DNA from: Acidobacteriota bacterium
GTDB lineage: Bacteria; Acidobacteriota; Vicinamibacteria; Vicinamibacterales; UBA8438
Assembly: GCA_026706755.1 (NCBI GenBank)
Contig: JAPOYG010000032.1
Location: 9,171 to 41,187 of the forward strand
Length of the DNA stretch: 32,017 nt
Direction: 5' to 3'
The translations under genes were made by a program, and so were the position numbers. Below, one piece after another: positions 1-32,017 of the stretch; positions within the stretch are counted from its first letter, which is position 1, and every line of letters starts with the position of its first letter. A model generated the notes under the pieces. The model was given only the letters and a program-made list of their open reading frames with translations, was not told the DNA's origin and made no database searches.

Positions 1-771
1 CCGACGATCCGCACCATCGTCATCGACGCGGGGCATGGCGGCACCGACGAGGGTGCCCGGGGGTCGGATGGGACGCTCGAGAAGGACGTGACCCTCGGCG
101 TGGCGCGGCGCTTGCGGGCGGCCATCGAGGCGCGGCTCGGTGCCCGCGTCATCCTGACGCGGACCGGCGACACGCTGGTACCCATCGACGAGCGGGCGGC
201 CGTCGCCAACAACAACAAGGCCGACCTGTTCATCAGCCTGCACGCCAACTCGTCCCTCAGCCGCACCCGCCGGGGCGCGGAGGTGTTCTACCTGAGCATC
301 GCGGAGTACGGCGCGGAAGCGCGCGAGGTGGCGGAGCGCGAGGCCCCATTGCTGTCGGTGGTCGGCGGCGGTGCCCGGGAGATCGACATCGTCGAGTGGG
401 AGATGGCGCAGGCCCGCCACGTCGACCGCTCGGCGCGGCTGGCCGAGCTGGTGGAGGACGAGCTTCGGCAGCGCGTGCCGATGAGCCCGCGCGCGATCCA
501 GCAGGCGCCCTTCCGCGTCCTGGTCGGCGCCAACATGCCGGCCGTGCTCGTCGAGATGGGCTTCATCTCGAATCCCACGCAGGAGGTGGAGCTGACCGCG
601 GCGTCGTTCCAGAACGAGGTCGTCGATGCCCTGATCGGCGCGGTGCTGCGGTTCCGCGACTACCTGGAGCGGCTGCCGGCCCTGCCCGCCGACAGCGAGG
701 GCGAGGCCGTCGGCGACTCCGCCACCGGCGGCGGCGCCCCCGCGGCATCGCAGGCCTCGGGCCAGTCCTGA
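1..771 (+). CDS. N-acetylmuramoyl-L-alanine amidase (Amidase_3), 5' end outside window
   Basis: Zinc amidase that would cut the bond between N-acetylmuramic acid and L-alanine of peptidoglycan in the periplasm. The frame is open from base 1, so the start, and probably a signal peptide or AMIN domain, lie upstream; 256 residues are visible. The Amidase_3 signatures are all present: IDAGHGG (His12), a Glu in TLEKDV (Glu27), SLHANSS (His81) and the C-terminal VEMGFISN with the catalytic Glu near residue 185. The domain is followed by a low-complexity Ala/Gly/Ser tail of about 40 residues. The stop is 2 bases before the next ATG, so it is probably co-transcribed with the GerMN gene. The fold call is firm; which Ami paralogue it is cannot be told without the N-terminus. 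Confidence 0.93.
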   Translation, partial: PTIRTIVIDAGHGGTDEGARGSDGTLEKDVTLGVARRLRAAIEARLGARVILTRTGDTLVPIDERAAVANNNKADLFISLHANSSLSRTRRGAEVFYLSIAEYGAEAREVAEREAPLLSVVGGGAREIDIVEWEMAQARHVDRSARLAELVEDELRQRVPMSPRAIQQAPFRVLVGANMPAVLVEMGFISNPTQEVELTAASFQNEVVDALIGAVLRFRDYLERLPALPADSEGEAVGDSATGGGAPAASQASGQS

Positions 772-773
772 CC

Positions 774-1553
774 ATGCTGAACCTCTCCGGACCGGAGCGA
801 CCGGCGCGCCCTGCCCGCTCCCGCCAGCGGCGGAAGGCGGCGACGCGGCGCGTTCGCCGTCGCACGCGCCGCCGGCGGCCGTACCTCGGAGCGGCGCGCT
901 TCGTCGCCGGGGTGACGCTGGGGGCCGGTCTGGTCGCGGTCGTGCTGCTGCTGCGCTGGTATGGGCCCGCGTTCCTCCCCGCGTCGGAGCCTGCGGCGGC
1001 AGAAGTGGGCGGAAGCGGACCTCTGGCGCCGGTAACGTTGTTCTACCTGTCCCGGGACGGCACGGGGTTGGTTGGCCGCGAGCGCCGGATCGACCCCGCC
1101 ATCGACCCGGTCGAGCGCGCGCGGGCCATCGTGCGGCGGCAGCTCGATCCGGCCCCGCCGCCCCTCCTGTCTCCGTTCCCCGAGGGCACCCGGTTGCGCT
1201 CGCTCTACCTGGCCGCGGACGGAAACGCTTTCGTCGATCTCAGTCGGGAGGTTTCGGCCGAGCACCCCGGCGGCTCCCTCGACGAGCTCTTCACCGTGTA
1301 CGCGCTCGTCAACGCGTTGACCCTCAACGTGGCGGAGATCGGCGCGGTGCAGATCATGGTCGGCGGGCGGGAGGTCGACACCCTGGCCGGCCACATCGAC
1401 CTGCGGCGACCCCTGGAAGCGAATCTGGCCTGGGTGGTCGATTCCCCCGGCAACCGAGGGGACGCCAGGGCCTCGAACCCGGGCTCCGCCGGGCGCGTCG
1501 GGAATCTGGCGGACGCGGGACTCCAGCGCCGCAGGCCGAGCCCACAGCCGTGA
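774..1553 (+). CDS. GerMN-domain membrane protein
   Basis: Protein of 259 residues. The first 36 residues are extremely arginine-rich, followed by one transmembrane segment at about 42-61 and an extracytoplasmic domain. From about residue 85 (VTLFYLSRDG) to 215 the pattern fits the GerMN domain: an early beta strand, 'ARAIVRRQL' helix, 'GTRLRSLYLAADGNAFVDLS', 'LYTVYALVNALTLN'-like helix and a final 'VQIMVGGREVDTLAGHIDL' strand pair. GerMN domains occur in spore germination proteins and in many non-sporulating bacteria, often next to amidases, where a role in cell-wall processes is assumed but not proven. ATG lies 2 bases after the amidase stop. The last 40 residues are low complexity and run into a degenerate tandem repeat (from 1526). 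Domain call good, function unknown. Confidence 0.85.
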   Translation: MLNLSGPERPARPARSRQRRKAATRRVRRRTRRRRPYLGAARFVAGVTLGAGLVAVVLLLRWYGPAFLPASEPAAAEVGGSGPLAPVTLFYLSRDGTGLVGRERRIDPAIDPVERARAIVRRQLDPAPPPLLSPFPEGTRLRSLYLAADGNAFVDLSREVSAEHPGGSLDELFTVYALVNALTLNVAEIGAVQIMVGGREVDTLAGHIDLRRPLEANLAWVVDSPGNRGDARASNPGSAGRVGNLADAGLQRRRPSPQP

Positions 1554-1620
1554 CCTCGCGCCGCAGGCGAGCCGCCGGGCGGGCCTCGGTGCCGCAGGCG
1601 GCGACGGCCGGCGAGGGTTG
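1526..1620. repeat. Degenerate ~32-bp tandem repeat, three units
   Basis: GCGCCGCAGG begins at 1526 and 1558, and GTGCCGCAGG at 1589, giving spacings of 32 and 31 bases. Units one and two also share a following GAGCC and a closing CCTC. The array spans the end of the GerMN gene and the gap to phoR, which is convergent. The same decamer recurs at 8247-8256 in another intergenic gap. Confidence 0.5.
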
Positions 1621-1625
1621 CGCGG

Positions 1626-3431
1626 CTACGCGTGAACCGTCCGGCGATCTTCGGCGCCGGGGGCATCGGCGTTCCCCGGAAGTCGCGGCACCGTGATCAC
1701 GAACATCGTCCCCCCGCCCGGGCGATTGGCCGCCGCGATCGTCCCGCCGTGCAGTCCGACGAGGTGCTTCACGATGGCAAGTCCGAGTCCCGTGCCGCCC
1801 GGGTTACGGGCCCGCGACCGTTCCACCCGATAGAAGCGCTCGAAGACGCGGGGCAGGTCGGTGTCCGGAATGCCCGGCCCCCGGTCGGCCACCATCAGCA
1901 CCACGCCCGTCCCGTCCTCGCGCACGGAAGCTCCGAGGGTGATTGCGCTCTGCTCCGGGGCGTAGTGGGCGGCGTTGTCGATCAGGTTCCGCAGCACGTC
2001 GTGGAACTTGGCGGGATCGACCAGCAACGTATCGGCGCCGGCGTCCACGTGATGCTCCAGGTGCTGCCGCTTCTCCCGCACCAGGGGAGCCAGCTCGGTC
2101 TGCACGCTCTCGAAGAGCGCCACGGTGGAGCAAGGCGCGACGCTCAGGCCCTCCTGGCCCGCGTCCAGGCGCGCCAACCGCAGCAGGTCCGCCACCAGCC
2201 GCTCCATCCGCGTGGTGTGGCGCGCGATGATCGCCAGGAAGCGCTGTTGCGCCGCCGGGTCCGCCTCGTCGAGGAGCGCGTCGACGGACCCGCGAATGGC
2301 CGTGAGCGGCGTGCGCAACTCGTGGGAGACGTTGGCCACGAAGTCCTGCCGGATCTGCTCCGCCCGCCGGTATTCGCTGACGTCGTGCAGCACGAGCACC
2401 ACGCCGGGCTCGTCCTGCGCGACGAACGGAGTGGCGCTCGCGAGGCACACGCGGGCGGGCTCCGTGCTGAGCGTGATCTCGCGCCGGGACGAACCGCCCT
2501 CGTCGAGAGCCCGGCCGATCTGCTTCGCCACGCCCGGATGCCGGATGAGCTCGACGTAGTGCCGGCCGACCGGGGACTCGGACATCGGCAGCATCCGGCG
2601 CACGGCGTCGTTGGCCATCTGCGTGTAGCCGCGCGCATCGACGACGAGGACGCCCTCGGCCATGCTCGACAGGATCGCGTCGGTCAGCCGGCGGTTCCGG
2701 GAGAGCTCGCCCAGCCTCCGGCCCAGCTCGCGCACCGCGGAATCCAGGGCCCGGGCCACGGTGCCGAACTCGTCATCGCCGGAGTGGCCGACTTGGACCG
2801 TGAGATCGCCCTCGACGTAGCGTCGGGCAACCGCGGCGATCTCGCTGACGCGGCCGCTCAGCCGGGTGGACGCGATCCAGGCGAGCACGACAGCCCCCGC
2901 GAGCGCCGCCAGCAGCCCGACCGCGGTTGCCCGCTGCACCGAGTCGATTTGGTCGTCGACCTCCGTGAGGGGCAGGGCGAGGCGCACGACGCCGAGGCCC
3001 GGCTGGTCGACCGCAATCGCGACGTACAGGAGGTCGCGCTCGACGGTGGTGCTGAAGCGGCGCGTGACGCCCCGCCCGCTGGCCTGCGCGAGCTCGACCT
3101 CCGGCCGCGTCCCGTGGTTCTCCATGGCGGCCAGCGAGGCTCCGTCCTCCGCCGAGTCGCCGAGCACGCGCCCGTTCGGCGCGATCAGCGTCACGCGAGC
3201 GCCCAGGGTGTCGCCGAACGCGTCGGCCTCCCGATCGAGCTCCGCGACGGCCGGCGAAGGCCCGAGCCGCGCGACGAGATCCGCTACGAGACGCGTCTCG
3301 GCCAGCAGGTCGGACTCGATGCGGGCAAGGAGCTGCCGCTCGAGCGACCAGGCGACCAGCGCCGCCGCCACGAGCAGGCTCGCGCCGGCGATGCCGAAGG
3401 CGGCGAGGAACAGGCGCGTGCGGAGCGTCAT
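1626..3431 (-). CDS. phoR: Phosphate-regulon-type sensor histidine kinase PhoR
   Basis: Inner-membrane histidine kinase of 601 residues. Order of parts: TM1 about 8-28; extracytoplasmic domain about 30-168; TM2 about 170-188; HAMP about 190-240; PAS about 248-350; HisKA with NVSHELRTPL and phospho-acceptor His370; and an HATPase domain with N box NLIDNAAHY (482-490), DRGPGIP (516-522) and GGTGLGLAI (545-553). The TM-loop-TM-HAMP-PAS order matches PhoR/PnpS kinases. The ATG overlaps the phoB stop (ATGA), so the two are translationally coupled. Together with phoU just upstream this supports phosphate sensing. No pst transporter genes lie in the window, so the usual PstSCAB partner is elsewhere. 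Confidence 0.93.
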   Translation of the reverse strand: MTLRTRLFLAAFGIAGASLLVAAALVAWSLERQLLARIESDLLAETRLVADLVARLGPSPAVAELDREADAFGDTLGARVTLIAPNGRVLGDSAEDGASLAAMENHGTRPEVELAQASGRGVTRRFSTTVERDLLYVAIAVDQPGLGVVRLALPLTEVDDQIDSVQRATAVGLLAALAGAVVLAWIASTRLSGRVSEIAAVARRYVEGDLTVQVGHSGDDEFGTVARALDSAVRELGRRLGELSRNRRLTDAILSSMAEGVLVVDARGYTQMANDAVRRMLPMSESPVGRHYVELIRHPGVAKQIGRALDEGGSSRREITLSTEPARVCLASATPFVAQDEPGVVLVLHDVSEYRRAEQIRQDFVANVSHELRTPLTAIRGSVDALLDEADPAAQQRFLAIIARHTTRMERLVADLLRLARLDAGQEGLSVAPCSTVALFESVQTELAPLVREKRQHLEHHVDAGADTLLVDPAKFHDVLRNLIDNAAHYAPEQSAITLGASVREDGTGVVLMVADRGPGIPDTDLPRVFERFYRVERSRARNPGGTGLGLAIVKHLVGLHGGTIAAANRPGGGTMFVITVPRLPGNADAPGAEDRRTVHA

Positions 3432-4141
3432 TGCCGCTGGGGCGCCGGCTCGACCAGCTTGTAGCCGAACTGCTTGATCGTGACGATCGCGTCGCTCAGG
3501 ACCGGGAGCTTCTCGCGCAGGCGCCGGATGTGGACGTCGACGGTGCGCGTTCCTCCCGTGTACTTGTAGTCCCAGACGTCGGAGAGGAGCACGTGGCGCG
3601 ACAGGACGCGACCCCGGTGCTCGATCAGGTACTTCAGCAGCAGGAACTCCTTCGCCGTCAGCCGGGCCTCCTCGCCGTCCAGCGTGACGAGGTGCCGGTC
3701 GGGATCCACCAGCAGGGGCCCGAAGCGCAGCGGCGCCCCGCCCGCACGCCCCCGCGACGTGCGTCGCAGCACGGCGCCGATGCGGGCCACGAGCTCCTTC
3801 GGGCTGAATGGCTTGGTGACGTAGTCGTCGCTGCCGATCTCCAGCCCCACGATGCGGTCGGTCTCTTCCGTCCGCGCCGTGAGCATGATGATCGGCACGC
3901 CGGAGACGCTGGGATCCGCGCGCATCGACCGGCAGATCTCCAGGCCGCTCAAGCCGGGCAGCATCAGGTCCAGCACGACCAGGTCCGGCGGATCCCGGCG
4001 CACGCGCGCCAGCACCTCGGTGCCCGCAGCCAGGATCTCTGACGTGTAGCCGGCCTTGGCGAGATGGTGCGCCACCAGCCCGGCGATGTCCTGGTCGTCC
4101 TCGACGATGAGGATGCGGCCCGCCCCGCGATCAGTCGCCAG
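3428..4141 (-). CDS. phoB: Response regulator PhoB, probable CTG start
   Basis: OmpR/PhoB-type transcription factor, 237 residues with the start chosen here. The receiver domain shows ILIVEDD (Glu14, Asp15), phospho-acceptor Asp58 in VVLDLMLPG, Thr88 in MLTART and Lys110 in VTKPFSP. The C-terminal winged helix includes LTAKEFLLLKYL and the DNA-recognition stretch TRTVDVHIRRLREKL. No ATG, GTG or TTG can start the full receiver domain: the first usual start, GTG at 4075, would remove strand beta-1 and the acidic pair. The frame is open upstream to CTG at 4141-4139, which overlaps the phoU stop by 11 bases and has AGGAAGG 8 bases before it. I therefore take CTG as the start. The stop overlaps the phoR ATG. 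Function call firm, start unusual but well argued. Confidence 0.9.
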   Translation of the reverse strand: MATDRGAGRILIVEDDQDIAGLVAHHLAKAGYTSEILAAGTEVLARVRRDPPDLVVLDLMLPGLSGLEICRSMRADPSVSGVPIIMLTARTEETDRIVGLEIGSDDYVTKPFSPKELVARIGAVLRRTSRGRAGGAPLRFGPLLVDPDRHLVTLDGEEARLTAKEFLLLKYLIEHRGRVLSRHVLLSDVWDYKYTGGTRTVDVHIRRLREKLPVLSDAIVTIKQFGYKLVEPAPQRQ

Positions 4142-4826
4142 GGGCGCCGCCTTCCTGCCGGTGGTGCCGGACGTCGCGGCCCGAGACCATGAAGATCACG
4201 TCCTCGGCGATGTTGGTGGCGTGGTCGCCGACGCGCTCGAGATGCCGCGAGATCAGCACCAGATCGAGCGCCGGCTCGACGGTGGCCGGATTCTGCATCA
4301 TGTAGCTGAGCAGCTCGCGGAACACCTGGTCCTTCAGGCCGTCGAGCCGATCGTCACGATCCAGCACGCGCTGCGCGAGGCCGGTATCGGGCCGCACGTA
4401 GGCGTTCAGCGCGTCCCGCAGCATGCCCTGCGCGAGATCGGCCATCCGGGGTATGTCGATGAGAGGCTTGACGGGTGGGTGCTGCAGGTAGCGGAACGTC
4501 GCCTCCGCGATGTTGATGGCGAAGTCGCCGATGCGCTCGAGGTCGCTGTTGATCTTCAACCCGGACACGATGACGCGAACCGCCGTCGCGTCCGCCTGGT
4601 GGCGGGACAGCAGCGCGAAGCACCTCTGGTCGATCTCGACGTGGAGCCGATTGATCGGCTCGTCGCCGGCGAGAACACGCTCGGCGAGCGACAGATCGCG
4701 GGCCGAAAGGGCGCGCACCGCACTGCGCACCTGCTCCTCGGCCTCACCCCCCATCGCGAGCAGACGCTCCTTGAGGTGGCTGAGATCGTCCTCGAACCGT
4801 GCCACGACGTGCGGCACCGCATCCAC
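4131..4826 (-). CDS. phoU: Phosphate-specific transport accessory protein PhoU
   Basis: Cytoplasmic protein of 231 residues made of two repeated three-helix PhoU bundles. The typical motifs are visible: 'FEDDLSHLKERLLAMGG' at the N-terminus, 'DLERIGDFAINIAEA' in repeat one and 'HLERVGDHATNIAEDVIFMV' in repeat two (the E/DxxxD metal-binding signatures). Family members restrain PhoR signalling when phosphate is plentiful, working with the Pst transporter. The gene lies directly before phoB, whose probable start is inside its 3' end. Upstream, a TACGAT hexamer at 4860-4865 (minus strand) lies 33 bases before the ATG and could give it a promoter of its own, weakly supported. Otherwise it would be read through from otsB, 85 bases upstream. 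Confidence 0.95.
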   Translation of the reverse strand: MDAVPHVVARFEDDLSHLKERLLAMGGEAEEQVRSAVRALSARDLSLAERVLAGDEPINRLHVEIDQRCFALLSRHQADATAVRVIVSGLKINSDLERIGDFAINIAEATFRYLQHPPVKPLIDIPRMADLAQGMLRDALNAYVRPDTGLAQRVLDRDDRLDGLKDQVFRELLSYMMQNPATVEPALDLVLISRHLERVGDHATNIAEDVIFMVSGRDVRHHRQEGGAPGD

Positions 4827-4911
4827 GTCGCGTCTCCCGCGTCCCCGACCCGCCGGTCGATCGTACCGCAGCCCGGAACGGCCGGCAACCGGCGGGCGAA
4901 CGGCCGGGCCG

Positions 4912-5724
4912 TCACCGCGACCCGGGCATCGCGGCCAGCAGGCGGCCCAGCGCCGATTCGACCTCTCCGGGATCGGCCAGACGCAAGCGGGCGTGCGTCG
5001 GTCGATTCTCCGCGGTGACGACCATCGTCACGCCCGTCCCGTCGAGGCGGGTGAAGGCATCCTCGTCGGTCAGGTCGTCGCCGACGTAGAAGACGGCGTC
5101 GGGGTCGCCGCCCATCTCGCGAACCATCCACAGCACGGCCGCACCCTTGTCCCAGGGGCGGTCGGGGCGCAGCTCGTGCACCGCCTTGCCGCTCCCCCGC
5201 CGCAACGCGGGGAACCGCGACGCGACCCCGGCCACGGCGGCCTCGACGCGCGGCCGGTCCCCCGGCGCCACCAGGCGCACGTGCGCCGACACGCTGAACC
5301 GCTTCCTCTCGACGAGCGCCCCCCCGATGCCCTCGAGGGCGCGGCGCAGGAGCGCCTCTGCCGCGTCGAGGGTGGGCAGGCAGTCGACGGCGACCTCCTT
5401 CCGCAGCCCGCTGCCCGGAGGACCGACGATGTCGAAGCCGTGGCTGCCCGCGTACCCCACGCTGTCGAGGCGCACGAGGCGCCGCGCGACCGCCACGTCG
5501 CGACCGGTGACGATCGTCACCGCGCAGCGGGCGGCCAGGGCGGCGACGAGCGCGCGCGTCGACTCCGCCAGGGTCGCCTGCTCGGGCCGGTCGACGATCG
5601 GCGTCAGCGTGCCGTCGTAGTCGAGGAACAGGATGGCGGACCCGGAGCGCACCGGCGCGAGCCAGCGCTCCATCTGTTCCGGGTCCAGGGCCCAGGGCAG
5701 TGCGAGCGCCGCCTGACGCGCCAT
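4912..5724 (-). CDS. otsB: Trehalose-6-phosphate phosphatase OtsB
   Basis: HAD-superfamily phosphatase of 270 residues that would turn trehalose 6-phosphate into trehalose in the cytoplasm. Motif I is FLDYDGTLTPIV with nucleophile Asp35 and general acid Asp37. The HAD motif II region is VTIVTGRD, and the conserved GSHGFD follows. Motif III is YVGDDLTDEDAF near the C-terminus. The family's usual length is about 250-270. The partner synthase OtsA is not in the window. ATG is preceded by GGAGAGGG, a reasonable ribosome-binding site. It follows the M19 dipeptidase by 24 bases on the same strand, so the two are probably co-transcribed; phoU follows after 85 bases. Confidence 0.92.
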   Translation of the reverse strand: MARQAALALPWALDPEQMERWLAPVRSGSAILFLDYDGTLTPIVDRPEQATLAESTRALVAALAARCAVTIVTGRDVAVARRLVRLDSVGYAGSHGFDIVGPPGSGLRKEVAVDCLPTLDAAEALLRRALEGIGGALVERKRFSVSAHVRLVAPGDRPRVEAAVAGVASRFPALRRGSGKAVHELRPDRPWDKGAAVLWMVREMGGDPDAVFYVGDDLTDEDAFTRLDGTGVTMVVTAENRPTHARLRLADPGEVESALGRLLAAMPGSR

Positions 5725-5748
5725 CGCCGAGCCCTCTCCGTGCCCGGC

Positions 5749-7014
5749 TCAACCGCCCGCGGCCTGCAGGTCGGCCGCGACGCGCTCGGCCTCCCGCCAC
5801 ACCCGGAGCAGGTTGCCGCCCCACAGCTTCTCGATCTCGACCTCCGTGTAGCCGCGGCGGACGAGCTCGACGGTGACGTTGAGCGTCTCGCTGGCGTCGG
5901 ACCAGCCCGAGACGCCGCCGCCGCCGTCGAAGTCGGAGCTGATGCCGACATGATCGATGCCCATGCGCTCGACGGCGTAGTCGACGTGGTCCACGAAATC
6001 GGCTACCGCCGCATCGGGGTAGCGCTCGTTGAGCCCGTCGAGACGGTCCAGGAAGTCGATCGCGGGCTCGGCTCCGAGCTCCTCCGGCTGCTGGCCCGGG
6101 ATCATCCCGAAGTCGGCCCGGAGGCGTGCGTAGGCCACGCTCAGCCGCTCCGCCGACTCCGTGAGGAACGCGCCGAGGGCGACCGTCTGGAGCACTCCCC
6201 CGCCGGCCCGCAGGGCGTCGAGCTGCTCGTCGTCCATGTTGCGGGCATGCTCGTGCAGGGCCGCGATGCTCGAGTGGGAGGCGATCACCGGCGCGGCCGA
6301 GAGCCGCGTAGCGGCCAGCATCGCCTCCTTCGAGATGTGCGAGACGTCGACCATGATGCCGAGCCGGTTCATCTCGGCGATCACCTGCGCGCCGAACTCG
6401 CTCACTCCTCCGTGCTCGGGCCCGGTCTCTCCGGCGCCCCCCCGCACCGTCGCCGAGTCGGCGATGTCGTTGTGACCGCTGTGGGCGAGCGTCATGTAGC
6501 GCGCGCCGAGCTCGTGGTACTCGGCGAGGCGATCGAGGTCGGTGCCGATCGCGTAGCCGTTCTCGATGCCGATGGCGGCGACCAGCTTGCCGCTCGCCGC
6601 GATGCGCTCGACGTCGTCCGCCCGGTAGGCGATCTCGATATCGTCGGGATACATCTCCCCGGCCATGCGGTGGATCGCCTCGAACTTGGTCATCGCATCG
6701 GCCCGGGCCCGGGCGTAGTTGTCGGGCGTGCGCTCCGTCTGGCCGACGTAGACGATGAAGAAGGCCGCGTCGAGCCCCCCTTCGCGCATCTTCGGCAGGT
6801 CGACCTGCTGATCGCCGCGCCGCCCGGGATCGACGTTGAAGGTGGCGAAGTCCAGCGGGATGTCGACGTGGGAGTCGAGCGTCACCACGCGTTCGTGGAT
6901 CCCTCGTGCGCGCTCGACGAGCGCCGCCTCCGCCAGCTCCTCCGGCGATGGGCCGCCGGCACACGCGAGCGCGGCGGCGGCGGCGCTCGCCGCGAGCATC
7001 AGTCCTGGACGCAT
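5749..7014 (-). CDS. Membrane dipeptidase (peptidase M19) lipoprotein
   Basis: Zinc dipeptidase of the renal dipeptidase family, 421 residues, probably a periplasm-facing lipoprotein: the N-terminus has a hydrophobic run ending in ALAC (lipobox, Cys18). Metal ligands typical of M19 are visible: LDSHVD (His49, Asp51), the bridging Glu in IGIENGYAIG, and His residues in HSGHND and ASHSS; DVSHIS and ISSDFDGGGG also match the family. Bacterial relatives split dipeptides, including some with a D-residue. There is no ribosome-binding site before ATG; instead TACTAT ends 7 bases upstream, suggesting a leaderless mRNA. It would be the first gene of a possible M19-otsB-phoU-phoB-phoR unit. Confidence 0.92.
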   Translation of the reverse strand: MRPGLMLAASAAAAALACAGGPSPEELAEAALVERARGIHERVVTLDSHVDIPLDFATFNVDPGRRGDQQVDLPKMREGGLDAAFFIVYVGQTERTPDNYARARADAMTKFEAIHRMAGEMYPDDIEIAYRADDVERIAASGKLVAAIGIENGYAIGTDLDRLAEYHELGARYMTLAHSGHNDIADSATVRGGAGETGPEHGGVSEFGAQVIAEMNRLGIMVDVSHISKEAMLAATRLSAAPVIASHSSIAALHEHARNMDDEQLDALRAGGGVLQTVALGAFLTESAERLSVAYARLRADFGMIPGQQPEELGAEPAIDFLDRLDGLNERYPDAAVADFVDHVDYAVERMGIDHVGISSDFDGGGGVSGWSDASETLNVTVELVRRGYTEVEIEKLWGGNLLRVWREAERVAADLQAAGG

Positions 7015-7021
7015 GTGACGA

Positions 7022-7027
7022 ATAGTA
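7022..7027 (-). promoter_or_regulatory. Probable -10 element, leaderless start of M19 gene
   Basis: TACTAT on the minus strand, exactly 7 bases before the ATG at 7014, with no Shine-Dalgarno sequence between. No good -35 is seen. The same spacing occurs before three other minus-strand genes in this window. Confidence 0.55.
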
Positions 7028-7058
7028 TGCTGAGAGAGCAGACGGTGCCCCGACCTCG

Positions 7059-8222
7059 ATGCAGGCCAGCCGCTCCTTCAAATCCCTGTTCTCGCTGCCC
7101 GACGACCTCCACTACCTGAACTGCGCCTACATGGCGCCGCTCTCGCGCCGGGTGGCGGCGGCCGGGCACGCGGCCCTCGAGCGGCTCGGCGCGCCGAGCC
7201 GCGTTCGGACGTCCGACTTCTTCGAGCCCTGCGACCGGGTCCGGAACCGCTTCGCCCGACTGGTCAACGTGACCGATCCCCAACGGATTGCGCTGATCCC
7301 TTCCGTCTCGTACGCCATGGCGACCGTCGCCCGCAACGTGGACGTCGCTCCGGGCCGCAACCTCGTCTTCGTCGAAGGGCAGTTCCCGAGCAACGTCCAC
7401 ATCTGGCGCCGGCTCGCGGCCGCGCGGGGCGCGGAGCTTCGCCCCGTCGCCGCGCCGCGCGCCGCCGGGGCTCGCGGCCGCGGCTGGAACGAGGCCCTGC
7501 TGGCCGCCATCGACGAACGCACTGCGCTCGCCACCGTGCCGCCGTTCCACTGGACGGACGGCTCCCGCTTCGACCTGGAAGCCGTAGGCGGCCGCGCCCG
7601 CGCCGCCGGAGCCGCCTTCATCGTCGACGGCACCCAGGCGGTCGGTGCCGTGCCCTTCGACTGCGCGCGCATCGCGCCCGATGCGCTCGTCTGCGCCGGC
7701 TACAAGTGGTTGACGGGCCCGTACTCCGTCGGTGTCGCCTACTTCGGGCCCGCCTTCGACGGGGGCGTGCCGCTCGAGGAGAACTGGATCACGCGGCGGG
7801 GGAGCGACGACTTCGCCAACCTCGCGAACGGGCGGGACGAGTACCGGCCCGGCGCCATCCGCTACGACGTCGGCGAGCGGTCCAACTTCGTGCTCATGCC
7901 GATGCTCGACGAGGCGCTGGCCCAGGTGTCGGAATGGGGCCCGGCGGCCGTGGAGGCGCACACCCGCGCACTGACGGACGCGGCGGCGGCGGCCCTGCGC
8001 GACCTCGGCTGCGGGATCGAGGAGGACGCGTGGCGTGCTCCGCACCTCCTCGGGGTGCGGCTGCCGCCCGGACTCGAGCCTGCGGCTCTCGCGGGCGAGC
8101 TCCGCCGGAGGCAGGTCAGCGTATCCGTGCGCGGGCGTGCCCTCCGCGTCGCCCCGCACCTCTACAACGACGCCGACGACCTGGCGGCCCTCGTCGAGGT
8201 CGTGCGCGACAGCCTCGCCTGA
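7059..8222 (+). CDS. Aminotransferase class V-fold PLP enzyme
   Basis: PLP-dependent enzyme of fold type I, 387 residues, in the cysteine desulfurase/kynureninase-like class V group. Visible signs are 'YLNCAYMAPLS' near the N-terminus, the cofactor-binding 'FIVDGTQAVGAVPFD' (Asp190, Gln193) and 'CAGYKWLTGPYSVG' with the Schiff-base Lys216. The C-terminal domain ends with a strand-rich 'GRALRVAPHLYNDADDLAALVEVV' typical of the class. There is no catalytic-cysteine loop that would point to a cysteine desulfurase, so the reaction is unknown; kynureninase-like or lyase/aminotransferase roles are possible. It is divergent from the M19 gene with a 44-base gap. The ATG lacks a clear ribosome-binding site. 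No partner gene tells its substrate. Confidence 0.88.
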   Translation: MQASRSFKSLFSLPDDLHYLNCAYMAPLSRRVAAAGHAALERLGAPSRVRTSDFFEPCDRVRNRFARLVNVTDPQRIALIPSVSYAMATVARNVDVAPGRNLVFVEGQFPSNVHIWRRLAAARGAELRPVAAPRAAGARGRGWNEALLAAIDERTALATVPPFHWTDGSRFDLEAVGGRARAAGAAFIVDGTQAVGAVPFDCARIAPDALVCAGYKWLTGPYSVGVAYFGPAFDGGVPLEENWITRRGSDDFANLANGRDEYRPGAIRYDVGERSNFVLMPMLDEALAQVSEWGPAAVEAHTRALTDAAAAALRDLGCGIEEDAWRAPHLLGVRLPPGLEPAALAGELRRRQVSVSVRGRALRVAPHLYNDADDLAALVEVVRDSLA

Positions 8223-8274
8223 ACCCCGACCGCCCGCCAGGAGTCTGCGCCGCAGGAAAGCTCCTCCCCAACAC

Positions 8275-8296
8275 GATGGGCTGGACTTGGCCCATC
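8275..8296. other. Intergenic hairpin, 7-bp perfect stem
   Basis: GATGGGC (8275-8281) pairs perfectly with GCCCATC (8290-8296) around an 8-base loop. It lies 52 bases after the aminotransferase stop. There is no T tract, so it may be a weak terminator or a processing site. Confidence 0.4.
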
Positions 8297-8336
8297 ACTC
8301 GCAACATATGGGTCCGATCCGGCCCAAAAGGCGTTC

Positions 8337-8374
8337 CAAGGCGCAGGCTCCTGGCGCCTTTTGCGGGCGCCTTG
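8337..8374 (+). terminator. Hairpin with two competing 3' arms
   Basis: AAGGCGC (8338-8344) pairs with GCGCCTT (8354-8360), followed by two more T, which looks like a short intrinsic terminator for the aminotransferase gene. A second arm, GCGCCTTG (8367-8374), can pair with CAAGGCGC (8337-8344) instead, so the two structures exclude each other. It could be attenuator-like for the barrel gene downstream, or simply a duplicated arm. Confidence 0.4.
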
Positions 8375-8441
8375 AGGTGTTTGCGCGGGCTCCAAAGGCT
8401 GCATCGCACGTTCCCGGCGCAGACTCCCAGCGCCAATGGAC

Positions 8442-8447
8442 TAGAAT
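8442..8447 (+). promoter_or_regulatory. Possible -10 element before barrel-like gene
   Basis: TAGAAT, 17 bases before the ATG at 8465. No good -35 is visible. A start about 7 bases downstream would give a leader of about 10 bases. Confidence 0.3.
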
Positions 8448-8464
8448 CGGCGCGGCGTCGACGC

Positions 8465-9289
8465 ATGCCGGGAACCATGGCAGCCAGGAGAATCGGCCGG
8501 GGGCACGGGCGCGGGCACGCGGTGACGTTGGCCGCGGCGCTTCTGCTGCACGCCGGAACGGCCCTCGCCGAGCCTCCTCCGGAACCGCGCATCATACTGG
8601 GCACGACCGTCGGCGCCCAGTTCGTCAGGGACGCGTTCAGCCAGCACATCCCGCTCCGGCTGCACGGCGAGCAGGGCGAGTTCGCAGCGACATACGACGT
8701 GGCGGCGGGGCTGGCCCACGACTTCAGCGCCGCGGTGCGCGCGTGGGGTCCGCTGGCGCTCGGCGTCGAGCTGGCCAACTTCCGCAAGACGACCTCCACG
8801 GCCATCGAGGCGGACGTCCCCCACCCCGTGTTCCTGGGATTCGCACGCCGCCTGACCGCGTCGGTCGACGACGTGGTGCGGCGCGAGCAGGCCCTGCACC
8901 TGCAGGGGCAGTACTGGCGCGAGCTCTGGGGCACCCTGTTCGTGCGCTTCTTCGGCGGTCCGACCCTCTTCCGACTGCGCCACGACCTGGTGTCGGGCAT
9001 CGACGCTGCCGACGGGCCCACCTTCGACGACGTGACGCTCGCCGGCCATCGCACCGTCCGGCAGAGCCGAGCCGACTTCGGCTACAACGTCGGGTTGGAC
9101 GTGTCGTACTTCGGCCTCCAGCGACTCGGGTTCTTCGGCAGCCACGAGATCCTCGAGCGCATGGCGCTCGGCTTCGTGGTGCGGTACAGCCAGGGCACCT
9201 CCGCCATCCAGGTTTCCGGGGGGATCGTGCAGCCGGAGTACGAGCTCGGCGGCACCCACATCGGCGGCGGTCTGCGCGTCGCGTTCTGA
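8465..9289 (+). CDS. Secreted beta-barrel-like protein, family unknown
   Basis: Protein of 274 residues that I do not recognise as a named family. The N-terminus is basic, then a hydrophobic stretch 'VTLAAALLLHAGTALA' with a plausible signal-peptidase site after ALA. The mature part is built from alternating amphipathic strands (e.g. 'FAATYDVAAGLAHDF', 'ALGVELANFRK', 'GTLFVRFFGGPTLFRL', 'DFGYNVGLDVSYFG', 'ALGFVVRYSQG', 'HIGGGLRVAF') and ends in Phe, as outer-membrane barrels commonly do. I infer an outer-membrane protein of about 8-10 strands. The ATG at 8465 is chosen; ATG at 8477 is also possible and keeps the signal peptide. The longer upstream frame has no support. It is convergent with the M23 gene that follows. 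Confidence 0.72.
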   Translation: MPGTMAARRIGRGHGRGHAVTLAAALLLHAGTALAEPPPEPRIILGTTVGAQFVRDAFSQHIPLRLHGEQGEFAATYDVAAGLAHDFSAAVRAWGPLALGVELANFRKTTSTAIEADVPHPVFLGFARRLTASVDDVVRREQALHLQGQYWRELWGTLFVRFFGGPTLFRLRHDLVSGIDAADGPTFDDVTLAGHRTVRQSRADFGYNVGLDVSYFGLQRLGFFGSHEILERMALGFVVRYSQGTSAIQVSGGIVQPEYELGGTHIGGGLRVAF

Positions 9290-9301
9290 TCGAAGGGGGC
9301 C

Positions 9302-9322
9302 GGAACCCGCAACCGCGGGTCC
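9302..9322. terminator. Hairpin between convergent genes
   Basis: ACCCGC (9305-9310) and GCGGGT (9315-9320) form a 6-bp stem with a 4-base loop, extendable by GG/CC with a bulge. It lies between the barrel-like gene and the convergent M23 gene and could serve either. No T run on either side. Confidence 0.35.
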
Positions 9323-9370
9323 AGCTCCCGTCCCCGCCCGCGGCCCGAGGCGAAGGCGCCGCCGGCGGCC

Positions 9371-10258
9371 TCACTCGTGGGAGCGGGAGTCCGGGAACAG
9401 CTCCAGCAACGCCAGCGGATCGACGCGCGCCTCGTTCAGGCGCAGCGTCCAGTGCAGGTGTGCTCCGGTGACGCGGCCCGTGGCGCCGACGGCGCCGACC
9501 ACCTCCCCCCGCGCGACGAGATCGCCCTCGGCCACGTCGATCGTCGACAGGTGGGCGAAGTACGAATAGAGGCCCCAGCCGTGGTCGAGAATGACGACGT
9601 TGCCCGAGAAGTACTGGTTGCCGGTCAACACCACCCGTCCCCCGTTCGGCGCCCGAACCGGCGTGCCCGCGCCGGAGCGGAAATCGGTACCGCTGTGCGG
9701 GTTGCGCGGCTGCCCGTTGAATACGCTCCGGCGACCGAAGCTGCTGGTTGCCGGACCGGGAACCGGCTTGCGGAACCCCCCGCTCCAGAGCCGTTCCGCG
9801 CTCGACACCTCGAAGATCGCCGCGACCTCCTGCGCCTCGCGCTGGATGCGCGCCAGCACGTCCGGGGGCGGATCGACGTAGCGCGGGGCGACCCGCAGCC
9901 GGCGAGTAGGGAACTGCTTGGGCTCCACGGCCAGCTCGTACGTCTCCCGCACCTCCGTGCCGCCGGCGTCGACCTCCACCGCGACGGGCACGACGCCCGG
10001 CTCGGCGGTCAGATCGATGCCTACGAGCCCGCGCCACAGGCGCCCGTCCTCGACCGGGAACAGGCGGATGGACCTGCCCAATGCCGTCACGCGAGGCGCC
10101 GTGCCGCGTTCGGCCACCCGCACCTCGAGGACGACCACCTCGCCCGGATGGAGGGCCCGCGCGCGATGGGAGACTTCGAGGGCCGGGTCCTCCGCGACCG
10201 CGGAGGCAGCCCCTCCGAGGAGCAGCAGGGCGCCGGCAAGACACGTCAGTCGGGTCAT
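9371..10258 (-). CDS. Secreted M23 (LytM-type) metallopeptidase
   Basis: Periplasmic peptidase-fold protein of 295 residues. Signal peptide at 1-22 (hydrophobic core 'LAGALLLLGGAASA', cut near AVA-ED). An N-terminal beta domain (about 25-112) is followed by a helix (about 132-152) and the M23 domain (about 160-290). The zinc motifs are complete: HSGTD (His188, Asp192), His236 in FAHLS and HLH at 267-269, so it should be an active endopeptidase on peptidoglycan cross-bridges, unlike the degenerate LytM activators. ATG is preceded by GGTGAGGA, a fair ribosome-binding site. It lies 51 bases downstream of a second M23 gene on the same strand but has a possible promoter in that gap. Confidence 0.92.
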   Translation of the reverse strand: MTRLTCLAGALLLLGGAASAVAEDPALEVSHRARALHPGEVVVLEVRVAERGTAPRVTALGRSIRLFPVEDGRLWRGLVGIDLTAEPGVVPVAVEVDAGGTEVRETYELAVEPKQFPTRRLRVAPRYVDPPPDVLARIQREAQEVAAIFEVSSAERLWSGGFRKPVPGPATSSFGRRSVFNGQPRNPHSGTDFRSGAGTPVRAPNGGRVVLTGNQYFSGNVVILDHGWGLYSYFAHLSTIDVAEGDLVARGEVVGAVGATGRVTGAHLHWTLRLNEARVDPLALLELFPDSRSHE

Positions 10259-10284
10259 GGAGTCCTCACCGCCGCCGGAGCGCG

Positions 10285-10313
10285 ATAGTATGCGGTCGCA
10301 GGACGGCAGTCAT
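10285..10313 (-). promoter_or_regulatory. Promoter for secreted M23 gene
   Basis: Minus strand: ATGACT (10308-10313; 4 of 6 match to TTGACA), 17-base spacer, TACTAT (10285-10290; 4 of 6 match to TATAAT), with the ATG 26 bases further on. The -35 overlaps the stop region of the upstream M23 gene. Confidence 0.45.
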
Positions 10314-11362
10314 CGCGGTTGACCGGCGGGCGCCGGCGGAGTGAGCCGCTCGACGATCTGGCCCACGTAGCGGCGCGCGCGATGTCCTCCCTCCGGCATT
10401 CCGCGCGCAACCGGGACGCCTGCCTGCGTGTAGTCGTGAAAGTAGAACGGAATACCCTCGCCGAAGTAGACGCGCGTGGAATCCTGCAGGTGCAGGTGGA
10501 CGTGGGGCTCGCTGCTGTTGCCCGAGTTGCCGACGCTTCCGAGCACCTGCCCCGCCACGACCCGGTCTCCTGCCTGCACCGTCACCGAACCCGGCTGCAG
10601 GTGACCGATGAAGAGGTACTCGTCCGGGGCCACCTCCAGGCCGACGTGGTTCCCGAGCCCGGCCAGCCCCCAGCGCGGCTCGCCGATCTCGACTTCCGGC
10701 TCGCCGTCGCTCGCGGCGAAGACGACGCCGGATGCGGGCGCGCGGACCGGCAGGCCGTACGCGTAGTAGTCGTCCAGCTCCGCGCCGGATCCCTCGAAGC
10801 TCCTTCCGTCGCGGGTGACCAGCAGGTCGTAGGCCCAGCGCTGGTCCGGCAGGAATACGTGGTAGTTGACGTCCGAGTCGCCGCCGCCCCAGGCGACGGT
10901 CACCGGCCCGTCGAGCGGCAGGCGGAAGACGACCTCGCTCGGTCGGTCATCGTAGGACGACGGGTAGGCTTCGTAGGTCGGCAGCGTGAAGATGACGAAG
11001 ATGAGGCCGGCGTAGCCCAGCACGTGCCAGCGGTTGACGCCGTGCTTCCACCGCCGCGCCGACAGGAGGGAGCCGACGAGCAGGACCGCGGCGGCGGCCG
11101 CGAGCAGGACCGGCCCCGCGTACCACAGCCAGAGCCCGATCTGGCCGAGGCGCGCCCTGAGGACACCCAGCACGGCCAGGTGCCCGACGAGCACGATCGG
11201 GACGACGCGGACCCACCAGTCGACCGCCGTCCGCTGGGCGGGGTCGCGGCGCGGCATCGGCCGCAACGGGGTGCCTCGCCACGTCCGGCCCCCGGGACCG
11301 CGCGGACTGCCCCGAGCGGCGTCGTCCGTTCGCTCAGACCGCTCCTTCTCGCCTGGCCGCAT
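10310..11362 (-). CDS. Membrane-anchored M23 family peptidase
   Basis: Protein of 350 residues with a charged N-terminus, three transmembrane segments (about 50-68, 77-100, 112-130) and an extracytoplasmic M23 domain from about 150. Visible M23 elements are '[15 protein letters not shown]', '[12 protein letters not shown]', 'GNHVGLEV', '[10 protein letters not shown]' and the C-terminal '[10 protein letters not shown]'. In the first motif the spacing between His and Asp is longer than the classical HxxxD, as in the 'QRYAYD' subgroup, so activity is likely but less certain. The ATG at 11362 has AGGAGG close upstream but overlaps frc by 29 bases; ATG at 11257 would remove 35 low-complexity residues and is the alternative. 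Substrate presumed to be peptidoglycan. Confidence 0.82.
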
Positions 11363-12578
11363 CGACCTCCTGCGCGTCCATCCCCAGTACTTCCCGGAGC
11401 ACTTCGCTCGTGTGCTCGCCGAGCAACGGCGACCGGACCACCTCGGCCGGTGAGGCCGACAGCTTGACGGGGTTGCCGACGGTCAGGTACGGCCCCCGCT
11501 CCGGATGGTCCACCTCGACCACGGTGCCCGTGGCCCGCAGCGAGGGTTCCTCGGCCAGCTCCTTCATCGAGAGCACGGGACCGCAGGGGACGTTCAGGGG
11601 GTTCAGGATCTCCATCACCTCGAACTTGGTCCGCGTCACGGTCCACTTCTCGATCTCGGCGAACATCCGGTCGAGCTTCGGCAGGCGCGCGGCGGGTGTG
11701 CTCCAGTCCTCGTCCTCGAGCCAGTCCGCGCGTCCGATGGCGCGCGCCAGACCGTCGAAGGCCGCCGCCTGGGTGATGACGTAGATGTAGGCGTTGGGGT
11801 CGGTCTCCCACCCCTTGCACTTGACGATCCAGCCCGGCTGACCGCCGCCCGATGCGTTGCCGGACCGCGGGGTGGCGTCGCCGAACGTGCCGTTCGGATA
11901 CTGCGGGTACTCCTTCAGGGGACCGTGGGCGAGCCGCTGCTGGTCGCGGAGCTTCACGCGGCAGAGGTTCAGCACGCCGTCCTGCATCGCGCACTCGACG
12001 CGCTGCCCGCGTCCCGTCTTCTCCCGCTGGAAGAGTGCCGTCACGATTCCCAGGGCCAGGTGCAGCCCCGTTCCCGAGTCACCGATCTGCGCCCCCGTCA
12101 CCAGCGGTGGACCGTCGTCGAATCCGGTCGTGCTGGCCCCTCCTCCGGTGCACTGGGCGACGTTCTCGTAGACCTTGCAGTCCTCGTAGGGACCCGGGCC
12201 GAAGCCCTTGACGGACGCATAGATCAGTCGTGGGTTGATCTCCTGGATGCGCTCCCAGGAGAAGCCCATCCGATCGAGCGCGCCGGGGGCGAAGTTCTCG
12301 CACAGGACGTCGCACGCCTCGATGAGCCGGGTGAAGATGGCGCGCCCGGTCTCGTGCTTCGTGTTGAGCGTGACGCTGCGCTTGTTGTGGTTCAGCATCG
12401 TGAAGTACAGGCTGTCCACGTCGGGGATGTCCTGCAGTTGGCGACGCGTGGCATCGCCGGTCCCCGGACGCTCGACCTTGATCACGTCGGCGCCGAACCA
12501 GGCCAGCAGTTGCGTGCACGTCGGACCCGACTGCACGTGGGTCATGTCGAGGATGCGTACTCCCTCCAGGGCCTTCAT
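11334..12578 (-). CDS. frc: Formyl-CoA:oxalate CoA-transferase (CaiB/BaiF, class III)
   Basis: Family III CoA-transferase of 414 residues that would move CoA from formyl-CoA to oxalate. Beyond the CaiB/BaiF fold, it matches the Frc subfamily closely: '[10 protein letters not shown]' with Gln17, '[13 protein letters not shown]', '[13 protein letters not shown]', '[12 protein letters not shown]' with Glu138, catalytic Asp167 in '[13 protein letters not shown]', '[19 protein letters not shown]' and the flexible 'GGGQPGW' loop. These correspond to the known active-site residues of Oxalobacter FRC. The usual partner, oxalyl-CoA decarboxylase, is absent from the window. It lies 33 bases after the PanE-family gene on the same strand. 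ATG is preceded by GGACGGAG. Subfamily call strong; a different acyl acceptor cannot be excluded from sequence alone. Confidence 0.9.
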
Positions 12579-12611
12579 CGCTGTCTCCGTCCCGTCGAAA
12601 CCGGCTCCGGC

Positions 12612-13616
12612 CTAGCGGGGCGCGCCCCGAATCCGGAGTCCTTCGCTCTGCATCGTCTCGTTCAACAGGCTCACGCAGGCATGGATCGCGCGCAGGGTCG
12701 GCACTTCGACCCCCGTCATCTCCGCCAGCTCGACCACCACGCCGAGCATGCCGTCGACCTCGAGCGGCTTTCCCGCCTCGACGTCCTGCAGCATCGAGGT
12801 CTTGTGCTTGCCGACGCTCTCCGCGCCGGCGATGCGGCGCTCCAGCGGCACCCGAAATCCTGCCCCGAGACGCTCGCCTACCGCCTGGGCCTCGGTCATC
12901 ATCGCCGTGGCCAGCTTGCGGGTTCCGGGGAACCGACAGATGTCGACCAGCGTGGCATGCGTCAACGCGCTGATCGGATTGAACGTCAGGTTGCCCCAGA
13001 GCTTCAACCAGATCTCGGAGCGGATGTCCTCGAGGACGCGCGACTTGAAGCCCGCTCCGGCGAAGACCTCGGACACGGAGCGGACGCGGTCCGACAGCGA
13101 TCCGTCGAGCTCGCCGAGCGGAAACCGGTTGCCCTCGACGTGTCGAATGACTCCCGGTTCCGCGACGATCGCCGCGGGATAGGCGATGCAGCCGATGATC
13201 CGATCCGGGTCGACGGCGCCCAAGAGCACGCCGCCCGGATCCACCGTCTCGACGACGCGGCCCGCGTACTCCCCGCCGAGCTTCTGGAAGTACCACCAGG
13301 GGATCCCGTTCTGCAGGGTCACCACGACGGAATCGGCCCCGAAGAGCACGGGCAGATCGTCGACGACGGCGGCGATCTGGTGCGCCTTGAGGGCCAGGAG
13401 CACGAGCTCGTGCGGTCCGAGATCGCGGATGCGGTCGGTTGCCGCGAGGTCGCCGGCGACCAGCTCCTGCTCGGCCTCCACGAGCTTCAGTCCCCGAGCC
13501 CGGATCGCGGCCAGGTGCGGGCCGCGCGCGATCACGGAGACCTGATGCCCCGCATGGGCCAGACGCACGGCCATATAGCCGCCGATGGCGCCGGCCCCGA
13601 CGACACATATCTTCAT
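12612..13616 (-). CDS. panE: 2-dehydropantoate 2-reductase family protein
   Basis: NADPH-dependent reductase of the ketopantoate reductase family, 334 residues. The Rossmann motif is at the N-terminus (VVGAGAIGGYMA), followed by 'VSVIARG', 'LKAHQ', 'LQNGIPWW' and the C-terminal helical domain with 'EIWLKLWGNLTFNPISAL' (family catalytic Lys region). PanE reduces 2-dehydropantoate to pantoate for CoA biosynthesis, but the family holds many paralogues of unknown substrate, and its position before frc makes a separate 2-oxo acid role possible. ATG at 13616 is chosen because it begins the Rossmann strand directly and GGGAGCG lies 11 bases before it; a TTG 33 codons upstream only adds low-complexity sequence. 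Family certain, substrate not. Confidence 0.85.
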   Translation of the reverse strand: MKICVVGAGAIGGYMAVRLAHAGHQVSVIARGPHLAAIRARGLKLVEAEQELVAGDLAATDRIRDLGPHELVLLALKAHQIAAVVDDLPVLFGADSVVVTLQNGIPWWYFQKLGGEYAGRVVETVDPGGVLLGAVDPDRIIGCIAYPAAIVAEPGVIRHVEGNRFPLGELDGSLSDRVRSVSEVFAGAGFKSRVLEDIRSEIWLKLWGNLTFNPISALTHATLVDICRFPGTRKLATAMMTEAQAVGERLGAGFRVPLERRIAGAESVGKHKTSMLQDVEAGKPLEVDGMLGVVVELAEMTGVEVPTLRAIHACVSLLNETMQSEGLRIRGAPR

Positions 13617-13704
13617 GGGACGGCCATCGCTCCCTGGGAATGCCCGCCGGGACGAACCGGGAGCGTCGCGACCGCGCCCGCCCGCATCGCGAGGAAAGCT
13701 CGGC

Positions 13705-15183
13705 TCACCCGCCAAACAGCGTCACCCCGAACACACGGGCCAGGATCACGATGGCGGTCAGGCCGGTGAAGACGGCCAGACTGAGCCAGGCGAACCCGCG
13801 CTCGAGCAGCGACGGATAGAAGACCTCGTCGGTCTTCGGAATCACCGTGAGGCAGTAGTACAGGTTCAGGAAGAAGACGACCGGGGCCACGAACAGCGCC
13901 AGGGCCGACGCGACCAGCACGAGCCAGACCGGACGCGGCACGCCCGCGATGATCGCCACCGAGGCGACCAGCGAGTAGAACATGGTCAGCCGGTAGATGT
14001 TGAACTCCGAATACCAGCGGCGGCGGTGTTCCTCGCCGAGATCCTCCTGCGCCACGCCGGAGAGGGCCGCCGTAGGGCGGAACAGGTTGCGGCAGCAGGC
14101 GCCGACCACGCGCGGCCAGCCGTCGAAGTAGTTGAACGCGGTCGAGAACGTCGCGGCGAAGGCGCCGATGATGAAGACGAGCATCATGGCCGGCCCCACG
14201 CTGTCCGTGAAGATGCGGGCGATCTCGCCCATGACGGCGTTGCCCTCGACCGGGCTGGGATACAGCCACACCGCGGCCAGCAGCAGGAACAGCGACGCGA
14301 TCACGAACGACACCACGTGGCCGAGCCCGAAGTCGAGCTGGGCGATCCGGAACCAGCGCCGGCAGTACTCGCGGGCGTGCTCCGGCAGGGCCGTGGTGTC
14401 GACCTGCAGATCGGCGCGGCGGGCGCGCATCGGATCGAAGGCGGGGGCGAGCCCCATGCGCTCGAGCCGCTCGCGGATGAGCCCCATGCCGACCCGCTTG
14501 GCCTTGCCCCACTCCGAAGCCTGCAGCGAGACGTCGATGCCGGTCGGGAGCAGACCGAGAAAGGCGGCGATGATCAGCCACGAGCCACCGGGGATCTCGA
14601 CTTGCACGTAGTGGGCCAGCGCGCCGAAGGGCGCCGGATCGACCACGTAGACGCCGACCGTCGACAGGAACAGGATGCCGGCCAGCACCTTGGTGACCTG
14701 CTCCATCACGCTGTAGCGGCCCAGGAGCAGCAGCGCCACCGCCGCAACGCCGAGCACGAGCCCGTACACGGGAATCGGCACCGGCAGCCCCATCTGCTCG
14801 CTGAACACGAAGTACAGCACCGCGGCCGCCGCCACCAGGCGCCCCGCCTGCCCCAGGGCACACTGGACGAGCGTCGTCACCAGCACGTACCACAGCGGCC
14901 ACTTGCCGGGCGCCGTCGAGTAGGCGTCGAGCATGCTCCGGCCGGTGGCGTTCGTGAACCGGAACGCCATCTCGAAGCCGTGATACTTGAAGATGTACGC
15001 GACCGGAATGCACCACAGGAGCGCGAACTCGAAGCGCCCGCCCGCGACCGGCGCCGTCACGAGGTGCGACGTGCCGATCCCGGTCATCATCAGGATGAGA
15101 CCGGGGCCGAAGCTGCGAGCGAGCCCGCGCACGCTGGTGTCGGGCAGGGGCAGCGCGTCGAGCTGCTCACGGTCGCTCGCCAT
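13705..15183 (-). CDS. NRAMP-related membrane transporter, metal motifs replaced
   Basis: Inner-membrane protein of 492 residues with about 11-12 hydrophobic segments. The N-terminus 'LARSFGPGLILMMTGIGTSHL' has the layout of NRAMP TM1, but the canonical DPGN is absent (GIGTSH instead). In the TM6 region the canonical MPH is replaced by LPTGIDVS, followed by a charged loop ('ASEWGKAKR'). The residues that hold Mn2+/Fe2+ in NRAMP are therefore missing, and the true substrate is unknown; relatives moving Mg2+, Al3+ or something non-metal are possible. ATG at 15183 is chosen: TAGGAT lies exactly 7 bases upstream and no ribosome-binding site is seen, fitting a leaderless mRNA. The panE-family gene follows after 88 bases. 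Confidence 0.8.
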   Translation of the reverse strand: MASDREQLDALPLPDTSVRGLARSFGPGLILMMTGIGTSHLVTAPVAGGRFEFALLWCIPVAYIFKYHGFEMAFRFTNATGRSMLDAYSTAPGKWPLWYVLVTTLVQCALGQAGRLVAAAAVLYFVFSEQMGLPVPIPVYGLVLGVAAVALLLLGRYSVMEQVTKVLAGILFLSTVGVYVVDPAPFGALAHYVQVEIPGGSWLIIAAFLGLLPTGIDVSLQASEWGKAKRVGMGLIRERLERMGLAPAFDPMRARRADLQVDTTALPEHAREYCRRWFRIAQLDFGLGHVVSFVIASLFLLLAAVWLYPSPVEGNAVMGEIARIFTDSVGPAMMLVFIIGAFAATFSTAFNYFDGWPRVVGACCRNLFRPTAALSGVAQEDLGEEHRRRWYSEFNIYRLTMFYSLVASVAIIAGVPRPVWLVLVASALALFVAPVVFFLNLYYCLTVIPKTDEVFYPSLLERGFAWLSLAVFTGLTAIVILARVFGVTLFGG

Positions 15184-15190
15184 GCGCGGG

Positions 15191-15196
15191 ATCCTA
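15191..15196 (-). promoter_or_regulatory. Probable -10 element, leaderless start of NRAMP-related gene
   Basis: TAGGAT on the minus strand, exactly 7 bases before the ATG at 15183. No Shine-Dalgarno sequence fits between. Confidence 0.55.
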
Positions 15197-15269
15197 TCAG
15201 ACGGCGCGCGCCCCACCGGGCGCGCGGGCGACCGCACGGGGCGCTCCGCGGCCGGAGTCTGGCGAACCG

Positions 15270-15307
15270 AAAAAACTCCCCGCCGCGCCCGTCAGGTCGC
15301 CCGGCGG
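15270..15307 (-). terminator. Possible intrinsic terminator after Cld-family gene
   Basis: On the minus strand CCGCCG (15302-15307) and CGGCGG (15280-15285) can pair around a 16-base loop that holds the stop codon; GGAG and a run of six T (15270-15275) follow. It is the only hairpin-plus-T-tract of this kind that I see in the window. Confidence 0.4.
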
Positions 15308-16065
15308 TCGGTCGGGAGGGGGGCCTGGAACAGGACCCGGCCGACGAAGAAGGGCCCCATGGCCTGGATGAACTCGGCCGTCTGGCGGGTCGCCCGCATG
15401 TCCTTGACGAGTCGGGACAGGGGAAACAGGTCCGGACCGATCAGGCCGATCACGAACTCGTTGTCGTCCCGGTCGAGGCCGTGGCACTCCAGGCGCACGT
15501 CCACGGCATGGCCGGCTTCGCCGTAGCGGCGGCCCAGCATGCCGTGCTCCATCAGGATCTTGCCCTGCTCGGCCCGCGGCAGCCGGTTGAAGGCCCCGAT
15601 TCGGCGCAGCGGATACCAGACCGCCCATGGGTATCCCGGATTGAGCGCGTTGCGGGGGACCTTGCGCAGCAGGAAGTCGGCGAGGTCCGGCTCGCGGCCC
15701 GAGGAGTACGTGCGGCCGAGCATCGTGAAGTCCGGACGCGGCGTCAGGGCGGCGAACGGTTGCCCGACGAGCAGCGCGCGGCCGGCCCCTGCGAACACCG
15801 CGGGGTCCTCGTCCATCAGCAGCACGCCGACACCGCGGGGGTCGTTCAGGTCCGCGTACACTACGGCGTCGAGGCCGCTCCGCTGCACCGCGTCGACGAC
15901 GCTCCCGGTGCTCAGGCATCCGGTGAACACGTGAAGCTGCACGAACAGGCGGCGCTCCAGCGTCTGCGCCTGTCCGCGCACGGGCGCGCCGTGCTCGCGG
16001 AGATCGGGCGCCCCGTCCTCGGCCGGAGCGGGGCGGGCGGTTACCGCGGCCGCGTCATCGTGCAT
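15292..16065 (-). CDS. Chlorite dismutase-family heme protein (HemQ-like)
   Basis: Protein of 257 residues in the dimeric alpha+beta Cld superfamily. The C-terminal half carries the family core: 'VWYPLRR' with Tyr151, 'HGMLGRRYGEAG' with His174 as expected proximal heme ligand, and the closing 'AEFIQAMGPFFVGRVLF'. Tyr and His at these places correspond to the catalytic Tyr and heme His of coproheme decarboxylase (HemQ/ChdC), so a role in heme b formation from coproheme is the first guess. True chlorite dismutase is less likely, but the distal pocket cannot be settled by eye. The first 35 residues are a non-conserved tail. Start: ATG at 16065 with TAGAAT 7 bases upstream and no ribosome-binding site. 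No other heme-pathway genes are in the window. Confidence 0.85.
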   Translation of the reverse strand: MHDDAAAVTARPAPAEDGAPDLREHGAPVRGQAQTLERRLFVQLHVFTGCLSTGSVVDAVQRSGLDAVVYADLNDPRGVGVLLMDEDPAVFAGAGRALLVGQPFAALTPRPDFTMLGRTYSSGREPDLADFLLRKVPRNALNPGYPWAVWYPLRRIGAFNRLPRAEQGKILMEHGMLGRRYGEAGHAVDVRLECHGLDRDDNEFVIGLIGPDLFPLSRLVKDMRATRQTAEFIQAMGPFFVGRVLFQAPLPTDRRAT

Positions 16066-16072
16066 GGGCGGG

Positions 16073-16078
16073 ATTCTA
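16073..16078 (-). promoter_or_regulatory. Probable -10 element, leaderless start of Cld-family gene
   Basis: TAGAAT (5 of 6 match to TATAAT) on the minus strand, exactly 7 bases before the ATG at 16065. The intervening CCCGCCC cannot act as a ribosome-binding site. Confidence 0.6.
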
Positions 16079-16175
16079 CACCGGCGCCTCGTCGGCGCCC
16101 GGTGGGCCGGCGCCCCGGCCGGGCGGCGGGCGCCGTCCGCGTGCCGCGCGGCCGCTCGAGCGGCGCGAAGGCCGT

Positions 16176-16805
16176 ATGTCGCGTCCCCACCTGATCGCGA
16201 TCGCCGGCGCCTCGGGAGCCGGGAAGACTACCCTCGCCGGCCGGCTCGCCGAGGTGCTCGGAGCCACCGGATCGGCTGCGCCGATAGTACCGCTCGACGC
16301 CTACTACCGCGATCATCCGGGTGAGTCGCCGGCGGTGCGCGCGGCCCGCAACTTCGACGCGCCCGAGGCGCTCGAGACCGCACTCCTGTTCGCGCATCTC
16401 GAGCAGCTCCGCAACGGCCGGGCGGCGGAGCGGCCGACCTACGATTTCCGGACGCACCGGCGAACGGCCCGCGCGGTCGTGGTGCAGCCGGCCCCGTACG
16501 TGGTCGTGGAGGGCTTGCTGGCGCTCCATTGGGCGGCCGTGAGGAACCTCTGCGCCACGAAGATCTTCCTGGCGATCGACGACGACCTCGCGCTCGCGCG
16601 GCGGATCGCGCGCGACACGAGCACCCGCGGCCGAACGGTCGCGTCGGTCCGGCAACAATGGTCGGAGACGGTGCACCCGATGTTCCGGCGCTACGTCGAG
16701 CCGACCCGCCGCTTCGCCGACCTGACGGTCGACGGGGCCGCCCCCGTGGAAGCAACGGTCGCCGCCGTGCTGGCGTTCGTCCGTCCGGCCGGACGCGTCC
16801 CCTGA
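16176..16805 (+). CDS. udk: Uridine kinase-family P-loop kinase
   Basis: Cytoplasmic kinase of 209 residues that would phosphorylate uridine or cytidine in pyrimidine salvage. The P-loop GASGAGKT is at 11-18, followed by 'VPLDAYYRDH' (the base-specific Asp/Tyr/Tyr element of uridine kinases), 'PTYDFRTHRR' and 'VVVEGLLALHW' (Walker B-like), then 'RRIARDTSTRGRT' matching the LID Arg motif 'RDxxxRGR'. Length agrees with the family (about 205-215). Phosphoribulokinase and other members of the superfamily are less likely given the LID motif. A weak GAAGG lies before the ATG. It is divergent from the Cld-family gene and convergent with the PAS-GAF gene. Confidence 0.9.
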   Translation: MSRPHLIAIAGASGAGKTTLAGRLAEVLGATGSAAPIVPLDAYYRDHPGESPAVRAARNFDAPEALETALLFAHLEQLRNGRAAERPTYDFRTHRRTARAVVVQPAPYVVVEGLLALHWAAVRNLCATKIFLAIDDDLALARRIARDTSTRGRTVASVRQQWSETVHPMFRRYVEPTRRFADLTVDGAAPVEATVAAVLAFVRPAGRVP

Positions 16806-16836
16806 CGGGCACCGTGGCCCCAGCCCCACCGCTCCA

Positions 16837-16887
16837 GGAGCTTGCGCCGCCGAACTCCACTGCGTTCCCCTCTGCGGCACAAGCTCC
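16837..16887. terminator. Long hairpin between convergent genes
   Basis: GGAGCTTGCGCCG (16837-16849) and CGGCACAAGCTCC (16875-16887) pair at 12 of 13 positions around a 25-base loop. It sits between the ends of udk and the PAS-GAF gene, so it can serve as a two-way terminator. No T tract. Confidence 0.5.
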
Positions 16888-16894
16888 CGGCGCG

Positions 16895-17935
16895 CTACGG
16901 CGGCGACTCGGGGCTCGGCCTTCCGGCGTGGAACCTCCGCTCGCGTTCGAACACCCGCCCGAGCTGGTCGACGGCCGCCGCGAGGAGCCGCTCGCGCGCC
17001 GCGTCGGGCGACGCCGGCGACCGGGAGAAGAGCTCCGCCACCGCAACCACACCGCCGTCCGAGGACACCGGCAGGACGCACAGCGAACGCACCCCGTCGA
17101 GGGCAGCGCGCCGTGCGTCGGAGATCCGGGGCTCCACGGTCAGGCTGCCGATCCAGCGCGGCGCGGCCGCCGCGACCGCGCTCCGGAGGAGGTCGTCGCC
17201 CCCCTCGTCGCAGCAGACGTCCACGGCCGCTCGCGCCGGCGGCGGCATCGCAGACTCGTCCGCCACGTACCACACGCCGGTGGAGACCAACCCCTTCCCG
17301 TCCGCCCGCGCCAGGTACACCGTGGCCGCGTGCCAACCGCCCCCCTCCGCCACCGCGCGCAGGATGTCGCGCGCCGCCCGGTGGAACGCCGCTCCCTCGC
17401 GGCCGACGGCCATCGCCTCCAGCAGCAGCTGCAGCTCGGCCGACCGCGCGGTCGCCGAGGCGGCGCCCCCCCCTGCCGCGTCGGCTTCGGCCCGCGACGC
17501 CGTCACGTCGGCATGCAGCAGCAGCGTGCTGTCTCCTGCGGTGGGGATCATCCGCACCTCGATCCAGCGGCCGTCGGGCGTGCGCAGCGTCTCGACCGCC
17601 GGCTCGCCGAAACGCCCGAGGCGCGACTCGACCCAGGCCTCCATCTCGGCTTCCGGGACGAGGACGACGGCGCGCCGCGCCGCGTAGCGGAGGAGGTCTT
17701 CGTACTCGAGACCGGGCTTGAGCCGGACGGCCGGGTAGAACTCGCGGAACCGGCCGTTGCACGCCGTGAGGCGCCCCTCCGAACTCCACTCCGCCAACCC
17801 GGCGGAGAAGCTCTCGAGCATGGCGGCCAGGCGTGCGCGCGCCACGGCCGCCTCGCCCCGAGCCGCCCGCAGGCGCCACGCGAGCAGCCCGGCGGCGACG
17901 GCGAGCAGGGCGGCCAGCAGGCTGATCGCAACCAT
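16895..17935 (-). CDS. Membrane-anchored PAS-GAF sensor protein without output domain
   Basis: Protein of 346 residues: a transmembrane segment at about 3-20, a short charged coil (about 22-40), a PAS domain (about 38-150, beginning 'LESFSAGLAEWSSEGRLTACNGRFREFYP') and a GAF domain (about 165-330, with 'LLEAMAVGREGAAFHRAARDILRAVAEGGGWHAATVYLAR' style start and 'RSLCVLPVSSDGGVVAVAELFSR' end). There is no histidine kinase, GGDEF or HTH domain, so it must act through a partner or be a cut-down sensor. No cognate regulator is adjacent. ATG at 17935 begins the membrane segment; TACCAT lies 7 bases upstream and no ribosome-binding site is seen. A longer frame upstream would cross the divergent gene and is rejected. 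Confidence 0.78.
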   Translation of the reverse strand: MVAISLLAALLAVAAGLLAWRLRAARGEAAVARARLAAMLESFSAGLAEWSSEGRLTACNGRFREFYPAVRLKPGLEYEDLLRYAARRAVVLVPEAEMEAWVESRLGRFGEPAVETLRTPDGRWIEVRMIPTAGDSTLLLHADVTASRAEADAAGGGAASATARSAELQLLLEAMAVGREGAAFHRAARDILRAVAEGGGWHAATVYLARADGKGLVSTGVWYVADESAMPPPARAAVDVCCDEGGDDLLRSAVAAAAPRWIGSLTVEPRISDARRAALDGVRSLCVLPVSSDGGVVAVAELFSRSPASPDAARERLLAAAVDQLGRVFERERRFHAGRPSPESPP

Positions 17936-17942
17936 GGGGGGA

Positions 17943-17948
17943 ATGGTA
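17943..17948 (-). promoter_or_regulatory. Probable -10 element, leaderless start of PAS-GAF gene
   Basis: TACCAT on the minus strand, exactly 7 bases before the ATG at 17935; the spacer is T followed by six C. It lies 16 bases from the -35 of the divergent promoter, so the two could interfere. Confidence 0.5.
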
Positions 17949-17963
17949 GCCGGGGCCGGTGCC

Positions 17964-17992
17964 TTGACAGCGGCGCGGCCCGGACGTACGTT
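17964..17992 (+). promoter_or_regulatory. Sigma-70-type promoter, TTGACA-N17-TACGTT
   Basis: A perfect TTGACA at 17964-17969, a 17-base spacer and TACGTT at 17987-17992. Transcription would begin near 17999, giving only about 6 bases before the ATG at 18006. Clearest -35 in the window. Confidence 0.65.
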
Positions 17993-18005
17993 TCTGGTTG
18001 AACCG

Positions 18006-18425
18006 ATGCGAGGCTGGAAAGTTGCGGTCACGCTGGCGGCGGCGCTGGCGGTGACCGTCGCCGCGGCAGCCGGCGCGCGTGCGCAGACGGCCGACGAAGC
18101 GCCGCCAGCGGACGACGCACCGCTGACGGCGGACGAGATCCCGATCTCGTTCGACCGCGTCCAGCGAGAGCTCGACCGAGCGCTGCGGGCGCCCAATGCC
18201 GGCCGCCGGTTGCGCCTGAACGACTACGTCACGGTCTACGCTCGACTTCCGGCCCTCGACCTCATCGAGAACACCTTCGACCTCAGCCAGGGACCGATAC
18301 CGCACGGGGCGCCGACGCGCGTCGAGATGCTGAACGCCATGACGCCGCGCGAGTGGCGCACGCAGGGCGTGAATCTCGCCAACGTGATCGGCTGGACGGT
18401 GCGCCGCATCAACCGCGCCCGCTAG
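18006..18425 (+). CDS. Small secreted protein, unknown function
   Basis: Protein of 139 residues that I do not recognise. The N-terminus is a clean signal peptide (MRGWK, then an Ala/Val-rich core, cut after ARA near residue 26), so it is probably periplasmic. The mature part begins with an acidic Ala/Asp/Pro linker and continues with mixed alpha/beta sequence ('ISFDRVQRELDRAL', 'RLRLNDYVTVYARLPALDLIENTFDLSQG', 'HGAPTRVEMLNAMTPREWRTQGVNLANVIGWTVRRI'). There are no cysteines or obvious catalytic motifs. A well-formed promoter precedes it with an almost leaderless start. The longer frame upstream is not used because it runs through the divergent promoter region. Confidence 0.75.
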   Translation: MRGWKVAVTLAAALAVTVAAAAGARAQTADEAPPADDAPLTADEIPISFDRVQRELDRALRAPNAGRRLRLNDYVTVYARLPALDLIENTFDLSQGPIPHGAPTRVEMLNAMTPREWRTQGVNLANVIGWTVRRINRAR

Positions 18426-18449
18426 TGCTTGCCGCCCCGCGGCGCCCCG

Positions 18450-18704
18450 TCACGGCTCCCGGACGGTCCAGTGTCGGAGCGGCACCGACACGAGCATGTA
18501 CTTTCTGCGCAGTTCGACGACCAGGCCCGCGTAGTCGGGCCGGGCCACCTCGCCGCGCACGAGGCGCGCGCGCAGGCGCCGAAGCTCGTAGCGGTAGAGG
18601 TCGTTGACGAACTCGTGGACGATCTCGGGGCGGGTCTCCGGCGTGGGCCGGACGCCGTGGCGCGCCAGCGCCTCCTGCACGAGAGGGTGATACCGGACGG
18701 CCAA
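18450..18704 (-). CDS. Small conserved-looking protein, 84 residues
   Basis: Not recognised. The product is helical and charged ('VQEALARHGVRPTPETRPEIVHEFVNDLYRYELRRLRARLVRGE'), with a short C-terminal 'LRRKYMLVSVPLRHWTV'. It has no signal peptide or membrane segment, so it is probably cytoplasmic. The only usable start is TTG at 18704, without a visible ribosome-binding site; the frame stays open upstream into the end of the lacD-like gene, so a different start is possible. It follows that gene by 26 bases on the same strand and is probably read from its transcript. The codon pattern looks coding (GC-rich third positions), but the evidence is modest. Confidence 0.55.
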   Translation of the reverse strand: MAVRYHPLVQEALARHGVRPTPETRPEIVHEFVNDLYRYELRRLRARLVRGEVARPDYAGLVVELRRKYMLVSVPLRHWTVREP

Positions 18705-18730
18705 CGCGCGACCGGCTGGGCCCGGGAGGT

Positions 18731-19741
18731 CTACGCGGTGGCGAGCGCGTCCGCGGTTTCCACCCCGTAGGCGTGGAACCAGGGCTGGGCGCTGCTCAGG
18801 GCGCCGTTGACATTGCCGATGTTGCGGATTCCTTCCGTGCGGAGCCAGTCGCGGAAGGCACCGGCACCGTCCTTGGCATAGACGGGAATCCCGTCCTTCC
18901 AGGTGGCCCGGCCGCAGAGCACGCCGGAGAACGCCGCACGCGACTCGCCGGCCAGGGTGAGCGCCTCGGTGAACTCGGCGTTCCCCACTCCGGCCGACAG
19001 GTAGATGAACGGCTTCCTCGCGCCTGCCGATGCCTTCTGGAACAACGCGATCGCCTTCTCCCGGTCGTAGACGGCCGGGCCCGTGAAGCTGTCCGACCCC
19101 TCGACATACTGCATGTTCACGGGGACTTCCACCTTCATCACGTCGACGCCGTAGCGGTCCTTGGAGAACTCCGCCATGCTGCGGGCCACGACCTGCGGCT
19201 TGCGCTTCGCGTACTCCGGCCCCTTCTCGTCACCTCCGGTGTGGTCGTAGCCTACGAACTCCAGGAAGAACGGGATGTCGTTGGTGCGGCACTCGTCCCC
19301 GATGCGCTCGACGAACGCGTGCTTCTCGTCGTTGACTTCCTTGCTGTCGTACGGTGTGTAGTAGATCAGCACCTTCACGCAGTCCGCACCGGCATCCTTG
19401 AGCCGGCGCACGGACCAGTAGGGCAGGAGGTCGGGAAGGCGCCCCGGCCGCGTGTTGTCGTAGCCGCTCTCCTCGTAGGCGAGCAGGAGCCCGGCGTTGG
19501 GGCTGCGCAGCTTCGACGGCGCCAGCCCCCACTGGGGATCGAGCAGGATCGCGGAGGCGTGAGGCGTCAGGACCTCGGTGACGACGGCCTTGAACTCCTC
19601 CATCATCGCGTCGGTGGCGTCGCTTCCCTTCGCCTTGGCGAGGGCCTTCTTGAGCGAACCGCGCTGGTCCATCGCGGCCGCCGCGATGGCGCCGGTGTCC
19701 GTCGACACCGCCTTCATGCCGGCGAGCTTTCCTGGTGTCAT
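18731..19741 (-). CDS. lacD: Tagatose-1,6-bisphosphate aldolase LacD-type
   Basis: Class I (Schiff-base) aldolase of 336 residues. The sequence follows the LacD family along its whole length: 'AAMDQRGSLKKAL', 'AILLDPQWGL', 'GLLLAYEESGYD', 'CVKVLIYYTPYD' with Lys123, 'IPFFLEFVGYDH', catalytic Lys203 in 'VDVMKVEVPVNMQYVEG', 'PFIYLSAGVGNAEF' and 'GVLCGRATWKDG'. It would split tagatose 1,6-bisphosphate, and often other ketohexose bisphosphates, into two triose phosphates. No other lac or tagatose genes are nearby, so it may serve general sugar catabolism. ATG at 19741 is used; ATG at 19717, preceded by AGGAAAG, has the better ribosome-binding site and is a real alternative. A TATAAT lies upstream. 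Confidence 0.9.
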   Translation of the reverse strand: MTPGKLAGMKAVSTDTGAIAAAAMDQRGSLKKALAKAKGSDATDAMMEEFKAVVTEVLTPHASAILLDPQWGLAPSKLRSPNAGLLLAYEESGYDNTRPGRLPDLLPYWSVRRLKDAGADCVKVLIYYTPYDSKEVNDEKHAFVERIGDECRTNDIPFFLEFVGYDHTGGDEKGPEYAKRKPQVVARSMAEFSKDRYGVDVMKVEVPVNMQYVEGSDSFTGPAVYDREKAIALFQKASAGARKPFIYLSAGVGNAEFTEALTLAGESRAAFSGVLCGRATWKDGIPVYAKDGAGAFRDWLRTEGIRNIGNVNGALSSAQPWFHAYGVETADALATA

Positions 19742-19790
19742 GGGCACAATGGCTTGCACTCCCCGCGCCTTCGAGCGGCACGAAGCCAGA

Positions 19791-19796
19791 ATTATA
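19791..19796 (-). promoter_or_regulatory. -10 element for lacD-like gene
   Basis: A perfect TATAAT on the minus strand, 49 bases before the ATG at 19741. The -35 region is poor. Expected leader about 43 bases. Confidence 0.55.
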
Positions 19797-19910
19797 GCGC
19801 GTCGATCGGAGGGCGTGCCGATGACGGCGCGGCGTGGTACGCTCGGCTTGGCGGGGTCCGGCGACCGACGCGCCCCTGGCCGCTCGGACCCGCGCGACGG
19901 AGGACAACGG

Positions 19911-22103
19911 GTGAAGCGGATCGCTACCGTTCCGGCGGCGGCGCTCATCGCCGTCTCCGCCGTCGTCGGGGCCGGCTCCACGCCGCAGGCGGCACAGGGC
20001 AACGAGGACCTGCGGCTGCCGGAGCCGAGCTATCCGACCGCTACCGCGCTCTGGCGCGACGGTCAGGCGAGCGAGGCGCTGGCGGCGCTCGAGCGCGAGG
20101 CTCCGGCCGGCGACGCGGCGCCCATCGAAGCGTTGCTGCTCCGGGCGGCGGCGCTGGCCGACGCGGGACGCGCCGCGGACGCCGAGGCCGCGTGGCGAGC
20201 GGCGGGCGGCCGCGAGGCCTCGGTCGGGGACTTCGCGAGGCGGGCCATCGTCGGGAGCCTTGCCGCGCGCGGCGAGCCCGATGCCGCCGCGCAGCCACTG
20301 GAAGCCCTTCTCAGCTCGGATGCCGGGCGCCACCTCGACCTCCTCCTCCAGGTGGCCGACGCCCACGCCGCCGGCGGCGCGCACGACCGCGCGGCGGCAC
20401 GCTACCGGCAGGCGCTGGGACGCCAATCCGACGGTCCGCGCGCGGACCGGGCGCGGCTCGGGCTGGCCCGCGCGCTCGAAGCCGGCGGCGACGTCGAGGC
20501 CGCGTTGGCGACTCTGCGCGAGGCCCAGCTTCGCCACCGGGCGGCTGCCACCTTCGTTACGGCGCGCACGGAGGCCCGCCGGCTGACGCCCGCGCGTTCT
20601 CCGTTCACACAGGCGCAGTATCACGAGCTGGTCCGACGGCTCCGCGGCGCTTCGCGCTTCGCCCTCGCGCTCGACCTGATCGAGGAATGGCGCGCGGCCC
20701 ACCCGGCCACCGCCCGACCGGACCGGATCGACGCGGAACGGATCGCCACGCTGTACGCCCAGCGGGCCAACGCCGTGGCCGCGGCCGCGGCGGACCGGTT
20801 CGCGGACAGCCATCCGGACAGCGGCCTCCTGCCCGGCGTCCGGCTCACCGCGTTCCGCCTGGCGGTGCGCATGGGCGACACCGCGCGGGCACGGCGGCTC
20901 GGGCTCGACCTGTGGGAGGGACGCGTGCCGGCGGCGTCCACCGACCAGCGCCGCGGCGCGGCCCTGCTGCTGGCCGCGTACCTCGTCGCGGTCGGCGACG
21001 TCCGAGGCGGCCTCGCTCTCTACCGTCCCCTTTTCCGCTCCGCGCGCACGGCCGACGAGCAGCGCGACCTGCTGTGGCGCGCGGGCGTGGCCGCCCTCCG
21101 CGACGGCCAGAATCGGCGCGCCCTGACGAATCTGCGCGGGCTCCTCGACCGCGAGCCCGGCGGCGTCCTCGCTCTCGCCGGCACCTACTGGCTCGCCGTG
21201 GCGCAGGAGCGGAGCGGCGCGACCGACGCCGCGGTCGAGGGCTTCCGCGGCCTCGTCGAGCGCAATCCAAGCCACTACTACGGGCTGCAAGCCCGGGCGC
21301 GGCTCGCCGAGCTGGCTCCCGGCGAGGGGGACGAGGCGGCCGGTACGCGGACGTTCCCTTCCCTGTCCCTGGGCGTCTCGACCCGCGAGCGGCCCGAGTT
21401 CAGGGCCGCGATGGCCCTGGCCCGCGCGGGGCTGACCGAGGACGCGGCGCGCCGACTCCGCCGCCTTCTGGCGGAGCGGCCGGGTGATCGCGGTCTGGCC
21501 CTGCTCGCGGCACGGGCCTCGGCCGCGGCCGGCGATCACGAGAGCGCGGCGCGCATCGTGGCCATCCGGTTCGCCGAGTTCCTCGAGCGTCCCGCTGCCG
21601 ACCTGCCCCCCGACTTCCGGGCGCTCGCCTACCCGCGACCCTTCCGCGACGTGGTCGCCGCGTCCGCGGAGGCCCACGGCGTCGACGCACGGCTCCTCTA
21701 CGCGCTGATGCGGCAGGAGTCGCGCTTCGATCCGCAGGCCCGCTCCCCGGTCGGCGCCATCGGGCTGCTGCAGATCATGCCCTACACGGCCGCCACGCTC
21801 GCCGTGAGCGCCGGGGTCGGCTACATCGTGACGGACGCCGGAATCGACGAGGATGCACTCACCGATCCCCGCATCAACACGGCGCTCGCCGCGCGGCTGA
21901 TGGCCAACCTGTCCGAGCTGTTCGAAGAGCTGCCGCCGATCGTCGCGTCGTACAACGCGGGCGAGGAACGCGTCGCGCGGTGGTGGCGCGCGGCCCGGCA
22001 CCTGCGGGACGACTTCTTCGTCGATTCGATTCCCTACCGCGAGACACGGAGCTTCGTGCGCGCGGTGCTAGCGAACTACGCGGCCTACACGGCCGGCGAC
22101 TGA
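19911..22103 (+). CDS. slt: Soluble lytic murein transglycosylase (Slt70-like)
   Basis: Periplasmic enzyme of 730 residues that would cut the MurNAc-GlcNAc bond of peptidoglycan with formation of 1,6-anhydro ends. Signal peptide at about 1-28 (cut near 'AAQG'). Residues about 45-560 are helical, with many TPR-like repeats ('ALAALEREAPAGDAAPIEALLLRAAALADAGR' and similar), corresponding to the ring-shaped U domain. The SLT catalytic domain follows at about 585-725 with Glu603 in 'LMRQESRFDP', 'GAIGLLQIMPYTA', 'DPRINTALAARLMANL', 'VASYNAGEERV' and 'IPYRETRSFVRAVLANYAAY'. GTG at 19911 is chosen because GGAGG stands 7 bases before it and the signal peptide begins there; a longer frame upstream is not supported. 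Ends 4 bases before the convergent ggt gene. Confidence 0.92.
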   Translation: MKRIATVPAAALIAVSAVVGAGSTPQAAQGNEDLRLPEPSYPTATALWRDGQASEALAALEREAPAGDAAPIEALLLRAAALADAGRAADAEAAWRAAGGREASVGDFARRAIVGSLAARGEPDAAAQPLEALLSSDAGRHLDLLLQVADAHAAGGAHDRAAARYRQALGRQSDGPRADRARLGLARALEAGGDVEAALATLREAQLRHRAAATFVTARTEARRLTPARSPFTQAQYHELVRRLRGASRFALALDLIEEWRAAHPATARPDRIDAERIATLYAQRANAVAAAAADRFADSHPDSGLLPGVRLTAFRLAVRMGDTARARRLGLDLWEGRVPAASTDQRRGAALLLAAYLVAVGDVRGGLALYRPLFRSARTADEQRDLLWRAGVAALRDGQNRRALTNLRGLLDREPGGVLALAGTYWLAVAQERSGATDAAVEGFRGLVERNPSHYYGLQARARLAELAPGEGDEAAGTRTFPSLSLGVSTRERPEFRAAMALARAGLTEDAARRLRRLLAERPGDRGLALLAARASAAAGDHESAARIVAIRFAEFLERPAADLPPDFRALAYPRPFRDVVAASAEAHGVDARLLYALMRQESRFDPQARSPVGAIGLLQIMPYTAATLAVSAGVGYIVTDAGIDEDALTDPRINTALAARLMANLSELFEELPPIVASYNAGEERVARWWRAARHLRDDFFVDSIPYRETRSFVRAVLANYAAYTAGD

Positions 22104-22107
22104 AGGC

Positions 22108-23820
22108 TCAATAGCCCGCCGCCCGGGCGTCGGCCCGGCGCCGATCCACCCCCCCGGCGAGCACGTCCGCGTCGGCGTCGAGGACGATCGCATGCGCGGC
22201 CCCCTGGCGCGCGCGCGCCTCGAGGCGGTGCCCGCGGGCCTCGAGCAGCGCGACGGTGTCGGGGGAGAGGCCGTAGCGCTCGTGGAAGAGCCGGTCCGGC
22301 AGCCACTGGTGGTGAAAGCGGGGGGCGTCGACCGCCTGCTGGGCGTTCATGCCGAAGTCGATCACGTTGAGGATGGTGTGCAACACGGTGTTGATGATGG
22401 TCCGCCCGCCGGGGCTCCCGGTCACCATCACCAGGCGGCCGTCCCGAGCCACGATCGTCGGCGACATGCTCGACAGCATCCGCTTGCCGGGCGCGGCCCG
22501 ATTGGGCACGGTACCGATCAGGCCGTCTTCCGTGGTGAGGCCCGGGGCGGCGTTGAAGTCGCCCATCTCGTTGTTCAGCAGGAACCCCGCCCCCGGCACG
22601 GTGATTCGCGAGCCGTAGGACTGCTCGAGGGTCGTGGTCAGCGAGACGGCGTTGCGCTCCGCGTCGACCACCGACACGTGGGTCGTCTCGCGACCCTCCG
22701 GCGGCCATTCGAACGTGTCCGGACCGGACTCCGACGCCCGGTCCGGAGCGATGCTCGCGCGCAGCGTATCCGCGTAGGACTTCGACGTGAGGCGCATCAC
22801 CGGCATCCTCGGATTGAAGTCGGGGTCGCCGAGGTGGCGGGCGCGATCCGCGAAGCCGCGGCGCATCGCCTCCGCCATGCGGTGGACGTTCAGCGCCGAG
22901 CCGTGGCCGGCCGCCCGCAGGTCGTAGCCCTCGAGCACGTTGAGCATCTGGACGAGGGTGACGCCGCCCGAGCTCGGGGGCGGCATCGCGATGACGTCGT
23001 AGCCGCGGTAGGTGCCCCGCACCGGCTCGCGGACCCGCGCCTCGTAGGCGGCCAGATCGGTCTCCGTGATCAGTCCGCCGTGCGCCTCCATCTCGCGCGC
23101 GATGAGGGCTGCCGTCGGACCGCGGTAAAACCCGCCCGGCCCCTGCTCCGCGATGCGCGCCAGCGTGTCGGCCAGGTCGGGCTGGCGCAGGCGCTCGCCC
23201 GGCTCGAAGGGGCCGCCGCGATTCGAGAACACGGCGAGAGACGCCGGGTAGCGGGCCATCCGCGGCAGAACGCCGGCCAGGGAAGTCGCGCGCGCGTACG
23301 AGAGCGGAAACCCGTCACGGGCCAGCGCCACGGCCGGCTCCACCAGGCGCCGCCACGGCAGCCGGCCGTGGTCGGCCCAGGCGCGATGGAGCCCCGCGAC
23401 CGTGCCCGGGACGCCGACCGCGACGTGGCTGTCGTGGTGGCGCGCCGCGTCGTAGGCCCCCCCGACCAGAAACATCTCCGGGGACGCGGCGGCCGGGGCG
23501 GTCTCGCGGAAGTCGTATGCGGCCGCGGACCCGTCCGCCGCGCGGTGGACGAGGAACCCGCCGCCGCCGATGTTGCCGGCCGCCGGCAGGGTCACGGCGA
23601 GCGCGAAGGCCGTCGCGACCGCCGCGTCGACCGCGGATCCGCCGTCCCGCAGCACCTCGAGCCCGACCTCCGCCGCGACGCCGTCCGAGGCGACCACCAT
23701 GCCGCGGCGCGCCCGCGCCGGCTCCGAGCTCGCAACCAGGGTCGCGGCGACGAGCGCGATCGCGCACGCGGCGGAAACCGCAGCGGCGGGGATGCGGATC
23801 CGCGTCCTGACACTCGACAT
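22108..23820 (-). CDS. ggt: Gamma-glutamyltransferase (glutathione hydrolase)
   Basis: N-terminal-nucleophile hydrolase of 570 residues, made as a precursor that cuts itself into two chains in the periplasm. Signal peptide at about 1-36 (core 'AVSAACAIALVAATLVA'). Large-chain signs are 'GGSAVDAAVATAFAL', 'GNIGGGGFLV' and 'YDFRETAP' with Arg105, which binds the gamma-glutamyl carboxylate. The cleavage site and catalytic Thr379 lie in 'ETTHVSVVDAERNAVS'. The small chain ends with family sequence 'DAPRFHHQWLPD' and 'EARGHRLEARA'. It would release glutamate from glutathione and other gamma-glutamyl compounds. ATG at 23820 is used, with GGAAGGAC 8 bases upstream; ATG at 23847 is possible. Confidence 0.94.
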   Translation of the reverse strand: MSSVRTRIRIPAAAVSAACAIALVAATLVASSEPARARRGMVVASDGVAAEVGLEVLRDGGSAVDAAVATAFALAVTLPAAGNIGGGGFLVHRAADGSAAAYDFRETAPAAASPEMFLVGGAYDAARHHDSHVAVGVPGTVAGLHRAWADHGRLPWRRLVEPAVALARDGFPLSYARATSLAGVLPRMARYPASLAVFSNRGGPFEPGERLRQPDLADTLARIAEQGPGGFYRGPTAALIAREMEAHGGLITETDLAAYEARVREPVRGTYRGYDVIAMPPPSSGGVTLVQMLNVLEGYDLRAAGHGSALNVHRMAEAMRRGFADRARHLGDPDFNPRMPVMRLTSKSYADTLRASIAPDRASESGPDTFEWPPEGRETTHVSVVDAERNAVSLTTTLEQSYGSRITVPGAGFLLNNEMGDFNAAPGLTTEDGLIGTVPNRAAPGKRMLSSMSPTIVARDGRLVMVTGSPGGRTIINTVLHTILNVIDFGMNAQQAVDAPRFHHQWLPDRLFHERYGLSPDTVALLEARGHRLEARARQGAAHAIVLDADADVLAGGVDRRRADARAAGY

Positions 23821-23927
23821 GGCCTGTCCTTCCCGGCGCGTCGCCATCGTGCTTCCCCGGCTCCCGGCACGGCGGTCGGACCATCGCCGCCGGGCGCAGC
23901 GCCACCCTGCGCCCCGGGATCGCCCAC

Positions 23928-24029
23928 TCACTTCAGCTTCAGCACCGGATGGTCCGGCCAGCGCGGGGTCACCTCATGGTGGTAGCGCTCCCCCCGGCGG
24001 ACCGGACCGGCGGTGTTGAAGAACGGCAT
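23928..24029 (-). pseudogene. Possible remnant of an AAA-type ATPase gene (N-terminus only)
   Basis: Within a 364-base gap between ggt and the next gene, the minus strand encodes a 33-residue frame starting 'MPFFNTAGPVRRGERYHHE'. From memory, MxxFNTAGPxxPxxHY is the usual N-terminus of a large group of bacterial AAA-like ATPases, where 'PPLxR' and a P-loop follow. Here the reading frame diverges after 'RYHH' and stops, with no P-loop in any frame nearby. I take it as a decayed fragment. An unusually short chance match is the alternative. A longer frame up to GTG at 24221 has no coding look. The rest of the gap (23821-23927 and 24030-24184) shows nothing I can name. Confidence 0.35.
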
Positions 24030-24184
24030 CGCCCCATTGTCGCAGTGCACGGTGAGGCGCGCCACCGCCGGATGTTGAGGCGGCGGCGGAGTTCGTGTAG
24101 CCTGCCCATGAATCCGCGCGTCGGACACGCCGTCGACGCCCGGAACATTGCGCCGGTCGCCGCGGAACCCGGGTCGAAAGGGGG

Positions 24185-25183
24185 ATGTCCAACATGCACG
24201 CTCGGCTTGCCGCAATCGCACGGGTTCTTCCCGCCCTCCTCGTGACGGCCCTGCTGGCCCCGGCGCTCGTCGAGGCGCAGCCGGCGGCCGAGGGCACGTC
24301 GATACCGCGCACCGCGGACGGGCGCCCGAACCTGCAGGGCGTCTGGGACTTCAGCTCGCTGACCCCGCTGCAGCGGCCCGCCGAGCTGGCGGAACGGGAG
24401 TTCCTGACCGACGAGGACATATCGGCGCTGGAGGCGCGGGCCGCGACGCGGGTCGACCGGGCGCCGCCGCCGGGCAATCCCGGCAGCTACAACCGCTTCT
24501 GGTTCGACGACGGGACGAGAGTCGCGGGGACGCGCCGCACGTCGCTCATCGTCGATCCGGCGGACGGGCGCCTGCCGGGCTACACGCCGGAGGGCCGGGC
24601 GCGGATGGCCGCCCGTGCGGAGGCGCGCGACCGCAACGCCGGCCCCGAGGACCGCGACGTGGACGAGCGGTGCATCCTCGGGTTCAATTCCGGACCGCCC
24701 ATGCTGCCGGGCGCGTACAACAATTTCGTGCAGGTGTTCCAGACGCCGGGGCACGTGGCCATCCTCAACGAGATGGTCAACGACTCCCGGCTGGTGCCGC
24801 TGGACGGCCGGCCGACGCTCTCGGCCGGCGTGCGGCAGTGGCGGGGGGACTCGCGCGGCCGCTGGGAAGGGGACACGCTGGTCGTCGAGACCGCCAACTT
24901 CCGGGACCTCGGAACCGCGCACCCCGCGCCCAACATGGAGCTCCTGGAGGCGCTGGGGCCGGAGCTCCACCTGGTCGAGCGCTTCAGCCTGCTCGACGCG
25001 GACACGCTGCTCTACCGGTTCACGATCGACGATCGGACCGCCTTCACCGAGCCGTGGAGCGTCGAGACCACGATGGCGAGGTCGGCGGACCCGCTGTTCG
25101 AGTACGCGTGCCACGAGGGCAACTACGGCCTCTACAACATCCTCGCCGGCGCGCGCGCCGAGAGTCGGGCCGCCGGGCCGTAG
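24185..25183 (+). CDS. Secreted protein of the 'DGRPNLQGVW' type, unknown function
   Basis: Protein of 332 residues (or 329 from the ATG at 24194, which has the better-spaced AAAGGGGG). Signal peptide at about 1-32 with core 'VLPALLVTALLAPALVEA'. The mature start 'IPRTADGRPNLQGVWDFSSLTPLQRP' is a hallmark of a large secreted family that I associate with Acidobacteriota and relatives; its function is not known to me. Further conserved-looking blocks are 'RTSLIVDPADGRLPGYTPEGRAR', 'DERCILGFNSGPPMLPGAYNNFVQVFQTPGHVAI', 'GDSRGRWEGDTLVVETANF' and 'HLVERFSLLDADTLLYRFTIDDRTAFTEPW', then 'YACHEGNYGL' at the end. Two cysteines (in RCILG and ACHEG) could pair. The HpaI-family gene follows after 119 bases on the same strand. 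Confidence 0.85.
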   Translation: MSNMHARLAAIARVLPALLVTALLAPALVEAQPAAEGTSIPRTADGRPNLQGVWDFSSLTPLQRPAELAEREFLTDEDISALEARAATRVDRAPPPGNPGSYNRFWFDDGTRVAGTRRTSLIVDPADGRLPGYTPEGRARMAARAEARDRNAGPEDRDVDERCILGFNSGPPMLPGAYNNFVQVFQTPGHVAILNEMVNDSRLVPLDGRPTLSAGVRQWRGDSRGRWEGDTLVVETANFRDLGTAHPAPNMELLEALGPELHLVERFSLLDADTLLYRFTIDDRTAFTEPWSVETTMARSADPLFEYACHEGNYGLYNILAGARAESRAAGP

Positions 25184-25302
25184 AGGCCCTCGCGTCCGCC
25201 CGGCCGGGTCGACCCGGGCGCAGGAGATGCGGACGATCCCCGCCCGGGTTCCTGCGCGCGTCCCGGATCGCGCCGCCACACCGACCTCGAAAGGAGCCGC
25301 CC

Positions 25303-26223
25303 GTGACACCGACCGCCCCTCGAACCGCACTGCTCGCCGCCGCGCTCGTCGTCGGAGCGCTCACCCTCGCGCCCGCCCGACCGGCCGCGCAGGCCGGCCG
25401 CCTGCTGGACGTGGTCGAGCTGCTGGCGAACGGCGAGGTGGTGTTCGGCTCGTTCGCCAACGTCGAGTCGGGCGCGAGCGGAGCCATCGAGATGTCGCGC
25501 TCGCAGGCCGACTACATCTTCTTCGACATGGAGCACGGCCCCCTCGACATGGTCGAGCTGCGCGACTACATGCAGTACCTGCTCGACCCGGCGCAGGTGC
25601 TGCGGCGCGGCCGGCCCGGCACCGACAAGGCGGTCTGGGTGCGCATTCCGGCCAACGGGCGCGAGATGAACGAGTGGATGATCAAGAACGCCCTCGACCA
25701 GGGCGCGCACGGGATCATCGCTCCGCACATCGAGACCCCGGAGCAGGCGCTTCACGTCGTGCAGTCGATGCGCTATCCGCAGCGGGTCCGAGCCCCCGAC
25801 ACCGAGCCGGTCGGGCTCCGCGGCTCCGGGCCCGGCAACGCCGTCCGCTACTGGGGCGTCTCCGGCGCCGACTACATCGCGAAGGCCGACGTCTGGCCGC
25901 TCGACCCCGACGGCGAGCTCCTCAACATGATCCAGATCGAGAACCGGATCGGGATCGCCAACGTCGACGCCATCGCCCGCGTGCCCGGCGTCAGCATGCT
26001 GATGGCGGCGCCCGGCGACCTCGGCATGGCGTACGGGGGCGATGCCGCGGCGACCGAGGAGGCTCTTCAGACCGTGCTGCGCGCCGCGACCGCGGCCGGG
26101 CTCCCCTGCGCCATCACGGCCGGGCCGGACGACGTAGAGCGGCGCATCCGCGAGGGCTTCCGCGTCCTGATCGGCGGGCCGGAGATGATCGCGGTCGGCC
26201 GCCGGGCCGCGGGGCGCGAGTAG
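25303..26223 (+). CDS. Secreted HpcH/HpaI-family aldolase
   Basis: Class II pyruvate-type aldolase fold, 306 residues. All active-site residues of HpaI are in place: general base His78 in 'FFDMEHGPLD', Arg114 in 'VWVRIPANG', metal ligands Glu213 in 'IQIENRIG' and Asp239 in 'AAPGDLGMAYG'. HpaI enzymes cleave 4-hydroxy-2-oxo acids into pyruvate and an aldehyde, normally in the cytoplasm. Here the core is preceded by a clear signal peptide (1-31: Arg7, core 'LLAAALVVGALTLA', cut near AAQA-G), so the product should be exported, which is unusual. GTG at 25303 is chosen for AAAGGAG 7 bases before it. Two insertions ('AQVLRRGRPGTDKA' and the 'DTEPVGLRGSGPGNAVRYWG' region) distinguish it from E. coli HpaI. 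Confidence 0.88.
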   Translation: MTPTAPRTALLAAALVVGALTLAPARPAAQAGRLLDVVELLANGEVVFGSFANVESGASGAIEMSRSQADYIFFDMEHGPLDMVELRDYMQYLLDPAQVLRRGRPGTDKAVWVRIPANGREMNEWMIKNALDQGAHGIIAPHIETPEQALHVVQSMRYPQRVRAPDTEPVGLRGSGPGNAVRYWGVSGADYIAKADVWPLDPDGELLNMIQIENRIGIANVDAIARVPGVSMLMAAPGDLGMAYGGDAAATEEALQTVLRAATAAGLPCAITAGPDDVERRIREGFRVLIGGPEMIAVGRRAAGRE

Positions 26224-26294
26224 GGCCGGCCGCCGCGCCGAGCCGGCTCGGTGACCGTGCGGCGCGGCCGCCCGCAGTCCCACCCCATCCAATC

Positions 26295-26323
26295 GCGGCG
26301 ACGCGGCGACGCGGCGACGCGGC
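26295..26323. repeat. 8-bp tandem repeat, 3.6 units
   Basis: GCGGCGAC repeated three times perfectly from 26295 to 26318, plus GCGGC. The unit is not a multiple of three, so a change in copy number would shift any frame across it. Confidence 0.7.
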
Positions 26324-26808
26324 TGCACCTGTGGGTCCTGTCCTACCAGGGGATGCCCTTCGTGGCCGCCGCGCTGATCCGCTTCCTGCGGTCGCCTTCG
26401 CCGGCGTGGACTGCCGCGCTGACCGTCGCCTTCCTCGCGCGGCGCTCGTGAGTTGGTACCTCGCCGCGATCACCGCCGTGCTCACGGGCGTGCTGGCTCT
26501 GCTGCACGCCGGCGGCCAGAAGTTGACGCTGCGGCACGCCGCGGGCGCCGCGGCGGGCCTGGCGGTGTGCGGACGCTGTACGCCGGCTACACCGCCCTGG
26601 CCGTGGCGCTGGCCGGCCTCGCCCTCCGGGGTCCGCGCACGGCAGCTGACGGCTGGGCCGAGCGGGCAGGGGCGCCCGCGATGAGCGGACGGTGGATCGC
26701 AAGCGGATAGGGCCGCAGCGTCCCCGGCGGTCTCCGACCGCCGATGCACGCGGCCGCGTTCCGGAAGACAACGTGCGCTGGCGGCGCCGCGCCCGACAGG
26801 GGATAGGA

Positions 26809-26814
26809 GATAAT
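26809..26814 (+). promoter_or_regulatory. Possible -10 element for TAXI gene
   Basis: GATAAT (5 of 6 to TATAAT), giving a start near 26821 and a leader of about 39 bases that contains the AGGAGG of the TAXI gene. No good -35. Confidence 0.4.
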
Positions 26815-26859
26815 GGGCGCCTTGCGGCGTGGAGTGGCACCCGGACAGGAGGCGGCAGA

Positions 26860-27882
26860 ATGACGTCACGAAGGCCTGAGCGTGCGGCGCGGCGGGCAGT
26901 CGTTGGGCGGCGGCTCGTGCTGGCGGCGACTGCAGCATTGGTCGCCGCGCCGCTGGCGTGCGTCTCGCCGGACAGCGGCGGGCTGACCGTGCGGCTGTCG
27001 ATCGCCACCGGGGGCACGGGGGGCGTCTACTACCCCTACGGCGGCGGCATCGCGAAGATCATCAGCGATCACGTCGAGGGCGTCGAGGCGACCGCGGAGG
27101 TAACGGCCGGCACCGTCGACAACCTGAAGTTCATCGCCAGCCGATCCGCCGACCTCGCCTTCGGGCTGGCCGACTCCATCGACGACGCGGCGAACCAGCG
27201 GGGGGCATTCGCCGACTTCGGCGCGGTGCCGATGCGCGCCCTCGCCGTCCTCTACGACAACTACAACCACCTCGTCTCGGTGACCGCAACGGGCATCGAG
27301 ACCGTCGCGGACCTCGAGGGGCGCGTCGTCTCGACCGGCGCCCCGGGGAGCGGGACGGAGGTCAGCGCCTTCCGCATCCTCGAGGCGGCCGGCGTGGATC
27401 CCGACACCGGCATCCGCAAGCAGAGCCTGGGCGCCGCCCAGTCGGTCGATGCCATCAAGGACGACAAGATCGACGCCTTCTTCTTCAGCGGCGGGCTGCC
27501 GACCGGGGCCATCCTCGATCTGGCATCGACCCCCGGGCGCACGATCAAGGTCGTGCCCAACGGCGAGACCCTGGCGACGCTGCAGGAGCAGTACGGGTCG
27601 CTCGTCTACCACGACTCCCCCATCCCGCCGTCGACCTATCCCGGCATGGAGGAGACGGTTACCGTCGTCGCGGTGTCCAACGTCCTCGTCGTCCACGAGG
27701 CGATGGACGCCGATCTCGCGTACGAGCTGACGCGGGTCCTCTTCGAACAGCACGAGGAGCTGGCCGCGGTGCATCCGATGGCGGCGGTGCTGACGCTGGA
27801 GTCGGCGACCTCTGGGTCGCCCATCCCGTTCCACGACGGCGCCGCCCGCTACTACCGGGAGCGGGGCGCCTGGTCCGAGTGA
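26860..27882 (+). CDS. TAXI-family TRAP transporter solute-binding lipoprotein
   Basis: Periplasm-facing substrate-binding protein of 340 residues. An Arg-rich N-terminus and hydrophobic segment end in a lipobox (PLAC, Cys34), so it is probably a lipoprotein; most TAXI proteins are simply secreted. Family signs are 'LSIATGGTGGVYYPYGGGIAKII' after the lipobox, 'VTAGTVDNLKFIASRSADLAFGLADSIDDA', 'VVSTGAPGSGTEVSAFRILEAAG', 'AIKDDKIDAFFFSGGLPTGAI' and 'YPGMEETVTVVAVSNVLVVHE'. TAXI proteins bring carboxylates such as glutamate or 2-oxoglutarate to the permease. ATG at 26860 has AGGAGG 7 bases before it. The fused permease follows after 225 bases containing a strong hairpin, which may set the ratio of the two products. 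Confidence 0.94.
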   Translation: MTSRRPERAARRAVVGRRLVLAATAALVAAPLACVSPDSGGLTVRLSIATGGTGGVYYPYGGGIAKIISDHVEGVEATAEVTAGTVDNLKFIASRSADLAFGLADSIDDAANQRGAFADFGAVPMRALAVLYDNYNHLVSVTATGIETVADLEGRVVSTGAPGSGTEVSAFRILEAAGVDPDTGIRKQSLGAAQSVDAIKDDKIDAFFFSGGLPTGAILDLASTPGRTIKVVPNGETLATLQEQYGSLVYHDSPIPPSTYPGMEETVTVVAVSNVLVVHEAMDADLAYELTRVLFEQHEELAAVHPMAAVLTLESATSGSPIPFHDGAARYYRERGAWSE

Positions 27883-28002
27883 CGGCACCCGCGGCGAAAG
27901 CGGCGGACCGGATGCGAGGGTTGGAAGGTCCGGGGGCGGACGCCTCGACCGGGCTCGCCGTTCGTCGCCTGCGGCTCCGCTCGGCGCCCAAGCCAATCTT
28001 TC

Positions 28003-28035
28003 AGGAATCCGCGTCGTTCTACGGCGCGGATTCCT
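28003..28035 (+). terminator. Strong intercistronic hairpin, 11-bp perfect stem
   Basis: AGGAATCCGCG (28003-28013) pairs perfectly with CGCGGATTCCT (28025-28035) around an 11-base loop. No T tract follows. Lying between the binding-protein gene and its permease, it could end or protect the upstream mRNA. Confidence 0.55.
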
Positions 28036-28095
28036 CGTGACGGCGCGCGCTCGGGCCCGGCGCCCCTGCGGCCCGCACGGCGCGGCGCGGGGCCG

Positions 28096-28101
28096 TAGAA
28101 T
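28096..28101 (+). promoter_or_regulatory. Probable -10 element, leaderless start of TRAP permease
   Basis: TAGAAT, 6 bases before the GTG at 28108, with no ribosome-binding site between. It suggests that the permease has its own transcript. Confidence 0.5.
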
Positions 28102-28107
28102 GGGCGC

Positions 28108-30093
28108 GTGGTAACCAACGGCGCTCCACTTCCCGGGCGGGCCGGCACTGGAGAGTCGCGGTCGACGCTGACGACCGCGGCGCCCAACTCGCCCGCCGAG
28201 ACGTTCGACGACCCGGAAGCGGACGTCCCGAGTCGCAAGCTGACGGGCCGGACCGCCACCCTGGTCACCGTACTGGCCGCGGGCCTGTCGTGCTACGCCC
28301 TCTACTGGGTGGTCGGCATCGTCCAGCCGCAGATATACCGCGTCAGCTTCCTTCTGATCACCCTGGTCCTGACGTTCCTCGTCTTCCCCGCCCTGCCGCG
28401 CTGGCGGGAGCGCGTGACCTGGACCGACTGGGCCCTGGCCGCGGTCTCGGTGGCCGCGCTGGCCTGGCCGATCATCGACTTCGAGCAGTTCGTCTACCGC
28501 GCCGCCACCCCGACCGGGCTGGATCTCGCGCTCGGCGCGGTGACGACCCTGCTCGTGTTGGAGGCGACGCGGCGCACGGTCGGTCCGATCCTGCCGGTCA
28601 CCGCAGTGGCGTTCCTCCTCTACGGCTACTACGGGCCGTTTCTCGAGCTCGTCGGCCTGGAGCTGTTCGCCCACCGGGGCTACGACGTGGCCCGGCTCGT
28701 CGGGACGCTCTACATGACGCTGGAGGGGATCTTCGGCGTACCGCTCAACGTCTGCGCGACGTTCATCATCCTCTTCACGATCTTCGGCTCCATCCTGGGC
28801 CACTCGGGCGCCGGGCAGTTCTTCATCACCTGGACGATGTCCGCGTTCGGCCGCTCCGAGAGCGGCGCCGGACCGGGCCGAACGGTGACGCTGTCGGGGT
28901 TCCTGCTCGGCACCGTGTCGGGGAGCGGCGTGGCGACGACCGTCACGCTCGGTGCGGTCGTCTGGCCGATGCTGCGGCGGGCCGGATTCTCGGCCGAGAT
29001 CGGCGGCGGCATCCTGTCCGCCAGCGGCATCGGGGCCATCATGGCGCCGCCGATGATGGGCGCGGCCGCGTTCCTCATCGCCGAGTTCCTGCAGATCACC
29101 TACCTGCAGGTGATCGTCATGGCGATCATCCCGGCGATCCTCTACTACCTGTCCATTGTCCTGATGATCGAGGCCGACGCGCGCCGGCTCGGCACGCGCG
29201 CGGTCGACGTCGACGTCCCGTCCGTCGGCGAGCTGACGCGCCGCGCCGGCTACCAGTTCCTGCCGCTCATTTCGATCATCGCGCTCCTGGTGACCGGGAT
29301 GACCCCGTTCCGCGCCGTGTTCCTGTCGACGCTGCTGGCCGTCGGCCTCAGCTTCCTGCGGAAGGAGAACGCGTTGCGGCCGCGCCGGCTGGTGGCCGCG
29401 CTCGAGGCAGGGGGGCGCGGCGTGCTGTCGGTCGCCGCGACGACGGCCACGGCCGGCGTCATCGTGGGCGTCGTGACCCTGACCGGCCTCGGGTTGAAGC
29501 TGTCGGGAATCATCGTCTCGCTCGCGGGCGGCAACATCTTCCTGACCGTCGTCTACGCCGCCGTTGCCGTCTGGATGCTCGGCCTGGCCGTGCCGGTCAC
29601 CGCGTCGTACATCATCGCCGCCGTCATGATCGCGCCGGCGCTGACGCTGGTGGGCGTCCCCGACTTCGCCGCCCACATGTTCATCTTCTACTACGCCGTG
29701 CTCTCCGAGGTCAGCCCGCCGACGGCGCTCTCCCCGTTCGCCGCCGCGGCCATCACCGGCGGCAACCCGTTCCAGACGATGATGCTCACCTGGAAGTACA
29801 CACTGCCGGCCTTCCTGGTGCCGTTCGCCTTCACCGTGAGCCCGGAAGGGGCCGGGGTGCTGCTGCAGGCGCCGGTCGGCGACGTCATCCGCACCGTCGG
29901 CACGGCGGCGGTCGGCGTCAGCGCCCTCGCCATGGGGCTCGGGGGCTGGCTGCGGCAGGCGACGACCCCGGTCGAGCGGGTCCTGGCCATCGCCGGGGGG
30001 CTGCTGCTCTTCTACGCGACCGCGGCCACGGATATCATGGGCGTACTGCTGTTCGGCGCGGCAATCGCGCTCCACCTGGTCCGCACACGCTGA
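28108..30093 (+). CDS. TRAP transporter permease, fused 4TM/12TM (TAXI type)
   Basis: Inner-membrane protein of 661 residues in which the small DctQ-like and large DctM-like TRAP subunits are one chain, as usual for TAXI systems. A soluble N-terminal stretch (about 1-48) is followed by small-subunit membrane segments ('TLVTVLAAGLSCYALYWVVG', 'SFLLITLVLTFLVFPAL' and others). The large subunit has 'GSILGHSGAGQFFITWTMSAFG', 'GFLLGTVSGSGVATTVTLGAVVWPML', 'GAIMAPPMMGAAAFLIAEFL' and 'SEVSPPTALSPFAAAAITGGNP'. It would use the sodium gradient to carry the solute delivered by the TAXI protein upstream. GTG at 28108 is the first start in frame; it lacks a ribosome-binding site but has TAGAAT 6 bases before it. 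The serine hydrolase gene begins 9 bases after the stop. Confidence 0.94.
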   Translation: MVTNGAPLPGRAGTGESRSTLTTAAPNSPAETFDDPEADVPSRKLTGRTATLVTVLAAGLSCYALYWVVGIVQPQIYRVSFLLITLVLTFLVFPALPRWRERVTWTDWALAAVSVAALAWPIIDFEQFVYRAATPTGLDLALGAVTTLLVLEATRRTVGPILPVTAVAFLLYGYYGPFLELVGLELFAHRGYDVARLVGTLYMTLEGIFGVPLNVCATFIILFTIFGSILGHSGAGQFFITWTMSAFGRSESGAGPGRTVTLSGFLLGTVSGSGVATTVTLGAVVWPMLRRAGFSAEIGGGILSASGIGAIMAPPMMGAAAFLIAEFLQITYLQVIVMAIIPAILYYLSIVLMIEADARRLGTRAVDVDVPSVGELTRRAGYQFLPLISIIALLVTGMTPFRAVFLSTLLAVGLSFLRKENALRPRRLVAALEAGGRGVLSVAATTATAGVIVGVVTLTGLGLKLSGIIVSLAGGNIFLTVVYAAVAVWMLGLAVPVTASYIIAAVMIAPALTLVGVPDFAAHMFIFYYAVLSEVSPPTALSPFAAAAITGGNPFQTMMLTWKYTLPAFLVPFAFTVSPEGAGVLLQAPVGDVIRTVGTAAVGVSALAMGLGGWLRQATTPVERVLAIAGGLLLFYATAATDIMGVLLFGAAIALHLVRTR

Positions 30094-30102
30094 GGTGATG
30101 TC

Positions 30103-31386
30103 ATGAGGTCACGCATTCGCCGGACGGCGCTCGCCGTCCTCGTCGCGCTCGTCGTCGCGCTGGTCCCGTCTTCGCTCCTCGCGCAGGGACTGACCCGCGC
30201 GGTGCCGGAATCCGTCGGCATGTCGTCCGACCGGCTCGAACGGCTGACGGAGGCGCTCGAGGGCTACGTCGACGATGGCCAGATGGCCGGAGCCGTCGCA
30301 ATCGTGGTCCGGCGCGGCCGCATCGCCTACCTGGAAGCGGTCGGCCAGCGCGACGTCGCCTCGGGCTCGGCGATGACGGACGACGCGATCTTCCGCATCG
30401 CGTCGCAGACGAAGGCGCTCGTCAGCACGGGCGTGATGCTCCTGCAGGAGGAGGGCCGGCTGCTCATCACCGATCCCGTCGGCGACTACCTGCCCGCCTT
30501 CGGGAACACGACCGTCGCCGAGCCGAACGAGGCGGGCGGCTACGACGTGGTCCCGCCGCGGCGTCCCATCACCATCCGCGACCTCCTTACGCACACCGCC
30601 GGCATCAGCTACGGCAGCGGCCCGGCTGCCGACAAGTGGCAGGAGGCCGAGATCACGGGCTGGTACTTCGCCGACCGCGACGAGACGGTGGGCGACGTCA
30701 TGGACCGGCTCGCCGCGCTGCCGCTCGACGCGCACCCGGGCGAGGCGTGGATCTACGGCTACAACACCGACATCCTCGGCGCGATGATCGAGAAGATCAG
30801 CGGGCAGACCCTCGGCGCGTTCCTCGGCGAGCGCCTGCTCGCCCCCCTCGGCATGGACGACACGCACTTCTTCCTGCCGACCGACAAGGTCCACCGACTG
30901 GCCACCGTCTACTCGTCGACCGACGACGGCGGCATCGAGCGCGCGCCCGATCCGGGGCACATGGTCGGTCAGGGCGCCTACGTGCACGGCCCGCGCAAGA
31001 GCTTCTCGGGCGGCGCCGGCCTGCTCTCGACCGCGACCGACTACGCGACGTTCCTGCAGACGATGCTGAACGGCGGCACGTTCGACGGCACGCGCGTCCT
31101 CTCGCGCAAGACCGTCGAGTCGATGACGGTCGACCATCTCGACGGCATCGCCTTCCGCTCCGGACAGGGCTTCGGCCTCGGCTTCTCCATCATGGAGAAC
31201 CCGGCCGCCCTCGGCCTGCCCGCGTCGAAGGGCGAGTACGGCTGGGGCGGCGCCTACCATTCGACCTACTGGGTCGACCCGGCCGAGGAGATGGTCGTCG
31301 TCTACCTGACGCAGCTCATCCCGGCCCGCGGCATCGACGACCACGGCAAGCTGCGCACCCTGATCCACCAGGCGATCATCGACTGA
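30103..31386 (+). CDS. Secreted serine hydrolase (beta-lactamase class C fold)
   Basis: Periplasmic protein of 427 residues of the esterase/D-aminopeptidase/penicillin-binding group. Signal peptide at 1-28 (core 'ALAVLVALVVALVPSSLLAQ'). The SxxK motif is SQTK with Ser101 and Lys104; the second motif region is 'WIYGYNTDILG' (Tyr218, an esterase-like YxxN form), and 'LLTHTAGISYG' and 'GYGWGGAYHSTYWVDP' (third-motif region) also fit. These features are more like EstB-type esterases than true beta-lactamases, so antibiotic resistance should not be assumed. It begins 9 bases after the permease stop, with GAGGTGA as ribosome-binding site, so it is probably in the TAXI-TRAP operon and may release the solute that is taken up. 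Confidence 0.9.
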   Translation: MRSRIRRTALAVLVALVVALVPSSLLAQGLTRAVPESVGMSSDRLERLTEALEGYVDDGQMAGAVAIVVRRGRIAYLEAVGQRDVASGSAMTDDAIFRIASQTKALVSTGVMLLQEEGRLLITDPVGDYLPAFGNTTVAEPNEAGGYDVVPPRRPITIRDLLTHTAGISYGSGPAADKWQEAEITGWYFADRDETVGDVMDRLAALPLDAHPGEAWIYGYNTDILGAMIEKISGQTLGAFLGERLLAPLGMDDTHFFLPTDKVHRLATVYSSTDDGGIERAPDPGHMVGQGAYVHGPRKSFSGGAGLLSTATDYATFLQTMLNGGTFDGTRVLSRKTVESMTVDHLDGIAFRSGQGFGLGFSIMENPAALGLPASKGEYGWGGAYHSTYWVDPAEEMVVVYLTQLIPARGIDDHGKLRTLIHQAIID

Positions 31387-31458
31387 CGGCCCGGCGGCGA
31401 CGGATCGGCCTGGGGACGACGGACGCCGGGCGATTGCCGACCAGGCGATCATCGACTG
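31367..31458. repeat. 19-bp direct repeat, one copy at the end of the serine hydrolase gene
   Basis: ACCAGGCGATCATCGACTG occurs at 31367-31385 (covering the gene's last codons and most of the stop) and again at 31440-31458, 73 bases on. In the second copy the base after the repeat is C, so the stop is lost. It looks like a local duplication of the gene end. Confidence 0.75.
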
Positions 31459-31474
31459 CGGGGGCGGCGGCCAC

Positions 31475-31507
31475 GGAACGCCCGGCGACGAGAACGCCGG
31501 GCGTTCC
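31475..31507 (+). terminator. Strong hairpin after serine hydrolase gene, 13-bp perfect stem
   Basis: GGAACGCCCGGCG (31475-31487) pairs perfectly with CGCCGGGCGTTCC (31495-31507) around a 7-base loop. No T tract follows, but it is the strongest stem in the window and lies 88 bases after the stop, so it probably marks the transcript end. Confidence 0.6.
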
Positions 31508-31592
31508 CGAGAGGCCGTAGCGGCGGAACGGGGTTGACGGCCATCGCCGCCCCGGCCCTTGCGTCGGCCCCGCGCAGCTGGAGTGACGACAC

Positions 31593-32017
31593 TTGACCAA
31601 GCCGGAACTGATCGACCGACTCAACCAGGACCTCGCCGACGAGCTCGGCGCCATCATCCAGTACATCGTCTACGCCGCGCGCGCCACCGGTCCGTATCGC
31701 CCGCAGCTCTCGCAGTTCTTCCTGGCGGAGGTCGCCGACGAGCAGTTGCACGCGCAGTACCTGGCGAACAAGATCGTTGCCCTCGGCGGTACGCCGACCA
31801 CTACGCCGCGCGCCGTCCCGCTCCCCGACGGCGACCGCGCGATGCTCGAGGAGGTCCTCGCGGCGGAGCGTCACGCCACCGCCGCCTACACGACGCGGGC
31901 GAAGGAGGCGGAGGCCTACGGCGACAAGGGCCTCGCCGTGCAGCTCGAGGACTTCATCCGCGACGAGAGCAACCACGTCGAGGAGACCGAGCGCATCCTC
32001 CGCGACTGGCCGCTGTA
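31593..32017 (+). CDS. Ferritin-like (bacterioferritin-family) protein, 3' end outside window
   Basis: The frame runs from TTG at 31593 to the window edge without a stop (141 codons). The four-helix ferritin pattern is clear: 'LADELGAIIQYIVYAA' (Glu17), 'EVADEQLHAQYLANKI' (Glu50, His53), a helix with Glu92, and 'EDFIRDESNHVEETE' (Glu125, His128), matching the di-iron ligands of bacterioferritin. At the position of the heme-binding Met52 of bacterioferritin there is Gln51, so heme is probably not bound in the usual way. It would oxidise and store iron or act in oxidative-stress defence. TTG is chosen because GGAG lies about 9 bases before it and the protein then begins exactly as family members do; no ATG is available in this region. 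Confidence 0.85.
   Translation, partial: MTKPELIDRLNQDLADELGAIIQYIVYAARATGPYRPQLSQFFLAEVADEQLHAQYLANKIVALGGTPTTTPRAVPLPDGDRAMLEEVLAAERHATAAYTTRAKEAEAYGDKGLAVQLEDFIRDESNHVEETERILRDWPL

Follow-up and report, generated by a model that had tools for sequence, protein, structure and literature searches.

The 4-hydroxy-2-oxoheptanedioate aldolase HpaI/HpcH (structures 7et8, 2v5j and 4b5s) is to our knowledge a cytoplasmic enzyme, as pyruvate aldolases of the superfamily in general are taken to be; no member is known to us from outside the cell interior. The gene studied here lies in a window of 32,017 nucleotides (the whole stretch of DNA that was analysed; Table 1), and its product resembles HpaI in predicted fold (Z 22.6–23.4) and in its set of His, Arg, Glu and Asp residues. 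HpcH/HpaI (PF03328) is the sole Pfam family in the protein, membership being clear from the profile score (E 9.3e-21; 74.6 bits against a gathering cut-off of 25), but the match to the HpaI equivalog TIGR02311 was only 58 bits against a cut-off of 368.8. The 2-dehydro-3-deoxygalactarate aldolase GarL of E. coli (1dxe) is similar in fold (Z 23.9; 31% identity over 234 residues); unlike the window gene it has neither a leader nor the subfamily insert described below, and the gene stays below the GarL equivalog cut-off (TIGR03239; 61.8 versus 406.75 bits). For RhmA (PRK10128) the score was 47.1 bits against 441, and the best NCBIfam matches, to PRK10558 and the GarL models, were also sub-threshold. 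As the matches to the GarL, HpaI and RhmA equivalogs all fall short, the gene is a member of the superfamily and none of the named enzymes.

Two further systems are relevant. Plasmid-borne proteins annotated as 'aldolase/citrate lyase family protein' (L103–L112) share about 36–42% identity with the mature chain over its full length and carry the same insert, but they have no leader, and several are found within clusters of aromatic-degradation genes. RraA-like proteins (PF03737) form another family of class II pyruvate aldolases, with a fold unrelated to that of HpaI; signal-bearing members occur in the same genomes, outside the window locus. The literature searched, in which few subscription journals were covered, yielded no description of an HpcH/HpaI enzyme that is exported, in line with the earlier note, to which a periplasmic aldolase of this kind was new. 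As far as these searches show, the class, fold and catalytic set are known and the export of a whole subfamily is undescribed.

Table 1. Features of the aldolase locus (positions in the window).
Feature	Position	Strand	Remarks
Exported 'GRPxLQGVW' family protein	24185..25183	+	upstream of the aldolase; link to it not established
Ribosome-binding site AAAGGAG	25290..25296	+	6 bases before GTG
Exported HpaI-type class II pyruvate aldolase (predicted)	25303..26223	+	306 aa, GTG start
Sec-type leader, residues 1–31, ending ...PARPAAQA	25303..25395	+	signal rule and codon evolution
TAXI-type TRAP solute-binding protein	26860..27882	+	TIGR02122, 285.7 bits; start uncertain
Fused TRAP permease	28108..30093	+	TIGR02123, 488.7 bits
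Exported PF00144 serine hydrolase	30103..31386	+	9 bases after the permease

The N-terminus was assessed with a rule-based signal score of our own (pass mark 8.5) and by codon evolution. The leader contains one Arg, a hydrophobic core of 15 residues and then small residues, with cleavage expected near residues 29–31; rule score and codon evolution together thus show the charged n-region, the hydrophobic core, the small residues before the cut and a translated leader, as in Sec export. The score was 12.08, and neither alternative reading frame of this DNA gave one. The rule was applied to 80 of the 91 family rows (omitted were L007, L014 and L038, the second domain of both L065 and L041, and six fusions to a beta-helix whose start could not be used) and was passed by 58 of the 61 rows classed as exported versus 0 of the 18 leaderless ones, the latter figure being partly by construction because the leaderless label was assigned from the N-termini. 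The rule was also passed by 90 of 281 genes of control stretches and by 601 of 3050 shuffled leaders. With about one fifth of shuffled leaders passing, the rule is weak on its own, and it is conservation and codon evolution that carry the argument.

Codon evolution was followed by comparing the window gene with six orthologues (L008–L013), the leader being set against the 60 bases upstream. The start codon and Shine-Dalgarno sequence are conserved in all of them, with AAAGGAG or AAAGGAA kept before the start; within the window, AAAGGAG-N6-GTG occurs once, where 0.04 occurrences are expected by chance, so that the good ribosome-binding site described earlier is indeed present and maintained. 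All gaps in the leader are of 6 or 3 nucleotides, i.e. multiples of three. Mismatches at codon positions 1/2/3 of the leader were 3/2/8 for L009, 3/1/7 for L010 and 6/8/13 for L011, versus 4/4/6, 6/10/8 and 10/11/7, respectively, just upstream; the leader of L008 differs at a single position and is uninformative for codon bias. The leader is translated. The well-formed signal peptide that had been noticed at the N-terminus is therefore supported by score and by codon evolution, and from its sequence the protein is very probably exported. The distance from start to domain is 33–77 residues in exported rows versus 11–17 in leaderless ones. Exported rows also have fewer cysteines per protein (1.46 versus 2.94), a difference that is uncorrected for relatedness and was set aside as evidence.

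The gene belongs to a large family. The genome itself holds nine PF03328 matches, of which seven are loci with a leader (C549 and C699 being near-copies) and the other two, C643 and C570, apparently represent one leaderless CitE-like gene split between contigs. Aldolase-family matches were found in 50 of 60 related genomes (E up to 0.001) and in 56 of 247 genomes of the phylum (1e-15). The named orthologues come from Acidobacteria and Vicinamibacterales MAGs, which, to judge from their isolate names, are probably sponge-associated. According to PMC8941161, UBA8438 is a family that holds a clade of sponge Vicinamibacterales.

A quick tree was built from 87 of the 91 rows (without L007, L014 and both L041 rows), with SH-aLRT support only and with a long-branch warning that includes L103; the window gene is represented in it by the 97% identical orthologue L010. 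One clade of 67 rows comprises 59 exported proteins, seven beta-helix fusions and one leaderless protein (L103), and about four changes of export state are needed over the whole tree. Relatives of the gene thus share the signal (66 of the 67 rows are exported or fused), and export, as predicted from these N-termini, is a lineage trait of a whole family. Relatives starting after residue 31, which according to the earlier note would speak against a translated leader, are not found among the orthologues and occur only among distant relatives, with 18 leaderless rows in 87. Those from Proteobacteria and Microbacterium plasmids (L103–L112) and from a few Acidobacteria (L121–L123, L127) are 36–42% identical and start 11–13 residues before the anchor, which is where the mature exported enzyme begins. 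A plasmid search gave 574 records with a match, and the 10 examined of the 40 listed were all leaderless. The leaderless protein within the exported clade, L103, is an actinobacterial copy on plasmid A of Microbacterium sp. No. 7 and sits on a long branch; it perhaps arose by gene transfer with loss of the leader.

The active site was analysed by alignment with the closest solved sequences, 4mf4 and E. coli GarL. H78, R114, E213 and D239 align with the residues responsible for catalysis and metal binding, and the earlier statement that all four are kept holds. PMC8560999 assigns metal binding in AbHpaI to Glu151/Asp177 and catalysis in HpaI to Arg70/His45, roles with which the set in the window gene agrees. 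A structure model built from nine aligned sequences (mean pLDDT 68, pTM 0.72) adopts the HpaI-type TIM-barrel fold, as judged by structure search (Foldseek was also run): Z was about 24 for 4mf4 and GarL and 22–24 for family members, with an rmsd of 2.3–2.8 over about 210 aligned residues. Confidence is low over 47 residues (about 158–204) around the subfamily insert WGxSxxDYxxxADxWPLxPxGE. This WPLxP insert is present in most exported and leaderless members and absent from the aligned E. coli superfamily members GarL and RhmA.

The catalytic set varies among the exported members. All four residues are kept in 18 of 18 leaderless rows and in 45 of 69 exported or fused rows. One subclade of 18 rows lacks the Arg and five further rows (L135–L138, L141) lack both His and Arg, all of these being exported or fused. 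The Arg-less subclade includes seven species (L128–L134; loci L143–L146 and L160, genus g99) in which the aldolase-like domain follows a right-handed beta-helix in one chain; in one of the seven the helix matches PF13229 at 60 bits, and a fusion of this kind has a signal-like N-terminus. The aldolase-like part of these fusions is matched by our own profile and not by PF03328 at 0.001. Lacking Arg or both His and Arg, the members of these subclades are unlikely to be ordinary aldolases and, to judge from their residues, probably do something else. At L065:5758-8461 an aldolase gene is followed by the gene for a 615-residue protein whose two HpaI domains share a single leader, beside a gene that we take to encode a class I fumarase.

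These variants bear on the alternative that the window gene, too, encodes an exported non-aldolase, in which the HpaI fold would have been turned to binding or condensing small acids; the citrate synthase SbnG, a protein of this fold, may be compared. The model places SbnG at Z 24.1, tied with the aldolases, and the poorly modelled stretch around the insert counts on the same side, but the window gene and all 18 leaderless relatives keep every catalytic residue that was tested. A non-aldolase role, also raised by the earlier note, has thus gained weight for some exported paralogues and not for the window gene, for which it is improbable, though the best of the alternatives; its sequence makes aldolase chemistry likely.

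In the window the genes for the LQGVW protein, the aldolase, the TAXI binding protein, the fused TRAP permease and the exported serine hydrolase follow one another on one strand, the hydrolase gene being the possible last gene of the operon. The open frame of the TAXI gene extends from 26692, and the gene caller chose a start at 26917. The order aldolase–TAXI–fused permease is co-directional in six of nine orthologous loci from two genera: it is the same in L008–L010, and L051 and L052 belong to the other genus (about 65% identity). The TRAP genes are absent from the L011–L013 loci (genus g5), whose aldolases are 88–90% identical. On this gene order, a functional coupling of the aldolase to the transporter is an even bet. 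At another place in the window (18731–19717) there is an aldolase of the DeoC/LacD family (PF01791) with no obvious leader.

The protein encoded upstream of the aldolase has no Pfam or NCBIfam match and belongs to a very large family (137 matches in its own genome); its predicted model (mean pLDDT 49.7) was too poor for use. In L010 (4838-5903) the LQGVW gene, just upstream of the aldolase, is shortened and adjoins a gene on the opposite strand. PQQ beta-propellers (PF01011) are similarly abundant, with 94 matches in the 5.8-Mb genome. Quinoproteins were neighbours in 19 of 47 aldolase loci versus 5 of 40 control stretches (p 0.004) and LQGVW proteins in 16 of 47 versus 7 of 40 (p 0.09). After reduction to one locus per 60%-identity group, with three of the 47 loci dropped for want of a called aldolase gene, the counts were 3 of 15 (p 0.67) and 4 of 15 (p 0.47); the quinoprotein signal is lost once near-copies are removed, and both associations are treated as unproven.

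The neighbours of paralogues and relatives hint at a common function in the breakdown of oxo acids or aromatic compounds ('Tat' in what follows is our reading of the leader sequences). At L063:7216-11096 an exported aldolase is followed within 40 bases by a 2Fe-2S protein with a Tat leader, a molybdopterin oxidoreductase and a third gene that looks like an FAD subunit. An exported RraA-like protein (L069:4903-5766) lies near another exported paralogue, and a signal-bearing PF03737 protein is also found in L094. A further alternative is an exported aromatic ring-cleavage route, in which the aldolase would handle meta-cleavage products outside the cytoplasm. Leaderless relatives adjoin genes for LigB dioxygenases (L106, L108), VOC proteins (L105), a cyclase (L103), ThDP enzymes and Amidohydro_2 proteins (checked in L104, L105 and L107), and exported counterparts lie near exported aldolases: a cyclase and a VOC-LQGVW fusion in L011–L013, and an intradiol dioxygenase (PF00775) with a Tat-like leader beside a paralogue and a cupin at L048:5959-6747. 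However, no gene of the ring-cleavage type adjoins the window gene itself, the genomes are so rich in exported enzymes, as seen in the control genes that pass the signal rule, that such neighbours may be chance, and reactions that need O2 and NADH would be unexpected outside the cytoplasm; we consider this route doubtful, and somewhat more so than a non-aldolase role. Far less probable still is a mis-called start, i.e. a cytoplasmic enzyme translated from near residue 32–37 with the leader as an artefact: the leaderless relatives (about 36–42% identity) do start in this region, but no recognisable Shine-Dalgarno sequence precedes the in-frame GTG codons 37, 46 and 47 whereas codon 1 has AAAGGAG, independent leaders are found across the whole exported clade, and the codon-position bias and in-frame gaps of the leader led us to reject it.

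We therefore favour, with a probability of roughly 0.6, a metal-dependent pyruvate aldolase that splits 4-hydroxy-2-oxo acids outside the cytoplasm, a product being taken up by the TAXI-TRAP system. The analysis itself establishes a translated leader, the family, the fold, the conserved catalytic residues and the gene order; export, catalysis, the substrate and the part played by the transporter are deduced from these. The precursor would be exported via a cleavable Sec signal, cut near residue 30, to the periplasm or cell surface. There E213 and D239 would hold a divalent metal in the barrel, and H78 and R114 would split a 4-hydroxy-2-oxo acid by a retro-aldol reaction, giving pyruvate and an aldehyde. 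The genes of the locus itself give no clue to the substrate, which might be plant- or sponge-derived as the earlier note proposed. The TAXI-type transporter may then bind pyruvate or a different 2-oxo acid and carry it into the cell, and quinoproteins or molybdo-enzymes may oxidise aldehydes before these enter the cytoplasm. The known pyruvate-binding TRAP receptor is reportedly of the DctP type. TRAP receptors that take 2-oxo acids are described in PMC1839085 (pyruvate) and PMC11574862 (a TAXI protein for alpha-ketoglutarate), which makes import of the aldolase product plausible.

More speculatively, vicinamibacterial Acidobacteriota may have relocated one branch of their 2-oxo-acid and aromatic catabolism to the outside of the inner membrane, with TRAP-type carriers importing only the released small acids; the enzymes with export signals would then include HpaI- and RraA-type aldolases, quinoproteins, a molybdo-aldehyde oxidoreductase and enzymes of the ring-cleavage type. 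We regard this wider scheme as unlikely on present evidence. For genomes such as these, annotations as 'HpcH/HpaI' call for a check of the N-terminus before cytoplasmic pathways are assigned. The exported clade, with several copies per genome and a beta-helix fusion, offers a concrete family to assay and would place C–C cleavage of oxo acids outside the cytoplasm in sponge-associated and marine Acidobacteria.
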